Made by a program: the position numbers and the translations under genes. A DNA stretch of 62,317 nt from Bacteroidia bacterium (lineage in GTDB: Bacteria > Bacteroidota > Bacteroidia > SpSt-205). The stretch spans positions 1-62,317 of the forward strand of contig JANZYW010000003.1 of assembly GCA_026413325.1 (NCBI GenBank), read 5' to 3'. The notes below the pieces were generated by a model. It was given only the letters and a program-made list of their open reading frames with translations. It was not told the origin of the DNA and ran no database searches. Each line of letters starts with the position of its first letter. The stretch's first letter is position 1. Positions 1-62,317 of this stretch are shown in pieces.

Positions 1-416
1 TCATCTACCACCCGAGCTCCTTCTGCCTCTACGTAGTAAAACTGACCAGGCGAGAGAGGAGGCAAGAAAGAACGCGGGAGATAGAGTTCTGCCCGCACAA
101 GAGCATCTGCTGCCTCACGATCTACACAGCCCTGGAATCGGAGACGCCACTTCGAGCTTCTCCCCTGGTTTTTCCTAGCGGATGAAGTATGCGCCTCCCG
201 AAAAACTACTCGATGGGGAACTGCTTGCGACTGATGCGCAAATGCGACCCAGAAAACAGAGCAATCGTAGGCCTCAGGCTGCTCCGAGAAAGTCTCCACG
301 ATGACGTGGCCCCGCAAACCATGGGAGCGGAGCACGCGACCCCATAAAAAAAGCTCCGATAAGGGAAGAGGCCTTAGCTCCGAGCTGTAGTTTGGCTTGT
401 CTTCTGCGACTTCCAC
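1..416 (-). CDS. rimM: Ribosome maturation factor RimM, 3' end beyond the window
   Basis: This open frame on the minus strand runs off the left edge, so the C-terminal PRC-barrel part is missing. RimM binds ribosomal protein S19 and helps mature the 30S head. The visible translation holds the RimM N-terminal signature: GRVLRSHGLRG, then VIVETFSEQPE, then RFQGCVDREAADALV and ELYLPR, ending near LPPLSPGQFYY. It directly follows rpsP, the usual rpsP-rimM order. No ATG lies in frame before the conserved start. The GTG at 416 is the best candidate and would overlap rpsP by about 43 nt, so the start is uncertain. The family assignment is firm. Confidence 0.85.
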   Translation of the reverse strand, partial: MEVAEDKPNYSSELRPLPLSELFLWGRVLRSHGLRGHVIVETFSEQPEAYDCSVFWVAFAHQSQAVPHRVVFREAHTSSARKNQGRSSKWRLRFQGCVDREAADALVRAELYLPRSFLPPLSPGQFYYVEAEGARVVD

Positions 417-718
417 GCCTGATAAGCCGCTTCGATTTCCTCGGCGGTCTTGCCCTTACGCCAGAGATGGAGCTTTAGAAGTATGCCCTCTCGAGAAAGA
501 AGAGAGCGAACTGTCTCTGTGGGTTGGGCCCCCTTTTTTAGCCAGTATAAAACCCGCTCATGATCAAAACGAATCTCGGCTGGGTGGGTATTTGGGTTAT
601 AAAACCCGAGTTTCTCTATAAAACGGCCATCTCTTGGAGAACGACTATCTGCCGCTACCAGATGAAAGAAAGCATGATGTCTGCGTCCATCTCTGCGCAA
701 ACGGAGTTTCACTGCCAT
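374..718 (-). CDS. rpsP: 30S ribosomal protein S16
   Basis: Small-subunit ribosomal protein S16, about 114 residues, starting MAVKLRLRRDGRRHHAFFH and containing the typical RDGRFIEKLGFYNP segment. A longer frame begins with TTG at 727, but that TTG lies inside the TACCTTTG promoter box. The ATG at 718 is therefore chosen, and it gives the canonical S16 N-terminus. The C-terminal tail (about residues 90-114) is Lys/Ala/Gln/Thr rich, as in many Bacteroidota S16 proteins. Transcribed with rimM downstream. Confidence 0.97.
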   Translation of the reverse strand: MAVKLRLRRDGRRHHAFFHLVAADSRSPRDGRFIEKLGFYNPNTHPAEIRFDHERVLYWLKKGAQPTETVRSLLSREGILLKLHLWRKGKTAEEIEAAYQAWKSQKTSQTTARS

Positions 719-724
719 GGGGGG

Positions 725-732
725 CAAAGGTA
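725..732 (-). promoter_or_regulatory. -7 promoter box (TACCTTTG) of rpsP
   Basis: Exact TAnnTTTG match ending 6 nt before the rpsP ATG, leaving almost no room for a 5' leader. Confidence 0.75.
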
Positions 733-785
733 AGAAGATTCCCCGAAAGGGAAAAACTCCGAAAGGAATGAGGACTGTTGCCCAG

Positions 786-1526
786 CTATGAGCGGGGTAA
801 GAACTGGGCAGTGCGGAAGACCCAGCTATTCGTTTCCTCCGGAGCAGCCAAAATAGCCCTTCCTACCACCAGAAAAGCGGGAAACCATCTGCTATCTTCC
901 GAGAGCGTGCCTCCTTGTGCTCCCAATCCCGGGACTAAAAGCCAGTCTTCTGGACAAAGCGAGCGAAAAAATCCCATGTCTGCAGCATGATGGGCTCCCC
1001 ACACCCATCCAATCGTAGCCGAGGCGTCTTTCGGTCGCTCCCGTATGATCGAGGGCCAAATCGTTTCTTGCCAGGGAGGACATTCCGTAGTGCGGAGAAG
1101 AACAAATACCCACTTCCCTCCCCAGCTCCAGAAAGGCTGCAAGGCTTCCCATCCCATATACGGATGTACAGTTATGGCATCAAACGATAAATCCTCAAAA
1201 AAGGCTCGAGCATAGGCCTTACTGGTATAAGCGATATCCCCTCGCTTTGCATCTGCGATGGCCAAGGCTTCGGAAGGAAGCGCTTGCCGAAGTCGGCGCA
1301 AAAGACCCCACCCCGCTTCCCCCCACTGCTCATAAAAGGCGGTATTCAGCTTGTAGGCGATGGCCTGCGAACTCGTTATGTCGATTACTTCTCGAAGGTA
1401 TCTCTCTATCTGCGATAGTCCTCCCTTCCATACTGAAGGGGGAAGCGCTTCTGGAGCTGGGTCAAGCGCCACACACAATAAACTCCTTTTAGCTTGAGCC
1501 AGCTGATACACCTCGCCTGGGCTCAC
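786..1526 (-). CDS. pyrF: Orotidine 5'-phosphate decarboxylase
   Basis: Catalyses OMP to UMP, the last step of de novo pyrimidine synthesis, in the cytoplasm. The 246-residue product has the catalytic Asp-x-Lys-x-x-Asp tetrad segment ADAKRGDIAYTS (D92, K94, D97), the N-terminal substrate strand LLCVALDP and the phosphate-binding C-terminal segment VVGRAILAA. The length and spacing fit the longer 'type 2' PyrF subfamily. The start ATG overlaps the stop of lolA by 4 nt (ATGA), so the two are translationally coupled and share the lolA promoter. Confidence 0.95.
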   Translation of the reverse strand: MSPGEVYQLAQAKRSLLCVALDPAPEALPPSVWKGGLSQIERYLREVIDITSSQAIAYKLNTAFYEQWGEAGWGLLRRLRQALPSEALAIADAKRGDIAYTSKAYARAFFEDLSFDAITVHPYMGWEALQPFWSWGGKWVFVLLRTTECPPWQETIWPSIIRERPKDASATIGWVWGAHHAADMGFFRSLCPEDWLLVPGLGAQGGTLSEDSRWFPAFLVVGRAILAAPEETNSWVFRTAQFLPRS

Positions 1527-2158
1527 CGCAGATCGATTATTTGTACGCCTGGATGCTGCTTTACATCAAAAACAAAGGCAGAATCCGGAATAGGCTGAGT
1601 ATCATAAGATTTGAGTTCATATTCGACGACCGTCCCATCTCGATGAGAGATCCGCATACGCTGAGGAAGCTCTGTCTGCGCATCTATCCATACTTCCACA
1701 CGGAAGTAATCGGTCGTATCGCTAATGGGGAAAAGTGACACCTTATGAACAGTTCTTCCCTTGTATGTCTCGGTACGATCGTGACGTACTTTCATGTCCT
1801 GATCATAGATCCGAAATACTCGCTCGAGACTGAATCCCTCTTTTGGGTCATACGTAGAAACGTTGACCTCTTTTTCTTTCTTGAGAAACTGCCAGACTGT
1901 TTTGCCATCGGAGAGGATAGCAATATCTCCCAGATCCACTGCGAAGCGATTTTTCTTAGGGTGATACCGAAGTGTACCGGTGCGACTGATGCGTTTCTGA
2001 GTAGTATCGGCCCGATTCTCTACTACGTACGTAAACTGAACTGTCATGTACTCCATTGATTTCAGCTTCTTCCGTGAGCGGCGGACAAGATCGTTGGCTC
2101 TTGGATCCACCTGAGCGAGGAGGATTCCGATACAAGCACCTTTCCAAAGCCAAGTCAT
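1523..2158 (-). CDS. lolA: LolA-like outer-membrane lipoprotein carrier
   Basis: Periplasmic chaperone of 211 residues in the LolA family, which shuttles lipoproteins from the inner to the outer membrane. It opens with a short signal peptide (MTWLWKGACIGILLAQ, cleaved before Gln), followed by the family pattern of a beta-rich half-barrel: FTYVVENRAD, GTLRYHPKKNRFAVDL, ILSDGKTVWQF, then YFRVEVWIDAQTELPQ. A TATCTTTG box ends 4 nt before the ATG. Translationally coupled to pyrF downstream. Pairing with pyrF rather than with ftsK, its usual Bacteroidota neighbour, is unremarkable. Confidence 0.85.
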   Translation of the reverse strand: MTWLWKGACIGILLAQVDPRANDLVRRSRKKLKSMEYMTVQFTYVVENRADTTQKRISRTGTLRYHPKKNRFAVDLGDIAILSDGKTVWQFLKKEKEVNVSTYDPKEGFSLERVFRIYDQDMKVRHDRTETYKGRTVHKVSLFPISDTTDYFRVEVWIDAQTELPQRMRISHRDGTVVEYELKSYDTQPIPDSAFVFDVKQHPGVQIIDLR

Positions 2159-2162
2159 CGCT

Positions 2163-2170
2163 CAAAGATA
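2163..2170 (-). promoter_or_regulatory. -7 promoter box (TATCTTTG) of lolA-pyrF
   Basis: Exact match; 4 nt separate it from the lolA ATG. Confidence 0.75.
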
Positions 2171-2245
2171 CGATGAGCCCAAAGGTCTCTGCCCTTAGGT
2201 TTCTTTCTCCCGATTGCCCACCGGCTCGCTTACTCACCCCGAGGC

Positions 2246-3943
2246 TTATCCTATTTCCATCGCTAAGAGGAGCAGATCGTCTGTCTGCGTCCGCCCAGAA
2301 GCCCAGAGTCGTATCGCCTCCCTCAAGTGAGCTATCTGTTCCTTCAAAGTAAGGTTGCTATATGTCTGAAGAAATGCTTTCAAACGACTACTGGAAAATC
2401 GCTTGCCCTCCATGTTGAGCTGATCGACCAGCCCATCTGAAAATAGGTAGATTCGATCCCCAGGCTGGAGAGTGAGTCGCTGGAGAGTAGGAGGGGTGCG
2501 CTGCTGATCATTTCTCGTGACGCTTATATCTTGCAAGCCGCCTGAGAGAGCATAGACTTCCCCTCCCCGCACCACCCACAGAGGCCTGCGAGCTCCCAAA
2601 TAAAGGGCTTTCCGTGTAGAAGAGGTATAAGAAAGCAGAGCCAACTCAAATCCATCTAAAAGAGGGGCTTCTCCGCCGAAAACCTCTTGGATATCCTTGA
2701 CGAGGTGGGCATATATTCGCTCTAAGTCACCCTGATAGTGACTTAGGATTTGTCTCAGCACTGTGGCTGCATAGATACTCAACATCGCAGCAGAAACCCC
2801 ATGTCCCGTACTATCTCCCATCGCAAGAACCAGTTGATCTCCTATCGGCTCGGCTACATAAAAATCTCCCCCCACCCCCATCTGTGGAGCATACCAAACC
2901 TCCACTACAGAAAAGAAGGGACGAAGCTGTTCTACAGGAGTGAGAAATCGACTTTGAATGCGAAAAGCGTACTGAAAAGATTGGTTGAGCTCCTCCTGAT
3001 AGATGCGGAGCCGCTCTTCACGCTCTTTTCGCTTAGTAACATTGAGCATAGAACCCAGATAATGGGTAGTATTCCCCAGTTCATCTCTTATAGGAACTAT
3101 GCTGATGAGCATCCAGTAGCCTTTTCCCTGCTTATCATACGCATAGATCTCTCGAGTAAATGGTGCTCGGCTGAGATGAGATAGAATCGAGTTCTCAGGA
3201 GTGGGACTTGTCTCCGGGGTCGGAAGTAGATACCCAAAGGTACCGCCCACGTCATCTGCTCGACGCCCTACCAGTTCTGAGGCAGGCCAGCCCGACGCCC
3301 GCTCAAACATGCGGTTTACCCAAACGATATGTCCTTGACCATCCAAAATGAACTGCATCATGTGGGAATAGGCGGTAGCAGCTGCCAGGAGACGAATCTT
3401 CTCCGACTGTTGGATGAGCTCTTCCATCACTGCTTCTTTCTCTGAGGCGAGGCGATCTGCCCGGTCTATCTGCTCCTGCAGCTGAGACGCATACCGAATA
3501 AGCTCTTCCTTCATCATCTCGAGCTCCGAGACATCCTGGAAGATTAGGAGGAAATGACTGCATGTTCCCTCTGGGGTAGGCAGCCCCATCCACAGACCAT
3601 TGATGGGTTTATCCCCTTCCACAGAACGAAAATGAACGCTATACTGCCCTTCCTGCATCCTCTCGGTGTAGAGCCGAAGAATCGGTTCAGAAGGATGAAA
3701 ATAGGTTTCTAAGAGAGAAAGAGGCGTCATTCGCCGCAGCTCTCTACCCGATATGCCCATTAAGAGCAAACTGGCAGGACTTGCCCAGCTGATACGGTCC
3801 CTCTGAACGTCAAAGACAAAGACTGGTATGGGGAAAAACTGCGCCATCTTATCGGCCAGATAGGCATCCAAAGGCATCTCTTCCAGACCCAGTTGAGATG
3901 CTTGCCCCATCATCCGCCGTACCAGATCTCCTAAGGAAGCCAT
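2246..3943 (-). CDS. PAS-domain SpoIIE-type serine phosphatase
   Basis: Cytoplasmic signalling protein of 565 residues with no membrane segment. Two PAS-like domains (roughly 25-135 and 190-310) flank a short coiled coil (about 140-180). The second PAS is followed by a PAC-type motif (GSMLNVTKRKEREERL). The C-terminal third (about 345-565) is a PP2C/SpoIIE phosphatase with the metal-binding motifs GVGGDFY and MGDSTGHG and the late FSDGLVDQ and TQTDDLLLL motifs. Such enzymes usually dephosphorylate an anti-anti-sigma factor in a partner-switch pathway; no STAS or anti-sigma gene is nearby, so the target is unknown. It starts 8 nt after the PLP-enzyme gene and probably shares its transcript. 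Confidence 0.88.
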   Translation of the reverse strand: MASLGDLVRRMMGQASQLGLEEMPLDAYLADKMAQFFPIPVFVFDVQRDRISWASPASLLLMGISGRELRRMTPLSLLETYFHPSEPILRLYTERMQEGQYSVHFRSVEGDKPINGLWMGLPTPEGTCSHFLLIFQDVSELEMMKEELIRYASQLQEQIDRADRLASEKEAVMEELIQQSEKIRLLAAATAYSHMMQFILDGQGHIVWVNRMFERASGWPASELVGRRADDVGGTFGYLLPTPETSPTPENSILSHLSRAPFTREIYAYDKQGKGYWMLISIVPIRDELGNTTHYLGSMLNVTKRKEREERLRIYQEELNQSFQYAFRIQSRFLTPVEQLRPFFSVVEVWYAPQMGVGGDFYVAEPIGDQLVLAMGDSTGHGVSAAMLSIYAATVLRQILSHYQGDLERIYAHLVKDIQEVFGGEAPLLDGFELALLSYTSSTRKALYLGARRPLWVVRGGEVYALSGGLQDISVTRNDQQRTPPTLQRLTLQPGDRIYLFSDGLVDQLNMEGKRFSSSRLKAFLQTYSNLTLKEQIAHLREAIRLWASGRTQTDDLLLLAMEIG

Positions 3944-3951
3944 AGACTGTG

Positions 3952-5097
3952 TCAGACCCGTTGGAGGGCAGATTGGAGATCTATTATGAGGTCCTCACTA
4001 TCCTCGATACCCACCGAAAGACGCAAGAGACCTGGCGTGATACCCAAGGTACGCCGCTCCTCTTCTGGGATAGAAGCATGCGTCATCGTAGCGGGGTGGT
4101 TCACCAGGGACTCTACCCCTCCTAAACTCTCCGCCAGAGTAAATACCTGTAAAGATTCCCAAAATCCACGCAGATCTTCTGGGTCCTGGACTGGAATCTC
4201 AAAAGACACCATCCCTCCCGGAAGGCGCATCTGCTGTTTTGCCAAAAGATATTGGGGGTGGGTCAAAAGCCCAGGATAGTACACTCGAGCCACTTTGGGG
4301 TGAGTAGCCAAAAACTCTGCCACTTTCTGAGCATTTTCACAGTGTTTCTGCATCCGCAGAGGCAACGTTTTGATACCCCTCAGCACGAGAAAACAGTCCA
4401 TAGGTCCTGGGACTGCCCCTACCGCATTTTGTAGAAAGCGAAGGCGATGATAATCCTCTTCCCGATTAAGCATAATAGCCCCCATCACAACATCAGAATG
4501 CCCACCCAGGTATTTGGTGGCAGAATGGACGACGATATCTGCCTCCATCTCTAATGGATTTTGAAGGTAGGGAGTGGCAAACGTATTATCCACAACAAGC
4601 TTTGCCCCCCGCTGATGGGCCACATCTGCCAGTGCAGGGATAGGCGAAACATGCAAGAGGGGATTGCTGGGTGTCTCTACCCACAGCAGGCGGGTTTCAG
4701 GCCGAAATGCCGATTCTACCTGCGCCACATCCGTCGTATCCACAAAGTCAAAGCTTAGCCCCCAGGGCTCAAAGACTCGACGCATGATCCGATACGTCCC
4801 TCCATACAAATCTCGGCTGACGAGCACATGGTCGCCAGGAGAGAGAAGGCGCAAGACTGCATCTGTCGCAGCTAAACCAGATGCGAAAGCTAATGCATAC
4901 GAAGCCCCCTCCAGTTGAGCCAACGCCATCTCCAAAGCCGTTCGAGTGGGGTTATGGGTACGGCTGTATTCATATCCCTTATGAACCCCAGGGGCTTCTT
5001 GGGCATACGTAGAAGTGAAGTATACGGGCACCATCACCGCTCCTGTAAGCGGATCCGGCTCTGTCCCCGCATGAACTGCCAGTGTGTGCCATTTCAC
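3952..5097 (-). CDS. Trans-sulfuration PLP enzyme (cystathionine synthase/lyase family)
   Basis: Member of the Cys/Met metabolism PLP-dependent family, 381 residues, acting on cystathionine, homocysteine or O-acyl-homoserine in sulfur amino-acid metabolism. Visible family motifs are YEYSRTHNPTR, the PLP phosphate site FASGLAAT, VDNTFATPYLQNPL, the Schiff-base lysine in HSATKYLGGHSD, and the C-terminal SLGGVESLVNHPA...RLSVGIED. Sequence alone does not separate cystathionine gamma-synthase, beta-lyase or gamma-lyase. The frame starts with GTG at 5097; an ATG two bases further in is out of frame. TACCTTTG ends 5 nt upstream. Confidence 0.93.
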   Translation of the reverse strand: MKWHTLAVHAGTEPDPLTGAVMVPVYFTSTYAQEAPGVHKGYEYSRTHNPTRTALEMALAQLEGASYALAFASGLAATDAVLRLLSPGDHVLVSRDLYGGTYRIMRRVFEPWGLSFDFVDTTDVAQVESAFRPETRLLWVETPSNPLLHVSPIPALADVAHQRGAKLVVDNTFATPYLQNPLEMEADIVVHSATKYLGGHSDVVMGAIMLNREEDYHRLRFLQNAVGAVPGPMDCFLVLRGIKTLPLRMQKHCENAQKVAEFLATHPKVARVYYPGLLTHPQYLLAKQQMRLPGGMVSFEIPVQDPEDLRGFWESLQVFTLAESLGGVESLVNHPATMTHASIPEEERRTLGITPGLLRLSVGIEDSEDLIIDLQSALQRV

Positions 5098-5102
5098 GGG
5101 TA

Positions 5103-5110
5103 CAAAGGTA
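5103..5110 (-). promoter_or_regulatory. -7 promoter box (TACCTTTG) of the trans-sulfuration gene
   Basis: Exact match, 5 nt before a GTG start codon. Confidence 0.75.
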
Positions 5111-5191
5111 GAATCTCAGACACTAAGGCCCCATCTTTCTTGCCCCAAACACAGCATGCGATTTCAAGAACATCACCCAAAGACTGTCAAC

Positions 5192-6388
5192 CTATACTCG
5201 AGTTATGATACTTCTCGTTTCCATAGCGCGCGCTCGCGCCTCTGCCGAAAAGTAATACCGAAAAGTAGCATGGACCTTGCTACGACGAGCCTGCGTAGCC
5301 TCTAACACTGCCAGCATCGCAGGGTTAAAGTCCCCTACCCAGCTGAGTTCTGCATGCGTGATGCCCATTTTCAAGGCAGAAGGTATCGGCAGATAAGCAA
5401 GGGCCGACTCTAACCCCCTGCGCTGATACCGAGGACGAACTCCCATGAGCATCACGCGAGCGCGAGTGAGGATACCCCGATGTCGATACCATGCATACTT
5501 ATTGCGCTTCCTCCATAGAAAGGTAAGCAACTGCCACAGATTAGGCTTGCCCCGCCAGGGACGAAAAATCTGATTAAGGTCAGGCAGGGCTAAAATCACC
5601 CCCGCCGGATCCCCATCCACATACGCAAAAAATATCATCTCTTCTATGAGTACAGGACGCAGCCCCTCCACCAACCGAAGCACTCTTTCTTCCGTAAGGG
5701 GTACAAAATGCTCATGAAAGCGCCACGCATCATTGTAAATCTGCATAAAGTCTAAGGCATATTTGCGGAGATGAGCTAAATCAGGATGGGCAAAAGAAAC
5801 CCCCTCTCTTTGAGCAGCTCGCAGAGCAATACGAACGATGCGATCAGGGATCTCTCGCAGATCTAACTCACGAGACTCTTGACGAAAATACACCTCGAAC
5901 CCATATCGTTCTAAAAACTCTGCATAATACGGCTTATTGTACGGCATGCCATAAGAAGGCGGACTATCAAAACCTTCTATCAGCACTCCCCAGAAGCGGT
6001 CATTTTCCCCAAAATTGATACAAGCATCCGCTGCCTCCATACCCCGGTCAGCAAGCCATGCCTGCGCGGTAGACAGTAAGTCCTCTGCGACCGAATAGTC
6101 TTCTATACATTCAAAGAAGCCTATCCCCCCAGTAGGTACGATATACTTCTGAGCCTTAGGATAATAAATGAAGGCGGCAATACGGCCCACCACTTGCCCC
6201 TTGGGAGTGGAGGCGACCCACCACTGGGCCTCTCCTGCTGAAAAATGCGGATTCTTCCGAGGATCAAAAAGGGCCCTGAGCTCCATATCCAAGGGACCCA
6301 CCCAATGAGGATCTCCTCGATAGAGCGTCCGTGGTAAGTCTAAAAAGGCAGCTTTATGAGCAGCAGTCGTAGCGGGAACTACTGGCAT
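5192..6388 (-). CDS. GNAT-superfamily acyltransferase-like protein
   Basis: A 398-residue cytoplasmic protein with the layout of a double-GNAT protein. The N-terminal half contains RTLYRGDPHWVGPL, GRIAAFIYYPKAQ and GGIGFFECIED, a pattern seen in a conserved Bacteroidota/Chloroflexota GNAT-like family. The C-terminal half carries MLMGVRPRYQRRGLESAL, which resembles an acetyl-CoA pyrophosphate-binding loop (R-x-x-G-x-[GA]). The substrate is unknown. It starts 12 nt after the nuclease gene, but has its own exact promoter box overlapping the nuclease stop codon. Confidence 0.7.
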   Translation of the reverse strand: MPVVPATTAAHKAAFLDLPRTLYRGDPHWVGPLDMELRALFDPRKNPHFSAGEAQWWVASTPKGQVVGRIAAFIYYPKAQKYIVPTGGIGFFECIEDYSVAEDLLSTAQAWLADRGMEAADACINFGENDRFWGVLIEGFDSPPSYGMPYNKPYYAEFLERYGFEVYFRQESRELDLREIPDRIVRIALRAAQREGVSFAHPDLAHLRKYALDFMQIYNDAWRFHEHFVPLTEERVLRLVEGLRPVLIEEMIFFAYVDGDPAGVILALPDLNQIFRPWRGKPNLWQLLTFLWRKRNKYAWYRHRGILTRARVMLMGVRPRYQRRGLESALAYLPIPSALKMGITHAELSWVGDFNPAMLAVLEATQARRSKVHATFRYYFSAEARARAMETRSIITRV

Positions 6389-6395
6389 GTAAAGA

Positions 6396-6403
6396 CAAAG
6401 TTA
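6396..6403 (-). promoter_or_regulatory. -7 promoter box (TAACTTTG) of the GNAT gene, overlapping the nuclease stop codon
   Basis: The TAA at 6403-6401 is both the stop codon of the NUC1 nuclease and the first three bases of this box. It ends 7 nt before the GNAT ATG. Confidence 0.7.
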
Positions 6404-7351
6404 GCGATGCCGCCTGGCAGAAGATACCTGCCAAAAGCGCCTGTCCCATCGACCTTCGATCCGTTCTTCTACCGAATCGGGTAAAGCCGCATAAAAATCG
6501 ATACCTGTTATCTTTTCTACTGAATCGACTCTCACCAGAAAGTCTACCGGACTCTTGCGAGAAGCTGCATGAGGCACCAAAAAAGCTACCGCTTGAGGGG
6601 CTTTTTCATCCTCTAACCAATACACAACCTTATAGAAAGCAGTAGGAACGGTCACTCGATTGAGACCGATTGCGTCTTTGTTTTTGTCTAAAACAGGGCC
6701 GGTGTACACCACGAGCCGCTTTTTTTCCCTTGCCCAGCGCCGAACCGTACTTTCTACCTCCTCCCAGATACCCGCATTGAACTCATGAAGCTGAGGACTC
6801 ATGTTAGAGAGATAAAAAGTTTCACTCATTCCCACAGAGTCCCACTTGAAATCTCCCGCCGGTACGAGATGCCCTCTGTCGTATCCCGAACGCCGATAGT
6901 CCTCAAGCTGGGCCGACCCCGTAGTGACATACGGATCAGGACGAAAATCCTGTGTACGAGCTACTCGCCCAGCCGATAACCTCTTCCCCTCCAGTATATG
7001 CACAGTCCATCGAGCCTGCTCGTGATGCTCATCATAACAAAGCACGTAGTAGCGGTGCCGGACCCGTACGCAGCCAGGAAACTCTGCATAGGCAAGTTCC
7101 AGCGCAATATAGTCCGACAAATGCTTCTCTTCTTTCGCTGCTATCTTTGAAAGGGGTTTCTCAGACACACCTTCTCCGCGATTCGCTACGGAGGAAGGAC
7201 CAGCTGTTCTCTCTGTAGAGGGCGAGAGAGTGTCCACTTCAGGCATGGAAGGAGAAGAAGCAGACACAGAGGGAGGCGTCATTTTGTGTAGCCATAACCA
7301 CATGGCTGCCCCCACCAACCCCAAGAGGAACACGATAAGGAAAGGACGCAC
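6401..7351 (-). CDS. DNA/RNA non-specific endonuclease (NUC1 family), membrane-anchored or secreted
   Basis: A 316-residue beta-beta-alpha-metal nuclease. The N-terminus (residues 1-22, MRPFLIVFLLGLVGAAMWLW) is a signal anchor, followed by a Ser/Pro/Thr-rich linker (about 25-75). The catalytic domain contains the DRGH signature at 158-161 (general base His161) within GYDRGHLVPAGDF, and the metal-ligand region FNAGIWEEVE (Asn192). It probably acts outside the cytoplasm on nucleic acid, for nutrient use or defence; no immunity gene is visible beside it. The frame starts with GTG at 7351, 4 nt after a TACCTTTG box. Confidence 0.92.
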   Translation of the reverse strand: MRPFLIVFLLGLVGAAMWLWLHKMTPPSVSASSPSMPEVDTLSPSTERTAGPSSVANRGEGVSEKPLSKIAAKEEKHLSDYIALELAYAEFPGCVRVRHRYYVLCYDEHHEQARWTVHILEGKRLSAGRVARTQDFRPDPYVTTGSAQLEDYRRSGYDRGHLVPAGDFKWDSVGMSETFYLSNMSPQLHEFNAGIWEEVESTVRRWAREKKRLVVYTGPVLDKNKDAIGLNRVTVPTAFYKVVYWLEDEKAPQAVAFLVPHAASRKSPVDFLVRVDSVEKITGIDFYAALPDSVEERIEGRWDRRFWQVSSARRHR

Positions 7352-7355
7352 TCTA

Positions 7356-7363
7356 CAAAGGTA
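7356..7363 (-). promoter_or_regulatory. -7 promoter box (TACCTTTG) of the NUC1 gene
   Basis: Exact match, 4 nt before the GTG start; it lies within the 17-nt gap after the LytTR gene. Confidence 0.7.
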
Positions 7364-7368
7364 TCCTC

Positions 7369-8094
7369 TTATTCCCGCAACCCTACTGTCCTCAGAAGTC
7401 CCGGAGCGAAGTCACGGCTACACATGTAGACAGTTCCAGTGTGCAAAACCACCTTATACCGCCCTGAAAACCAGGTGAGGACCTCTTGTATCGCTTCGCT
7501 ATTTACGATAGCGTCCCGAGCGATCCGAATAAAAGGAGGATGAGGAAGCTTTTCTTCTACCTGCTGGAGCGTATAGGCACGAGTGGTATGCACCTCCCCA
7601 GAACGCGTCTCGATATAAAGGGTTCTATCTTCTATACGAACCCCCACGATGTCAGTGCAAGACAAAATGAGATGGCCTTCTTTCTGCGGGATAGGAAGGC
7701 GCATACTGCCTCCGCCCCCTTCTCGCATGACTTGGACTCGACGCTGAGCTCGAGCCAGGGCTTGACGCAGTCGGTCCAGAGAAAAAGGTTTGAGAAGGTA
7801 ATCTACAGCTCCTCCCTCAAAAGCCTTAACGGCATGCTCCGCATAAGCCGTCGTGAATATAACAGCAGGGGGATGGGGAAGGCTTGCAGCAAAATGCATA
7901 AGAGAAACGCCATCAACCCCCGGCATCTCAATATCCAGGAGGACGATATCCCAGCTCTCTTCTTGCAACCGCTGCAAAGCCGACTCTCCATCCACCGCTT
8001 CCTTTACCTGCATATCCCCTATCTGAGCCAGGTACCGCTGAAGAAGCCGACGAGCCGGTTCTTCATCCTCCACGACCAAAACGCGCCATGCCAT
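7369..8094 (-). CDS. LytTR-family response regulator
   Basis: Two-component regulator of 241 residues. The receiver domain (1-120) has the acidic pair VVEDEE, phospho-acceptor Asp54 in VLLDIEMPG, TTAY and Lys102 in LLKPF. The LytTR DNA-binding domain (about 140-235) shows IVGVRIEDRTLYIETRSG and FIRIARDAIVNSEAI. No LytS-type histidine kinase is adjacent, so the partner is elsewhere. It follows the phosphopantetheinyl transferase gene by 11 nt; a near-match box (TAATATTG) lies 6 nt before its ATG, so co-transcription and independent transcription are both possible. Confidence 0.93.
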   Translation of the reverse strand: MAWRVLVVEDEEPARRLLQRYLAQIGDMQVKEAVDGESALQRLQEESWDIVLLDIEMPGVDGVSLMHFAASLPHPPAVIFTTAYAEHAVKAFEGGAVDYLLKPFSLDRLRQALARAQRRVQVMREGGGGSMRLPIPQKEGHLILSCTDIVGVRIEDRTLYIETRSGEVHTTRAYTLQQVEEKLPHPPFIRIARDAIVNSEAIQEVLTWFSGRYKVVLHTGTVYMCSRDFAPGLLRTVGLRE

Positions 8095-8105
8095 CTACGC
8101 CAATA

Positions 8106-8672
8106 TTAGGATTTTTCTGGGGATTCTACACGGCCCACTGCCATCAACCACCCTTCCCCATGGAAAAAAGCCAAACCAATCTCACAGCTACCCCCTGATT
8201 TCATAGAAACAACTCTCTCTCCAAGAAATAATAAATCATGCCTAAATGACAAACTGTCAAATTTAGAGGATAAAATCTTGTAAGCAACCTCTTTAGAGCA
8301 CCATACTTTCCATATTGAAATGTTTTCATTCATAAATCTCTCCTTTTCAGATGGATGCATAAAATACTCGCATACCCCCGCAGGAAAAGGACGCAGGCGC
8401 TCAATGTCTATAGCTACTGGATAGGGCGCAGAGATGGCGGCTGCCCAAGGGTAGCTATGGGAAAGAGAATAAAAGCCAGAAGAGGAGAGCATAGCTCGAG
8501 CCGCCCGGGCAGCGAGAGACTCTTTCCTCCGACGCTCGTGCGTAATCTGCCCGATATGGGCGGCCTCTTCTGCAGAAAGTCTTGAGAGATCCCACAACTG
8601 CTCTTCGGACTCCGCGATTTTCCACACAGCCCATTCTGCCTCGTCCCAACTTCCCCTGTATATTAGAGGCAT
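8106..8672 (-). CDS. 4'-phosphopantetheinyl transferase superfamily protein
   Basis: Transfers phosphopantetheine from CoA to a serine of acyl- or peptidyl-carrier proteins. The 188-residue product has the Sfp/AcpT-type signatures: LSHS (about 70-73), the Mg-binding pair AIDIE (Asp89, Glu91) and the third motif WCSKEVAYK (Glu128, Lys132). It is shorter than Sfp (about 225 residues), closer to the compact Bacteroidota forms. Its ATG overlaps the ATG of the divergent gene at 8671 in a shared CATG. No carrier-protein or polyketide gene lies in the window, so the substrate is unknown. Confidence 0.85.
   Translation of the reverse strand: MPLIYRGSWDEAEWAVWKIAESEEQLWDLSRLSAEEAAHIGQITHERRRKESLAARAARAMLSSSGFYSLSHSYPWAAAISAPYPVAIDIERLRPFPAGVCEYFMHPSEKERFMNENISIWKVWCSKEVAYKILSSKFDSLSFRHDLLFLGERVVSMKSGGSCEIGLAFFHGEGWLMAVGRVESPEKS
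8659..8666 (+). promoter_or_regulatory. Imperfect -7 box (TATATTAG) before the gene at 8671
   Basis: One mismatch to TAnnTTTG, 4 nt before the ATG. It lies inside the coding region of the divergent transferase gene. Confidence 0.4.
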
Positions 8673-9102
8673 GCAGCGAAGATGGCACTTTCTCCTGGCC
8701 CATCCTCTCGAACCCAGCCAAGAATCTGCGCTTCGGACCTATCTTACCCATCACCTCCGAGAATGGAAAACCCACGGACGCCCCATCAGCTGGAATTTGC
8801 AGTTTCCGTACCAGCATTTCATCGAGATTACTGCCTACGGCCCTGTGTCAGGATGCGCCACAGATACGCTGTTTCGTACAGTACAAGAAGCCTCTCAAAT
8901 CTGCCACATACCCCTTCTGAAGACAGAGTGGATAGCAGTCGTAAAAGAAGGAAAAGTTTTTGTAAAAAAGTTTTATGAAATAATAAAAGAATATAGTCTC
9001 AATCAGTGGGATCCCACCTGGCAAATTTTAGAGCCTTCGGAGGAGGGTATCCAACCTGTATCACTGACCGAGAGCCGTTTAGCTATCCACTTGTCCAAAT
9101 GA
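8671..9102 (+). CDS. Conserved small protein of unknown function (SGC-D motif)
   Basis: A 143-residue soluble protein beginning MQRRWHFLLAHPLEP. It carries an aromatic-rich core (HFIEITAYG) and a VSGCATDTLF segment, recalling a small conserved Bacteroidota family with an SGCSID motif that databases sometimes misname as an ABC-transporter ATPase. It has no Walker motif and cannot be an ATPase. The stop overlaps the start of the glycosyltransferase gene (ATGA), so the two are coupled. Function unknown. Confidence 0.7.
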   Translation: MQRRWHFLLAHPLEPSQESALRTYLTHHLREWKTHGRPISWNLQFPYQHFIEITAYGPVSGCATDTLFRTVQEASQICHIPLLKTEWIAVVKEGKVFVKKFYEIIKEYSLNQWDPTWQILEPSEEGIQPVSLTESRLAIHLSK

Positions 9103-10283
9103 AGATAGCCATAGTAGGTCCTCCAAGAGACCTCCATCTTCAGCGATGGGGCAAGGCACTGGAAACTGCAGGGGCTCAAATCGTATATGTGGGAGTAGAG
9201 CCTCCCCCTGTGGAGTTATCGCCTTACGAATGTATAGGCCCCCCTACACCTCACCCTACATGGATCACCTTCTGGATGCGACGCCACCTTTTGAAAACAG
9301 TATTAGAGAAACACAATGTCACGGTAGCCCACCCCATCCACCTGACTCCTTCAGCCCTGTGGGTGTGGGCGAGTGGATTTCGACCCTATATTCCTTTCGC
9401 GATGGGAGCCGATCTCTTTGAGTACAGCCCCTCTCCTCCCCCTCTAAAAAGAAGTTGGACCCTACAGAGTCGGAATCCTTCTCTTTGGGGAGGTGCTACC
9501 GTCCACCTGCGCCGCTTGCTTTACCCTGCCCTCCTCCAAAAAATCCTCCGGGATAGCCTCCTCGCAGTAGGAGACAACTACGAGATTTGTTTTATGAAAA
9601 AATTTTTTGAAAAAGAAAAAAAATATATTGAACTTCCGACTGGTATTGTTTTTCCTTCAGAGGAAAGCTTTTTACCGGCAGGCTCTCGGCGCCTTCTCCT
9701 GGCCCCACGAGGGGCTACTCTTCTCTACCAAGCCGATATCATCCTTGAGGCATTCCAAAAATACTTACAGGCAGGGGGAGCCTTTTTCTCTCTCTCCCTC
9801 CTGGCCGGCCCTTATCCTATCCACCCCACCATCAAAGCCAAGGCTGCACATTTGAAAAAACATTATCCTGATTTGTTTTTCTTTTTAGAAAAAAAAATAT
9901 CTTACATAGAAATGAAAAGTTTGTGGAAACAGGCCGCCGCCTTCATTTCTGCTCCCGTCTATGACGGATATAGCTACGCTGTAGCAGAAGGGCGCCTGTA
10001 CGGTGCCCTCCCCATCGTCAATAGCATCCCGGCTCATCGAGAAATCCTCACCCACGGATACAATGCCTGGTTCGTGGAACCTTTCTCCTCTGATAAACTT
10101 GCAGAAACCCTATTTTCCCTAGAAAGCCTATTCCAAAATAACACAGCTCCTTTTTGGGAAGAGAGAAATCGCCGCTGGATACACCGCTTTTCAGACCTTC
10201 AAACCAACGCTACCCTCTTCCTCCAGCATACAGAGGCTGCCCTCCACCACAACAAGCTATACCTGCATCGTCAAACCAAATAA
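9099..10283 (+). CDS. Glycosyltransferase (GT-B fold, family 1/4 type)
   Basis: About 394 residues, starting MKIAIVGPPRDLHLQRWGKAL, a Rossmann-type N-terminus of GT-B glycosyltransferases. The C-terminal half holds a nucleotide-sugar site typical of GT4 enzymes: APVYDGYSYAVAEGRLYGALPIV followed by an Asn-Ala-Trp-Phe-Val segment. An upstream in-frame ATG at 9006 is rejected because it lies within the previous gene and would add about 31 non-family residues. Two short stretches (about 9596-9640 and 9870-9925) are strikingly A/T-rich with Lys/Phe-rich codons, unlike the surroundings. The 3' end overlaps the convergent dctM gene by 27 nt. Acceptor unknown. Confidence 0.82.
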   Translation: MKIAIVGPPRDLHLQRWGKALETAGAQIVYVGVEPPPVELSPYECIGPPTPHPTWITFWMRRHLLKTVLEKHNVTVAHPIHLTPSALWVWASGFRPYIPFAMGADLFEYSPSPPPLKRSWTLQSRNPSLWGGATVHLRRLLYPALLQKILRDSLLAVGDNYEICFMKKFFEKEKKYIELPTGIVFPSEESFLPAGSRRLLLAPRGATLLYQADIILEAFQKYLQAGGAFFSLSLLAGPYPIHPTIKAKAAHLKKHYPDLFFFLEKKISYIEMKSLWKQAAAFISAPVYDGYSYAVAEGRLYGALPIVNSIPAHREILTHGYNAWFVEPFSSDKLAETLFSLESLFQNNTAPFWEERNRRWIHRFSDLQTNATLFLQHTEAALHHNKLYLHRQTK

Positions 10284-11525
10284 CTCGGGCCACCCTATCA
10301 GCAATAACAGCGTCAGCAGCAAACCCACTAAAAAAGTCACACTTGCTCGAACGACCTGTCCCATGCTCCGCTGAAAATAGCCCATCGCTACGAATAAATT
10401 AAGCCCTACAGGAGGCGTTAGATACCCTACTTCCAAAGCCAAGATGAAGATAACCCCAAGCCACAAAGGGGAAATGCCCAAATTCTGCGCAGCCGGCAAA
10501 AAAGCAGGAGCAAAAACAAGTATTGCAGATAAAACATCCATTACCATCCCCGCTACCAGAAGCGTACCTACTACCGCCAAAACGAATGACAGGGCCGTAA
10601 GCTGCAAACGCTCCACCTGCTCCACCACAAGAAATGGAAGCTCCGTCAAAAGAAGAAAATAACTCAACAAAGCCGCCATTAATACTACAGCCAATATACT
10701 CCCTAATGCTGTAGTAGCCTCCGCAAGCGTATCTCTCAGAACTGACCAACGCAGAGAGCGATACACTATCCCTTCCAGTAAAAGCAAGTACAAGACTGCA
10801 ATACCCGCCGCTTCGGTTACATTGTACAAACCCGCATATATGCCCCCCAAAACCACAAAAGGCAAACCCATTCCTGGTAAAGCCTGTATCGTCCTCTTAG
10901 CCGCAGTGCGAAACCGAAACGACTCCCGAGGCAATCGATATCGGATACCCAGCAAGATAGCTATCGCTATCAAGATACCCCCCGCCCATAAGCCGGGTAA
11001 GACGCTCGCTACGAACAATTTTTCTATATCTGTCCGCGTAACAATCCCATATACAATCATGGGTATACTGGGAGGGATTAGTATTCCCAACGACCCCCCC
11101 ACCGTGACGCTTCCAAGCGCTAAGGAATCTGGATAACCTGCCCTCCGCATGGCAGGATAGAGAAAACTGCCTATCGCTACCATCGTTACAGGGGAAGAAC
11201 CAGATATAGCTCCAAAGATCATACATGCCAATATGGCCGCCACCGAAAGCCCCCCAGGAAGCCACCCTAACCAAGCCTGTGCTACTTCTACCAGCTGCTG
11301 CGCAGTCCGACCTCGCGCCACCAAAGCCCCCGATAAGATGTATAAGGGTATCGCGAGAAAAGCAGGCTTGGTAAGAGTCTCCAGCACATATTTCAACAAG
11401 GCTTCCGAAGGCAAATCCTCATAAGCCGCAAATAGGCCAAAGCTCAGCCCCCCCAAAAGCACAAAGAGGGGAACTCCCACAACAATCAACACAAAGAGGC
11501 CCCCACCCAATAAAATCCCCTTCAT
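10257..11525 (-). CDS. dctM: TRAP transporter large permease (DctM)
   Basis: Inner-membrane protein of 422 residues with about 12 hydrophobic helices, the transport subunit of a tripartite ATP-independent periplasmic transporter driven by an ion gradient. Family features include GAISGSSPVTMVAIGSFLYPAM, GSLGILIPPSIPMIVYGIVT and LEVGYLTPPVGLNLFVAMGY. Last gene of the tatT-dctP-dctQ-dctM operon; its start overlaps the dctQ stop by 4 nt. Substrate (often a carboxylate or other organic anion) cannot be told from sequence. Confidence 0.95.
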   Translation of the reverse strand: MKGILLGGGLFVLIVVGVPLFVLLGGLSFGLFAAYEDLPSEALLKYVLETLTKPAFLAIPLYILSGALVARGRTAQQLVEVAQAWLGWLPGGLSVAAILACMIFGAISGSSPVTMVAIGSFLYPAMRRAGYPDSLALGSVTVGGSLGILIPPSIPMIVYGIVTRTDIEKLFVASVLPGLWAGGILIAIAILLGIRYRLPRESFRFRTAAKRTIQALPGMGLPFVVLGGIYAGLYNVTEAAGIAVLYLLLLEGIVYRSLRWSVLRDTLAEATTALGSILAVVLMAALLSYFLLLTELPFLVVEQVERLQLTALSFVLAVVGTLLVAGMVMDVLSAILVFAPAFLPAAQNLGISPLWLGVIFILALEVGYLTPPVGLNLFVAMGYFQRSMGQVVRASVTFLVGLLLTLLLLIGWPELFGLTMQV

Positions 11526-12058
11526 ACCAGTGATTTGCGCTGGAATGCCTCAGGTCGCAAACGCCCCCGAGCCACTTCTATCCAGAGATACACCCCGATC
11601 ATATACCGAAAGGCAGAAATACACGCCGCCATCACGAAGAAACTATATACTGTCCAAAGGGGAAGGCGCAAAACCAAATCTACTTCTTGATTGTCATACA
11701 AAAACCGAACAAAACCATATGCTGCCCAGGAAAGATAGAACAAAAATAAGGCAGATAGGAATGAGGCTATCGCAGAAAAAATCGCATTCCACAAAGGGCC
11801 GACCCAATTTTTGACAACGGATACGCTGATATGCTCGTAATACCCACTCGCCATCTGAATACCCCAAAAGCTCAATATCACAAAGAGGTAGGTAGCCAGG
11901 CGATCCGTTCCATAAAAGGGATCCTTCAACAAATACCGCGAAAAAACCCCCCCTAATACTACCCCACTGATACTCAACATAAGGACAGCAGCTATCCCCC
12001 TCTCCCAGCGATAGATACGAGCTTGCCAGCGCTGGTAGAGCTGAACAAACCGACTCAC
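11522..12058 (-). CDS. dctQ: TRAP transporter small permease (DctQ)
   Basis: A 178-residue, four-helix membrane protein of the DctQ family. Helices fall at roughly 20-42, 52-72, 88-110 and 130-150, with the conserved RYLLKDPFYGTDRLATYLFVILSFWG region. It works with DctM as the membrane complex. It overlaps both neighbouring genes by 4 nt, so translation of the transporter is coupled. Confidence 0.92.
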   Translation of the reverse strand: MSRFVQLYQRWQARIYRWERGIAAVLMLSISGVVLGGVFSRYLLKDPFYGTDRLATYLFVILSFWGIQMASGYYEHISVSVVKNWVGPLWNAIFSAIASFLSALFLFYLSWAAYGFVRFLYDNQEVDLVLRLPLWTVYSFFVMAACISAFRYMIGVYLWIEVARGRLRPEAFQRKSLV

Positions 12059-13068
12059 TTCTCAGCGGCTTTCTTTTTTCGGTACTCAGCGATTTTTGCC
12101 CTCACCTGATGGAGGAGCGCTTTCCCCTGTACTCCGAGGTGGGCCTCCAGCCGAGGCATATTCGCTTCTATAACTTTACGAAAAGCCTCTCGCTGCTGAG
12201 GAGTCAGACGATGAAACTTCACATTCCCCTCCTTCTCAGTAGAGGCTAAAATAGACTGCTCTTCATCCCGAACTAACTTTCGACCTGTAGCTTGGATTTC
12301 TATCCGTTTCTCCCGAACCAAAAGCGCTTTTTGCAGGTCAGGGGGGAGACCATCAAATACCTTTTTAGAAATGACGATAGCTCCTGGCTGGAAAACGTGT
12401 CGAGTGAGGGTGTAATGCTTAATCTGCCCCATCCACCCTGTAGAAACCGAAAACACCAGACTCTGATCAAAGCCCTCCACCATGCGATTCTTCAAGGCCA
12501 TGAGTACATCTGGAGTGGGCATCGGAACGGGAGTCGCTCCCAATATCTTGTACATCTCTATGTAAAGGGGAGTTTCCTGAGCCCGCATCTTGAGCCCTTT
12601 GAGGTCTGAAGGGGATAGTATGGGCTTCGTAGCACAACCAAAGTTGCGCCAACCATTAACCCCCCATAACACCAGTACCACCCCTTTGTCGGATAACCTC
12701 CTATAAAACTCATCGAAAAGCGCATCCATCACATAGTCAACTTCTTCATCACTTTCAAAAAGAAACGGCATTTCCAGCACTAAAAGCTCCGGCATGGAAA
12801 GACCTTCAGCCAGGCCTCCGATCGAGAGAACTCCCACATCCAGTGTTCCCATTCGAAGGCTCCGGACCATTTCCACCTCACCGCCTAACTGACCGCTGAG
12901 AAACTTTCGGAAGGAAAGCTTCCCTGGACCTGCCATTTGATTTACAGCCTTGATATAACTGTCTAACGCCTCTTCCCAAGGACTATCATAAGGGATGCTG
13001 GAACCTACGCGCAGCTTAACTTGGGCCCAAAGCCCAGCTATGAAGACAAGAAAAAATAGGCTTCTCAT
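12055..13068 (-). CDS. dctP: TRAP transporter substrate-binding protein (DctP)
   Basis: Periplasmic solute receptor, 337 residues, with a signal peptide ending GLWAQ|V and the mature start KLRVGSSIPYDSPW. Family regions include LSGQLGGEVEMVRSLRMGTLDVG, a GLKMRAQETPLYIEMYKILGATPVPMP stretch carrying the carboxylate-binding Arg, and FQPGAIVISKKVF. Highly charged C-terminus (YRKKKAAEK). It lies 6 nt downstream of the TatT gene, which suggests it works together with that lipoprotein-like TPR partner. Confidence 0.94.
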   Translation of the reverse strand: MRSLFFLVFIAGLWAQVKLRVGSSIPYDSPWEEALDSYIKAVNQMAGPGKLSFRKFLSGQLGGEVEMVRSLRMGTLDVGVLSIGGLAEGLSMPELLVLEMPFLFESDEEVDYVMDALFDEFYRRLSDKGVVLVLWGVNGWRNFGCATKPILSPSDLKGLKMRAQETPLYIEMYKILGATPVPMPTPDVLMALKNRMVEGFDQSLVFSVSTGWMGQIKHYTLTRHVFQPGAIVISKKVFDGLPPDLQKALLVREKRIEIQATGRKLVRDEEQSILASTEKEGNVKFHRLTPQQREAFRKVIEANMPRLEAHLGVQGKALLHQVRAKIAEYRKKKAAEK

Positions 13069-13074
13069 AGAAGA

Positions 13075-13857
13075 TTAATCTTCGAAAAGCTCGTTTTCCT
13101 GCGCTAAAAGAGCCCGGGCTTTCCGCTGCGCGAGACGATTTTCCGCGGATTTATCTTTATCGGCTCCAGGCTCTGCTTGCAAAACCTCCTGCAGGAGCCG
13201 CCGAAATAACTCTCTGTTGCGCACTTTTGGGTGAGCTGCATAGGCCTCTGCATACAGTACCTTCGTTTCCAGATAGTCTGGTGCGACCGCAAGGGCTTTC
13301 TCGAACATCTCCCGAGACTTGTTTACATCTTGCTCTCCCGTAATAGCAGGCACGAGGGCATAGTAGCCTCCAAAAAAGCGATACCCCCCTCCATAATAAT
13401 AGTCGGGTTTGATCTCCATGACCCGATCCCAATATAGACGGATAGTAGAACGAGCTTGTACCTTCTGACGAAAGGGCGCATGCTTGCCCCACCGAGCTAT
13501 CGATGCTGCCGACCAGTATAGAAGAGGCAAATGTGTTTCCACAGCTTTCTTGACGATTTCTTCGTCCTTAGCCGACTCGGACAAACCAAGCTGATGAATA
13601 AGAGCTCCCCTACACAGCTTGAAAGCTCTGTCATATCGCTCTAAGCGAAGTGCTTTGTCCTCCGTCTGCTCCCCTAATAGATAGTATAGGCGGGCCAGCC
13701 GAACAACCTTCTCGGGGTCATGTGGCTTGTCTTTGAGCTGCCCTTCCAGGATCTCTATGGCTTGCTTGGCCCTGTCAGGATTGTCTCGCTCGGCCCAGAG
13801 TATCTCCTCATCGATTTGTGCCCATAGGCAGGCTATTCCTACGAGAAAATATCGCAT
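13075..13857 (-). CDS. tatT: TRAP-associated TatT-type TPR protein
   Basis: A 260-residue exported protein (signal MRYFLVGIACLWAQ|ID) built from TPR-like helices and matching the TRAP transporter T-component family first described as Treponema pallidum Tp0956 (TatT). Recognisable pieces are RLARLYYLLGEQTEDKALRLERYDRAF, LLYWSAASIARWGK, YYYGGGYRFFGGYYALVPAITGEQDVNKSREMFEKAL and APDYLETKVLYAEAYA. In the known system TatT trimers bind the DctP-like receptor. First gene of the operon; its ATG overlaps the divergent ATG at 13856 in a CATG. Treponemal TatT is a lipoprotein, but no lipobox cysteine is visible here. Confidence 0.88.
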   Translation of the reverse strand: MRYFLVGIACLWAQIDEEILWAERDNPDRAKQAIEILEGQLKDKPHDPEKVVRLARLYYLLGEQTEDKALRLERYDRAFKLCRGALIHQLGLSESAKDEEIVKKAVETHLPLLYWSAASIARWGKHAPFRQKVQARSTIRLYWDRVMEIKPDYYYGGGYRFFGGYYALVPAITGEQDVNKSREMFEKALAVAPDYLETKVLYAEAYAAHPKVRNRELFRRLLQEVLQAEPGADKDKSAENRLAQRKARALLAQENELFED

Positions 13858-14609
13858 GGGGCAATACTACAAAAAACCCTGTTATCTCCTTTTTTCCCTA
13901 TGGTACATTCCCAATAGGATAGATAGGTGGAAAACAGAGGATTTATATACAGATCGCTTCCCTTTCCTTTCTGTGACTGGGGAAAAGTCCGACAAACAAG
14001 AAATCTCTTCGAGAGCCTATCTTTATCGATACAATGAGTTACCTCTGTGGGGTTATAGGATTAATGCTGGTACAGAAGATACTATCATGCGATACGGTGG
14101 CTTTGAGTTTGCGGATTTGGGGGCTTAGCTACCACCCGCGGGGAGAAGTTGCAAATGCACACTTGATGCCATGGAAGTTGGATGCACAGGCCTATCTCGT
14201 TCTAAATCTGGGGGCTGGACTCTATGGAGAGCTTCCTCTCACCTACCCTTGGCTTACTTTTCGATGGGCTTCCGCCTTTTACTTTGATTGCGCAAGGCAG
14301 AGGGCGGGAATGTTCTTTATCGGAATGCAATCCCCCACCGTACACTGGGGCTCTCATGCCCTTCAGGGTTCATTTGGGGTCGCTTATCTATGGAGATGCT
14401 CCTGGGAGCGGTTATCTGGTTATCAGAATCCGGGATTTTTTCGAGACAGTCGGATTGCTCCCCTTCAGTATCGTTGGATACCCGCGGGTGAACTGTGTTA
14501 CTTATATACATGGCATCCTTCTTGGGCCTTTAGTATAGGGATCGTGCCCGGCTGGCCACATCTGATCCATCTTTCCATAGGGATACAAAAAAGATTCACG
14601 GAAACGTAA
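13856..14609 (+). CDS. Probable exported/outer-membrane protein, interrupted by a frameshift
   Basis: Two overlapping frames together make one protein-like product. The first (from ATG 13856) reads an uncleaved-looking hydrophobic start, then about 80 residues ending MRYGGFEFADLGA-stop. The second continues LSYHPRGEVANAHLMPWKL to the stop at 14609. Removing one G from the G5 run at 14119-14123 joins them seamlessly as FADLGLSYHPRGE and gives a 250-residue product. The aromatic, Gly-rich alternating pattern (AYLVLNLGAGLYGELPL, FFIGMQSP) resembles a beta-barrel. No family is recognised. The lesion may be a real mutation or a base-call error. Confidence 0.5.
13862..13869 (-). promoter_or_regulatory. 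Imperfect -7 box (TAGTATTG) of the TRAP operon
   Basis: One mismatch to TAnnTTTG, 4 nt before the tatT ATG; it lies inside the divergent reading frame. Confidence 0.5.
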
Positions 14610-14621
14610 CTTTTTTAGAAC

Positions 14622-14629
14622 TACCTTCG
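14622..14629 (+). promoter_or_regulatory. Imperfect -7 box (TACCTTCG) of the exonuclease gene
   Basis: One mismatch to TAnnTTTG, 3 nt before the ATG at 14633. Confidence 0.4.
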
Positions 14630-14632
14630 AGT

Positions 14633-15133
14633 ATGTTCCCTCTTCGGAAAACTTTCGTAGCTTTGGACTTCGAAACGGCGAACTCTGGGAGACACACAGT
14701 CTGCGCCGTTGGGGCAGTGGCGGTAGAAAGAGGAAAAATCGTACAGGAGTGGGATACGCTCGTCCGCCCCCCTACGGAAGATTTCAGCCACTCTGACATC
14801 CATGGTATTACGGCCGAGAAGGTTCTTTATGCTCCCACCTTTTCAGAAGTATGGCGGACGCTCCGTCCTCTTCTCAGAGAGTACGGGTTAGTCATCGCTC
14901 ATAATGCGGCCTTTGAGAAGAGTGTACTGGAGACGTGTCGGAGCTATTTCAATCTGCGCTTACCCGACTTAGAATGGGGGTGTACCCTTCGATTAGCTCG
15001 AGCAAAGCTTCCTTATCTGACGGGCCACCGTCTCCCCACCGTATGCAAGCACCTTCGGATACCATTAGGTAGGCATCATGACGCTCTGTCGGATGCCCGG
15101 GCATGTGCCCAAGTTTGGTTAGCTCTTGTTTAG
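14633..15133 (+). CDS. DnaQ-like 3'-5' exonuclease (DEDDh superfamily)
   Basis: A 166-residue stand-alone exonuclease resembling the epsilon proofreading domain. Exo I is ALDFETAN (Asp, Glu), Exo II is IAHNAAFEKSVLE and Exo III is GRHHDALSDARAC (His, Asp). The Exo II residue normally Asp (HNxxFD) is Glu here, a conservative change that may or may not retain metal binding. Short family members of this kind serve in DNA repair or RNA trimming. It follows the frameshifted gene by about 20 nt. Confidence 0.85.
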   Translation: MFPLRKTFVALDFETANSGRHTVCAVGAVAVERGKIVQEWDTLVRPPTEDFSHSDIHGITAEKVLYAPTFSEVWRTLRPLLREYGLVIAHNAAFEKSVLETCRSYFNLRLPDLEWGCTLRLARAKLPYLTGHRLPTVCKHLRIPLGRHHDALSDARACAQVWLALV

Positions 15134-15156
15134 TAAAAAGGTATTTCCTAAATAAC

Positions 15157-15609
15157 TTATTCCCCCTGGGAGAGCCGACTCAATACGATAACCGTATGCC
15201 GAACGATAGCCACCAGTTTATCCGTGCCCTCCTCATACAAGCGGACATCCCATACATGGGTGGAACGTCCCAAGTGCAGAGGACGGGCCTCTGCCCAGAC
15301 GTACCCCTCTCTCACGGCACGGAGATGGTTGCCATTTATCTCCAGACCTACGCAATAGTGAGTCTGCGGATTTACAACGAGATTGGAGCCAGTGCTGGCG
15401 ACTGTCTCAGCTAAAGCCACCGATGCTCCTCCATGGAGCATACCGAGGTATTGACGGGTACGCCCATCAACAGGCATACGGGCCCGAATATAGTTGGAAC
15501 CAATTTCGGTAAAAGTGATCCCCAGCGCTTCCACTAAAGTCCCCCGAGCCATTTCGTTGAGAACTGCAGGTGTGGCTTCTACCACCCAGATGTGTTCGGT
15601 CTTCTTCAC
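15157..15609 (-). CDS. Hotdog-fold acyl-CoA thioesterase (PaaI/MenI-like)
   Basis: A 150-residue single hotdog domain. Visible motifs are the helix segment MLHGGASVALAETVASTGS, with the catalytic-region Glu, and VGLEINGNHLRAVREG, both typical of PaaI/YbdB-type thioesterases that hydrolyse aryl- or acyl-CoA. Its start overlaps the stop of the metallo-hydrolase gene, so the two may act on related substrates. Specific substrate unknown. Confidence 0.85.
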   Translation of the reverse strand: MKKTEHIWVVEATPAVLNEMARGTLVEALGITFTEIGSNYIRARMPVDGRTRQYLGMLHGGASVALAETVASTGSNLVVNPQTHYCVGLEINGNHLRAVREGYVWAEARPLHLGRSTHVWDVRLYEEGTDKLVAIVRHTVIVLSRLSQGE

Positions 15610-16448
15610 AGGTCGGCTAACAAAAAGGTTTCCCCTCGCTCATACCGGCCCGGCTCTTTTTCCGTGACGGTACTACACTCTACAGCTGCGTCGTGTTCAT
15701 AAAACAGTACTACTTGCTCTTGAACGAGCCATGGAAGGAACTGTTGTCTTTCCTCAAAAGTAACCAAAGGACGAACATCATAGGCCATGACATAGGGTAA
15801 AGGAAGATGGGCACTCGTCGGAAATAGGTCTGCTCCGTAGAGGATCTTTTTATCTCGATAGGCGACCTCTACAAGCTGTTGCCCTTCTGTATGGCCATGG
15901 ACGACTCGGAGTCTCACACCTGGAAGGAGTTCCTGCTCTCCTTCTACCAAAATAAGCTGTCCTGATTGTGCGAGGGGGTCGTAGTTTTCGGAAAAAAAAC
16001 TGGCTCGCTCCCTCGGATTGGGTGCATGAGCCCATTCCCAATGTGTACGTTGGACATAGTAGCGGGCTTGTGGAAACGTAGGGAGGATTTCCCCTTTTGA
16101 GGTCCTCCGAGTGCTTCCCCCCGCATGGTCAAAATGAAGATGCGTCAAGATCACATCGGTAACATCGTTCACTCCGAATCCCAGTTTCTGCAGCTCCCCC
16201 TCCAGCGTGTATACAGAATGGTCAATCGCATAGAGGTCCCCAAACTTAGGAGTATACTTATGCCCTACGCCGACATCTACCAGCAGAAGCCGATTCCCCT
16301 CTTGTATCAGGAGAGCTCGCATGGCCATGGGGATGCGATTTCGTTCATCGGGGGAAATGAGTTTCGACCAGATCACCTTGGGTACGACACCAAACATAGC
16401 TCCCCCGTCCAGGGCAAAATACCCTGTATTAAGGCTGTAGAGCTGCAT
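15606..16448 (-). CDS. Metallo-beta-lactamase-fold hydrolase
   Basis: A 280-residue MBL-fold enzyme with the dinuclear-metal motif LTHLHFDHAGG (HxHxDH) and later metal ligands in VVHGHTEGQQL and YGADLFPTSAHLP. It resembles the AttM/quorum-quenching-like MBL branch, but the lactonase assignment is not certain. Cytoplasmic; no signal peptide. It sits 7 nt after the DUF4295 gene and overlaps the thioesterase, so it is expressed from the rpmG promoter. Confidence 0.85.
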   Translation of the reverse strand: MQLYSLNTGYFALDGGAMFGVVPKVIWSKLISPDERNRIPMAMRALLIQEGNRLLLVDVGVGHKYTPKFGDLYAIDHSVYTLEGELQKLGFGVNDVTDVILTHLHFDHAGGSTRRTSKGEILPTFPQARYYVQRTHWEWAHAPNPRERASFFSENYDPLAQSGQLILVEGEQELLPGVRLRVVHGHTEGQQLVEVAYRDKKILYGADLFPTSAHLPLPYVMAYDVRPLVTFEERQQFLPWLVQEQVVLFYEHDAAVECSTVTEKEPGRYERGETFLLADL

Positions 16449-16455
16449 TCGCAGG

Positions 16456-16617
16456 CTACTTCTTACGTTGCGCTAAGAAGCCTTGTAGCTGATCAGAAGA
16501 AATCAGTTTTTTATGAAATCGGGTGCGACCCTGCTCGTCCTTTACAGGATAGATAACCCGAGTGAGCCCTGACTTCCTGTCCCCAGAGCGGAAAGTTGCT
16601 ACGGTTTTCTTCGCCAT
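16456..16617 (-). CDS. DUF4295 small protein
   Basis: A 53-residue basic protein, MAKKTVATFRSGDRKSGL at its start and ending FLAQRKK. It matches the small DUF4295 family, which in Bacteroidota is encoded right after rpmG and is presumed ribosome-associated. It follows rpmG by 8 nt. Found by reading the frame directly because it is short. Confidence 0.85.
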   Translation of the reverse strand: MAKKTVATFRSGDRKSGLTRVIYPVKDEQGRTRFHKKLISSDQLQGFLAQRKK

Positions 16618-16625
16618 AGATTTGG

Positions 16626-16811
16626 TTATTTTACTTCTCGATGTAACGTATGTTTGCGTAAGATGGGATTATACTTCTTGAGCTCCAGTCGGCCAGAAGT
16701 ATTTTTTCGATTTTTCCAGGTATAGTATCGAGAGGTGCCGGGCAGACCACTGGAAGCATGCTCCGTGCACTCCAAAATGACTTGTATCCGATTCCCCCTT
16801 TTCTTAGCCAT
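16626..16811 (-). CDS. rpmG: 50S ribosomal protein L33
   Basis: Large-subunit protein of 61 residues: [18 protein letters not shown], then [23 protein letters not shown], the canonical L33 pattern. The zinc-type CxxC pairs are absent, so this is the Cys-free (C-) form. The ATG at 16811 is chosen over an upstream in-frame start because a TACTTTTG box ends 4 nt before it. The usual upstream partner rpmB (L28) is missing here. Confidence 0.96.
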
Positions 16812-16815
16812 GCGG

Positions 16816-16823
16816 CAAAAGTA
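16816..16823 (-). promoter_or_regulatory. -7 promoter box (TACTTTTG) of the rpmG operon
   Basis: Exact TAnnTTTG match, 4 nt before the rpmG ATG. Confidence 0.75.
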
Positions 16824-16956
16824 AGAAGAAGTTCGAAGCCCCAAGTGTATCAACGAAGAGGAAGTGCGAAGCGATACATTCTTAGATTCGGTATACCTCG
16901 TGCCAGAAAGGCTAAGGGCAGCAAAAAAGGAAACGAGCCCGCTTCGATTAGCACCT

Positions 16957-16964
16957 TACCTTTG
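16957..16964 (+). promoter_or_regulatory. -7 promoter box (TACCTTTG) of the ABC ATPase gene
   Basis: Exact match, 4 nt before the ATG at 16969. It decides the start: the frame is open further upstream, but those residues are not family-like. Confidence 0.75.
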
Positions 16965-16968
16965 GGCT

Positions 16969-18753
16969 ATGTTGGAGGTACGGAATCTCTCGGTGGGATT
17001 TGAGACTCGGGCTGGGTATATACATGCAGTAGAGGGGGTGAGCTTTTCCCTGAAAAAAGGACAAACGTTGGGCATCGTGGGAGAATCGGGGTCAGGCAAA
17101 AGTGTCTCCTCTCTGGCTATCATGCGTCTCATCCCTACCCCACCGGGTCGGATCACGGCAGGAGAAATCTGGTTTGACTCTCCCTCTCTGGGACAAGTAG
17201 ACTTGGTGCGCCTGCCCGAAAAACAAATGCGACACCTCAGGGGCAATGAAATTGCGATGATCTTCCAAGAACCGATGACGTCTCTAAACCCTGTCTTCAC
17301 CTGCGGAGAGCAAGTGGTAGAGGCGATCCGCCTCCACCAAAAAGTCTCTTCTCGAGAAGCTAAAACGCGAGCTATAGCCCTTTTTGAGGAGGTAAAGCTA
17401 CCCAATCCTACCCGCATCTTCGATGCATACCCTCACCAGCTCTCTGGGGGCCAGAAACAGCGGGTCATGATCGCCATGGCCATCAGCTGTGAGCCCGCTC
17501 TCCTCATCGCAGATGAACCTACGACTGCTCTGGATGTGACAGTACAGAAAACCATCCTCGACCTCCTCATGGAGCTCCAAGCTCGCCACGGTATGAGCCT
17601 TATATTTATCTCTCATGACTTAGGGGTTATTGGGGAGATCTGTGATGAGGTAATGGTCATGTATAAAGGAAAGGTCGTCGAGCAGGGAAGCGTACTAGAC
17701 ATTTTCAATCACCCAAAAGATGCCTATACCAAAGGACTCATCGCATGTCGCCCCCCTTTAGACCGCCGGCTTCACCGTCTCCCTACTCTAACGGATTTCT
17801 TGAAAGCACCTGACAAACTCACAGTAGAGGAGGCCCTTCAAGCAGAAACGCTTACCGAAAAAGTTTATCAAGAAAGGCAGCAAAAGTTGGCCCAGCAGAC
17901 TCCTCTACTTCGGGTGGAAAACCTACAAGTCTATTTTCCTGTTACCAAAGGAGTTCTGGGACGTGTGGTGGATTATGTAAAAGCAGTAGACGAAGTGAGC
18001 TTCCACGTCTATCCTGGAGAAACGGTAGGCTTGGTGGGGGAATCAGGCTCGGGAAAGACAACTACAGGAAGAGCTATCCTGCGACTCATAGAACCCACAA
18101 GTGGTCGGGTCTATTTCATGGGACAGGAGGTGACCTCTCTCCCCACTGAAGCCCTTCGCAAACTGAGACGCCACATGCAGATTATCTTCCAAGACCCGTA
18201 CAGTTCCCTCAATCCGCGTTTGACAGTAGGAACAGCGATCACTGAACCTCTTCTCTACCATCGAATCGCAACGACGCCAGCACAAGCCAAAGAAAAAGCC
18301 ATCGCCCTCCTCGAGAAAGTCGGCTTAGAACCGGATCACTTTTACCGTTACCCACATGAGTTCTCCGGCGGACAACGACAGCGCATCGCTATCGCTCGAG
18401 CCCTCGCTGTAGAACCCACTTTTATCGTGTGCGACGAAAGTGTATCTGCCTTAGATGTTTCTGTTCAAGCTCAGGTGCTTAACTTACTTTTAGACCTGCA
18501 AGAACAATATGGCCTCTCCTACATCTTCATCTCACATGATTTGAGCGTGGTGAAATTCATGAGCGACCGACTCTTGGTCATGAATGCAGGGAAAGTAGTC
18601 GAGAGCGGCTACTCCGAAGACATTTATCGAGCTCCGCAGCACCCCTACACGCAGAAACTTATCGAGGCTATCCCCAAAGGAAGGCTTCAGGACATAGAAG
18701 CCGCTCTGAAACGGCGAGAAAGGTATCGAAGAGCTCCCCTCCTTGGCTCCTAA
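16969..18753 (+). CDS. Fused dipeptide/oligopeptide ABC transporter ATPase (DppD-DppF type)
   Basis: A 594-residue protein carrying two complete ABC nucleotide-binding domains, as in YejF/GsiA. Domain 1: Walker A GESGSGKS, signature LSGGQKQR, Walker [13 protein letters not shown]. Domain 2: [28 protein letters not shown], with Ser in place of the usual Pro after the catalytic Glu. Each domain is followed by an oligopeptide-type C-terminal zone ([30 protein letters not shown]). Powers peptide import; the permeases and binding protein are not in this window. Confidence 0.95.
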
Positions 18754-18775
18754 TCTCCACTTTTCTAAGGGTACC

Positions 18776-18783
18776 TATCTTTG
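18776..18783 (+). promoter_or_regulatory. -7 promoter box (TATCTTTG) of the first DUF2752 gene
   Basis: Exact match, 5 nt before the ATG at 18789. Confidence 0.75.
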
Positions 18784-18788
18784 CTAAA

Positions 18789-19151
18789 ATGCCTGACTTT
18801 GTCTCTATCCGAGCTTTTATAGAAGGAGGAATACGCTTGATCATCCTCCTAACTCCCCTTGTCCTCTTGATCTTACCTGCAGACTTCTTCGATGAGGGCC
18901 CTGTCATATGCCCTTCTCGTCTTCTGCTCGAGGTGGAATGCCCCGGTTGCGGGCTTACCCGAGCCACGCAGCACCTCATCCACTGGGATTGGCAAACAGC
19001 ATTAGATTTCAATCCCCTCGTACTCCTGACTACTCCTATCCTGGCCTGGTTATGGGTGGAAAACCTACGAGTTGTCCACAAAAAATATGCTCCTCTGCGC
19101 CTTCCCTCCGTTCCACTCCCTTTTCTTAACTCAAAGGTTACAAAGAACTAA
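18789..19151 (+). CDS. DUF2752 membrane protein, copy 1
   Basis: A 120-residue protein with two hydrophobic segments (about 15-32 and 75-92) and the DUF2752 signature VECPGCGLTRATQHLIHWDW between them. The two Cys of the CPGC motif suggest metal or redox chemistry, but no function is established. A second copy lies at 20107-20478, on the far side of two small membrane genes. Confidence 0.85.
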   Translation: MPDFVSIRAFIEGGIRLIILLTPLVLLILPADFFDEGPVICPSRLLLEVECPGCGLTRATQHLIHWDWQTALDFNPLVLLTTPILAWLWVENLRVVHKKYAPLRLPSVPLPFLNSKVTKN

Positions 19152-19154
19152 TAC

Positions 19155-19182
19155 TTGTATTACTCGAAAACACCTATCTTTG
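19155..19182 (+). promoter_or_regulatory. Promoter (TTG, 17-nt spacer, TATCTTTG) of the Pmp3-like gene
   Basis: Both elements are visible: TTG at 19155-19157 and TATCTTTG at 19175-19182. This gene is an exception with a short leader: 18 nt separate the box from the ATG. Confidence 0.7.
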
Positions 19183-19200
19183 CTCAAACTATCATCGCGT

Positions 19201-19575
19201 ATGAAGCACGTAGCTTTTCTATTCGGGATCATCGTCCTCGGGACGGTTACTTTGTCAGCGAACGCTGTGCTCGCTGCCTCTGCAAATGGATCAGGTGTCA
19301 TTTCCGTGAGCACCGAAACTTCTCAAAAGACCGAGAAAAAGGTTAGCTTCTTCCAAAAAGTGAAGACCTATCTCCAAGCATGGAAGGATTTATTCCGCCT
19401 ACCCCCCTCCAAAGGTTTGCTGATCGTGCTGGCTATCCTTATACCCTGGCTTGCAGTCGGCTTAGCCACAGATTGGGACCTCAAGCATGTGGTGATAAAT
19501 CTTCTCCTGGGCATTTTTACCTGCATAGGAGGTATTATTCATGCCATCATTATTGTGAATAAATACGCATCCTAA
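19201..19575 (+). CDS. Pmp3/YqaE-like membrane protein A
   Basis: 124 residues: a signal-like helix (MKHVAFLFGIIVLGTVTLSA), a Ser/Thr-rich linker, an amphipathic stretch (FFQKVKTYLQAWKDLF), then a two-helix C-terminal domain (LIVLAILIPWLAVGLATDW, VVINLLLGIFTCIGGIIHAI) typical of Pmp3/YqaE proteolipids, which are often stress-linked. The C-terminal domain is normally about 50 residues and free-standing; here it is preceded by a 70-residue exported-looking region. An ATG 43 codons upstream is rejected because it precedes the promoter. Confidence 0.72.
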   Translation: MKHVAFLFGIIVLGTVTLSANAVLAASANGSGVISVSTETSQKTEKKVSFFQKVKTYLQAWKDLFRLPPSKGLLIVLAILIPWLAVGLATDWDLKHVVINLLLGIFTCIGGIIHAIIIVNKYAS

Positions 19576-19606
19576 CCTTTCTCAACTCCTCCAGATTGTA
19601 ACCTCA

Positions 19607-19639
19607 GAAGGGGTGGTGTTTGAATGGCACCACCCCTTC
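19607..19639 (+). terminator. Hairpin terminator after the Pmp3-like gene
   Basis: Perfect 12-bp inverted repeat GAAGGGGTGGTG / CACCACCCCTTC with a 9-nt loop, followed by a pyrimidine-rich stretch (CTCCTTCTCC) instead of a clean U-tract. Confidence 0.6.
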
Positions 19640-19660
19640 CTCCTTCTCCTATACTCAGCC

Positions 19661-20131
19661 ATGAAGAAGATAAGCTTTCGATGGATTATTTCCCTCCTCC
19701 TATTAGCTGGTATCTACATACAGAGCCGAGAATCACTCTTCGCCCCCCAAGTAAGTCTGCTCTCTGAACCGTCTTCGACTGTTTTTATATCCGTTTCGGA
19801 GAGACCTAATACACCTCCTAAGCTCTCCTGGTGGAAGAAAGTCCAGCGATTTATCCACACCCTACTACAAAAAGTTTCGGATGAAGAGACCTTGTCACTC
19901 GTTTTGGGGGTTGCATTCATTGCCTTTGGCCTTTTCCCCGTAGCTATCCTAATCGTAGGTATCATAAGAAACCGGGAAGACTGGATACTCCACTTTATCT
20001 TGAATGTGCTGGTAACCATAGCGGCTTGGGCTTTGTTTTTCCTAACCTGCGGTCTGGGAGTGTGGATTACCATCACCCTTTTGGCGGTTTGCCTAATCCA
20101 TGCGCTGTGGTACGTCATCACTCGGTCATAA
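19661..20131 (+). CDS. Small membrane protein B, Pmp3-like architecture
   Basis: 156 residues with the same plan as its neighbour at 19201: an N-terminal signal-like helix (ISLLLLAGIYIQS), a Ser/Pro linker, an amphipathic segment (WWKKVQRFIHTLLQKV), then three hydrophobic helices separated by short charged loops. The third pair (ILNVLVTIAAWALFFLTCGLGVWITITLLAVCLI) is longer than a Pmp3 domain. Probably a diverged tandem duplicate. The ATG at 19661 is chosen because it immediately precedes the signal-like helix. Function unknown. Confidence 0.65.
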   Translation: MKKISFRWIISLLLLAGIYIQSRESLFAPQVSLLSEPSSTVFISVSERPNTPPKLSWWKKVQRFIHTLLQKVSDEETLSLVLGVAFIAFGLFPVAILIVGIIRNREDWILHFILNVLVTIAAWALFFLTCGLGVWITITLLAVCLIHALWYVITRS

Positions 20132-20478
20132 AAATTTTTCTTATTTTAGAGCTACTTTTTCGGGTGGGATTTTTATTAGGAGGGTTCTACCTCTGGCTTC
20201 TTCCTGCTTCTTACTTCGATACGGGCGTCTCCTCCTGTATCTGGAAAAGAGCGTGGGGAATCGAATGTCCTGGATGTGGCCTCACGCGCGGAACACAGCA
20301 CATGCTCCATGGAGAGTGGGAAATAGCCATAGATTACCATCCCTTCTCTCCTTTTACTACTCTGCTTCTGACCTTTGCCTGGGGAGCTAATATCGTCAGT
20401 CTTTACCGGCTTTGGAGAAATAGGGAAAAAACGTACCTTCCTCTATGGTGTAGATTGAAGCGCTGGTTTTCCTCCTGA
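20107..20478 (+). CDS. DUF2752 membrane protein, copy 2
   Basis: About 123 residues carrying IECPGCGLTRGTQHMLHGEW, the DUF2752 signature, between hydrophobic helices (FLLGGFYLWLLPASYF; FTTLLLTFAWGANIVSLY). No ATG is available. GTG at 20107, overlapping the previous gene by 25 nt, gives a length matching copy 1; GTG at 20164 is the alternative. Translation is probably coupled to the upstream gene. Confidence 0.78.
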   Translation: MVRHHSVIKIFLILELLFRVGFLLGGFYLWLLPASYFDTGVSSCIWKRAWGIECPGCGLTRGTQHMLHGEWEIAIDYHPFSPFTTLLLTFAWGANIVSLYRLWRNREKTYLPLWCRLKRWFSS

Positions 20479-20524
20479 AAACTTCATAGCGACTTTTGCT
20501 CTAGAACAGTGCGAGTCTACTATT

Positions 20525-21073
20525 TTATACCACCTTAACTGAATCCCAAAATAGCCGAGGAGCCTCTTCTCGGTAATACTTTTCCCATTTCTCCTTAGGC
20601 TCCTCAAACCACAGGGGAAGGAGGGCCAGGCTCCACTGCTGGGCCAAAATGTAGGGTATAGGCAGAGAACGCACCAACCCAAACTGCTGAGCACTTTTGA
20701 GAGCATCTATCCATTCTGGAAGCTGCAGAGGACGAGGACTCATAAGCAGAGGAGGAAGAAGGGTCGCAGACGGCCCCTCCACATTCCAGGAAAGAGAACT
20801 GATCCCAGTATAGAAGCGCTCATAGAAAACTTGTACCCGTTCTGGGAGGGGCTTTCCCATTTCCCGAAGGGGCAGAAGTACCTCTTCCAGCGAAGGAGGC
20901 GAAAGAAGAGATTGAACAACTTCATACAGCCCCCGTTTATTGCGGAAGTAATAATGAATCTGAGCGGTGTGAACCCCGGCAGCCCGAGCGATGCGTTCCA
21001 AGCGAGCACCATCATACCCGTACTGCGCAAACTCCCGAATCGCTGCCTCCTTTATCCGCTGAGCTACATCCAC
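20525..21073 (-). CDS. TetR-family transcriptional regulator
   Basis: 182 residues. The N-terminal TetR helix-turn-helix (about 5-50) reads RIKEAAIREFAQYGYDGARL then IARAAGVHTAQIHYYFRNKRGLY. The C-terminal ligand-binding part is not assignable. The start is GTG at 21073, 5 nt after a TATCTTTG box. It points away from the GAF membrane gene at 21157; the roughly 80-nt gap between them could hold its operator. Confidence 0.93.
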   Translation of the reverse strand: MDVAQRIKEAAIREFAQYGYDGARLERIARAAGVHTAQIHYYFRNKRGLYEVVQSLLSPPSLEEVLLPLREMGKPLPERVQVFYERFYTGISSLSWNVEGPSATLLPPLLMSPRPLQLPEWIDALKSAQQFGLVRSLPIPYILAQQWSLALLPLWFEEPKEKWEKYYREEAPRLFWDSVKVV

Positions 21074-21078
21074 CCCCG

Positions 21079-21086
21079 CAAAGATA
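21079..21086 (-). promoter_or_regulatory. -7 promoter box (TATCTTTG) of the TetR gene
   Basis: Exact match, 5 nt before the GTG start. Confidence 0.7.
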
Positions 21087-21156
21087 GAAGATGCATCTCA
21101 TGACGTGCCATTCTCATAGAAAACGAATAGAATAGGTTTATCTCCACTCCCACTGA

Positions 21157-22425
21157 ATGCAAAAATCCTTCGATAAAACCTCTCTTATCCTCTTTCACAG
21201 TAAGTACCTTTGTGAGGTGGAAAAGTCTGCAGAATTACTTCGGCTGCGCCGCTCTCAAGTGGTAGGATGGCTCATCTTTCTCTCCTACTTACTCAATCTT
21301 TTTCTCAGTGAGATGTTCATCCCTTCCTCTCAGGTTCATGCAAAATGGCTGTATCGGTATCTGTATGGACTGGGGATTTTGTACCCCGCCGGGATTCTTT
21401 TTGCTCTTTATCATCCAAGCACCCGCCAAAATCCGCTTATCCGAATCCTTTGCGTTTACGGGAGTACCCTTCCTATTCTGGCGGAAGCTGTCCTCACGTA
21501 TCCTCTGCCAGGAGGTACTTTTTGGTGGGTATGCTTTACAGGAGGTTACGGCGCTATTCTACTCCTTGAGCCTAAAGCTCGCACTTGGCAAATTCATCTT
21601 CTTATCGGAGGGCATATTTTACTCGCTATCATAGGGGTTTTTTTGCACCGCTGGCTCAACTATATCCCCGCAAATGAGGTCAGCAACGGACATCTCCGAT
21701 TTGGAACACTTAGCGTATTCGTAGGAATAGCTGCCTACTTAGGATACTTTCAATACAAAGACGTATTGTCTGAAATCTTACGAGCCAAAGAAGAGCAAGA
21801 GATGCTGATAAGCGATCAGAGAAGCCTCCTAATAGAAGCGACCATCCAGCGGGAAGAGGCCATAAAGCGCCGGGAAGAAGCCGAAGCCGCCATCCGAGAA
21901 GTACAGAAACTCCGAGAAGAAGAGCGACAGCGGAGCCAAAGAGAAGCATTCATCGTGCGCTATGAGGCCCTCATGCGAAGCAGCTATTCGCTGAGCTCTG
22001 AGGCGTTTGCCCGCCTTCTGCTGGAGTACTTCGCGGAGGACTTACAGGCAGTGGGAGGCGTTTTCTATCTAAGGAGAGCGGATGCCTGGCATGTCCTCCG
22101 TACCTACGCCTATCCTTTTCATGAAGGAAAGATCGGAAAAGGAGGCGCCCTGGACATAGCCGCCCATCTCCGCAAACCTTATCTCCTGCATCCTGTCCCC
22201 GCAGGTACTCCCAAGCCTTCTTCTGCTCTCTGTACGGTAACTCCTCAAGCCCTTTTGTACCTTCCTTTCTACAGTGAAGCCACTCAAGAAACCATGGCTA
22301 TTACCGAGCTCTTGCTGGGCAGCCTGCCCACAGACGATTTCCTTCTTCTCCTCGAAGCAATCCTCCCTCGAATAGGGACCTATATCTGGGCCCGAGAAAG
22401 ACAAGTAGCAAATGCACCCTCATAA
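21157..22425 (+). CDS. Membrane protein with coiled coil and GAF-like domain
   Basis: 422 residues. The N-terminal half (about 35-195) has five or six hydrophobic helices. A charged coiled coil follows (about 200-270: ILRAKEEQEML, REEAIKRREEAEAAIREVQ). The C-terminal 150 residues (SSEAFARLLLEYFAEDLQAVGGVFYLRR ... LLYLPFYSE) look like a GAF sensory domain. The layout matches the sensor part of a kinase or phosphatase, but no catalytic domain follows. It may signal by protein contact. Divergent from the TetR gene. Confidence 0.65.
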   Translation: MQKSFDKTSLILFHSKYLCEVEKSAELLRLRRSQVVGWLIFLSYLLNLFLSEMFIPSSQVHAKWLYRYLYGLGILYPAGILFALYHPSTRQNPLIRILCVYGSTLPILAEAVLTYPLPGGTFWWVCFTGGYGAILLLEPKARTWQIHLLIGGHILLAIIGVFLHRWLNYIPANEVSNGHLRFGTLSVFVGIAAYLGYFQYKDVLSEILRAKEEQEMLISDQRSLLIEATIQREEAIKRREEAEAAIREVQKLREEERQRSQREAFIVRYEALMRSSYSLSSEAFARLLLEYFAEDLQAVGGVFYLRRADAWHVLRTYAYPFHEGKIGKGGALDIAAHLRKPYLLHPVPAGTPKPSSALCTVTPQALLYLPFYSEATQETMAITELLLGSLPTDDFLLLLEAILPRIGTYIWARERQVANAPS

Positions 22426-22580
22426 GCAAAAGATACGATGAATGACGAGGTAGTTCTTCCAAAAAGCTCTTGTATTACCCGATAAGAGATACATTTTTCA
22501 TAATGGAAATCTTAGCTGGGCGAGAATACTCTTTTCCTCTACGGGTAGGGGCATGTAGGTGAGTTGTAAGAAAAAAGTGC

Positions 22581-22588
22581 TACCTTTG
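22581..22588 (+). promoter_or_regulatory. -7 promoter box (TACCTTTG) of tRNA-Ile
   Basis: Exact match ending 8 nt before the mature tRNA 5' end, which limits how far downstream transcription can start. Confidence 0.75.
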
Positions 22589-22596
22589 CGCCCGCT

Positions 22597-22670
22597 GGGC
22601 CTGTAGCTCAGATGGTTAGAGCGCGACACTGATAATGTCGAGGTCCGTGGTTCGATTCCACGCAGGCCCA
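22597..22670 (+). tRNA. tRNA-Ile (GAT anticodon)
   Basis: 74-nt cloverleaf: 7-bp acceptor GGGCCTG/CAGGCCC, D-loop TAGCTCAGATGGTTAGAGC, anticodon loop CTGATAA with GAT, T-arm GGTTCGATTCC. CCA is not encoded. Confidence 0.97.
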
Positions 22671-22683
22671 CTACTCAATCTTG

Positions 22684-22756
22684 GGGGAGTTAGCTCAGTT
22701 GGTAGAGCGTCGGCTTTGCAAGCCGAAGGCCAGCGGTTCGAATCCGCTACTCTCCA
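22684..22756 (+). tRNA. tRNA-Ala (TGC anticodon)
   Basis: 73-nt cloverleaf: acceptor GGGGAGT/ACTCTCC with the alanine identity pair G3:U70, anticodon loop TTTGCAA with TGC, T-arm GGTTCGAATCC. It lies 13 nt after tRNA-Ile and is presumably co-transcribed. CCA not encoded. Confidence 0.97.
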
Positions 22757-22806
22757 CCCTCCCCTCTAAAAGCCTTCTTATCCACAGATTATATTCAACT
22801 GCCTGT

Positions 22807-22828
22807 ACAGGGGAGGATACGCCCCTGT
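22807..22828 (+). terminator. Possible hairpin after the tRNA pair
   Basis: Inverted repeat ACAGGGG / CCCCTGT with an 8-nt loop, 50 nt beyond tRNA-Ala and just before the next promoter. There is no U-tract, so terminator function is uncertain. Confidence 0.4.
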
Positions 22829-22837
22829 CCTAACCTG

Positions 22838-22845
22838 TATATTTG
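22838..22845 (+). promoter_or_regulatory. -7 promoter box (TATATTTG) of the propeller-HflX gene
   Basis: Exact match, 6 nt before the ATG at 22852. An in-frame TTG at 22843 lies inside the box and is rejected as a start. Confidence 0.7.
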
Positions 22846-22851
22846 CTTTGG

Positions 22852-25800
22852 ATGAAACATAGTATGACCTGGAGAGAGAGTAGGTATCAATCCTATCCTT
22901 CTCTGTGCCCGATAGTATTATCTATACAGATTGCAAGTCTTGTTTTCTTCTGCCAAGCTCAGACGCCTTCCTGGCAGGCTTCTGTCCCGCGAGGTGCTGC
23001 TATAGACCTATTACCTGATGGAAATCTTTTAGTAATGGCTGGGAAAGAAGGCGTATACGCTGTTTCTTCCAAAGATGGCCAGAAACTTTGGCACTGCAGT
23101 GCTTGCAATCGAGCTGGCTCGAAGGAGTGGCGACAAATACAAAATCTTCCCCTGTGGGAGGCGGGAAGGTTGCTCCTGGGCCCTCCAGGAGTGTCTGGAG
23201 ACAGTTTGAGGCGGCTCTATCCCGACTGGTGGAGCCGTCCCTACCTACTGCTCAATGCAGCTACGGGTAGGTTGATCTTCGATGCAGAGCAGGAGCGGCG
23301 AAGCTGGAGTGTAGTGAGTGGACGCGCAGTTTTACCTGAGCAGGGTACATTGATACTATTCGGCCTGGGACCTAAAGAACCCGGGCGCTTTTTGTCTACA
23401 GAGACTTCTATCCTTGCAGCTTATGATCTGCGTAGTGGAAGTCAGCTTTGGCGCCGACCTGCGGGCGAAAAAGCAGCTTTAGAAAACTTACAAAGCAATT
23501 TGGCAGCTTTCGAAGGAAGGGTGTATTTCCTCACCAATAAAGCCCTCTATGCCGTCGAAGCTCGAACTGGAGCCCAACTCTGGCGAGTTCCTATCGTGAA
23601 AGATTTTAGCCTCCGAGCCACAACAGGTACTTACGTCTTCGTGGACCCAGAAAAAGATTTAGTAGTTGCTTTCGGACGGGGACGTATAGTCGCTGTACAG
23701 CGTAGCAGCGGCCAACCTGTCTGGAGTAAGCCTGTGAATGTTCCTCGAGATAATATCTTGCACGCATTTAGTACGTCTGCAGGGATTCTTTTATTTACAG
23801 ATGACCTCACACCAGGCTCCCCGAATCGACCTACTGGCCGCAATCTTCTCTCCCCTCCCCTGGCTCTCTTGCTTCGATACGAAAGCGGGGAAAACGTCTG
23901 GGGAGAGCGTCTGAAAACCCCAGGTTTACTTGCTGGGTACATTCCACTCACAGAAAATCGCCTTTTTTGCCTCTTCCAACGCGAGCGGTTCTGGAGCTCT
24001 GGACAAGGTCGCCCTGAAGACTGGGCAGCGGTAGAAATAGATGTATTAGACATTCAACGGGGCCAATTCCTCTTTAAGAATCCCCTTCGACTTCAAGGAG
24101 CGCTTCTTACTGCCCAGAATGTACCAGGGGGATTTTTGGTACAGACTGCCCGCCGAATTCAATATCTCAGTGAGGAAGGCCAGGTTTTATGGGAAAAACC
24201 TATTCGTCGACCCTTTCGGCTCCCATTTGCAGTGCGAGACGAAGGAGGCGTATTTCAAGCCTATTTTATCGATGAGGGTGGCCAGCTGTACCGATGGGAT
24301 GGTCCTGGGCGGGAGCCTCAATCAATAGGCAAGCCTTTATCTGCTTTTCTCTCCGACCCTGCACAAGGCATAGCCTGGGAAAAAGGAAAGTTATACGTAT
24401 GGGGAGGTTCCAGTTTATACCTTCTCACTTCAGAAGGAGACATCCTGTGCGAGTTTCGGCGCCCTCCCCCTGCCTACTCCCCTGCCATACGACTCCTTGG
24501 CACTACGATAAGCATTGCGGGTTATGCCACTTCCGCCTATCTAACTTACAAAGCCCTTCAAACCTTATCTTACGACCCCGAAAGAGAATGGGACAGACCC
24601 GATCAAGCTACCTCCCTCCGACAGGCTCTCACAGCAGCTGGATATCTAACAGGAGCCGTAGCCACCGAGTTCATCGCTGATGTCTCCTGGGAAGCCATAG
24701 TCAAAAGACGCCAGACTCAAATAAAAGACATAGAAAATCATGCATTCCTCTTAGGAATGAACAAAAACAGTGCTATATTCTTTATCTTAGATAAGACAAC
24801 ATGTGAAGTCAAAGGACAAACAGATTTAGGGCCGCTTCGGCTCTTTCAATCCCTGGAGATGGAAGTCGATCCCTTGGAAAAGCGCGTCTATGTGTTAGAT
24901 GATGAGCAAATCCTGGCTTTCGAGATGCCTGGGGGAGTCAGGAATCCCCCCCCCCTACTTCGAGCGCTGGTTATCCGCATCCAAGGGCCGCTGGAAAGCC
25001 CAGAACAAAGTGAAGAATACGTAGAGGAACTCCTCTTTCTGACGAGAAGCGCTGGCTATGTCGTCTCTCATGCTCTCTCTTATTCGTGGAGAAGGCCTGA
25101 CCCCGCCACTTTTCTCACTCGAGGGCGAGTAGAAGAGATCTTGGGCTTCTTACGGGAACGAGAATCAGAAATAGACTTCATTCTCGTAGATGCTGAGCTT
25201 TCCGCCGTACAAGTTCGAAACTTAGAAAAAACATGGAATAAGCCAGTAACAGACCGAGAAGGGCTCATTTTAGAAATTTTTGCCCGAAATGCTCGTACAG
25301 CTCAAGCGAAAGCCCAAGTTGAGTTAGCACGATTGGAGTACGAGCTGCCTCGGTTAGCGCATCGATGGACCCATTTATCTCGGGAACGGGGAGGCATTGG
25401 CTTGCGAGGGGGAGGAGGGGAGCAACAGCTGGAGACCGATCGTCGCAAAGTGCGGCAGCAGATCGCGCGACTTCGACAGAAAGTGGCCGAGTTTCAACGT
25501 CAAGCGGAAATCCGACGAGAACGGCGAGAAAATCTCCCCCGAGTCGCTCTTGTAGGATACACAAACGTGGGAAAATCGACTCTCATGCGGCTCATCACCA
25601 AATCCCCCGTTCTCGTCGCTGATCGGCTCTTCGCTACGCTCGATACCACCACCCGTCGAGTAGTCTTAGATGGGATGGCCTTTCTTCTCTCTGATACGGT
25701 AGGATTCATCCGGAAACTACCCCCTACCTTATTAGAGGCTTTCCATACAACTTTAGAGGAGGTTCGAGAAGCGGATCTTCTCCTACTCGTCGTAGATGCC

Positions 25801-26079
25801 AGCTCCCCTGGCTATCTGGAGCAGATCCGCACTGTAGAGCGGACGCTTGAAATGATAGGAGCGGCTCATATCCCCATTCTCATCGTAATGAACAAGATCG
25901 ATCGCTTACCTCCCGAGCAGAAGGAGCTATTAGAAGAAAGTTGGCGAGCCCAAAGCGCATATCCCACTGTTTTCCTTTCAGCTACCGAGAAGTATAATGT
26001 AGAACAGCTACATCGCCAGATCATAGAGCTTCTCCGTGCTCTCCCCCGCTACCAGAAACAAATTCCCTCAACTGTATGA
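22852..26079 (+). CDS. hflX: Beta-propeller protein fused in frame to GTPase HflX
   Basis: One 1075-residue frame with two unrelated halves. Residues 1-690 carry a signal-like helix (IVLSIQIASLVFFCQAQ), then PQQ/WD-like propeller repeats (AYDLRSGSQLWRRP, AVEARTGAQLWRVP, AVQRSSGQPVWSKP) and two hydrophobic stretches near residues 545-605. From about residue 692 (ATG 24925) the frame is a complete 384-residue HflX: the N-terminal nucleotide-binding domain, the Gly-rich GGIGLRGGGGEQQLETDRR linker, G1 GYTNVGKST, G3 DTVG and G4 NKID. HflX splits stalled or damaged ribosomes in the cytoplasm, which conflicts with an exported propeller. The junction lies at a C10 run (24946-24955), so an indel may have merged two genes. 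Domain calls are firm; the fusion is not. Confidence 0.75.
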   Translation: MKHSMTWRESRYQSYPSLCPIVLSIQIASLVFFCQAQTPSWQASVPRGAAIDLLPDGNLLVMAGKEGVYAVSSKDGQKLWHCSACNRAGSKEWRQIQNLPLWEAGRLLLGPPGVSGDSLRRLYPDWWSRPYLLLNAATGRLIFDAEQERRSWSVVSGRAVLPEQGTLILFGLGPKEPGRFLSTETSILAAYDLRSGSQLWRRPAGEKAALENLQSNLAAFEGRVYFLTNKALYAVEARTGAQLWRVPIVKDFSLRATTGTYVFVDPEKDLVVAFGRGRIVAVQRSSGQPVWSKPVNVPRDNILHAFSTSAGILLFTDDLTPGSPNRPTGRNLLSPPLALLLRYESGENVWGERLKTPGLLAGYIPLTENRLFCLFQRERFWSSGQGRPEDWAAVEIDVLDIQRGQFLFKNPLRLQGALLTAQNVPGGFLVQTARRIQYLSEEGQVLWEKPIRRPFRLPFAVRDEGGVFQAYFIDEGGQLYRWDGPGREPQSIGKPLSAFLSDPAQGIAWEKGKLYVWGGSSLYLLTSEGDILCEFRRPPPAYSPAIRLLGTTISIAGYATSAYLTYKALQTLSYDPEREWDRPDQATSLRQALTAAGYLTGAVATEFIADVSWEAIVKRRQTQIKDIENHAFLLGMNKNSAIFFILDKTTCEVKGQTDLGPLRLFQSLEMEVDPLEKRVYVLDDEQILAFEMPGGVRNPPPLLRALVIRIQGPLESPEQSEEYVEELLFLTRSAGYVVSHALSYSWRRPDPATFLTRGRVEEILGFLRERESEIDFILVDAELSAVQVRNLEKTWNKPVTDREGLILEIFARNARTAQAKAQVELARLEYELPRLAHRWTHLSRERGGIGLRGGGGEQQLETDRRKVRQQIARLRQKVAEFQRQAEIRRERRENLPRVALVGYTNVGKSTLMRLITKSPVLVADRLFATLDTTTRRVVLDGMAFLLSDTVGFIRKLPPTLLEAFHTTLEEVREADLLLLVVDASSPGYLEQIRTVERTLEMIGAAHIPILIVMNKIDRLPPEQKELLEESWRAQSAYPTVFLSATEKYNVEQLHRQIIELLRALPRYQKQIPSTV

Positions 26080-26549
26080 ACAATAATTTCTTATTATTGC
26101 TTTTGTTCCCTCTCATCACACTGAGCCAGTCGATGAGTGATTCCATTCAAGTTCGACGCGTACAGCGCAGTCTCTTCATCCATCTTGGAGGGTGGGCTGG
26201 GGCTGGGATCGCTACAGGTACCTGGCAGACCCTCTCCCGCAGGAATACTATTACCCAGTACATGGGATATCAAAATCTAGCCTGGGGAGGAGTCAATGCT
26301 GCTATTACCGTCATCGGAGCGATCTCCTCCAGAAAGCAAGCAAAACAAATGATAGATTGGTCAGCGAACAAACAGAGACTTCGCCGATGGCTATGGATAA
26401 ATGCAGGCTTAGACTTGGGGTATATGGCTGTGGGTACGTTTTTGGCTACTCGGCCAGATCCCCGTCTCAAAGGAACGGGATACGGGGTCATTCTGCAAGG
26501 GGGAGGCCTTTTCGTTCTGGATGCGTGGCACGCACTTCGGCTTCGATAG
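26076..26549 (+). CDS. Small membrane protein, unknown function
   Basis: 157 residues with a signal-like start (FLLLLLFPLITLSQ) and hydrophobic helices at about 30-47, 67-85 and 107-125. Segments such as QNLAWGGVNAAITVIG and LWINAGLDLGYMAVGTFLATR recall a Bacteroidota family of DUF6992-like membrane proteins, but I am not certain of the match. It overlaps the hflX stop by 4 nt and is probably co-translated. Confidence 0.6.
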   Translation: MNNNFLLLLLFPLITLSQSMSDSIQVRRVQRSLFIHLGGWAGAGIATGTWQTLSRRNTITQYMGYQNLAWGGVNAAITVIGAISSRKQAKQMIDWSANKQRLRRWLWINAGLDLGYMAVGTFLATRPDPRLKGTGYGVILQGGGLFVLDAWHALRLR

Positions 26550-26580
26550 CGTAGCATTTCGCTTTCTGGACGTGAAAGGG

Positions 26581-26616
26581 AGCCTGTGTGCAGCATCGCC
26601 AAAGGAGATGCAGGCT
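26581..26616. terminator. Weak hairpin between convergent genes
   Basis: AGCCTG...CATC pairs with GATGCAGGCT, with a 7-nt bulge in the left arm, and TTTCTCT follows on the plus side. It lies in the 95-nt gap between convergent genes and may serve either. Confidence 0.3.
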
Positions 26617-26644
26617 TTCTCTAACGCATTTGAAACGTTCTATC

Positions 26645-28987
26645 TTAGGGCAACCATTTTATCCTACACCACGAGAAGCGATACTGAGAACCCACTCGGA
26701 CCCAAAAATGCAGTGTCGTATCTATGGGAGGAGGAGCATACCACCGGACCTGTCCGATCCGCTGCCATCCGATCGTGTCGTGCCCTACCCCCCACAGCAG
26801 AGGAGTAGGAGGGCTACTTCTCGCCTGTAAGGGAAGGCGTCCTTTTCGACGAGAGAGCCACAGTGTACTTCCACGAGGAGGAAAGTCTACTTCCACCTCC
26901 AGCCCAGGACACGATGGGGCGTGGGGAGGAAGGTCTATCGTGTCGGGGCTCCCTCCAATCAGTCCCCACGGTACATTAGGAAATGCAACCCTCTTAAGCT
27001 GTAGACCACTCGTATCGCGGGGAAGACAAAGCTCACAATAGCTAAAAGAAGCGTTCTTCCACAATACGCGGGTATGCCTACACACAGGTAGGATACTACC
27101 TTCTTTCACTCGCCAGGCTTCAAGAGAGGCACTGCAGCTTTCTCCTATGCGATGCCCCGTAAGAGGGCAGATACGGACTCTCTCTACACAAAAGGGAGGG
27201 GACTCTTTCTTTCCTTCCCCCAAGAGAGCGGTTATTTCCTGCGCAAGGGGTAGAGCTACAAGAGAACCTTTGAGACAACCACTGGGAGAAGCATCAGGAT
27301 TTCCTATCCATACCCCCACCACATACCGGCTGTCATATGCGATACACCATGCATCTCGCAGCTGCGCAGAAGTTCCTGTTTTGTAGCTCCAGCCATCTTC
27401 CCTGCAGAGGATACCCCGAACTATCCAAGGCCCTCCTTTCCCCCATACAATACGCTTTTCAGGCGAATCGGAAGCCTTTCGGCGGAGACGAATCCATACT
27501 CCCCCACTTGCCAGGGCAGTATAGGCCTGAACTATATTGAAAAGAGAGGCCTCCGCTGCACCGACTATCACCGCATATCCCCCTTTTCTCGAAAGAACAA
27601 TACCCAGCGCTTCCATCGTGGAGAAAAAAGATTCAAGCCCCACCTGTCCCAGCAGATCAACCGCTGGAGCGTTAAGAGAGTAGAAAAGAGCTTTTGAGGC
27701 ACTCACGAGACCTTTGTACTCCCTCCGTTGGAAGTTTACAGGTGTATAGCCTCTATAATCTCGAGGCCAGTCCAAGAGGGGAGTCTCCGAGTGGATGATC
27801 CCCTGCTCTAAAGCTTCTGACCACAAAAAGGGCTTGAGTGTGCTGCCAACTGCGCGAGGCGATCGGATAAGATCGATCGCACAAGAAGAATAGGCGCTAC
27901 TGGGTACGTAGGCTCGCACCTTTCCCGTCGTCACTTCAGCTATCAGTACGGCTCCTTCTTGGATACCACATGTACGCCAGAAGTGAAGATATCTTAGGAG
28001 ACGACGGCGTACCTCCTGTTGTAGAGGATTCTCTATGTATAGGGTATCTGTGGATGAAAAGATGGGGGGGAGAACATGGGATTCTAAGCGGGGGCAAGAA
28101 TGCCTCTTAGGTCGCAGATAGGTGGAAATAGCCTGTTGATATACTGCTGCGGATAGGAAGCCGGCTTGGTACCAACGATGGACCCAGCCGAGGGCCTGCT
28201 CTCGGAATCCAGGCTCCCCCTTTTCAAAGGACCTACGCAGACGAGGACGCTGAGATACCAGCAGCAAAGAAGCGATTTCCAAGGGGGTAAGCCTGTCGGC
28301 TCCTTTCCCAAAGTACCGCAAAGCCGCAGCTTCTATACCTTCTATGTTTCCACCAAAAGGGGCATAGGTCAGATAAAATCGCAGGATATCTTCCTTCGTA
28401 TATCGAAGCTCCAGTCCAAAAGCCCAGAAAATCTCCTTGAGCTTTCTTCCGAGAGTACGAGGACCTGGACGCCACAGACGAGCAAGTTGCATAGTCAGCG
28501 TAGATCCGCCTTGGCGTTCTCCGAGGAGAGTCTTACCCAAAGCACGGACAAGTGCAAAAGGATTGACACCTATGTGATACCAGAAAGCCTTATCTTCTTT
28601 GTAGAGCAAGAGGGGAGCCACCCGTCGAATAGTTGCCTCATTGGGAGGAAACCGCCACTTCCCATCGGCCGAAAGCGATGAGTGAAGGAGATTCCCTTTA
28701 TCGTCATACCATCGAGGGCTTAGAGGAGGAGGGGAAGGAGCCGCCTCCCAAGCAGCCCCCAAGAGGAGAAGAATACCTAAAAGCCCATATACCCCCGCCT
28801 CTATCCACGAGACCGACTCTGTGCCAAGAAGGCGCCTTATGAGGACATACTTTTTCGGCCCAGCGGCCGCCGCCACAGGCGGCGGCCGCCCAACCCTAAA
28901 CAAACCAGCACCAGAATCACCAAAGCACCCCAGCCCCCACACAAGACAAAAAACAAGCCCCTCCTCTACATCCCCCCGCCACTTCAT
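26645..28987 (-). CDS. pbpC: Penicillin-binding protein 1C
   Basis: Bifunctional murein synthase, up to 780 residues. After a hydrophobic anchor (VYGLLGILLLLGAAW) comes a GT51 glycosyltransferase domain (YKEDKAFWYHIGVNPFALVRA, RQGGSTLTMQLARL). A transpeptidase domain follows with Ser-x-x-Lys in GSTLKPF, SLN in YSLNAPAV and KTG in YKTGTSAQLRDAW. A C-terminal BiPBP-type domain contains the PLTGHRIGESC region. It follows the alpha-2-macroglobulin gene, as in E. coli yfhM-pbpC. The first 45 residues (Gly/Val/Cys-rich, then a Pro/Ala run encoded by a GC hairpin) are not family-like, so the true start may lie further in; no clear ATG exists there. Confidence 0.9.
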   Translation of the reverse strand: MKWRGDVEEGLVFCLVWGLGCFGDSGAGLFRVGRPPPVAAAAGPKKYVLIRRLLGTESVSWIEAGVYGLLGILLLLGAAWEAAPSPPPLSPRWYDDKGNLLHSSLSADGKWRFPPNEATIRRVAPLLLYKEDKAFWYHIGVNPFALVRALGKTLLGERQGGSTLTMQLARLWRPGPRTLGRKLKEIFWAFGLELRYTKEDILRFYLTYAPFGGNIEGIEAAALRYFGKGADRLTPLEIASLLLVSQRPRLRRSFEKGEPGFREQALGWVHRWYQAGFLSAAVYQQAISTYLRPKRHSCPRLESHVLPPIFSSTDTLYIENPLQQEVRRRLLRYLHFWRTCGIQEGAVLIAEVTTGKVRAYVPSSAYSSCAIDLIRSPRAVGSTLKPFLWSEALEQGIIHSETPLLDWPRDYRGYTPVNFQRREYKGLVSASKALFYSLNAPAVDLLGQVGLESFFSTMEALGIVLSRKGGYAVIVGAAEASLFNIVQAYTALASGGVWIRLRRKASDSPEKRIVWGKGGPWIVRGILCREDGWSYKTGTSAQLRDAWCIAYDSRYVVGVWIGNPDASPSGCLKGSLVALPLAQEITALLGEGKKESPPFCVERVRICPLTGHRIGESCSASLEAWRVKEGSILPVCRHTRVLWKNASFSYCELCLPRDTSGLQLKRVAFPNVPWGLIGGSPDTIDLPPHAPSCPGLEVEVDFPPRGSTLWLSRRKGRLPLQARSSPPTPLLWGVGHDTIGWQRIGQVRWYAPPPIDTTLHFWVRVGSQYRFSWCRIKWLP
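28863..28889 (-). repeat. Perfect GC-only hairpin at the 5' end of pbpC
   Basis: 12-bp perfect inverted repeat GCGGCCGCCGCC / GGCGGCGGCCGC around a 3-nt loop (ACA). Every stem base is G or C, unlike the surrounding composition. It codes for Gly-Arg-Pro-Pro-Pro-Val-Ala-Ala-Ala-Ala in the annotated frame and may control pbpC translation or transcription. Confidence 0.7.
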
Positions 28988-29035
28988 GTAGAAATAATAG
29001 CTATTTTCTTTCCTCTTCGCATCAGGGCAGACAGA

Positions 29036-32000
29036 TTATGGGATACCCCCTACAATAATCTGTTGAGAACTCGTCGTCCCATACAAAGTCGGGTCATACA
29101 AAGCCTCCACACTTACAGAAGGAAGCGCATACCTACCCGCATGGACGACCTGGATAGGAATCTCAAACGTAGCCTTCCTGTCTGTCAAAGTAAGATAATA
29201 CAAGAGTCTGTCTTCCCGTCTGTCCACATACACTACCTCTGCCCCACGAACGGGAGATTCCTCTACTCCAGAAAGAAGGCGAGGATTATCTGCTTGCCAT
29301 CCTGCCGGTAAGGGGACGGTAACCGCTATATTGGCTGCTGGGAGAGAGAGCTCTTCTCGAGCATGAATCTGAAGAACCCAACGAAAGCGTCTCCCGACTT
29401 CTATTTGAGAAAAGGAGATGGCCTTGCTACTTCCTTCCGCCTCCCAGGTAGAATGCAAACGCAGCCCCTTTTCTTGCGCAGGCTGAGTAGCCAAAGGAAG
29501 GCCTTCCGCTATCACAGCTACATACAGAGGGCCCATCCCCTTTACGTGTCGGATACGACACATTTGTCCTGCTAAGGGAGCCACCTCATACCCCTCTATC
29601 GTTTGCTGAGGGGAGAAACGCTTCTCTCCTACCTCGATGAGAGCAGCATACGGTTTACTTTTTGCTACTCCGATAGCGGCTAAGACCAACCAGGCAGCTT
29701 CCTGGGTAGAAAGGTGAGATAGACGAGATGCTAAAAGTGTCCGCGCATCCTGATTGACTGTAGATACTCGATGCTCGGGGGGCACTTGGCTTTCCGCATA
29801 AATCCATAAAGCCTGTTCTCGGTAATGAGAAATGAGCTCTCCCCCTAGTTGGCGCGTCCATTGCACATCCTGAACGGCAGGTTTTGGGAGGGGTAACTTT
29901 AGCTGAGCGAAAGCGCCTCGCCACAGAGATCGTATCACAGGGTCAGCTATCTTCTCTACCTCTGTGATAGAGGGCATACTCGCTTTCACCTTTTCACCCA
30001 TTACTTGACTCAAAAGCAAGGCTCGATAGGCCTGGGTCCGACTAGAAGGGGCATAAGCGGGAAGCAGCGCAGACTGATAGGCTATCGCTTTATCCAGGAG
30101 AGGCTGTACTTCCGTATATCCAGCTTTTTTGGCTTCATGTAAGAAGTGGGTCACATACACACTTAGCCAGCCATCCGCATTGCCTCCTGGCCAGTAGGAA
30201 AAGCCCCCTTCCGATGTATGGAGTGCTTGTAGAAGAGTGATAGTCGCACGAATCCGTGCACGCAAAGTGTCATCAGGTAAACCAGTTATGGCCTTCAGCC
30301 ACTCACCAGCCATGAGAGCAGCAAAAGCCTGAGAAGTAATCTGCTCTCCACATCCATGGGGAAATTTCATAAGTTCCCATAAGGGACCTGCTAAGGAAAG
30401 TCCCTCTATACTTCCTACCACGAGTCGCACCCGACGAGTGGGCGGAATGTACATCTCTCCAGGGAGAGAGAAGGTCAGGCTGTCTCCTGGAGAGAGGGTA
30501 TAAACCGAAAATACTCGCTGCGGTGCCTCAGCAGGTCGGATGCGTATCTCTCTCTCTTGCACACGCTGCCCCTGAACGACAAGGGTCACTTTTACTCTCC
30601 CGAGAGGAGCCGTAGCTCGGACATATATTTTTTCTACCGACTGTACATGGGGAGCAAGGGAAAAAGCTCCCGAGTAGCGAGAAAGAGACACCCCGGCACC
30701 TTCTACCGAAAGCGTCCAGGTACCTTGTTGAACCGCTCCTGTTGTATTTCGTAAGCGCAAAGGCATCTCCACCTCATCTCCTCCACTGAGAAAGAAGGGA
30801 ATACTCAAACGAGCTACTACCGGGAGAGCTACCGTCGTATGAGCCTCTCCCATGCCAAAGCGATCCTCTTCTAAGACATAGGCTCGCCAACGAAGACGCC
30901 CTGTGAAAGCAGGTAATGAAACTTCCACTTGTACACTGCCTTTGTTATCCGCTTGAAGGTCCGGCCAGAAAAACGCAATAGCCTTCTCCTCTACTTCTGA
31001 TAACCCTAAAAGCTCCGGGGAAGGGGCCTCAGCGGTACGCTGTTCTGAATCTCCTCCCCCGACAGTTCGAGGACCCCACGGCGCACTGTATGGAAGCTGC
31101 TCGGAGACTCGTAGCCCATAGGCTCGTTTCTGATAGAAGAAATCATATGGGCTACCCACCTCTCCCCGCTGAAGGGCGAGAAGCCCCTGATCGACACCAG
31201 CCAAAACAATACGAGAGCCAGGCCTCCCCGTTCGCACCTGTAGCACGATCTTTTCTCCAGGAAGGGCTCTTTCGGGAGCCTGTACCTCGACAGAAAGCTT
31301 TTTATCTGGAGACTCAACAGGGATGTATATGAGACCCCGAGAGACTCGAAAAGGAATCTTATTTCCCGCTTTATGGATAGCTAAAGCATGCACGTAGATA
31401 CCGGGCGCATAGCCCTCTTTCAAAGGAAATCGAACCTCTGCTACCCGATTCTCAGAGCGTACCCATCGACTCCACAGAACCTGGTCTCGCTCTACAGTTA
31501 CAAGGACTCGACCTTCTACTGGCAGTTTGAGTAGTAGAGCAACCTCTTCTCCGACCGAATAGGAACTTTTCTTCTGAGGGGTAAGTTCTACCCACCCTTC
31601 TGGATCTCCCTGCAGGCTTACATCCCCTCCATACTCCCAAGCTTCCACCCGTTGCACGGTGGGATACAGCTGTTCAGGACCCCAGAGGCGGATTTCATAC
31701 TCTCCCGACCGAGGTGTGAAAACCAGTTGCCCCTCCCCTCTCTGTAGTTCTACTTTTCCGCTGTAGTAGAGCCGCTCGAGAGGTTTATATTCATGTCGAA
31801 GGCTCCCCCAAGGTGTTTCCACGATCAAAGGCTCGTAGATACGCTCCCAAACTTCGACTCGGACACTCAAAGATGCGGTAGCCTGCTTGAAAGTCTCCCG
31901 TTGGAGGGCTCGAATCGGCACAATCACAGGAGTTCCCCCTTCTACGAAGCTCGGCAACCGCTTCATCCCTACGAGATAGGGCTGTGTCATCTGGGGGAAA

Positions 32001-34282
32001 GTTCGCACCACAGGATTAGGCCTCCCTTCATCATCTCTCACTTGTGCCTGGAGTACGACCTCCCCATAGCCCCACCCGATGGGAAGGGGGAAAGGCACAG
32101 TCGCCACTCCGCGAGCGTCTGTGATAAAAGGAATCTGCCGCCGAAAAGACCCCAAAGCAGAATCGGGCACCTGTACCTCCCACACATACCCTGCTGCGAG
32201 CTCTCCTGGAGGGGGCAAAGAACGCCACCGTATTTCCATTTCCCCCTGGAGACCTGCCCCCACTGCACCATAGAAAAAGGCGGACTGGAGCGTCGCATCA
32301 AGAACCTGTTCTCTCCTCTGGACCTGGATAGCAACACTCAGACGATTCGGTCGAAAAAACTCCACCTGTAAGGTGAGCTGGCCTATCAGTTCTTCTCCTT
32401 TTTCCCCCTCCATAAGAGAGGTTTGCCGGAACACTTCCCAGTTGTAAAGACCAGTAGGGGCAGACAATGGGAGAAGATGACGCCAAACCCACCTTCCCTC
32501 CTTATTTTTAGGAAGAGGGCCTTCCCATCTCGTCTGTCCCCGAGGATCTCGCAACCTCCCCCACAAAGGGATAGGTTGGTCAGGGTAACGCACATCTACC
32601 TTTCGTAGAAATCCTGCGATTATGATTTCCTCTCCGGGGCGGAAGAGCGTACGACCCGGCTGCATATACACCAGCCATCCTCCTCGAGAAGGCTGGACAC
32701 CCTGTGTTTCAAATGCCCATCGACCTGGACGCAACAGCCTTAGGGAAAGATAGTTCACCTCCCCTCCCCATTCCGCCCATATGCCTTCTGCATCTATCCC
32801 TTCGGGTAGAGCGAATGTAGCTTGTCCCTGTCTATCCGTCTTTCCCGCAGCCAACTGCTGACCGGCTGGTCCCCATACTTGTAAGCTTACACTGGAAAGA
32901 GGCTCTCCCGTTTCTTGATGGACAGCCCAGAGAGTTACCTCCCTTTCCCCTCTTCGAGCCAACAGAGCATAATGACCTACCACGATCCAGGTCCGTAAGG
33001 TGGTCCAACTTTCCTTTCCCTGAATCTCCACATAGTACATCCCGGGGGGAAGGTCTTCCCCCAAGCCATATACCGTCTGGCCTTTTACTCTTAAGCGAGG
33101 AAGAGCTCGAACAGGAATTTTGGCTTTCCGTATAAGCTGGCCGTAGCTCTCCATAGGGGTATCCCCTCCCCACCAGTCATATGAGAGATCCCACCAGGGA
33201 CTATCTGACTCCAAAGGATAGTTGGTCCATAAGTCTTCTGCTTTCTGACGAAAGAAAAGACGCGCATTTTGAGGGAAAATACGCCAAATCGCCAGTTGAA
33301 CCTCCTCAGAACCATCCGAATAAAAGAGCAGGGGGGTACCAGGAGGCAGAAAATGTACGTAGGGATGATACCAGGCCAGCTGGGCATTTCCAGGAGGCGT
33401 GAGCAGGAAACTCTGCGTATCGGAGAGCCTTTCTCCTTCTCCTGGGAAGCCAGCTAACACCTCTACCCGAAAGGAAGTGAGAGGCCGCTCCTGAAGGTAT
33501 AGATACACATCGATCCCTTTCACTTCGACCGAAAAAGGAAGATAATTCCCAATCCGAATGTACGAAGAAAGGACTTCAGGAGGAAGCTGTAACCACCTAT
33601 TGAGACGGAGACGGACACGCAGCTGTCCTCCTTCTTCCTCTGTAGATATCTCCCGGACCGCTAATCCCGGGTACGGAGGCATAGCATATTTCCCCCCTTG
33701 GATCTCTATTCCCTCTTCCATCTTTCCGACTACTTGCAGCTCCCCGACCGAAGAGGGTGGAACTAACAAAGCCTCTCTTTTAGAAATCCACAACCATTCC
33801 ACAGAAAGGGGAGAGCCATCGACGGCGCGTACAGAGGAGCATATCTGAGCAGAGTCGAGCGGACCGTTTGCACGGGCGAGCAGAGCAGGTTGCAAGGAGC
33901 CATCGTAGTAAGGCTGCTTGTCTATCTCGACCCGAAGCGGCTGTACAGGCAACTCTATAGTACCCCGTAGGCCCGTCCCTTCTACTGCCTCTATCCGATA
34001 GGTCCTGCCCGCCTCCAAAGGAGATCCCGTAAAAACCAGAACCGCATCTTCCCCTATCTGACGATGAGAAAGCTCTTGTCCTTCAGGCCCTAACCGAAAC
34101 AATACAGAAGGCAACGGAAAAGGTAATGGACCTTTGCAGCGAACGACAAAAGCCTGCGAACCGGGTGGGATACCAACCCGTGCCGCAGGAACTTCAAAAT
34201 TAGCCCGTCGCTTCCCCCAGAAAATAGTGGCTAATCCCAAGAAAATCAGTCCGAAGAAAACGTAGAGAATTTCCCTGCGCAT
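29036..34282 (-). CDS. Bacterial alpha-2-macroglobulin
   Basis: A 1748-residue protease trap of the periplasm. It has an N-terminal transmembrane anchor (about 5-22, YVFFGLIFLGLATIFWG) without a lipobox cysteine, many beta-sandwich MG domains (for example YMQPGRTLFRPGEEI, TDRQGQATFALP), and a bait-like region. The complement-type thioester HGCGEQ has Cys1311, followed by the alpha/alpha barrel (TSEGGFSYWPGGNADGWLSVYVTHFL) and a receptor-binding-like end. Such proteins are thought to entrap proteases that breach the envelope while PBP1C repairs the wall; pbpC is directly downstream. A one-mismatch box (TACCTTTA) precedes the ATG by 3 nt. Confidence 0.95.
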   Translation of the reverse strand: MRREILYVFFGLIFLGLATIFWGKRRANFEVPAARVGIPPGSQAFVVRCKGPLPFPLPSVLFRLGPEGQELSHRQIGEDAVLVFTGSPLEAGRTYRIEAVEGTGLRGTIELPVQPLRVEIDKQPYYDGSLQPALLARANGPLDSAQICSSVRAVDGSPLSVEWLWISKREALLVPPSSVGELQVVGKMEEGIEIQGGKYAMPPYPGLAVREISTEEEGGQLRVRLRLNRWLQLPPEVLSSYIRIGNYLPFSVEVKGIDVYLYLQERPLTSFRVEVLAGFPGEGERLSDTQSFLLTPPGNAQLAWYHPYVHFLPPGTPLLFYSDGSEEVQLAIWRIFPQNARLFFRQKAEDLWTNYPLESDSPWWDLSYDWWGGDTPMESYGQLIRKAKIPVRALPRLRVKGQTVYGLGEDLPPGMYYVEIQGKESWTTLRTWIVVGHYALLARRGEREVTLWAVHQETGEPLSSVSLQVWGPAGQQLAAGKTDRQGQATFALPEGIDAEGIWAEWGGEVNYLSLRLLRPGRWAFETQGVQPSRGGWLVYMQPGRTLFRPGEEIIIAGFLRKVDVRYPDQPIPLWGRLRDPRGQTRWEGPLPKNKEGRWVWRHLLPLSAPTGLYNWEVFRQTSLMEGEKGEELIGQLTLQVEFFRPNRLSVAIQVQRREQVLDATLQSAFFYGAVGAGLQGEMEIRWRSLPPPGELAAGYVWEVQVPDSALGSFRRQIPFITDARGVATVPFPLPIGWGYGEVVLQAQVRDDEGRPNPVVRTFPQMTQPYLVGMKRLPSFVEGGTPVIVPIRALQRETFKQATASLSVRVEVWERIYEPLIVETPWGSLRHEYKPLERLYYSGKVELQRGEGQLVFTPRSGEYEIRLWGPEQLYPTVQRVEAWEYGGDVSLQGDPEGWVELTPQKKSSYSVGEEVALLLKLPVEGRVLVTVERDQVLWSRWVRSENRVAEVRFPLKEGYAPGIYVHALAIHKAGNKIPFRVSRGLIYIPVESPDKKLSVEVQAPERALPGEKIVLQVRTGRPGSRIVLAGVDQGLLALQRGEVGSPYDFFYQKRAYGLRVSEQLPYSAPWGPRTVGGGDSEQRTAEAPSPELLGLSEVEEKAIAFFWPDLQADNKGSVQVEVSLPAFTGRLRWRAYVLEEDRFGMGEAHTTVALPVVARLSIPFFLSGGDEVEMPLRLRNTTGAVQQGTWTLSVEGAGVSLSRYSGAFSLAPHVQSVEKIYVRATAPLGRVKVTLVVQGQRVQEREIRIRPAEAPQRVFSVYTLSPGDSLTFSLPGEMYIPPTRRVRLVVGSIEGLSLAGPLWELMKFPHGCGEQITSQAFAALMAGEWLKAITGLPDDTLRARIRATITLLQALHTSEGGFSYWPGGNADGWLSVYVTHFLHEAKKAGYTEVQPLLDKAIAYQSALLPAYAPSSRTQAYRALLLSQVMGEKVKASMPSITEVEKIADPVIRSLWRGAFAQLKLPLPKPAVQDVQWTRQLGGELISHYREQALWIYAESQVPPEHRVSTVNQDARTLLASRLSHLSTQEAAWLVLAAIGVAKSKPYAALIEVGEKRFSPQQTIEGYEVAPLAGQMCRIRHVKGMGPLYVAVIAEGLPLATQPAQEKGLRLHSTWEAEGSSKAISFSQIEVGRRFRWVLQIHAREELSLPAANIAVTVPLPAGWQADNPRLLSGVEESPVRGAEVVYVDRREDRLLYYLTLTDRKATFEIPIQVVHAGRYALPSVSVEALYDPTLYGTTSSQQIIVGGIP

Positions 34283-34285
34283 GCT

Positions 34286-34293
34286 TAAAGGTA
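34286..34293 (-). promoter_or_regulatory. Imperfect -7 box (TACCTTTA) of the alpha-2-macroglobulin gene
   Basis: One mismatch to TAnnTTTG, 3 nt before the ATG. Confidence 0.4.
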
Positions 34294-34324
34294 CGCAAAT
34301 ATGTCTTTCTAATAAGAAAATATG

Positions 34325-34332
34325 TAAGTTTG
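34325..34332 (+). promoter_or_regulatory. -7 promoter box (TAAGTTTG) of the M43 protease gene
   Basis: Exact match, 7 nt before the ATG at 34340. Confidence 0.75.
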
Positions 34333-34339
34333 TAAAGTT

Positions 34340-37300
34340 ATGAAAAAGGTATCTCTGTTGGGCTTGCTACTTTTCTCCTGGATTTCAGCTCAGAATGCAT
34401 GGATTCGGTGCGGGACGATGCAACATGACAGCTTGATGCGGGCTCTCTACCCAGACTGGCCTAAGCTTGAAGAGTACGAGCCTTACCTACGAGACAAAGT
34501 ACGAGCTATCAAAGCACTCTACGAGAATGCCCGTGTGATAGGGGGCGTCTATCGGATACCTGTAGTGGTCCATGTCATACACAACGGAGAGGCGGTAGGG
34601 AGTGGAACTAATATTCCCGACCAAAATATCTTGGACCAAATAGAGGTACTGAACGAAGACTTTCGCCGCTTGGCAAATACCCCTGGTTGGAATGATGACC
34701 CTCGCGGAGCCGATACCCGGATAGAATTTGTTCTGGCCAAACGAGACCCGAATGGGAACCCGACCACAGGTATCGTCCGCTGGAATCGCAATACTCAAGG
34801 GTGGCCAGCCCCCCCCTATAATACGGGCACCATGGATGGCACCATCAAACCCGCTACCCAGTGGGACCCGAATCGATACTTTAACATTTGGGTCGCTCAT
34901 CTTTCCGGAGGTCTTTTGGGGTATGCGCAGTTTCCCGATGCTTCCAGTCTATTAGGAATGCCAGGGGACGATGGAATGGGGGCTCCGGCTTGCGCCCAAG
35001 CAGCAAATACCGATGGGGTAGTTATTCTATACAGCGCATTTGGTTCAGCTCGGAAAAATTCCACTGGCTTGAATGCCCCTTACCACCTCGGACGGACTAC
35101 CACCCATGAAGTAGGTCACTGGCTGGGCTTGCGTCACACATGGGGAGATGGAGACTGCAGCGTAGACGACTTTTGCGATGATACTCCTCTTTGCAATGGC
35201 TCCCAATATGGCTGCGCAGCTAATCCCGCTTCTTGCACGCCGGGCGTGCGGCGAATGATAGAAAACTACATGGACTACTCCGATGATGGGTGCATGAATA
35301 TTTTTACGTTAGACCAGGCCCTTCGGATGCGGGTCGTGCTGGAATACTGCCCTCGTCGGCGGTCTCTTATCACTTCTCCAGCTCTTGTTCCCCCAGCGAC
35401 CACCGATGCCGCTCTCATCGACCTGCCTCTCCCGCGAGACCTCTGCCCTGGTACTTATAATATCGCCACGGTCCTCCGAAATAACGGAACTGCTAATCTC
35501 ACTTCCATACCTGTCGCATACCGTCTAAATGCGGGGCCCTGGCAGACGCAAACCTGGACTGGGTCGCTCGCTGGAGGCGCCACTACCACGTTCAATCTCA
35601 CAGGAATCGATCTCAACACTCCAGGAGAGTATCTCCTCACTGCTTGCACCAATTTGGCAAGTGATCCCGATCGCACAGAAGATACCACGGCTACCCGTAT
35701 CGTCATACACAACGGGTTCTATCCCCTCTTCGAAACATTCGAGCACGGCTGGGAGGGGCAACCTGTGCCCTCTAACTTGTGGCGGGTAGTGAATCCAGAC
35801 AACGACTGCGTCACGTGGCGTCCTGGCCACTGCGTAGGTAGCAATGGACAACGTACCATTGCCATGTTCATGAATTGCTGGGCCTATAACCAGACAGGAC
35901 GAAGAGATGAGCTCTACACACCTATCATAGACTTAACAGGGGCTCCTGGCACCGTCCAGCTCCAGTTTGACGTGGCCTATCGTCGGTATGACAACAGCAG
36001 CAACGATGAGCTCCGAGTCGAAATCTCGACAGATTGCGGAAACACCTGGAGCACTACCCCCATCTTCCAGCAAGCAGGGGCCACTTTGGCGACGGGAGCT
36101 AATACAACTGCTCGATTCATCCCGAGTGCTGCTGGGGAATGGCAAAATCGGGTAGTCAACCTCTCCGCCTATACAGGACAGCGCATCCGACTCCGTTTCG
36201 TGACCATAAATGGTTATGGAAATTGTATATGGCTCGACAACGTCCGCATCACTCATCAACCGATCGTCTTTTGGCAGGATACTGGCCAAGTAATCCGAGA
36301 GGAGCTCACCTGGACCCCTCTGGCAGGGGACTGTAGGCGATACCGAGATATATCTATCCCCGTCCGCATTTCATCTGCTCCCACCAGTAATGTAACGGTA
36401 TCCGTATCAGCCGCTCCCTCCAGTACGGCAAGAGTAGGTGTAGACTTCGCCATCCTCACTCCGACCCTCACTTTCCCCGCTGGAAGTACCACCCCTCAAA
36501 ACGCTATCATACGGGTGTTCGAAGACCAAGCTATAGAACCCACACGTGAGGCAGACCTGGCCATAGCCATCACCAGCGGCCCCGCCTCTGTAGCCGATAA
36601 CCGCCGAGTGCATCGCCTCTGGGTAGAAGACAACGACTTTTTCCCTCCTGAAGTCATCCTCTGGCAGGAAAACTTCGAAACAGGTACAGGAGGCTTTACT
36701 CAGCTCGTGGTCACTGCAGGAACCAACGAATGGAGGCGCGGCACAGGCGCAACCATGGGCTCTGGCAACTCCCTTTACATTACTAACAATCCCAGCGGTT
36801 CTCCTCCTCCGCATCAATACGCTACAGGCTCCACCAGCCGAGTCGCTGCGGTCTCCCCCTCTATCAATACAACAGACGCGACAGATCTGCTTTTAGCCTT
36901 CGACGTGCTGGTCGGAGGGGAGTACACTTCTCCCACCTTAGAAGATTTTGGACGCCTTTTTTACTCTACCACGTCGGCGACCACCGGCTTTCAACCTATT
37001 ATAGGCTGCGCCTGGGCTAACAACACCTGCGCACTGGGAAGTATGCTTCGAGGGCAAAGCCTCTATGGGTATCCTGGTGTCGTGCGACGCTTGTATGTCC
37101 CTCTCCCCACCGCTACATGGAACCAACCGAACTTATGGCTCGCCTGGCGATGGGATAACAACGGGGATAATCAAGGCACACAACCTCCTCTCGCTATCGA
37201 CAATATCGTCTTATACGGTCGGAGAACCCCTCCCATCGAAACCACATTGGCAAACACAGTCGTATACTTTGGCCCAGGAGATTCCCTCTATGCATACAGT

Positions 37301-38014
37301 AGCACAGACGGAGACCTAATCCTCCGCCTGGTAAATAGAGGCAATGCAGACTACGGGTGCACCCAAGTCCAGGTCGACCGAACGGGTACTAACGCACAAG
37401 CGCTGCGCCCCGGCCATCTCCCCGCCGAATACGTCACAGATAAAACTTTTCGGGTCATCCCTACCTATGACATAGCTAACCCTTATCACATTACCCTCTA
37501 TTACACAAACGCCGAGGTAACGGGATACCAAACCACCACGGGAGTCTCTTGGAATACAGGCCCCTATGTCGTCAAAACCAGTGGAAGTATCGCCTCTGAG
37601 TTCACCGCTCCCGTACCTACGTATTCTATGAGTTCGAGCCGAGCAGTGGGTACGTATGGCACGACCGGCAGATGGATATGGGGGCAGTTCAACACCTTCT
37701 CTGGCTTCGCTGCAGGGTCTCCTCCCCCTCTTGCTTACCGAGAAGAGACAAGCTCTCCCCCCGAAAAGTATTTACAAGGCTTTCATGCAGCATCCCCCTT
37801 CCAAGATGTGCTTCACTTTTCCGCTGAAGAGGCCTTTCTTACCCTCCGATTGCGAAGCCTGACAGGCACGGTCCTATGGGAAGCCTCAGGACCTTATCAG
37901 CCCGGCAGATATGCTCTTGCAGCTCCGAACCTCCCCGCAGGTTTATACCTTATAGAGTGGGTGGGAACGGGAAATACCTCGCTCGCTCATCAAAAGGTAC
38001 TACATCTGCCCTAA
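34340..38014 (+). CDS. Secreted M43-type metalloprotease with Calx-beta and T9SS sorting domains
   Basis: 1224 residues. Signal peptide (MKKVSLLGLLLFSWISAQ|N), then a pappalysin-like protease domain with the zinc motif HEVGHWLGLRH (His256) and a Met-turn (NYMDYSDDGCMN). Next come CARDB/jelly-roll-like regions (PLFETFEHGWEGQPVP; QLQFDVAYRRYDNSSNDELRVEIS), a Calx-beta-like segment (RVGVDFAILTPTLTFPAGST) and a second jelly roll (WQENFETGTGGFTQ). The last 80 residues (TLRLRSLTGTVLWEASGPYQ ... YLIEWVG) are a T9SS type A sorting domain. Likely exported across the outer membrane and either released or surface-attached. Many Thr/Asn/Ser residues fit a glycosylated surface protein. Confidence 0.92.
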   Translation: MKKVSLLGLLLFSWISAQNAWIRCGTMQHDSLMRALYPDWPKLEEYEPYLRDKVRAIKALYENARVIGGVYRIPVVVHVIHNGEAVGSGTNIPDQNILDQIEVLNEDFRRLANTPGWNDDPRGADTRIEFVLAKRDPNGNPTTGIVRWNRNTQGWPAPPYNTGTMDGTIKPATQWDPNRYFNIWVAHLSGGLLGYAQFPDASSLLGMPGDDGMGAPACAQAANTDGVVILYSAFGSARKNSTGLNAPYHLGRTTTHEVGHWLGLRHTWGDGDCSVDDFCDDTPLCNGSQYGCAANPASCTPGVRRMIENYMDYSDDGCMNIFTLDQALRMRVVLEYCPRRRSLITSPALVPPATTDAALIDLPLPRDLCPGTYNIATVLRNNGTANLTSIPVAYRLNAGPWQTQTWTGSLAGGATTTFNLTGIDLNTPGEYLLTACTNLASDPDRTEDTTATRIVIHNGFYPLFETFEHGWEGQPVPSNLWRVVNPDNDCVTWRPGHCVGSNGQRTIAMFMNCWAYNQTGRRDELYTPIIDLTGAPGTVQLQFDVAYRRYDNSSNDELRVEISTDCGNTWSTTPIFQQAGATLATGANTTARFIPSAAGEWQNRVVNLSAYTGQRIRLRFVTINGYGNCIWLDNVRITHQPIVFWQDTGQVIREELTWTPLAGDCRRYRDISIPVRISSAPTSNVTVSVSAAPSSTARVGVDFAILTPTLTFPAGSTTPQNAIIRVFEDQAIEPTREADLAIAITSGPASVADNRRVHRLWVEDNDFFPPEVILWQENFETGTGGFTQLVVTAGTNEWRRGTGATMGSGNSLYITNNPSGSPPPHQYATGSTSRVAAVSPSINTTDATDLLLAFDVLVGGEYTSPTLEDFGRLFYSTTSATTGFQPIIGCAWANNTCALGSMLRGQSLYGYPGVVRRLYVPLPTATWNQPNLWLAWRWDNNGDNQGTQPPLAIDNIVLYGRRTPPIETTLANTVVYFGPGDSLYAYSSTDGDLILRLVNRGNADYGCTQVQVDRTGTNAQALRPGHLPAEYVTDKTFRVIPTYDIANPYHITLYYTNAEVTGYQTTTGVSWNTGPYVVKTSGSIASEFTAPVPTYSMSSSRAVGTYGTTGRWIWGQFNTFSGFAAGSPPPLAYREETSSPPEKYLQGFHAASPFQDVLHFSAEEAFLTLRLRSLTGTVLWEASGPYQPGRYALAAPNLPAGLYLIEWVGTGNTSLAHQKVLHLP

Positions 38015-38139
38015 AAGTTTCTGTTCTTTTCCACCCAGGACGGCTCCGGCAGTCTCTGCTTTTCCTCCTTTAGCCTTACTGGAACCAGCAAAAGGAGCTG
38101 CCCGAACCCGAGATACACTTCTACCCGTCCAGAATATAT

Positions 38140-38805
38140 TCAGCGCAGATCAGCCCAGGAATCCCTCTCAAGACGACTGTCTCTCAGGAAGACTGCGAGG
38201 CCCCATCCTACTCCAAATCCGCCGACATGTGCCCAGAAAGCCACTCCAGAAGCCTCACCCATCATCCAGTTCAAATACCGGTCGACTACCCCCTGCACCA
38301 CCTGCAAAACAAACCACAATATCAAGAATACCCGAGCTGGAAGGCTGGTGATGAACCAGGGAGGCACCCAAGTCAGGATCCGAGCTCTGGGATAGAGGGA
38401 CAGATAAGCTCCCATCACTCCCGATATGGCTCCCGATGCTCCCACTACAGGTACCTCTGAAGTAGGATACAGAAAGGAATGCAGAAGCACCGCACCCACA
38501 CCAGCAGCAGCATATAACAATAAATACCCCAGCTTACCTAATGCTTCTTCTATATTGTCCCCAAAAACCCACAGCGTCCACATATTGAAAAGAAGATGAG
38601 CCCAGCTTCCATGCATGAACATAGAGGTAATGGCCCTTTCAAGCGAGAATCCCAGCGCAGGAATATACCCCAGCTGATAAAGGGCCTCCTCGAAAAATAC
38701 CCCTTCCTGATAGTGCTCTATAAAAACCCAAGCATTGATAGCTATGATCATGCCCGTCAGGAGAGGAAAAGCACGAGACGGATTAATATCACGTAGGGGT
38801 AGCAT
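38140..38805 (-). CDS. Rhomboid-family intramembrane serine protease
   Basis: 221 residues with six hydrophobic helices. Active-site Ser124 lies in VVGASGAISG, catalytic His193 in FWAHVGGF and the oxyanion Asn74 in HLLFNMW. It cleaves substrates within the membrane. The ATG at 38805 (MLPLRDINPSRAFP) is chosen over an upstream start 15 codons earlier, because MLPLRD-type starts are usual in the Bacteroidota family. The 125 nt between this gene and the M43 gene hold nothing I can assign. Confidence 0.93.
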   Translation of the reverse strand: MLPLRDINPSRAFPLLTGMIIAINAWVFIEHYQEGVFFEEALYQLGYIPALGFSLERAITSMFMHGSWAHLLFNMWTLWVFGDNIEEALGKLGYLLLYAAAGVGAVLLHSFLYPTSEVPVVGASGAISGVMGAYLSLYPRARILTWVPPWFITSLPARVFLILWFVLQVVQGVVDRYLNWMMGEASGVAFWAHVGGFGVGWGLAVFLRDSRLERDSWADLR

Positions 38806-38911
38806 CGCAGTATGCACAAAATAATACCTTTTCCTTCTCTTGAGAACCACGACGGGAGCCGTTTCCTCTCGCTCTCCCCAAGCGTTTATGGTCCTTCGGT
38901 GCGCTCCGGAC

Positions 38912-39814
38912 TCAACCTACAGAGGTTGAGGAGAGGAAACTATCTATCCTCTCCTGCGCAAGTCTTACATACGTCGGGTTATTCTCGTAGCCTACATAAT
39001 AGCGTCCGGCTTTCAAGCTGGCTATCGCGGTCTGACCGCTTCCCATAAAAGGGTCGAGCACGATTTCCTGCGAAAAAGTATACAGTTGAATCAACCGATA
39101 CGGTAGTTCTAAGGGAAAAGGGGCGGGATGCCCTATCTTTCGTGCAGATTCAGGACGAATACGCCACACGCTTCGGGTACACTCCAAAAATTCATCTCGA
39201 CGGATAGTATCTTTTCTACCCAAGTCCTTTTTCCGCTAATAAGTACCTTTCGAAAAAATGAGAATATACTCATGCTCATCCCGAATGATAGGATTTTTAG
39301 CCGACATCCAAGAACCCCATGCCGTAGAAGAAGCTCCTCCCCCCTCCTTCACCCAGATGATTTCTCCCCGCATAAGAAATCCCAGTTCTAACATATCCTG
39401 GATAACGAAAGCATGTAAAGGAATATATGGCTTCCGTCCGAGATTGGCGAGATTGATACATGCACGCCCACCCGGCACAAGTACTCTATACACTTCCTTC
39501 CAAACCTGCCCAAGGAAGCGTCGATACTCCCCAAAAGACCTGTCTTCATCATACTCCTTCCCCACATTATAAGGAGGAGAAGTCACCATGAGATGAATAC
39601 TATTATCGGGGATTTCCTCCATATGGACAGCAGACTTACAGAAAATCTGATTGCGCAGCGTGAAAGGCAAACTTACCTCGGAGACATCTGCAGTAGTGAA
39701 ATTATAAGCCGCTGCATAACTGGCGATAAATTTCCGGGCATAGAAACGACGAGCGTCATGCGTCACCTTTTCTGACGCACCAAAAGAACTGGTGGAGGTG
39801 GATTTCTTTCTCAT
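38912..39814 (-). pseudogene. DNA methyltransferase (beta-class, SPPY type) with an in-frame TAG
   Basis: The frame is 301 codons long with a single internal stop, TAG at 39238-39236. Before it lie VTSPPYNVGKEYDEDRSFGEYRRF (motif IV), VPGGRACINLANLGRKPYIP and IIRDEHEYILIFSKGTY. After it, in the same frame, come RKKDLGRKDTIRRDEF, the HPAPFPLELPYRLIQLYT segment (motif X region) and LDPFMGSGQTAIAS (motif I). All catalytic motifs are intact, so the lesion looks recent, or the codon may be read through. N6-adenine or N4-cytosine specificity cannot be decided. The start overlaps the end of the decayed methyltransferase upstream. Confidence 0.85.
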
Positions 39815-40755
39815 TCTCCTTTGAGATTGCCTATCAGGAAGGGAAGAGGAAACTGTCGCTGAGGAGCTATCCAGATGATTCTCTCCGAGGAGCCTAATCT
39901 GGACTGCTTCACCTCTATGGCGGGGGTATGGTGCTCAACGAAGAATGACCTTCTCGCTAATTCCACCGCAGCGACACCCTCCATACCACTTTCGGCAAAA
40001 AATCCAACACAATTCCCTCCTTCGGAAAAAAGGCCTACGCTATCCTTTGCATGGCGCCTAAGGGCTTCTGGGTGGGATATCCTGTCTTTTCTCGGCTGCG
40101 AGTCGGTACGATGGTAGGCCATCATATACCTGTAGAAAGTTTCCCCTTAGCCGCTTTTTCTGCCCTGACAGGCCTGGGGACTACATAGGGAATTCGACCG
40201 ACCTTCTCTCGACTAAGTATGTCGACCCCGCCCTCTTGCATACCCAAAAATCGGATCATGCTTAGCAGGCCAACAGTCCCAAAGATGCCCTCCATAATCC
40301 TAAGCCCAGATAATCCTATTCAGGAAGTTCTCCCGGCCAAATATGAGAGCCAATAAAAGTACTTTACAATCATGCGTTTCTCGGCAATCAATGTGGAGGT
40401 GCAGGAAGCCGAAGGGCTTGAAAATACGATGAGTTTCTATCAGTCGAGATTCTATAAAAGACAGACAGTCATGCAAACTGCCTTCGTAAGAAGTATAAAA
40501 GGGGATATACGACTTGTATCGTTTACCTCCACAACCTACCCAATTCCCTTCCTGGGCATTTGACACCCGAAGGGTGAGGTGGGTCTGGATCTTCCTGGTA
40601 TTAGGAGGAGGATCGATGTAGATTAAGTCTACATCCTTATCCGGTAAGGCATACAGCAAAGGCCAATTATCAGAAAAAACGACGGCTTCTACCTGTTGAG
40701 GATGAGAAAGAAAATCCCGTACAGCTGTTTTGAGCATGGATTCGGCTATTGACAA
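39811..40755 (-). pseudogene. Decayed Mod-type adenine DNA methyltransferase
   Basis: One 315-codon frame with three in-frame stops: TAG 40302-40300, TAG 40215-40213 and TAA 40149-40147, and no frameshift. The intact part begins like a type III/gamma-beta Mod enzyme (LLYALPDKDVDLIYIDPPPNTRK), but the DPPFNTGK motif has become DPPPNTRK. Across the first stop the expected IIWAYDYGG reads IIWA-stop-DYGG. The C-terminal motif I is degraded (GFFAESGMEG instead of DPFxGSGTT). This is a true pseudogene, older in decay than its downstream neighbour. It overlaps the nrdA stop by a few bases. Confidence 0.8.
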
Positions 40756-43700
40756 GCCTCACACTCCTCTCCCCCGATTTCTGCATTCCAGCGACAGAGC
40801 AACGCTGAAAGGGAAGCTTCATTTGATCCTTCCAACCCTTTTTCTGAAGGAGAAAGGGCACTCATAGGTATCTCCGCCTTGGAAACGGTGCTTTTCTCTA
40901 TCGCTGACGCACCTAAAGTGCGCAGGTAATAAGTAGTCTTCAGGCCAGTGTGCCAAGCATATCGATACATGTGGCTCAGCTCCTTCATGTCAGGGGTAGC
41001 TAAGAAGAGGTTGAGGGACTGGGCCTGATCTATCCACTTTTGCCGACGGGCAGCTGCATCGATGAGACGGCGCCATGGAATCTGAAAAGCGGTTTTATAT
41101 CGTTCCTTCAAGTGGAGTGGTATGCCCTCTACTTGCGAGAGATCTCCATCGAAGTATTTGAGCTGCTTTCGAATCTCTTCAGTCCAGAGGCCTGCTTCCT
41201 TGAGGTCACGTACTAAATAGGGATTAAGGACCACAAAATCCCCGGAGAGATTGCTTTTTACGTACATATTGCTGTATAGAGGTTCTATGGAAGGAGAGCT
41301 TCCCATGATATTAGATATAGTAGCGGTGGGAGCGATGGCCAGCACATTAGAGTTTCGCATGCCTTGTTGTTGAATCTTAAGACGTAAAGCATCCCAATCT
41401 TTTCTCTTTTTTCTGTCTACTTGGATAGGCAAACCTCGTTCCTGCTCAAGCAGTTCTAAAGTATCGGGGGGAAGGAGTCCTCTATCCCACTTTGAACCTT
41501 TGAAAGAAGGATAAGGCCCGCGTTCCCCTGCGAGGTCCGAAGAGGCAGCGTAAGCCTCATATGCGATAAACTCCATCAGCTCGTCTGCCAGCTCCACCGC
41601 TTCAGAAGAGTCAAAAGCAATACGCTTTGCCATCAGAAGATAGTGCCAACCCATAATCCCCAATCCAATGGGACGATGACGAAGATTGGAGCGACGAGCT
41701 GCCTCGACCGGGTAAAAGTTGATGTCTATGACATTATCTAAAGCCCGGACGGCGATGCGGATAGTCTCTCGAAGGAGTTCCCAATCTATGGAGCCGTCCT
41801 CCCTAAGATGGTTTTCTAAAACAATGGAGCCAAGATTGCAGACAGCAGTCTCTTCGGCGCTGGTATTCAACGTAATCTCCGTGCACAGATTAGAGGAGTG
41901 CACTACTCCCATATGATCTTGAGGACTCCGGATATTCGAGGGGTCTTTGAAGGTCATCCAAGGATGGCCCGTCTCGAAGAGCATGCGAAGCATTTGCTTC
42001 CAGAGCTCTATCGCTTCTATGCGCTGGCCCCATATCTCTCCTTTCTCGGCTTGTTTTTCATAATATTCATATCGTTCCTCAAATGCTTTCCCATATAGCT
42101 CATGGAGATCTGGAACTTCGTTGGAGCGAAACAGGGTCCAGTGTTGGCGGGTCTCCATTCGTTTCATAAAAAGATCGGGGATCCAGCTGGCCGTATTGAG
42201 ATCATGCGTACGACGCCGTTCATCCCCTGTATTGCGACGCAGCTCCAAAAAATCAAAAATATCATTGTGCCAAACCTCCAGGTAAGCGCAGCCAGATCCA
42301 GCCCTCTTACCCCCCTGATTGACAGCGACGAGTTGGTCGTTATGCATCTTGAGAAAGGGGATAACCCCCTGACTTTCACCGTTCGTACCCTTTATATAGG
42401 CACCCGTACCTCGAACCGCTGTCCAGGATCCTCCTAAACCGCCTGCCCACTTCGAGAGAAAGGCATTCTCTGCTATCCCCCGCAGCATGATAGACTCGAT
42501 AGAATCATCTACCTTGTACAAATAGCAAGAAGAAAGCTGCGGCCGAACGGTACCGCTATTGAAGAGGGTAGGAGTAGATGAGCAGAATAAGCGACGCCTG
42601 TATCGATCGTACAAAGCAAGTACTCGACTTTCCCTTTCATCCCCCTCCAGAACGTGAAGCCCCATCGCTACTCGCATCCAGAAAAACTGAGGAGTTTCAA
42701 TTCGACGAGGTCTTTTACTGGTTTTGTCTACAATAAGATATCGGTCATAAAGCGTTTGTATGCCCAAATAAGTAAAGTCTTTATCATAGGTGGGATCTAT
42801 CTCCTGTGAGAGGCGCTGAATATCAAAGTCAAGTAAGCGTGAATCTAATCTTTCAATCGCAACCCCCCGTTCAAGGTAAGGACGAAAGCCTCTTTGATGA
42901 AACTCTGGCAGTGCCTCTGGTCCATGCCTGAGAATATCCCATCCCAATGTTTCCTCATAAATATAACTTAGCAAGATTCTCCCTGCAAATATAGCAAAAT
43001 CAGAGTCATATTCCATGAGGGATTTGGCATTCAATATAAGTGTTTTCTGAAGATTTTCACGAGATATGCCTGAATAAAGGCTTTTACGTAAGGCTGTCTC
43101 GATAGCGGTCTCGGAGAGAGGGAGGGATAGGCCTTGTACAGCGTAAGCGAGACGAGCTCTCAGCTCTGCACCATCCCAGAAGGTGACGCTGCCGTTCGGC
43201 TCGACTACCTCCAAGAGGGAAAGCTGAAGGGGGGCCTGCCTCACCGCTTCCAAGCGTTCCTGTGCTCGCTTAGCCCGATAAAGCGCGTATGCACGAGCGA
43301 TCGCCCAGCGCTCCTCTAACAGTAAAGCCTCTATGACCAGGTCCTGGATGGTTTCTAACTCAACAACAGGGGTCCCTAAGCGGAAGACCCGTTCAGTAAT
43401 GCGCTGGACAAGTCGAGGAATGGGTTCGGGGCTATGACCTACTGCTCGGAAAGCTTTTTCCAATGCTCGGTATATCTTATTTTCCATCCATGGAACTACC
43501 TGCCCAGTCCTGCGACGAACCAGGGGAAGGACACCAAGGGGTTCTTTTTCTCCATGCTCTTGGGCTCGAAGGAGCAAGAAAGCGTATGCTACGACATCTT
43601 GACCCTGTTCAAAAAGACTGCGCGCAATCAAAGCTACGATATCGGCTTCAGTTGGTTTTACCATGGGAGGGAGCTGGTCTAACCAGCTAATCACAGGGCC

Positions 43701-43952
43701 AAGCCAAGCCTGCATGAGCTGACGAAGCTGGTCATAATCCACGGCTTCCTCCAGTCGGGTACTGAGCCAGGCCTGAGCCAGAAGCTTCATGTAAGGATCA
43801 GCCTCGAAGTAATGAGGTACTTCTCCGTTAGCAAGCTCTCGGGGAAAGCTGGTGAGCAGCCCCCAGGCAGAAGACTGCGGCAGGATAAGTACACTGGAGC
43901 GAGCCTGACGGAGACTCTCTTCTATCCAATGAAAGGACAAGGTCGATTGCAT
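40746..43952 (-). CDS. nrdA: Ribonucleoside-diphosphate reductase, alpha subunit
   Basis: 1068 residues. Residues 1-140 are an N-terminal extension whose second half (PTEADIVALIARSLFEQG...YAFLLLRAQ) resembles a degenerate ATP-cone. A clear ATP-cone follows (142-230, VRRRTGQVVPWMENKIYRALEKAF). The catalytic barrel has the redox cysteines in QLSSCYLYKVDDS and TAVCNLGS, the active-site triad in SSNLCTEI (Asn, Cys, Glu), and a C-terminal CEAC tail that relays reducing power. It makes deoxynucleotides with NrdB. The long N-terminus recalls chlamydial NrdA (about 1040 residues, several ATP-cones). 12 nt after nrdB. Confidence 0.95.
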   Translation of the reverse strand: MQSTLSFHWIEESLRQARSSVLILPQSSAWGLLTSFPRELANGEVPHYFEADPYMKLLAQAWLSTRLEEAVDYDQLRQLMQAWLGPVISWLDQLPPMVKPTEADIVALIARSLFEQGQDVVAYAFLLLRAQEHGEKEPLGVLPLVRRRTGQVVPWMENKIYRALEKAFRAVGHSPEPIPRLVQRITERVFRLGTPVVELETIQDLVIEALLLEERWAIARAYALYRAKRAQERLEAVRQAPLQLSLLEVVEPNGSVTFWDGAELRARLAYAVQGLSLPLSETAIETALRKSLYSGISRENLQKTLILNAKSLMEYDSDFAIFAGRILLSYIYEETLGWDILRHGPEALPEFHQRGFRPYLERGVAIERLDSRLLDFDIQRLSQEIDPTYDKDFTYLGIQTLYDRYLIVDKTSKRPRRIETPQFFWMRVAMGLHVLEGDERESRVLALYDRYRRRLFCSSTPTLFNSGTVRPQLSSCYLYKVDDSIESIMLRGIAENAFLSKWAGGLGGSWTAVRGTGAYIKGTNGESQGVIPFLKMHNDQLVAVNQGGKRAGSGCAYLEVWHNDIFDFLELRRNTGDERRRTHDLNTASWIPDLFMKRMETRQHWTLFRSNEVPDLHELYGKAFEERYEYYEKQAEKGEIWGQRIEAIELWKQMLRMLFETGHPWMTFKDPSNIRSPQDHMGVVHSSNLCTEITLNTSAEETAVCNLGSIVLENHLREDGSIDWELLRETIRIAVRALDNVIDINFYPVEAARRSNLRHRPIGLGIMGWHYLLMAKRIAFDSSEAVELADELMEFIAYEAYAASSDLAGERGPYPSFKGSKWDRGLLPPDTLELLEQERGLPIQVDRKKRKDWDALRLKIQQQGMRNSNVLAIAPTATISNIMGSSPSIEPLYSNMYVKSNLSGDFVVLNPYLVRDLKEAGLWTEEIRKQLKYFDGDLSQVEGIPLHLKERYKTAFQIPWRRLIDAAARRQKWIDQAQSLNLFLATPDMKELSHMYRYAWHTGLKTTYYLRTLGASAIEKSTVSKAEIPMSALSPSEKGLEGSNEASLSALLCRWNAEIGGEECEACQ

Positions 43953-43964
43953 ATCCGAAAGATT

Positions 43965-45050
43965 TTATAGCTCATCATCACTAGCGGGAACCAGGGCGGA
44001 AGCTTTTCGATACTCAGTCACCCTCCCTTCGAAGAAATTCTGCTCCTTCCGAATGTCCATCAGCTCGGCAAGCCATGGCAACGTATTTCGAGCGCCAGGA
44101 TATAACGGCTCAAGTCCCACACTTTGGAGACGACGGTTAGCGATATATCGAATGTACTCTATAAACTCTTCTGCCTTGAGCCCAACCGCAGGAAGGGGAA
44201 GGCAATCTCGAATGAACGCAACTTCCAGGTCGACCCCCTCCGCCATGGTTGCCCGCAGCTCCTCCTGGAAGGCAAGCGTCCAAATATCAGGGTTTTCTTC
44301 TATCAACTCCAAGAGAAGGCGACGGAAAAGCTCAATGTGGTTACTCTCATCACGAAGGGTATAGCGAAACATTTGACCGATACCTGGAAACTTCCCTTGT
44401 CGATAGAGACTCAGCACCATCCCAAAAAGCCCATAAAACTGGGTACCTTCCATCACCAGGCCGAAGGTGAAGATATTCCTGGCTAATAGCTGCTTGTTCT
44501 CTGTTTGCTGGAGATCTATATCCCTGCGGAGCGCATGGGAAATGCGCGTGACAAAAGCATTCTTGGCTTGGATAGTGGGAACGTCCACAAACATAGCCTC
44601 ACACTCATAGGGATCAATACCGAGGGAGGAGATCATATAGAGTAAGGAATCTGCATGTACATTTTCTTCATGAGCATGTCGGCCCAGGACGAGCTTGAGC
44701 TCACTGGCTGTCACCAGCTCTCGCACGACATGAATGATGTTATCCCCTACTATCCCTTCCGCCGCTGAAAAGTAGCCCACCGCCATTCGAATAATCCAGC
44801 GGTCGATATCTGATACCTCTGTACTTTTCCACTGGGCTACGTCTTTGTTCATGGGGATATCTTCTGGCTCCCAGTGATTAGCTTTCATCGTACGATAGAG
44901 ATCATATGCCCAGGGATACTTTAGCGGAAGGAGATTGAATGCCATGGTGATGCGACCATTGATGACGCGCTTCTCTGCTATCGCCTGTTCCGCTTTATCT
45001 ACATCGAGTATGAACTCACGTCCGCCGAAGGTGTATGCTCGAGTCGCCAT
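43965..45050 (-). CDS. nrdB: Ribonucleotide reductase R2 subunit, class Ic-like (no radical tyrosine)
   Basis: 361 residues with the R2 four-helix metal site: Glu98 (SAAEGIV), Glu129 and His132 (HEENVH), Glu201 (VMEGTQFYG), Glu235 and His238 (RDESNH). The first ligand is Glu instead of the Asp of class Ia. The residue 4 after His132, where class Ia has the radical Tyr, is Leu136. Both changes parallel chlamydial R2 (Glu89, Phe127), which uses a Mn/Fe cofactor; ligand spacings agree to within one residue. The C-terminal tail (VTEYRKASALVPASDDEL) keeps a Tyr for radical transfer and an acidic end for NrdA binding. Confidence 0.93.
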   Translation of the reverse strand: MATRAYTFGGREFILDVDKAEQAIAEKRVINGRITMAFNLLPLKYPWAYDLYRTMKANHWEPEDIPMNKDVAQWKSTEVSDIDRWIIRMAVGYFSAAEGIVGDNIIHVVRELVTASELKLVLGRHAHEENVHADSLLYMISSLGIDPYECEAMFVDVPTIQAKNAFVTRISHALRRDIDLQQTENKQLLARNIFTFGLVMEGTQFYGLFGMVLSLYRQGKFPGIGQMFRYTLRDESNHIELFRRLLLELIEENPDIWTLAFQEELRATMAEGVDLEVAFIRDCLPLPAVGLKAEEFIEYIRYIANRRLQSVGLEPLYPGARNTLPWLAELMDIRKEQNFFEGRVTEYRKASALVPASDDEL

Positions 45051-45054
45051 ACAA

Positions 45055-45062
45055 CGAAGTTA
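45055..45062 (-). promoter_or_regulatory. Imperfect -7 box (TAACTTCG) of nrdBA
   Basis: One mismatch to TAnnTTTG, 4 nt before the nrdB ATG. Confidence 0.45.
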
Positions 45063-45412
45063 ACGGAAGAGCGGCCGATTCCCTCTCTAACCCATCTTGT
45101 GGAAAAGTGGATGGATAGGTGAAAAACACAAAGACGGAAAGTTGTATGTAGAGGCTCAATGCCCTTGATATACTCTCCAGGAAAGAGAGGCGTAGGAAGG
45201 GATATATTCACATCCTTGGAGGCTTTTCCTGACCAGATAGATGACTCTACTGGTACCCTATTTGACTCGAAGAAAGACCGTTTATGTAGATTCGGAGCAA
45301 GGGAAGGCATAACATATAACATAAGTCGGATTCAGCCATGTATTGGACCTCCCCTAATGAACCCAGTGCAGCTGAGAGGGCATGGACCGCATCCAACCCT
45401 ACTCCCCTCCCT

Positions 45413-45452
45413 AAAAAGGAAGAGAGAGGGAGGAGTATCCCTCTCTCTTCCT
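45413..45452 (-). terminator. Rho-independent terminator of the T9SS gene at 45476
   Basis: Read on the minus strand: a perfect 15-bp stem (AGGAAGAGAGAGGGA and its complement) with a 6-nt loop, followed immediately by TTTTT. It lies 24 nt after the stop codon. Confidence 0.88.
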
Positions 45453-45475
45453 GCTTGCCGAAAAGCTTCGAAGTC

Positions 45476-46888
45476 TCAATGAATAATGGAAACCTGGAAA
45501 GCTGCTCGCCCCAGTTCGCTTTGTACCCGAAGCAGATAGGTCCCCGCCGAAATATCCTGGACATCCACCACGACTTGAGCCTCTCCGGCGGGTATAGAAT
45601 GCACAGGCCAGCTTTTCACAAAGCGGCCATCCAGCGTGTATAGACTTAGCTGGAGCGAGCAGGAACCTTCACTCTGTAACTTTAGGTGGAAACAGTCAGT
45701 GGTGGGGTTGGGATAAGGGGTCATGAAATGCTGCCTATCACCTCTGATCCAAGTGCCCGTGGTAACATCCTGAGAATACACAATCGGGAAAAGCACCCAG
45801 TTGAGGCCGTTTTTCAAGGGAGGATTATAAGCGACGTGTGTGGGTATCCAGTTAGGCCAGGTAGGTACCAAACCAGACGGCAAAGAATAAAAATCACCCG
45901 ATACCGTATCATAAATAGCCCAGGAAATGAGGCTACGACCGATCCGAGTGGTATCTCCATTGTAGCAAGGATGCGTAGCAGGATTGAAACCTGTATTAGC
46001 GGGTCCGTACAAGAAATACAAAGTATCGGATAAAGTGAAGGAGTTTACATTATATCGCTCAGTACTCAACGCTACATAATACGAAGTAGAGTCCGTTACA
46101 TCTACCGGTGTAGGGAAATACACAAAATCAAAGACCTCTGTTATGCTGGGATTACTCCCCTGCGGGGGAGGACAGTTTGGACCACTATCCCCCAAAATGG
46201 CGTTCCCAATCCGCACATCTGAAAGCGGTTTAGAAACCGTACGAACAGCTGTCGAGGCAGGCACGGTACCCGACCGAGAAGGGCTGTAAAAAGGAGACCC
46301 CCATGTATATGACTGAGAGGCATGTAGGCTGTAAATGAGGGAGTATTCACCGTCTCCATTGTCAGGGACAGGAGCGGCAGTAGTAGGGCTACATGGGTTG
46401 GCAGCAAAATTCACTATCCAGGCGGCTATACCTTTGATGGTCACAGTGCGATTGGTACCTCCCAGATCAGGAGCGATATCATATCGCTCCGCGATAGCCC
46501 CATCTATGTATGCGCACCAGCCGTTGGCCTGGCTTACGGTACCTATTTTGAAACGCTCATTCGAAACAGCGATATAAGCCCCCACCGATTCAAGTGAGTC
46601 AAAGAAAGTACCTACACATGCCGCAGGAGGATTGCTGCGGGTATTGGGTCCTGTTCCGTTACTCAGAAGTGTATCCCCTGCATAGTTCGGATCGTTGGTC
46701 GGGGTTGGGACGATCCTGTAGTCTTGATTAGGGAGAAGCCAGGGGAGACTCTGGGTCCGTAGTTGGGAAGGAACTGTTAGAGGGCGCAAAGCGGGATATC
46801 TAATTGAAGCAGGGAGGGTAAATCCCGCTCCGATTTGCTGAGCCCAAATAAGGGCTGCCAAGCCAGCAGAAAAAAGTATTCGTGACAT
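45476..46888 (-). CDS. Secreted protein with a T9SS sorting domain, function unknown
   Basis: 470 residues. Signal peptide (LFSAGLAALIWAQ|QIG), a long beta-rich body with no enzymatic motif that I recognise (for example FFDSLESVGAYIAVSNERFKI; AYIDGAIAERYDI; STSYYVALSTERYNV), and a C-terminal type A sorting domain (about 395-470). That domain starts with the classic PYPNPTTD motif and continues LSLYTLDGRFVKSW and GTYLLRV. Probably exported to the surface. Monocistronic: an exact promoter upstream, a strong terminator downstream. Confidence 0.85.
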   Translation of the reverse strand: MSRILFSAGLAALIWAQQIGAGFTLPASIRYPALRPLTVPSQLRTQSLPWLLPNQDYRIVPTPTNDPNYAGDTLLSNGTGPNTRSNPPAACVGTFFDSLESVGAYIAVSNERFKIGTVSQANGWCAYIDGAIAERYDIAPDLGGTNRTVTIKGIAAWIVNFAANPCSPTTAAPVPDNGDGEYSLIYSLHASQSYTWGSPFYSPSRSGTVPASTAVRTVSKPLSDVRIGNAILGDSGPNCPPPQGSNPSITEVFDFVYFPTPVDVTDSTSYYVALSTERYNVNSFTLSDTLYFLYGPANTGFNPATHPCYNGDTTRIGRSLISWAIYDTVSGDFYSLPSGLVPTWPNWIPTHVAYNPPLKNGLNWVLFPIVYSQDVTTGTWIRGDRQHFMTPYPNPTTDCFHLKLQSEGSCSLQLSLYTLDGRFVKSWPVHSIPAGEAQVVVDVQDISAGTYLLRVQSELGRAAFQVSIIH

Positions 46889-46895
46889 ATCGCAG

Positions 46896-46903
46896 CAAAT
46901 GTA
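46896..46903 (-). promoter_or_regulatory. -7 promoter box (TACATTTG) of the T9SS gene
   Basis: Exact match, 7 nt before the ATG. Confidence 0.75.
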
Positions 46904-47786
46904 CTGAAATTACATTCACTATATATATTGCATGCGATAAGTTGGAAAGTTCCAATGTTGAAAAACTGTGTAGCATCGCTACTTTCTATCTGCGACAGAG
47001 AGGGGTAGCTCAAAAACCCATAGCTGCAGTAGAGGTTTTTCCCACCTGGACACCATTTAGGTACACCTTCTGACTGCACGGAAAGACCATCAAGCCTGTC
47101 TATCCATCCCCCCTCCACTCGAGAGCGCAAGAGGGGAGTGGACTCTGCCATAGCGATATCTGGGCAGAAGGGAGTATTCTCGGGAGATATAGTGCACCAC
47201 TTCTACTGGACACTACCACTTCTCCCCGATCAGTTCCTTTTTCTCATATCAATAGCCTATACCGTAGAGTCCTATCGTCGAACTTTACGATGAAAGTATT
47301 CTTCCCCTCCATGGTATCAACCCGTCATAACTACGGAGAAAGCGAGTAACGACTCTGATGAAAGGGTATCCTGTGAGATAGATTCCCACTTCTCCCTTAT
47401 TTTTCTGAGAAAGTAATAGAGTCACTCCTCCCCCCTCCCTCATGGCCCACTGGTGGCTTACAACGAAAACTGCTCATTCCTCCGCCCCTTCAGTTTGTGG
47501 AGGCAGCAGATGAGGTTGTGCTATGAGTAGAACGGGGAAATCCTGGAATCCACTTCGTCCTCTTCCTCGCACAAGGGAGCCTAAGATAATCACAGTCGTA
47601 CCCGTCGCTCCTTTTCCCTCCACGATAGGTGACCCACACGGTAATCCTCCTCTTAGGGGGAACGGACGATGAGCACATTCTACCATCCTCATTTGTAGGG
47701 CATCTAAGGCGGAAAGGCCAGAACAAACTCCGTGGCAGTGGTATACCTCACCGAGGGGGAGAGATATTCTACACTGGCAGCAAGCT
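46904..47786. other. Long intergenic region without a recognisable gene
   Basis: About 880 nt between the promoter of the T9SS gene and the stop of the TonB receptor, by far the longest gene-free stretch in a densely coded window. Open frames on the minus strand (46777-47151, 47474-47806) lack family features and run into neighbouring genes. It is not clearly a known riboswitch, tmRNA or RNase P RNA. It may hold an unrecognised RNA, a dead gene or an unusual small protein gene. Confidence 0.5.
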
Positions 47787-49697
47787 TCAAAAGGAAAGAC
47801 GAACAAAGAAACTTCTGCCAGGGAAGTCTATGCCCCCAGGCACCCACTGGCGATATAGGCTGAGGTGTGACTGATAACGAGCTCCCAATAGATTCTGTAC
47901 TCCCATACTGAGAGATTTACAGCTGCCAGCGATGTTTACCAAGAAATATCCAGGAGTCCTGACCTCTGTGTTATGGAGTGCATATACACGAAGCTGAGAG
48001 GCATAAAAGAGTACCTCCGGCGTTAGACTCCATGTGCTCCCAGTGACTTGATAGCGAATCTGGAGCCGCAAGGGGGGCATCCGAGGTACGAAGCGATCTT
48101 CTGGATGTTTTGACCGGAGAAATTCTCCTTGTACATAGGACAGGCCTACTATTAGTCCTCTATACTGCCATTCTCCCTCAGCACCGATGAGCCATGCAGC
48201 TCGAACTCCATATGTAAAGACAGCGCCCACAGCCGTGGGCAGCGTATCAGGTAGCCGCTCTACAAATAGATACCGAGGGAAATATTGAACGAAAGGACGC
48301 AGCTCTCCTCCTCTTACTCTGTAAGTCAGCTCTCCAGTCCAAGCCACCTCGGAGGGGAGATTCTTTCGACCCAGCTCATAGCGTTTAGCTCCTTCATGAT
48401 AGCCATTCGCCCATAACTCAGCGGGGTGTGGGATTCGAAAAGAACGGGTTAGTCGAGCAATCCACGTTTTCCTTTCATACGCCAGCTCCGCTGCCCAGTC
48501 CACCAGCGTACGAGGAGAGGCAGCTGTCTCTGCTTTACTTGTCGCTCCGTGCAATCGAGCTCCCATGGCTATGCGACCAAGACCGAGAGCCCAGGCTCGT
48601 CGGAGCCAAACTCCCCCTTCCCCCTGCCATATTCGAGGGAGAAAGGGCGCTTCTCCTCTATCAGTGGTCCGGCGAAAAAAACCTGTTACCCCTCCTTCCC
48701 AGGTTCTCCAACTGTGCGCCATATCCACATCAAGCCGTTGCGTTTCTATACATACTTCGGGTTCGGTCGCATTCTCGCCATATTCCGCCCGTTGGCTCAT
48801 CTGAAGCCCTACCAGGAGGGTCGTCGTGCTTCCCTCCTTATGGGCGTACAGGGTACGCATTTGTCCCCCTGCGGTTGTGATCCGCTGAAAGGGAAGATCT
48901 CGCTGAAAACGCCAAGCTTCCCGTCGGGAAATGAGTCGTTGCTGTGTTTCCGAAAACCACAGCTGTTCTTCTGAATCCCAGATAGGAGAAGGAAGACCGA
49001 TCCCTTCCCGTGAAAAAAATGCTGCGAATTCCACCAGGCCTTGTGCATGGGAAAGCCTCCCAGAGAAAGCGCCATATCCCCCCCGTAAACCTGTATTCCA
49101 CACATACCCTTGTCGAGGGGTATGAAAGTTCTCAGCAGTTCGAACAATCCCTTCCATAAGGAGAAAACGATCGGGTGTGCCCCTTGCGCTTGCGACTTGG
49201 AGCATCCCACCGAGTGGATTGGAATACAGACGAGCCTCCCCCTTCAAGAAAGACCGCTGAGGGATAAGAGGTTGAAAACGCAGCACTCCCCCTATCGCAT
49301 CACTTCCATAGCGAACGCTCTGAGGACCCAACAGGACCTCGGGCTGGAAAGTCATCCAGGTAGGAGGGCTCTCATACCCGTGATCTTCGCCCCAGTAGGC
49401 TCCTTCACGGGGAAGCCCACCGAAGAGCCATAAAACACGGGTGTAGCTATGGCCCCGTAATACGGGCCTTCCCGTCAATGCCCCTGTCTGTATCCAGTCA
49501 ACCCCTGGTGTACTCCGCAGAAGCTCACCCAGTGACAACTCTCCTCCCAAGGCTCCCCGAACCTCTAAAGGCCTTAGCAAGGGCACCCGTTCCGCTTGAA
49601 GGGTCACCGCATCAAGCTCCAAGTACCCAAGAGTATCATCGGGGGAAGTTTGTGCCCAGAGAAGGGTCCCCGTAAGCAGAAAAAAAGCTACTCGCAC
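47787..49697 (-). CDS. TonB-dependent outer-membrane receptor
   Basis: 636 residues. Signal peptide (FFLLTGTLLWAQ|TSP), then a plug domain (about 25-140) with LDAVTLQAERVPLL near the TonB-box position, the LLRSTPGVDWIQTG...RPVLRGHSY motif and LGPQSVRYGSDAIGGVLRF. A 22-strand-type barrel ends in Phe (FFVRLSF), the outer-membrane insertion signal. It imports a scarce ligand such as a metal chelate, vitamin or oligosaccharide; the ligand is not inferable. Starts at GTG. A palindrome fills the promoter spacer, so expression is probably repressed by a ligand-responsive regulator. Confidence 0.92.
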   Translation of the reverse strand: MRVAFFLLTGTLLWAQTSPDDTLGYLELDAVTLQAERVPLLRPLEVRGALGGELSLGELLRSTPGVDWIQTGALTGRPVLRGHSYTRVLWLFGGLPREGAYWGEDHGYESPPTWMTFQPEVLLGPQSVRYGSDAIGGVLRFQPLIPQRSFLKGEARLYSNPLGGMLQVASARGTPDRFLLMEGIVRTAENFHTPRQGYVWNTGLRGGYGAFSGRLSHAQGLVEFAAFFSREGIGLPSPIWDSEEQLWFSETQQRLISRREAWRFQRDLPFQRITTAGGQMRTLYAHKEGSTTTLLVGLQMSQRAEYGENATEPEVCIETQRLDVDMAHSWRTWEGGVTGFFRRTTDRGEAPFLPRIWQGEGGVWLRRAWALGLGRIAMGARLHGATSKAETAASPRTLVDWAAELAYERKTWIARLTRSFRIPHPAELWANGYHEGAKRYELGRKNLPSEVAWTGELTYRVRGGELRPFVQYFPRYLFVERLPDTLPTAVGAVFTYGVRAAWLIGAEGEWQYRGLIVGLSYVQGEFLRSKHPEDRFVPRMPPLRLQIRYQVTGSTWSLTPEVLFYASQLRVYALHNTEVRTPGYFLVNIAGSCKSLSMGVQNLLGARYQSHLSLYRQWVPGGIDFPGRSFFVRLSF

Positions 49698-49701
49698 AAT
49701 G

Positions 49702-49709
49702 CAAAGTTA
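49702..49709 (-). promoter_or_regulatory. -7 promoter box (TAACTTTG) of the TonB receptor
   Basis: Exact match, 4 nt before the GTG start; a TTTTTTG about 21 nt further upstream can serve as the -33 element. Confidence 0.78.
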
Positions 49710-49731
49710 GCATAACTTTTTTTATGCTTAC
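49706..49731 (-). promoter_or_regulatory. Palindromic operator in the TonB-receptor promoter
   Basis: GTTAGCATAA - 6 nt - TTATGCTTAC: 10-nt arms with a single mismatch. It spans from the -33 element into the -7 box, so a bound protein would block RNA polymerase. I do not recognise it as a Fur, Zur, NikR or MntR box. Confidence 0.6.
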
Positions 49732-49807
49732 AAAAAAGTCGGGCTGTAGCTTCATGGGGAGGAAGTTTAGCCTTGCCAAAGGATAGGATGGCACCCCATC
49801 TATTTTT

Positions 49808-49934
49808 TGATAAGGCTACAGACTTCATTAGTCTCTACCACGCCCGGAGAAAAGCCATGGCCTCACACCCGATTACGGGCTTCCGGTATACCTCTTATAC
49901 CTCTTGGTAAAGCCTAAGAATCTGATAAGGCTAC
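49808..49934. repeat. Direct repeat and hairpins between asnS and the TonB receptor
   Basis: TGATAAGGCTAC occurs at 49808-49819 and 49923-49934, the second overlapping the asnS stop. Between them lie the small hairpins AGACT-TCATT-AGTCT (49820-49834) and CCCG-ATTA-CGGG (49868-49879). This suggests a structured transcript or a terminator region; function unknown. Confidence 0.4.
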
Positions 49935-51349
49935 GCCATCTGGCCAGGGGCGCGAAAGAAAGGAACTACATCCCGAACATTCGTCATCCCTGTGAGAAAC
50001 AAGAGTATTCGCTCTAATCCCAATCCGAAGCCACTATGAGGTACAGTGCCGAAGCGACGCGTATCCAGATAGTTCTCATAAGTGAAAAGGTCCATCCCCA
50101 ACTCTTGTATACGGGAAAGAAGATACTCATATCTCTCCTCCCTTTGAGACCCTCCGATTACCTCTCCGATTCGAGGGAAAAGCACATCGAAAGCAGCGAC
50201 GGTCTTCTCATCTGGATTTTGTCGCATGTAAAACGCCTTGATAGCTTTGGGATAGTCATATAGGATAACTGGGCGCTGGGCGTACTCCTCTACGAGATAT
50301 CGTTCATGCTCAGCCTGCAGGTCACTGCCCCAATGAGTAGGGAATTGAAATTCTTTCCCGCTCTTCTGTAAAATCTCTATGGCTTCTGTGTAAGATAGGC
50401 GAAGGAAAGCACTTTCCTTGGCATGCTCCAGCTCTGCTAAAAGAAGAGGTTCGTAGCGTTCTGCAAGAAAGGCTAACTCTTCCGAAAAGTTTCGGAGGGT
50501 GTATCGAATCAAATACTTGAGAAAATCTTCGGCTAAATCCATTGTCATGGAGAGATCATAGAAAGCCATCTCGGGCTCGATCATCCAGAATTCTGCCAAA
50601 TGGCGAGGAGTATGGGAAGGTTCTGCTCGGAACGTAGGACCAAAGGTGTAAATCCGTCCCAACCCCGTAGCTAAGAGCTCTCCTTCTAACTGTCCGCTGA
50701 CCGTGAGGTAAGCGGGCCTTCCGAAGAAATCGTACTCATAAGCAACTCGGCCGTCGGGGTGAGTAGGTATCTGCTGAAGAGGCAAAGTCGTCACCTGAAA
50801 AAGCTGTCCTCCCCCTTCACAATCAGAAGGAGTAAGAATAGGAGTGTGTACATAGACAAAACCCCGTTCCTGAAAGTACTGGTGTATAGCAAAGGAAATC
50901 CCGCTTCGAATCCGAAAAATAGCTTGAAACGTGCGAGTACGTGGCCGAAGATGCGCTATCTCTCTAAGAAACTCTAGTGAGTGTGTTTTTTTTTGGAGAG
51001 GATAGGCCTCTGGATCGGCAGAACCATACAACTCATATCCTTCTGCTACCAGCTCAAACGGCTGAGGTCGCTCGGGAGTAGGAGTCAGTTCCCCCCATAC
51101 CCCTATGCTTGCCCCCGTATGAAGCTCAGATTCAATCCGTTCACGCGGGATTAGGTTGTGGGATAAAACAACCTGCAGAGCTCTCAAAGTAGAACCGTCC
51201 TGAAGTTCTAAGAAACTAACAGCTCGAGTCGTACGCCGGGTACGAACCCATCCCTTCACAGTGAGTTTCTCACCCAAGGGAGGATTCTTGTATAAATCGG
51301 AAAGGGTTTCCCGTAAAATCGGTGCATAGAGTCCAGGAGGCTTCGCCAT
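49931..51349 (-). CDS. asnS: Asparaginyl-tRNA synthetase
   Basis: 472-residue class II synthetase. An OB-fold anticodon-binding domain (about 20-120; LTVKGWVRTRRTTRAVSFLELQDGS) is followed by the catalytic domain with motif 2 FRAEPSHTPRHLAEFWMIEPEMAF, the substrate loop DYPKAIKAFYMR and motif 3 FGLGLERILLF. The motif 2 sequence with SHTxRHLAEFWMIEPE separates AsnRS from AspRS. The ATG is 4 nt from an exact promoter box. Confidence 0.97.
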   Translation of the reverse strand: MAKPPGLYAPILRETLSDLYKNPPLGEKLTVKGWVRTRRTTRAVSFLELQDGSTLRALQVVLSHNLIPRERIESELHTGASIGVWGELTPTPERPQPFELVAEGYELYGSADPEAYPLQKKTHSLEFLREIAHLRPRTRTFQAIFRIRSGISFAIHQYFQERGFVYVHTPILTPSDCEGGGQLFQVTTLPLQQIPTHPDGRVAYEYDFFGRPAYLTVSGQLEGELLATGLGRIYTFGPTFRAEPSHTPRHLAEFWMIEPEMAFYDLSMTMDLAEDFLKYLIRYTLRNFSEELAFLAERYEPLLLAELEHAKESAFLRLSYTEAIEILQKSGKEFQFPTHWGSDLQAEHERYLVEEYAQRPVILYDYPKAIKAFYMRQNPDEKTVAAFDVLFPRIGEVIGGSQREERYEYLLSRIQELGMDLFTYENYLDTRRFGTVPHSGFGLGLERILLFLTGMTNVRDVVPFFRAPGQMA

Positions 51350-51353
51350 GAGG

Positions 51354-51361
51354 CAAAGGTA
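51354..51361 (-). promoter_or_regulatory. -7 promoter box (TACCTTTG) of asnS
   Basis: Exact match, 4 nt before the ATG. Confidence 0.75.
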
Positions 51362-51407
51362 TGGCCTCCCCTTTTATCCCTCATACACGAGACAGAGGGA
51401 TTTTCGA

Positions 51408-51415
51408 TATATTTG
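51408..51415 (+). promoter_or_regulatory. -7 promoter box (TATATTTG) of the DUF1640 gene
   Basis: Exact match, 4 nt before the GTG start at 51420; 46 nt from the divergent asnS box. Confidence 0.75.
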
Positions 51416-51419
51416 AGAC

Positions 51420-51848
51420 GTGTTGATCGATACCCTGAGATATGTCAAACGCTTAGAGGAGGCAGGCTACACCCGTCAGCAGGCGGAAGCCCAAGTTTCA
51501 CTCCTGGTTGAAATCCTATTAGACACTTTGGCAACCCGAGCAGATGTAGAAAATCTCCGTAAAAAAATCGACACCGAAGTAGCTTCCCGCCACGACCTCG
51601 AAACCCTCCAACGAAAAATCGACACTGAAGTAGCCTCCCGCCACGACCTCGAAAATCTCCAAAAAGAAACCGCCAGACAGTCCGCTTTGGAAAAGGTGGA
51701 GAGCGAGATGACCCGCCGCTCTGATTTGGAGGTACTGGAGAGCCGGATCATCATGCGAGTAGGTCGCATGCTCGTAGCAGCCGTTTCGATAACGATAACG
51801 TTAGTAGGGCTCTTGATGACGCTATTTAGATTCCTTTCCCATTCTTGA
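51420..51848 (+). CDS. DUF1640 coiled-coil membrane protein
   Basis: 142 residues, starting from GTG. It opens with LIDTLRYVKRLEEAGYTRQQAEAQV, the hallmark of the DUF1640/CCDC90 family (eukaryotic relatives include the mitochondrial calcium-uniporter regulator MCUR1). A long coiled coil (about 40-115) follows, then a C-terminal membrane helix (LVAAVSITITLVGLLMTLF). Residues 49-82 are two near-identical 17-residue units beginning KIDTEVASRHDLE. Probably a trimeric, tail-anchored stalk. No uniporter gene is nearby, so the role is unknown. Confidence 0.85.
   Translation: MLIDTLRYVKRLEEAGYTRQQAEAQVSLLVEILLDTLATRADVENLRKKIDTEVASRHDLETLQRKIDTEVASRHDLENLQKETARQSALEKVESEMTRRSDLEVLESRIIMRVGRMLVAAVSITITLVGLLMTLFRFLSHS
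51564..51665 (+). repeat. Two 51-nt in-frame repeats in the DUF1640 gene
   Basis: Copies at 51564-51614 and 51615-51665 differ at only a few bases and encode the 17-residue unit KIDTEVASRHDLExLQ[RK]. Unit number may vary between strains. Confidence 0.85.
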
Positions 51849-51932
51849 CCCAGTCCCTATCAGATCCGACAGACAGTGCGAAGCTATCCACCTCTCCAAA
51901 AGGCACCTCTTCTTTAGAGAAGACCAAAACCT

Positions 51933-51940
51933 TATCTTTG
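51933..51940 (+). promoter_or_regulatory. -7 promoter box (TATCTTTG) of the DUF1573 operon
   Basis: Exact match, 4 nt before the ATG at 51945. Confidence 0.78.
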
Positions 51941-51944
51941 TGGC

Positions 51945-53060
51945 ATGCGAACAGGGTACACGGCTCTGGTGCTTTTTTCTCTGACATTTGCGCAAGTCAC
52001 TTTCGATAAAATCGAACACGACTTTGGAGAGATCGTAGAAGGTCCTCCAGCAATCCACACCTTCACCTTTAGAAACACAGGAGACAAACCCGTCAAACTT
52101 ACTTCTGTAAAAGCCTCCTGTGGCTGTACTACACCCAGTTGGACGCAAGAAGAGATCGCTCCTGGAGGGAGCGGGACAGTCCAAGCAGCTTACGACACCA
52201 AAGGACGCCCCGGGAACTTTATCAAGACGATCACCGTACAGCACAGTGCGAGTGAAACCCCCATCGTACTTACTATAAAGGGAGTGGTGAAGGCCTCTAC
52301 CCAGCCCCAAGACAAATACAGCGAAATCGACGGCAGCTTAGCATGGGCTAAACGCCGAGAATCTTTCGGCATGGTTAAGTCTACCGAATCGCCCACTCTC
52401 ACTTTCGAAGTAAAAAACATCGGGCAATCGCCTGTGGAATTTATAGAAGTACTTGAATCTAAACCGATGTTCAAATTTACTTTCTCCCCGAAGATTTTAG
52501 CTCCAGGACAAGAGGGCAAACTAGCCATAACGTTAGACGGTAAAGCTGCCCGCTCTGCAGGATGGAAGCATCAATCTGGGTTTTATGAGGTCCTAAAGAT
52601 ACGTACCAGTGATCCAGTAAGTGCGGAAAAGCAGCTTGTGGTCAATGGGAGCTATGAGATCGTATATTCCGCAGAGGAGTTAGCCAAGGCTCCCAAAGCG
52701 GTCTTCCCTGTCACAGAGTTCGATGGAGGAGAAGTGTTAGAGGGACAAACGGTTGAGTACCGTTTTGTCATACGGAACGAGGGGAAAAGTGACCTTACCA
52801 TCGAGAGTGTCAAAGCATCCTGTGGCTGCACAGCAGTCGAACCCACCGAAAAAGTCCTGAAACCCGGCCAAAGCACCGAGATCGTCGCTCGTTTTGATTC
52901 CCGCGGGCGACTGGGGCAGCAGCACAAAACCATCACTGTAGAAACAAACGACCCTGTCAATGGACGGGCCATCCTCCATCTCAAGGCTAATGTGGTAGCG
53001 GCTGCTGGCTTCGGGATAGGGGGGAGTGCCCCTGTCAATACGGCTACTTCTGGCTATTGA
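51945..53060 (+). CDS. Secreted DUF1573 protein, two to three Ig-like domains
   Basis: 371 residues. Signal peptide (TALVLFSLTFAQ|V), then a DUF1573 domain with DFGEIVEGPPAIHTFTFRNTG and VKASCGCTTPSW. A related middle domain lacking the CGC motif follows (SFGMVKSTESPTLTFEVKNIG), then a second full DUF1573 domain (VKASCGCTAVEPT). The paired Cys-Gly-Cys may bind metal or form disulfides. The family is very common in Bacteroidota, with no fixed role. Its stop overlaps the start of the monooxygenase gene. Confidence 0.88.
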   Translation: MRTGYTALVLFSLTFAQVTFDKIEHDFGEIVEGPPAIHTFTFRNTGDKPVKLTSVKASCGCTTPSWTQEEIAPGGSGTVQAAYDTKGRPGNFIKTITVQHSASETPIVLTIKGVVKASTQPQDKYSEIDGSLAWAKRRESFGMVKSTESPTLTFEVKNIGQSPVEFIEVLESKPMFKFTFSPKILAPGQEGKLAITLDGKAARSAGWKHQSGFYEVLKIRTSDPVSAEKQLVVNGSYEIVYSAEELAKAPKAVFPVTEFDGGEVLEGQTVEYRFVIRNEGKSDLTIESVKASCGCTAVEPTEKVLKPGQSTEIVARFDSRGRLGQQHKTITVETNDPVNGRAILHLKANVVAAAGFGIGGSAPVNTATSGY

Positions 53061-54358
53061 TGCTCGATGCACTTATAGTCGGTGCAGGTCCTTCTGGCCT
53101 GGCAGCACTTCGCCGATTGACAGAAGCAGGCGTACGCGTCCTCGCTCTGGAAAAAAGGCACGATGTCGGAGGTGTCTGGCTCTTTGAAGAAGATCCCGAA
53201 AGCCATTCCAGCGCCTATCGTACCCTCGTCACTATCACCTCTAAAAGCTGCTCCGAGATGGAAGGCTTCCCTTTCCCAAAAGAATGGCCAGACTATCTCC
53301 CTCACTCCCTCGTCCAGGCCTATTTCCGACAATACGCAGAGAAGTTGGGGCTTTTAGCGCACATTCACTTCTCAGAAGAAGTCACCCGAGCGCATCGGAC
53401 TGCAGCAGGTTGGGAAGTGCATACCTCTACAGGAGCTTGCTACCACGCTCGATACCTTATCGCAGCTTCAGGGCACCATTGGAAGCCCTTCCTCCCTTCT
53501 TATCCTGGGAACTTCCAAGGAGAGAGTTACCACTCTCATGCATATAAAGACCCTATACAACTCAAAAATCGCCGCATTCTCATCGTAGGAGCTGGCAACT
53601 CTGGTGCAGATATCGCCACAGACGCTGTACGAACCGCTCAGAGCGTAGATATCTCCCTGCGTCGAGGCTATCATATCCTCCCTAAGTTTGGTTTCTTTGG
53701 AGAGCCTACGGACTTTTTGTATAAAAAGCTGGTAGCTCCCCTCCCCCGCTTTCTTCGCGGGCCTATGACAGACCTTACTCTACACCTTCTCAGGGGACCC
53801 ATGAAACGCTATGGGATGCCTGAACCCCAAGAGCCGCTCTTCTATACCCATCCCCTCGTCAATAGCGAACTCCTCTATCATCTCCGTCACGGAAAAGTAC
53901 GCATCCGCCCTGGTATCAACCGATTAGAAGGAACGACCGTTTACTTCACGGATGGGACAGCCGGAGAATACGATACGCTCATCTGGGCCACTGGATATGA
54001 GGTGGATTTCCCTTACCTACCACAAGACTTGGTGCCCACAGGAGAAAAAGCCCGAAGGCTATACCTCCATATCTTCTCTTTGGACGAACCTTCTCTCCTG
54101 TTCTTAGGTCTAATCCAACCAAATGGGTGTTTATGGAATCTTTCGGAGAAACAAGCGGCGCTGGCAGCTCGATACATCACTGGCAGCTATACTCTTCCTC
54201 CACAGGCAGCCGAGGAGGCCGAAGCATACTGGCAAGAACATGAGAAACAATATGCAGGAAGCGCTCGCCACCTGTGGGAAGTAGACTGGTTTGAATACGC
54301 CGCTCGCATGGATAAACTCGTTCGACGCCACCCCCTCCCTGCTCGTACTCATGCCTAA
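53060..54358 (+). CDS. Flavin-containing monooxygenase
   Basis: 432-residue FAD/NADPH enzyme. Motifs: FAD Rossmann GAGPSGLAALR near the N-terminus, the FMO fingerprint FQGESYHSHAYK, the NADPH Rossmann GAGNSGADIATD, and the C-terminal ATGYEVDFPYL. It inserts one oxygen atom into nucleophilic N, S or carbonyl substrates. The ATG at 53060 shares its A with the stop of the DUF1573 gene. It is followed, with an 8-nt overlap, by a short-chain dehydrogenase, suggesting consecutive steps on one compound. Confidence 0.93.
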   Translation: MLDALIVGAGPSGLAALRRLTEAGVRVLALEKRHDVGGVWLFEEDPESHSSAYRTLVTITSKSCSEMEGFPFPKEWPDYLPHSLVQAYFRQYAEKLGLLAHIHFSEEVTRAHRTAAGWEVHTSTGACYHARYLIAASGHHWKPFLPSYPGNFQGESYHSHAYKDPIQLKNRRILIVGAGNSGADIATDAVRTAQSVDISLRRGYHILPKFGFFGEPTDFLYKKLVAPLPRFLRGPMTDLTLHLLRGPMKRYGMPEPQEPLFYTHPLVNSELLYHLRHGKVRIRPGINRLEGTTVYFTDGTAGEYDTLIWATGYEVDFPYLPQDLVPTGEKARRLYLHIFSLDEPSLLFLGLIQPNGCLWNLSEKQAALAARYITGSYTLPPQAAEEAEAYWQEHEKQYAGSARHLWEVDWFEYAARMDKLVRRHPLPARTHA

Positions 54359-55160
54359 AGCTCTTCTCACAGGCGCAGCAGGCGGGATAGGACAAGCTAC
54401 AGCTCATCTCCTGTGGGAAAAAGGCTTTTCTCTTCTTCTTACTGACGTGCAGGAAGAGGCCCTCATTCGAGCTTTTCCAGAGCTCCCTGCAGGTTCACAA
54501 AGGATCCTATTGGATGTTACGAATCCTTCTTCTTGGAAGGAAATCGCAGCTAACCACTCAGAGGTTGACGTTCTTATCCAACTTGCAGGCGTCATGCGAG
54601 TGGGCACTTTTATAGAACAGCCCCTCGAGGAATGGCTGCTTCAAGTCGATATAAACCTTCATGGAGTAGCCTACGGTTCCTGGACATTCGGTAGACTATT
54701 TGCTGAGCGGGGAAAAGGCCACATCATCAATATTGCGTCCATGGCCGGAGTGGCTCCTATCCCAGGGATCGCGGGATATACCGCTACAAAGTTTGGGGTT
54801 CGGGGACTGAGCTTAGCCTTAGATGCTGAGCTGCGGCCCAGAGGAGTACCAGTCACTGTCATCGGACCCGGACCGGTAGAAACCCCTCTCATCCTGAGAG
54901 AGCTACCTAAGCCTGAAAGCGTCTATACTCTGGTGGCAGGAGGACTCCTGAAACCGCAAGCCGTGGCTCAGGCGGTATGGCGAGCCATTCGTCACCGCCC
55001 AAAAGAGATTTTGCTCCCCTCCTCTAAAGCCGTAGCAGCTCGGCTCGTTTCCATTTTCCCCAGCTTACAGGACGTAGCCGCCCGTACCTTTCTCAAAGGG
55101 GCTGTTCGGCGAAGAAACGCTTATCTACGAGAAGGGACCCCTTCGGAAAGCCCCTCGTAG
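54351..55160 (+). CDS. Short-chain dehydrogenase/reductase
   Basis: 269 residues starting MPKALLTGAAGGIGQATAHLL. Coenzyme motif TGAAGGIG, structural NNAG-equivalent LAGVMRVG, catalytic Ser in NIASMAG and YTATKFG (Tyr and Lys of YxxxK). The C-terminal extension (PKEILLPSSKAVAARLVSIFPSLQDVAARTFLKGAVRRR) resembles SDRs acting on lipids or long-chain alcohols. An upstream in-frame ATG is inside the monooxygenase gene and is rejected. Confidence 0.92.
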   Translation: MPKALLTGAAGGIGQATAHLLWEKGFSLLLTDVQEEALIRAFPELPAGSQRILLDVTNPSSWKEIAANHSEVDVLIQLAGVMRVGTFIEQPLEEWLLQVDINLHGVAYGSWTFGRLFAERGKGHIINIASMAGVAPIPGIAGYTATKFGVRGLSLALDAELRPRGVPVTVIGPGPVETPLILRELPKPESVYTLVAGGLLKPQAVAQAVWRAIRHRPKEILLPSSKAVAARLVSIFPSLQDVAARTFLKGAVRRRNAYLREGTPSESPS

Positions 55161-55173
55161 CGGCCTCATATAG

Positions 55174-55914
55174 ATGGCCTCTTATTTCGATACCATAGGC
55201 AGCACCTATCAAGCAGCTCGACCCGATTATCCTCCACTCCTCTTTGCCTGGATAGCCCAGCAAGCACCTGCTACCGACTGTGTGTGGGAACCAGGATGTG
55301 GAAGTGGGCAAGCTACGCTGGAGTTAGCAAAACACTTCCAGCTTGTGATCGCCACTGACACAAGCATATCCCAACTCAAAGCGGCTCCTACCCATCCGCG
55401 GGTACTATACAGGTACGAACCTGCAGAAAATCCTTCCCTTCCCCCACACACCGTCAGTGCTATCGTGGTAGCTCAAGCTTACCACTGGTTTCATCCTCTT
55501 TTATTTTGGCAGGCAGCGCAGAAAGTCGCCAAGCCAGGAGCTATCATAGCTCTCATTGGGTATGGAAAATGCTCTTCTCAGCACCCTCTCATCGACTCCT
55601 TTCTTGCAGAGCTCTATAGAGAAACAGAGCCATTCTGGCCTCCAGAGAGGCACCATGTAGACAACCGTTACACCAACCTACCATTTCCAGTGAGAGAAAT
55701 CTCTATCCCTCCGGAAATCCGACATCTTTCTATCCAGAAGCAGTGGAATCTCTCTCACCTTTTTGCATACATAGAGAGCTGGTCTGTCTGGCAAAAGTGG
55801 CCCGAAGGGAAAAGCCTACTTCAGCATCGCAAAGAATGTATCCGCCTCAAAATAGCTCAGGTAGAGACCTTTGAGCTAACCTGGCCCCTTTTTCTTCGGG
55901 CCGGTTATTTGTGA
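55174..55914 (+). CDS. SAM-dependent methyltransferase, class I
   Basis: 246 residues. SAM motif I VWEPGCGSGQATLEL, acidic loop IATDTSISQL, and AQAYHWFHPLLFWQAAQKVAKPGAII, typical of the small-molecule methyltransferase family (UbiE/Tam-like). The fourth gene of the operon, 13 nt after the SDR gene. With the monooxygenase and SDR it could form a small oxidation/reduction/methylation pathway; the substrate is unknown. Confidence 0.9.
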   Translation: MASYFDTIGSTYQAARPDYPPLLFAWIAQQAPATDCVWEPGCGSGQATLELAKHFQLVIATDTSISQLKAAPTHPRVLYRYEPAENPSLPPHTVSAIVVAQAYHWFHPLLFWQAAQKVAKPGAIIALIGYGKCSSQHPLIDSFLAELYRETEPFWPPERHHVDNRYTNLPFPVREISIPPEIRHLSIQKQWNLSHLFAYIESWSVWQKWPEGKSLLQHRKECIRLKIAQVETFELTWPLFLRAGYL

Positions 55915-56019
55915 AATAAACTAACCTCTCTGGCTCTTCTCTGCAATCTCTATAATCGGCTTGAGTAGGGCATACTTCCTGTATGCAAGTCAGCAGGTAG
56001 GCTTCCAACAAAGAGCCAG

Positions 56020-56688
56020 TCAGAAGTACAGCTTGCCTCTCTTTAGCGGTTCATCTTGATACCACATCACAACGTGTGTCTCTTCTATACCCGCAATAAA
56101 TCCTGCCTTTCGAAGCTCCCGGACAAAGCCATATCTGTACCGTTCATCTGCACAGGCTAAATCCCATAAGGTCCAGAATACCTCCGTATCCTCGACAGCC
56201 AACCAAAATAGCTTTGAATGACAGCTTTCAAGATAATCCTCTAAGCATTCTGGCGTGTCGGGAGATAGACCTGTTTGGAGCTCCCACGATACTTCTTCAA
56301 CATACCCTCGGAAAAGACCTTCTTCATTTCCATTCTCCCGCTCGTATCGGGCCTTTGCTATGAAGGTCGAGAGGTTCTCTTGAGCATAGGCTTCGCCTTC
56401 AGCGGCGGCAAAATCTTGGATCTCGTGTATGAGATACCCCGGAAGAGGAATATTCCGCCTTATTAGGTACTTCACCATAGCTGCCTCGACTTCAGCCTTA
56501 TTACAGGTGCGCTTTTCTAGCAAAAACCAGAAGGGAAGCTTTCCTTTCACGGCAAAGTATCGTCCCAATCGCCTACCAAACGCTTGAAGAGCCTCGATTT
56601 CGTCCTCATCGATCATCCAGAAAGCTTTCCGACTGAGTTTTCGTTGCCCGAAGCTGGAACCCTTGGATTTTTCTTCGTCTGCTTTCAT
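56020..56688 (-). CDS. Unknown soluble protein
   Basis: 222 residues, acidic, no signal peptide or membrane helix, mostly predicted helical. Notable segments are FWMIDEDEIEALQAFGRRLG near the N-terminus, a middle block of charged helices (KARYERENGNEEGLFRGYVEE) and a Trp-rich C-terminal half (KLFWLAVEDTEVFWTLWDLA). I recognise no family. No TAnnTTTG box lies close upstream. Codon use is similar to its neighbours. Confidence 0.65.
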   Translation of the reverse strand: MKADEEKSKGSSFGQRKLSRKAFWMIDEDEIEALQAFGRRLGRYFAVKGKLPFWFLLEKRTCNKAEVEAAMVKYLIRRNIPLPGYLIHEIQDFAAAEGEAYAQENLSTFIAKARYERENGNEEGLFRGYVEEVSWELQTGLSPDTPECLEDYLESCHSKLFWLAVEDTEVFWTLWDLACADERYRYGFVRELRKAGFIAGIEETHVVMWYQDEPLKRGKLYF

Positions 56689-57191
56689 ATGCTTATCCCT
56701 TTTTTTCCGATGATGAATACGCCATCAGGGCTATTTTTGCATCTTTGCATCTATAATGACAAGTAGAAATGTTCATAAAAAGGGGAAAAGTACCAAGTGC
56801 CGGATCAGATGACCCGCTAAGACTTCTCGGGCATTAACTCCGCTGGGTAAGCTCCATCCCGATATGCACCTTGAAAAGACAAGGAAGCGAAATCTTATCA
56901 ACCCAAAACTAAGCCTATCTCCCCACAGTTTGGAGAATTTCTCTCCCATAAAACAACCGGGCCCTTTCCCCATGGCCCTCAGGAAGAGACGAGTATTCGA
57001 TAGGCCATTCGACAAGGTAGTCGCATAGATACAAAATGGCCGCTTTCTACCAGTGTAGGCTATGCATTATTCCGCACAGGGACCTCTCAATCTCTTTCTC
57101 TTAGTTTCTTCTCCAGAGAGCCGTTCAGAGAAAGTAAGAAAGGATAAAGAGCTGATTCACTTTCACCCCCGCGGACAATGTAATAATATGC
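56689..57191. other. 503-nt intergenic region
   Basis: No supported gene; the 80-codon minus frame at 56773-57015 lacks family features. It is more A/T-rich than average next to the unknown gene (poly-T and GCATCTTTGCATC near 56720-56750). It may hold that gene's promoter. Confidence 0.5.
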
Positions 57192-58142
57192 TCAAATTCC
57201 TACTTCATCGAACGGATCATCCACAAGCTGCTGCTGAAGCCCCCATCTAAATCGGTAGTATTGTAGCCGAGCACGTATCCTCCCAGCAAGAGTATGCGGA
57301 AGCATGAGATGCCGCTCATAGGCTGTATTAGGCTGCATACACAGCGGTCCTTTCCCCTTTCTCCAGCGCTGAAGGGGAAGGTAACTCGTCCAGTTGCCTT
57401 TTCGAGTATGGGTGGCTAAAGGATGCGCATGACCCAGATTTCGGACGAGATTCTGCTCAGGAATGACACATAACTGTCCCTCCCGCAAAAGAAGGTAGCT
57501 CAGCTGATAATCCCAGGTATCGATTGCGCCCGAGGTGACCCCCGCCATCGCCTTCCATAAAAACCGTACGTATGAGCGAAGGGAGCCCACCCGATTTTCC
57601 AAGAGAGCTGAGTCCTTCAGTTCTTCCCACCCTACCGGCTCTGCTTGATAGGTAGACCAAACCCGCTGCCAAGTGCCCCATCCCCATATAAAAGGTATCC
57701 GAATAAAGTCCCACCCTGAGCTCAACTGAGAGAAACCGGGCTGAAGCTGCGTCCCACTCACCATACCGACCCGCGAATCATCCGCATATCGAGCAAGCAT
57801 CTCATGCATGTAGGTGAAGAAAGAAGGATGGGGAAGCGTATCATCCTCTAAAATTATCCCAGCCTTCACATGAGAAAAGAACCAGGTAATCCCTCCTGAT
57901 ACAGCTCGCTTGCATCCTTCATTTTCGGAAAGAAAATTAAAATAGGCATCACAGGGCCAATCTATCTGAGATTGTACAAACTTTCTGACTGCCTCTGTCC
58001 GAAGAACATCTTCTGGAGCGGACTTGGGCCCATCTGCACTGATGAAAAGAATACGAGGCTTAACCCGCCGAAGTACATCCCAAACCCTCTTGAGCGTATC
58101 CAATCGATTATACACCAGGAGAAGGACAGGCTCTGCTGCCAT
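57192..58142 (-). CDS. Glycosyltransferase, GT-A fold (family 2-like)
   Basis: 316 residues starting MAAEPVLLLVYNRLDTLKRV, a GT2-like N-terminus. The diphosphate-binding motif is in GIILEDDTLPHPSFFTYMHEML (DDT in place of DxD), followed by PFIWGWGTWQRVW, seen in a family of surface-polysaccharide glycosyltransferases. The ATG at 58142 is chosen because TATTTTTG ends 8 nt upstream of it; a longer frame to 58211 would start before the promoter. Confidence 0.85.
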   Translation of the reverse strand: MAAEPVLLLVYNRLDTLKRVWDVLRRVKPRILFISADGPKSAPEDVLRTEAVRKFVQSQIDWPCDAYFNFLSENEGCKRAVSGGITWFFSHVKAGIILEDDTLPHPSFFTYMHEMLARYADDSRVGMVSGTQLQPGFSQLSSGWDFIRIPFIWGWGTWQRVWSTYQAEPVGWEELKDSALLENRVGSLRSYVRFLWKAMAGVTSGAIDTWDYQLSYLLLREGQLCVIPEQNLVRNLGHAHPLATHTRKGNWTSYLPLQRWRKGKGPLCMQPNTAYERHLMLPHTLAGRIRARLQYYRFRWGLQQQLVDDPFDEVGI

Positions 58143-58150
58143 ATAGGACG

Positions 58151-58158
58151 CAAAAATA
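58151..58158 (-). promoter_or_regulatory. -7 promoter box (TATTTTTG) of the glycosyltransferase gene
   Basis: Exact match, 8 nt before the ATG. Confidence 0.65.
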
Positions 58159-58313
58159 GAACGCCTTCTATGGGAACAAACCAAAAGAGACTTCAGACCA
58201 TATTCTCGCAAAACTGCCCCCTCATGGAAAAGAACCCGCTCCTAAGCCACCGGTATGCTGTCGCTCTTGGGTATGAGGAATCTCCCCTCCGCTCTTACCC
58301 TGCAGAAATGATC

Positions 58314-61300
58314 CTACCGCATCACCACGAACGCCCCCCAGTAGTAGGGATGAGCATATTTCTGTCGAAACCGCCGTATTGCCTCCTTAAAGATCGAATC
58401 CACTTCTCTACCCCAATCTTGCACCGCTGAGAGGTCATACTTAGACGCCAGCTTTTTATAAAAGGTTAGCATCAGCTTTTGGGTGGCCTGGTCGTCTATC
58501 ACCCATAAAGTAGCAATAACGCGTTGAGCCCCCGCTTCTAAGAATGCGCGCTGTAGACCATACAATCCTTCCCTCGTTATTTCCCCCAAGCCAGTCTCAC
58601 AAGCCGAGAGGACCACCAGTTGAGTCCCCCATAGGTTCATAACCGATACTTCTCGAGCAGTTAGATAGCCGTCTTCTATATTCAGAGGGGGATATACACT
58701 ATCCCAAACCGCTGCTCCTGCTAAGAGCAAACCTGAGCGCAGCATTTCTGGGCCTGCTCCTCGAAAGTAGTAACCGTGCGTAGCTATATGAAGGATGACC
58801 GGGCCTTTTATTCGTTTCAATTTCTCTTCGGTAGCTTCTCTGCCGATGATGGGCTTTACATTCAGAAGATGCGCTACCTTCTTAGCTTCTTCTTCGGCCC
58901 CTGGCAAAGGGGGTATCCCACTCTCAAATAGCCTCAGATTCCGGATACCCTCCCCTGGCACATCAACCGTATGAAAACTGGGATTACCGATTATAAAAGC
59001 TTTTTGGGCTGCGGACGGCTTTCTATGCTTCAAAATAAGCCTGCGACTAGTAGCAGTATATCTCACTTCATATCGGTCTATGATAAAACTGCTTCCATCA
59101 TGCAATGCACCTATATTAACACGGTGATAAACCCCGTCTGGGGAAATGTAGACCCGATTCGTACCCGAAGGCAATAAGCTATCTATAAAGCGCCACAGTA
59201 GCCCATAAGATACTGGACTCACCTGCGAGCCAGGCGTACGCAGTATCTCAAAAGCCCTCTCTGCTTGTTTCTCCCACCTCTCATCTACTCGGTGCACATA
59301 CAAGCTCAAAGCAACTCCTTGCTTAGCAGGAAAGAGGAGGTAGAAAAGGTATAAAACGCTGTCGCCTTGGGTAGGAACTCGAAGTATTTCTACCACAGCC
59401 TCGCCTTTACGTAAAGGGGGATCGGGTTCATGGAGGGGGTCAGGTAGAAAACTACCCACTTCAGGGAGCTTTTGGAGCAAAGCTCTTTCAGTACTAACCA
59501 AAACCTGCTCAACAGAATCAGCCTCTCTTTGACGGTTCTGTAGATTTAACATGGCATACTGTGTAGAAAGACCACTCCATATCCGATAAAGCTGGCGAAC
59601 TGTACTATCTGGATTGGCCTCTGCTAGAAAACGCAGACCTTCACTGGAGACGAGTATCAGTCCTTTTATACTGCGACCTGCGCGATAGCCGAGCCGGAGC
59701 AAAGCGGGATTATCTCTACCCCGCAGGCCTACATATTTCTGGAACTCATTCATTCCCGGAAGCAGGGTCTTTTCCAAAAAACGCAGCTTATGGGACTCTG
59801 GCAGCCCCCAAGCTTCCTGACGCAAATAAGCGAACTGAATAGCTACAGCCTTCTGCCAAAGAGAGTCAGCCTGAGAATACATCTGCCTTTTAGCCCTAAT
59901 CAGAGCCAATCTGTACATGGAAGAAAGAGATTGGGTGTGCCGCTCACCTAAAAGCTCTATTTGATGATGAACCATTTGAAGGTATAAGCTATCAGCTTCC
60001 GCTAAACGCCCTTGTTGTTCTCGCAGAAGGGCCAGCTCACGGACACTCATCCAATAATCTGGGTGTCGCTCGCCTATTACCTCTCGCAGCTGGTCCAGAA
60101 CCCGCAAAAGGATACCTTCTGCTTGATCGTACTTAGCTCGCCTTATGTAGAACCCAGCTAACTTGCCGAGAGTCATAAAATAGTAGTGATGCCTCTCTCC
60201 CAAAGCATCAGGCAAAAGCCGTAGTGCTTCTTTGTACAAACTCTCCGCTTGATCGTATTTTTTATCTTCTTCGTACAATCCTGCTAATATCTGTAACGTA
60301 TTGATGTAATCTGGATGTTTGTTGCCCAGAACTTCAGCTTTTATGGCAGATAAATGATTTTGGATATCTATAGCCTCTTTGCGTCTCCCCTGGGCAGAAT
60401 AGTTTATAGCGAGGTTGTGTAGAGTAGTAAGATAGTGGGAGTGCCTGGGACCTAACGTTTCCTTACGCCTCTCTGCTACCATAAGATAGAGCTTTTCAGC
60501 TTCGGTGTATCGGGCTTGAAAGTCTAAGACCAAAGCCAAGTTATTCAGGGTGGTAAGGTATTCTGGATGTCTTTCTCCCACTACCTTCTTGCGAAGCATA
60601 CCTACCCGATTCAGCAGAGTTTCCGCTTCCTTATAGCGACCCTGTCTGATATAGAGGGAAGCCAAGTTATGCAGCACCGTGCAGGAGAATGGATGCTCCT
60701 CCTTTAGATTTTGCTGCGAATTGTAGGCGACCTTCTGTAGAAGCGCTTCAGCCTCCGAGTATTTGCCCATATGCACATATAAGCAACCCAAGTTATGAGC
60801 CGTAGCTAAGTAATCCATGTGACCTTCGCCTAAAACTTGCGCTCTCTTCCGCGCAGCTTCCTTATAGAACTCTTCCGCTTGAGCATATTTCCCACGGTAC
60901 TCGTAGGTCAATGCTAAGTTGTGAAGAGTAATAAGATAGAGGGGGTGATTTTCTCCTAAGGACCTTAGCTGAATGGCAGCCGTTGCTTTGAACAGAGATT
61001 CAGCTTCACTATACCGACTCTGATAATTCCGAAGCATAGCGAGACCCCCTAAAAGAGAAGCATATAAGCCTTCTTCTGCCGCCCGATAAGCACATAGACC
61101 AAGAGCTAAGCCAAATAGACTGTCCGCTTCGGCGTATTCAGCTTTTTCTGTGGACAGTCGCGCTTTGCCGTGAAGGGATTTTATCCAGCCCAAGGTATCC
61201 GCGATTTTTACCGCCAAGGACTCAGCTCGCATAAGCCAGTTGCCTGCGTCATAAAGCTCATGTAGCTGGAGGAGACATTCTGAACCTTTTAGAGAAACAT

Positions 61301-61469
61301 AGAGCCGGAGGGTATCTGGAGTGTCCTCTTGTCGACAGAGAGAATCACACAGCCGAAAGGCGGAAGCATATTCCCCTCGTTGGAAAAGCGAGTCTATTTC
61401 ACGGATGGTTTGCGCTCCTATGATGCCTCCCCAGTAGAGGAGAGCATACGCGAACCTTAGCCGAAGCAT
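58314..61469 (-). CDS. Secreted TPR-CHAT protease
   Basis: 1051 residues. Signal peptide (FAYALLYWGGIIGAQ|T), then about ten kinesin-light-chain-type 42-residue TPR repeats (about 60-570; for example YAQAEEFYKEAARKRAQVLGEGH and YKEAETLLNRVGMLRKKVVGERH). A C-terminal CHAT peptidase domain (about 720-1050) has catalytic His898 in LHIATHGYY and Cys957 in VVLSACETGLG. CHAT is a caspase-relative fold; cytoplasmic TPR-CHAT proteins act as gasdermin- or CRISPR-linked effectors. Here the signal peptide points outside the cytoplasm, and no gasdermin or Cas gene is near. Monocistronic. Confidence 0.92.
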   Translation of the reverse strand: MLRLRFAYALLYWGGIIGAQTIREIDSLFQRGEYASAFRLCDSLCRQEDTPDTLRLYVSLKGSECLLQLHELYDAGNWLMRAESLAVKIADTLGWIKSLHGKARLSTEKAEYAEADSLFGLALGLCAYRAAEEGLYASLLGGLAMLRNYQSRYSEAESLFKATAAIQLRSLGENHPLYLITLHNLALTYEYRGKYAQAEEFYKEAARKRAQVLGEGHMDYLATAHNLGCLYVHMGKYSEAEALLQKVAYNSQQNLKEEHPFSCTVLHNLASLYIRQGRYKEAETLLNRVGMLRKKVVGERHPEYLTTLNNLALVLDFQARYTEAEKLYLMVAERRKETLGPRHSHYLTTLHNLAINYSAQGRRKEAIDIQNHLSAIKAEVLGNKHPDYINTLQILAGLYEEDKKYDQAESLYKEALRLLPDALGERHHYYFMTLGKLAGFYIRRAKYDQAEGILLRVLDQLREVIGERHPDYWMSVRELALLREQQGRLAEADSLYLQMVHHQIELLGERHTQSLSSMYRLALIRAKRQMYSQADSLWQKAVAIQFAYLRQEAWGLPESHKLRFLEKTLLPGMNEFQKYVGLRGRDNPALLRLGYRAGRSIKGLILVSSEGLRFLAEANPDSTVRQLYRIWSGLSTQYAMLNLQNRQREADSVEQVLVSTERALLQKLPEVGSFLPDPLHEPDPPLRKGEAVVEILRVPTQGDSVLYLFYLLFPAKQGVALSLYVHRVDERWEKQAERAFEILRTPGSQVSPVSYGLLWRFIDSLLPSGTNRVYISPDGVYHRVNIGALHDGSSFIIDRYEVRYTATSRRLILKHRKPSAAQKAFIIGNPSFHTVDVPGEGIRNLRLFESGIPPLPGAEEEAKKVAHLLNVKPIIGREATEEKLKRIKGPVILHIATHGYYFRGAGPEMLRSGLLLAGAAVWDSVYPPLNIEDGYLTAREVSVMNLWGTQLVVLSACETGLGEITREGLYGLQRAFLEAGAQRVIATLWVIDDQATQKLMLTFYKKLASKYDLSAVQDWGREVDSIFKEAIRRFRQKYAHPYYWGAFVVMR

Positions 61470-61488
61470 AGACTTTTACGACCTGAGA

Positions 61489-61496
61489 CAAAGATA
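61489..61496 (-). promoter_or_regulatory. -7 promoter box (TATCTTTG) of the TPR-CHAT gene
   Basis: Exact match, 19 nt before the ATG, one of only two exact boxes with a leader longer than 8 nt. Confidence 0.65.
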
Positions 61497-61600
61497 CCTC
61501 CTCACTTTTAGATTTTCTTCCCCCCCTTGGCGAAATCCTCTCTATCGCAGAGAAGCGACGATTGCGAGACCCTGTAAGAGGTACTCGCTTGGAGTGGCTC

Positions 61601-62032
61601 ATGGACACGCTCCTGGAGATGAAGAGCTATGCCGAAGAGAAGTTATACAAAGCCTATAAGCGGGCTTTTCCCCGCTCTAATCCGGAGCTTCTGCGCAGCT
61701 ATAAACGAGAGCTGTGGACGGCGCTCCAAGATATCTTGACCCGTCCAGAAGTTCCAGAGATTGATCAAGAGGTAGAGGTGTGGAGACACTTGTGGCTCAG
61801 TGTTATTCTCTGGCGCCGAGGACTGACAAACCTTGCTTACATCCACTGGTCACAAGCTGTTCACAAGGCTACGCAAATCGGTTGGTATGAGGTAGCCTTA
61901 TGGGCATCATCGCTCCTGGAGATATACGTCAGAGATTTTCACAAGACCGCTGATGCAAAGGAAGTATCCTCTTGGGCTCAGACTCTTTTAGGTCTGGTGC
62001 GACAGCGGTATGAGGGCTTATTGAAAAACTGA
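61601..62032 (+). CDS. Unknown helical protein
   Basis: 143 residues from ATG 61601; the frame could also start at 61562. Mostly helical with Trp-rich heptads (EVEVWRHLWLSVILWRRGL; IHWSQAVHKATQIGWYEVALWASSLLEIY), which look like one or two TPR-like helix pairs. No family is recognised. It diverges from the TPR-CHAT gene and may be functionally linked to it, but nothing proves this. Confidence 0.55.
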   Translation: MDTLLEMKSYAEEKLYKAYKRAFPRSNPELLRSYKRELWTALQDILTRPEVPEIDQEVEVWRHLWLSVILWRRGLTNLAYIHWSQAVHKATQIGWYEVALWASSLLEIYVRDFHKTADAKEVSSWAQTLLGLVRQRYEGLLKN

Positions 62033-62115
62033 GTGCAAAAGAGGACTATATCCGAACCTGATCAGCCGCCCCCCTCTACCGCCTTCCAGATTTACCCCAT
62101 ATCGATGTATGGAGC

Positions 62116-62317
62116 ATGTATCAGCGAGAAGCGACTACTTTCCTTCGTTCAGCTATTGAGAACGACTTCGCCCATTCCTTAGAGAAGCTGACCAACATGA
62201 TAGAAGTTCTTTTGTCTGAGAAAGCTCTGCCTGAGACGTATCGGCGGTTTCGATTAGCTTTAGCTTGTTCTAACTTGGGCTCAGCTCTCATCAATCTGAG
62301 AGCTACCAGTGTGTATG
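62116..62317 (+). CDS. Unknown protein, 5' part only
   Basis: Open frame from ATG 62116 (MYQREATTFLRSAIENDF) to the window edge, about 67 codons, all helical in character (LEKLTNMIEVLLSE, RRFRLALACSNLGSAL). The first in-frame stop upstream lies close by, so the start is near. It may be a TPR-type protein in the same operon as the preceding gene. Confidence 0.45.
   Translation, partial: MYQREATTFLRSAIENDFAHSLEKLTNMIEVLLSEKALPETYRRFRLALACSNLGSALINLRATSVY

Follow-up and report, generated by a model that had tools for sequence, protein, structure and literature searches.

HflX is a ribosome-rescue GTPase that acts as a free protein in the cytosol, where it splits 70S ribosomes. The described proteins of this family (TIGR03156; structures 5ady, 8vio, and 8a57; PMC4770234) are the closest known counterparts of one half of the locus considered here, and the BamB-like PQQ-repeat beta-propellers are those of the other half. 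The way in which the two halves meet has its counterpart in gene pairs coupled by an ATGA overlap, at which termination–reinitiation has been established (Huber et al. 2019, PMC6728339).

The window, that is, the whole stretch of DNA analysed, is a complete contig (C69) of 62,317 nucleotides belonging to a draft genome of 2.19 Mb (135 contigs, 99% complete) of a Bacteroidia bacterium, and the junction sequence is known from this one draft assembly of the species. On its forward strand, the frame at 22852–26079 runs for 1075 codons without a stop and comprises a propeller (residues 1–691) and an HflX (residues 692–1075). The gene order and the neighbour are those of the ATGA-coupled pairs, and the overlap itself is found in the relatives and at the hflX/DUF6992 junction of the window; however, the propeller/hflX pair of the window has no stop between 22852 and 26077, which makes termination and restart impossible and would lead ribosomes to read through. 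Similarly, the HflX half resembles the described proteins in being complete and three-part, with all of the G motifs, but where the hflX genes of the relatives begin at an ATG, that of the window is preceded by a continuous frame of 691 codons. It is this missing stop between the propeller and hflX that sets the window apart. The explanation that we consider probable is a species-specific loss of the stop in a translationally coupled pair, in other words, a tolerated accident rather than a conserved bifunctional protein.

The propeller gene (22852–24924, forward strand) is assigned on the basis of the Pfam PQQ_2 repeats, the identity to congeners, and an AlphaFold2 model. PQQ_2 (PF13360) matches residues 133–305 with an E-value of 3e-20 and 73.3 bits, above the gathering cut-off of 27.6; a hydrophobic N-terminal segment occupies residues 18–36; and the identity to eight congeners is 45–61%. 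The model is an all-beta propeller (pLDDT 73.7, pTM 0.75) whose best fold matches include BamB structures. The likeness to BamB thus lies in the repeats and the fold, whereas the window propeller is longer, carries a low-confidence helical insert, and falls far below the BamB equivalog cut-off (TIGR03300: 47.8 versus 285.2 bits). The insert (residues 543–627; 24478–24732), which is partly hydrophobic, lies between the blades and the last strands and is kept in the congeners; it could be a hairpin that sits in the membrane or binds a partner. The last beta-strand in the predicted secondary structure comprises residues 686–691 (24907–24924, forward strand), and its final codon adjoins the hflX ATG; in the model, the propeller fold is complete at residue 691, the codon before Met692. 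A scan of genome contigs gave only a weak match to the propeller, in a Bacteroidales MAG. This match, the type of promoter, and the DUF6992 neighbour suggest a placement in Bacteroidota.

The hflX gene (24925–26079, forward strand; ATG at 24925, stop TGA at 26077–26079) encodes a complete HflX GTPase of 384 residues, which passes the TIGR03156 profile with 391–395 bits against a cut-off of 216.75 and which shows the Pfam domains GTP-bdg_N, GTP-bdg_M, and MMR_HSR1 at residues 721–1015 of the joined frame. The original prediction of a propeller fused in frame to a complete HflX was therefore borne out, as was its remark that the compartments of a signal-bearing propeller and of HflX conflict. 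Alignment with the relatives, to which the window HflX is 69–77% identical, shows that the G1–G5 motifs (GYTNVGKST, DTVGF, NKID, SA) are kept, and the length of its branch, 0.23, is the median; a decaying hflX is ruled out by these intact motifs and this branch length. There is no second copy of hflX in the genome, where the remaining matches are weak and limited to part of the GTPase domain.

The next gene, which encodes a DUF6992 protein (26076–26549, forward strand; Pfam PF22503, 9.8e-27), begins with an ATGA that overlaps the hflX stop by 4 nt. Apart from the propeller/hflX pair, six gene pairs in the window have such 4-nt ATGA overlaps, hflX/DUF6992 among them, which indicates that this style of overlap is usual here.

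Ten congeners were compared, seven of which (G001, G002, G004, G005, G008, G009, and G010) have both genes adjacent with a readable junction; the propeller of G009 is split over two contigs, a contig ends within the locus of G003, and no HflX match came from G007. In all seven, the order of the propeller and hflX is that of the window, and the two are separate genes with clear stops. Separate genes with clear stops in relatives were what the original prediction had itself named as a refuting outcome, and this outcome was observed; the idea, also put forward there, that two genes were merged is borne out. A misassembly of unrelated loci is ruled out by the gene order shared with the seven congeners, and this order, together with the conservation of both proteins, excludes an open frame due to chance. 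In five congeners (G001, G002, G004, G009, and G010), the propeller stop and the hflX start form an ATGA overlap, while in G005 and G008 the propeller stop lies 4 nt ahead of the hflX ATG. The propeller of every readable relative ends 2–5 residues past a conserved AY/AF (AY/VY) motif in the last strand. In the seven relatives, 11, 11, 14, 14, 14, 13, and 19 nt separate this motif from the hflX ATG, versus 3 nt in the window, where the spacer between the AF codons of the closing strand and the ATG is reduced to GAG (24922–24924, forward strand). The window is thus short of the 8–16 nt which, in the relatives, contain the final codons of the propeller together with its stop.

A different neighbour is found in G006, in which a coiled-coil-like ORF of about 162 residues (L040, 4424–4909) lies between the propeller and hflX, and it is with this inserted ORF that hflX forms an ATGA overlap. 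In G011, which belongs to another genus, hflX is in ATGA overlap with a TetR-family gene. Judging by these layouts, hflX is habitually coupled to whichever upstream gene adjoins it.

The fusion occurs in none of the seven congeners with a readable junction and in none of the other 147 genomes of the phylum (148 including that of the window, all of which have HflX); plasmid records gave no match. The next longest HflX frame, of 745 codons in G150, was rejected as a spurious GC-rich extension with no conserved upstream gene. The fusion is, then, a singleton and not a new fusion family.

How could the stop have been lost? In the ancestral state, the propeller gene and hflX would have formed one operon coupled by an ATGA overlap, as in most congeners, in which ribosomes ending the propeller can, by analogy with the characterized pairs (PMC6728339), restart at the overlapping hflX ATG. 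The final codons of the propeller and its stop would then have disappeared, for which one deletion would suffice, of 8 nt from an ancestor with an 11-nt spacer or of 11 nt from one with a 14-nt spacer; we infer both this deletion and the exact history of the events. Being divisible by three, the 3-nt spacer puts the hflX ATG into the propeller frame, where it encodes an internal Met, and no stop remains; any TGA belonging to an ATGA would, for the same reason, be out of frame. Ribosomes starting at 22852 would read through into hflX to give a propeller-HflX chain of 1075 residues, which follows from the sequence if the latter is right and whose N-terminus would route it to export. Such a locus would be a clean example of a tightly packed, frame-offset gene pair collapsing into one frame via a tiny loss of spacer. 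It would also caution annotators who find a secreted protein fused to a cytosolic GTPase in a single genome to consult relatives before naming a bifunctional protein. Production of the fused chain, if real, would reveal how a cell copes with a ribosome factor that bears a signal peptide.

A free HflX is probably still made from the ATG at 24925, to judge from the sequence. The original prediction had pointed to this in-frame ATG as a possible start, and its position matches that of the hflX starts in the relatives: it leaves, as they do, about a dozen residues ahead of the conserved LRALV block, in a stretch that varies in length and sequence among them. It lies 8–16 nt closer to the AY/AF motif than its counterparts and likely descends from them. 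No promoter-like box and no A at position −3 accompany it. A functional free form is favoured by the combination of a single-copy HflX, kept motifs, and a median rate. It would require either initiation inside the frame, at 24925, or cleavage of the fused chain; internal initiation and the fate of the fused product are what we infer for the cell.

As one possible cause of the merger, the original prediction named a run of ten C (MPGGVRNPPPLLRALV; 24946–24955, forward strand), which reads Asn-Pro-Pro-Pro-Leu in the variable N-terminus of HflX. The run is there, and an edit scan confirmed that one C fewer would bring a stop at 25022 and one more a stop at 25011. Nevertheless, the idea that a slippery homopolymer merged the genes did not hold, because the run starts inside hflX, 21 nt from the A of its ATG and downstream of the site at which the frames merge. 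It is missing at this site in all of the relatives. With ten C, the ATG at 24925 is in frame with HflX; with nine, the scan found no in-frame ATG, GTG, or TTG ahead of the conserved block; with eleven, HflX would start at 24899 or 24902 and the propeller would end after codon 720, giving a 114-nt overlap unlike that of any relative. With either nine or eleven, the propeller gains a tail of 29–33 residues, and altering the run by a single base never brings its end back to near residues 691–696. The edit scan and the comparison of the spacers together rule out a homopolymer miscount as the sole cause. The length of the run matters for hflX but has no bearing on how the stop was lost, and the stop-loss account has no need of the coincidence that places the run no more than 35 nt from the join.

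It might be argued that the consensus near the junction is wrong, in the length of the C-run or at a nearby base, and that the two genes are separate in the real genome. The junction is taken from one draft assembly of 135 contigs, there is a homopolymer close to the join, assemblies of congeners show odd poly-C/G stretches and end there, and substituting one base, at either 24922 or 24934, would give a stop near the end point seen in the relatives. However, the arrangement of the relatives is not restored by any single change in the C-run, and their spacer of 11–19 nt has gone as a block, which a one-base error cannot explain. Moreover, the genome contains 24 runs of nine or ten C, three of them of ten; of the 23 that lie elsewhere in it, 17 have at least 80 open codons to either side in their frame, which roughly indicates that run lengths of this kind are mostly correct in the assembly. 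We consider an error of this kind unlikely, albeit less so than the readings that follow. The C-run could instead be a phase-variable switch, with ten C giving the fusion and an internal start, eleven giving separate, overlapping genes, and nine turning HflX off. On paper, the three frames do act in this way, and long G/C tracts exist in the genus, such as a run of 16 G in a signal-peptide stretch and one of 11 G splitting the gene of a secreted protein, both in G006, so that phase variation is conceivable there. Against this, no relative has the tract at this site, the runs of nine or ten C in the genome are mostly deep inside long frames and not at gene starts, and we know of no precedent for the switching of a ribosome-rescue GTPase; a search of the literature gave no match for poly-C tracts that fuse genes in frame in a phase-variable manner. 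Overall, a miscount at the C-run is unlikely, and a switch there is very improbable.

Scarcely more probable than such a switch is a deliberate two-product frame, in which a propeller-HflX chain would be directed to the membrane or periplasm, a cytosolic HflX would arise from the internal start, and the ten-C run could toggle between the two forms, fused and separate. Least probable of all is a true, selected fusion, in which the propeller would anchor or target HflX or both functions would be required in one chain: both domains are intact and are joined exactly at their natural boundary, but the fusion is present in one species only, the 12-residue junction is not conserved, and the signal segment would export the chain from the cytosol, leaving HflX without a ribosome. 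The loss of the stop in a coupled pair is, therefore, the explanation that we retain.

Transcription of the pair may start just ahead of the propeller. A −7 promoter box of the Bacteroidota type (TATATTTG; 22838–22845, forward strand) is separated from the propeller ATG by 6 nt, in keeping with a near-leaderless mRNA; from the consensus (TAnnTTTG) and the box-to-start spacing given in PMC6847099, the start of this mRNA is predicted at about 2 nt upstream of the ATG. In a search of 22700–26700, TATATTTG was the sole such box. The resulting absence of any box between 22846 and 26700 rules out a promoter of this type belonging to hflX itself, so that hflX most likely depends on the propeller transcript. 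A box of the same type lies just ahead of the propeller ATG in six congeners (G010, G001, G002, G008, G006, and G009). Over the window as a whole, 32 TAHHTTTG boxes are found on both strands, 14 of which are followed within 2–10 nt by an ATG, versus 1–5 for permuted words, and most of these 14 ATGs open real ORFs. Near-leaderless mRNAs thus seem to be common here, unlike in Flavobacterium johnsoniae (PMC6847099). Upstream of the propeller, at 22597–22758, genes for tRNA-Ile(GAU) and tRNA-Ala(UGC) are paired outside any rRNA operon, and most congeners have similar tRNA sequence ahead of the propeller.

The genome of the window has no G or C run longer than ten. In G003, G005, G007, and G010, by contrast, there are very long stretches of poly-G/poly-C, of up to 31, often near contig ends (for example, L082 2161–2233, L084 2050–2090, and L086 2084–2155), and some are pairs of a G-run and a C-run; they could be debris of the assembly or genuine hairpin-like elements at which assemblies break. 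Two further runs come from the single-contig genome G006. At about 1501–1511 of L103 (C1: 581924–581934), an 11-base G/C run marks the place where two long frames of what is apparently a single secreted protein shift, making this a candidate for a phase-variable gene or for a homopolymer error. The signal-peptide stretch is a classic place for phase variation, and it is in such a stretch (LVGLLAGGGGGVAYAQ), in a frame of at least 546 codons, that the 16 G of L113 (1501–1516; C1: 1765147–1765162) are found.
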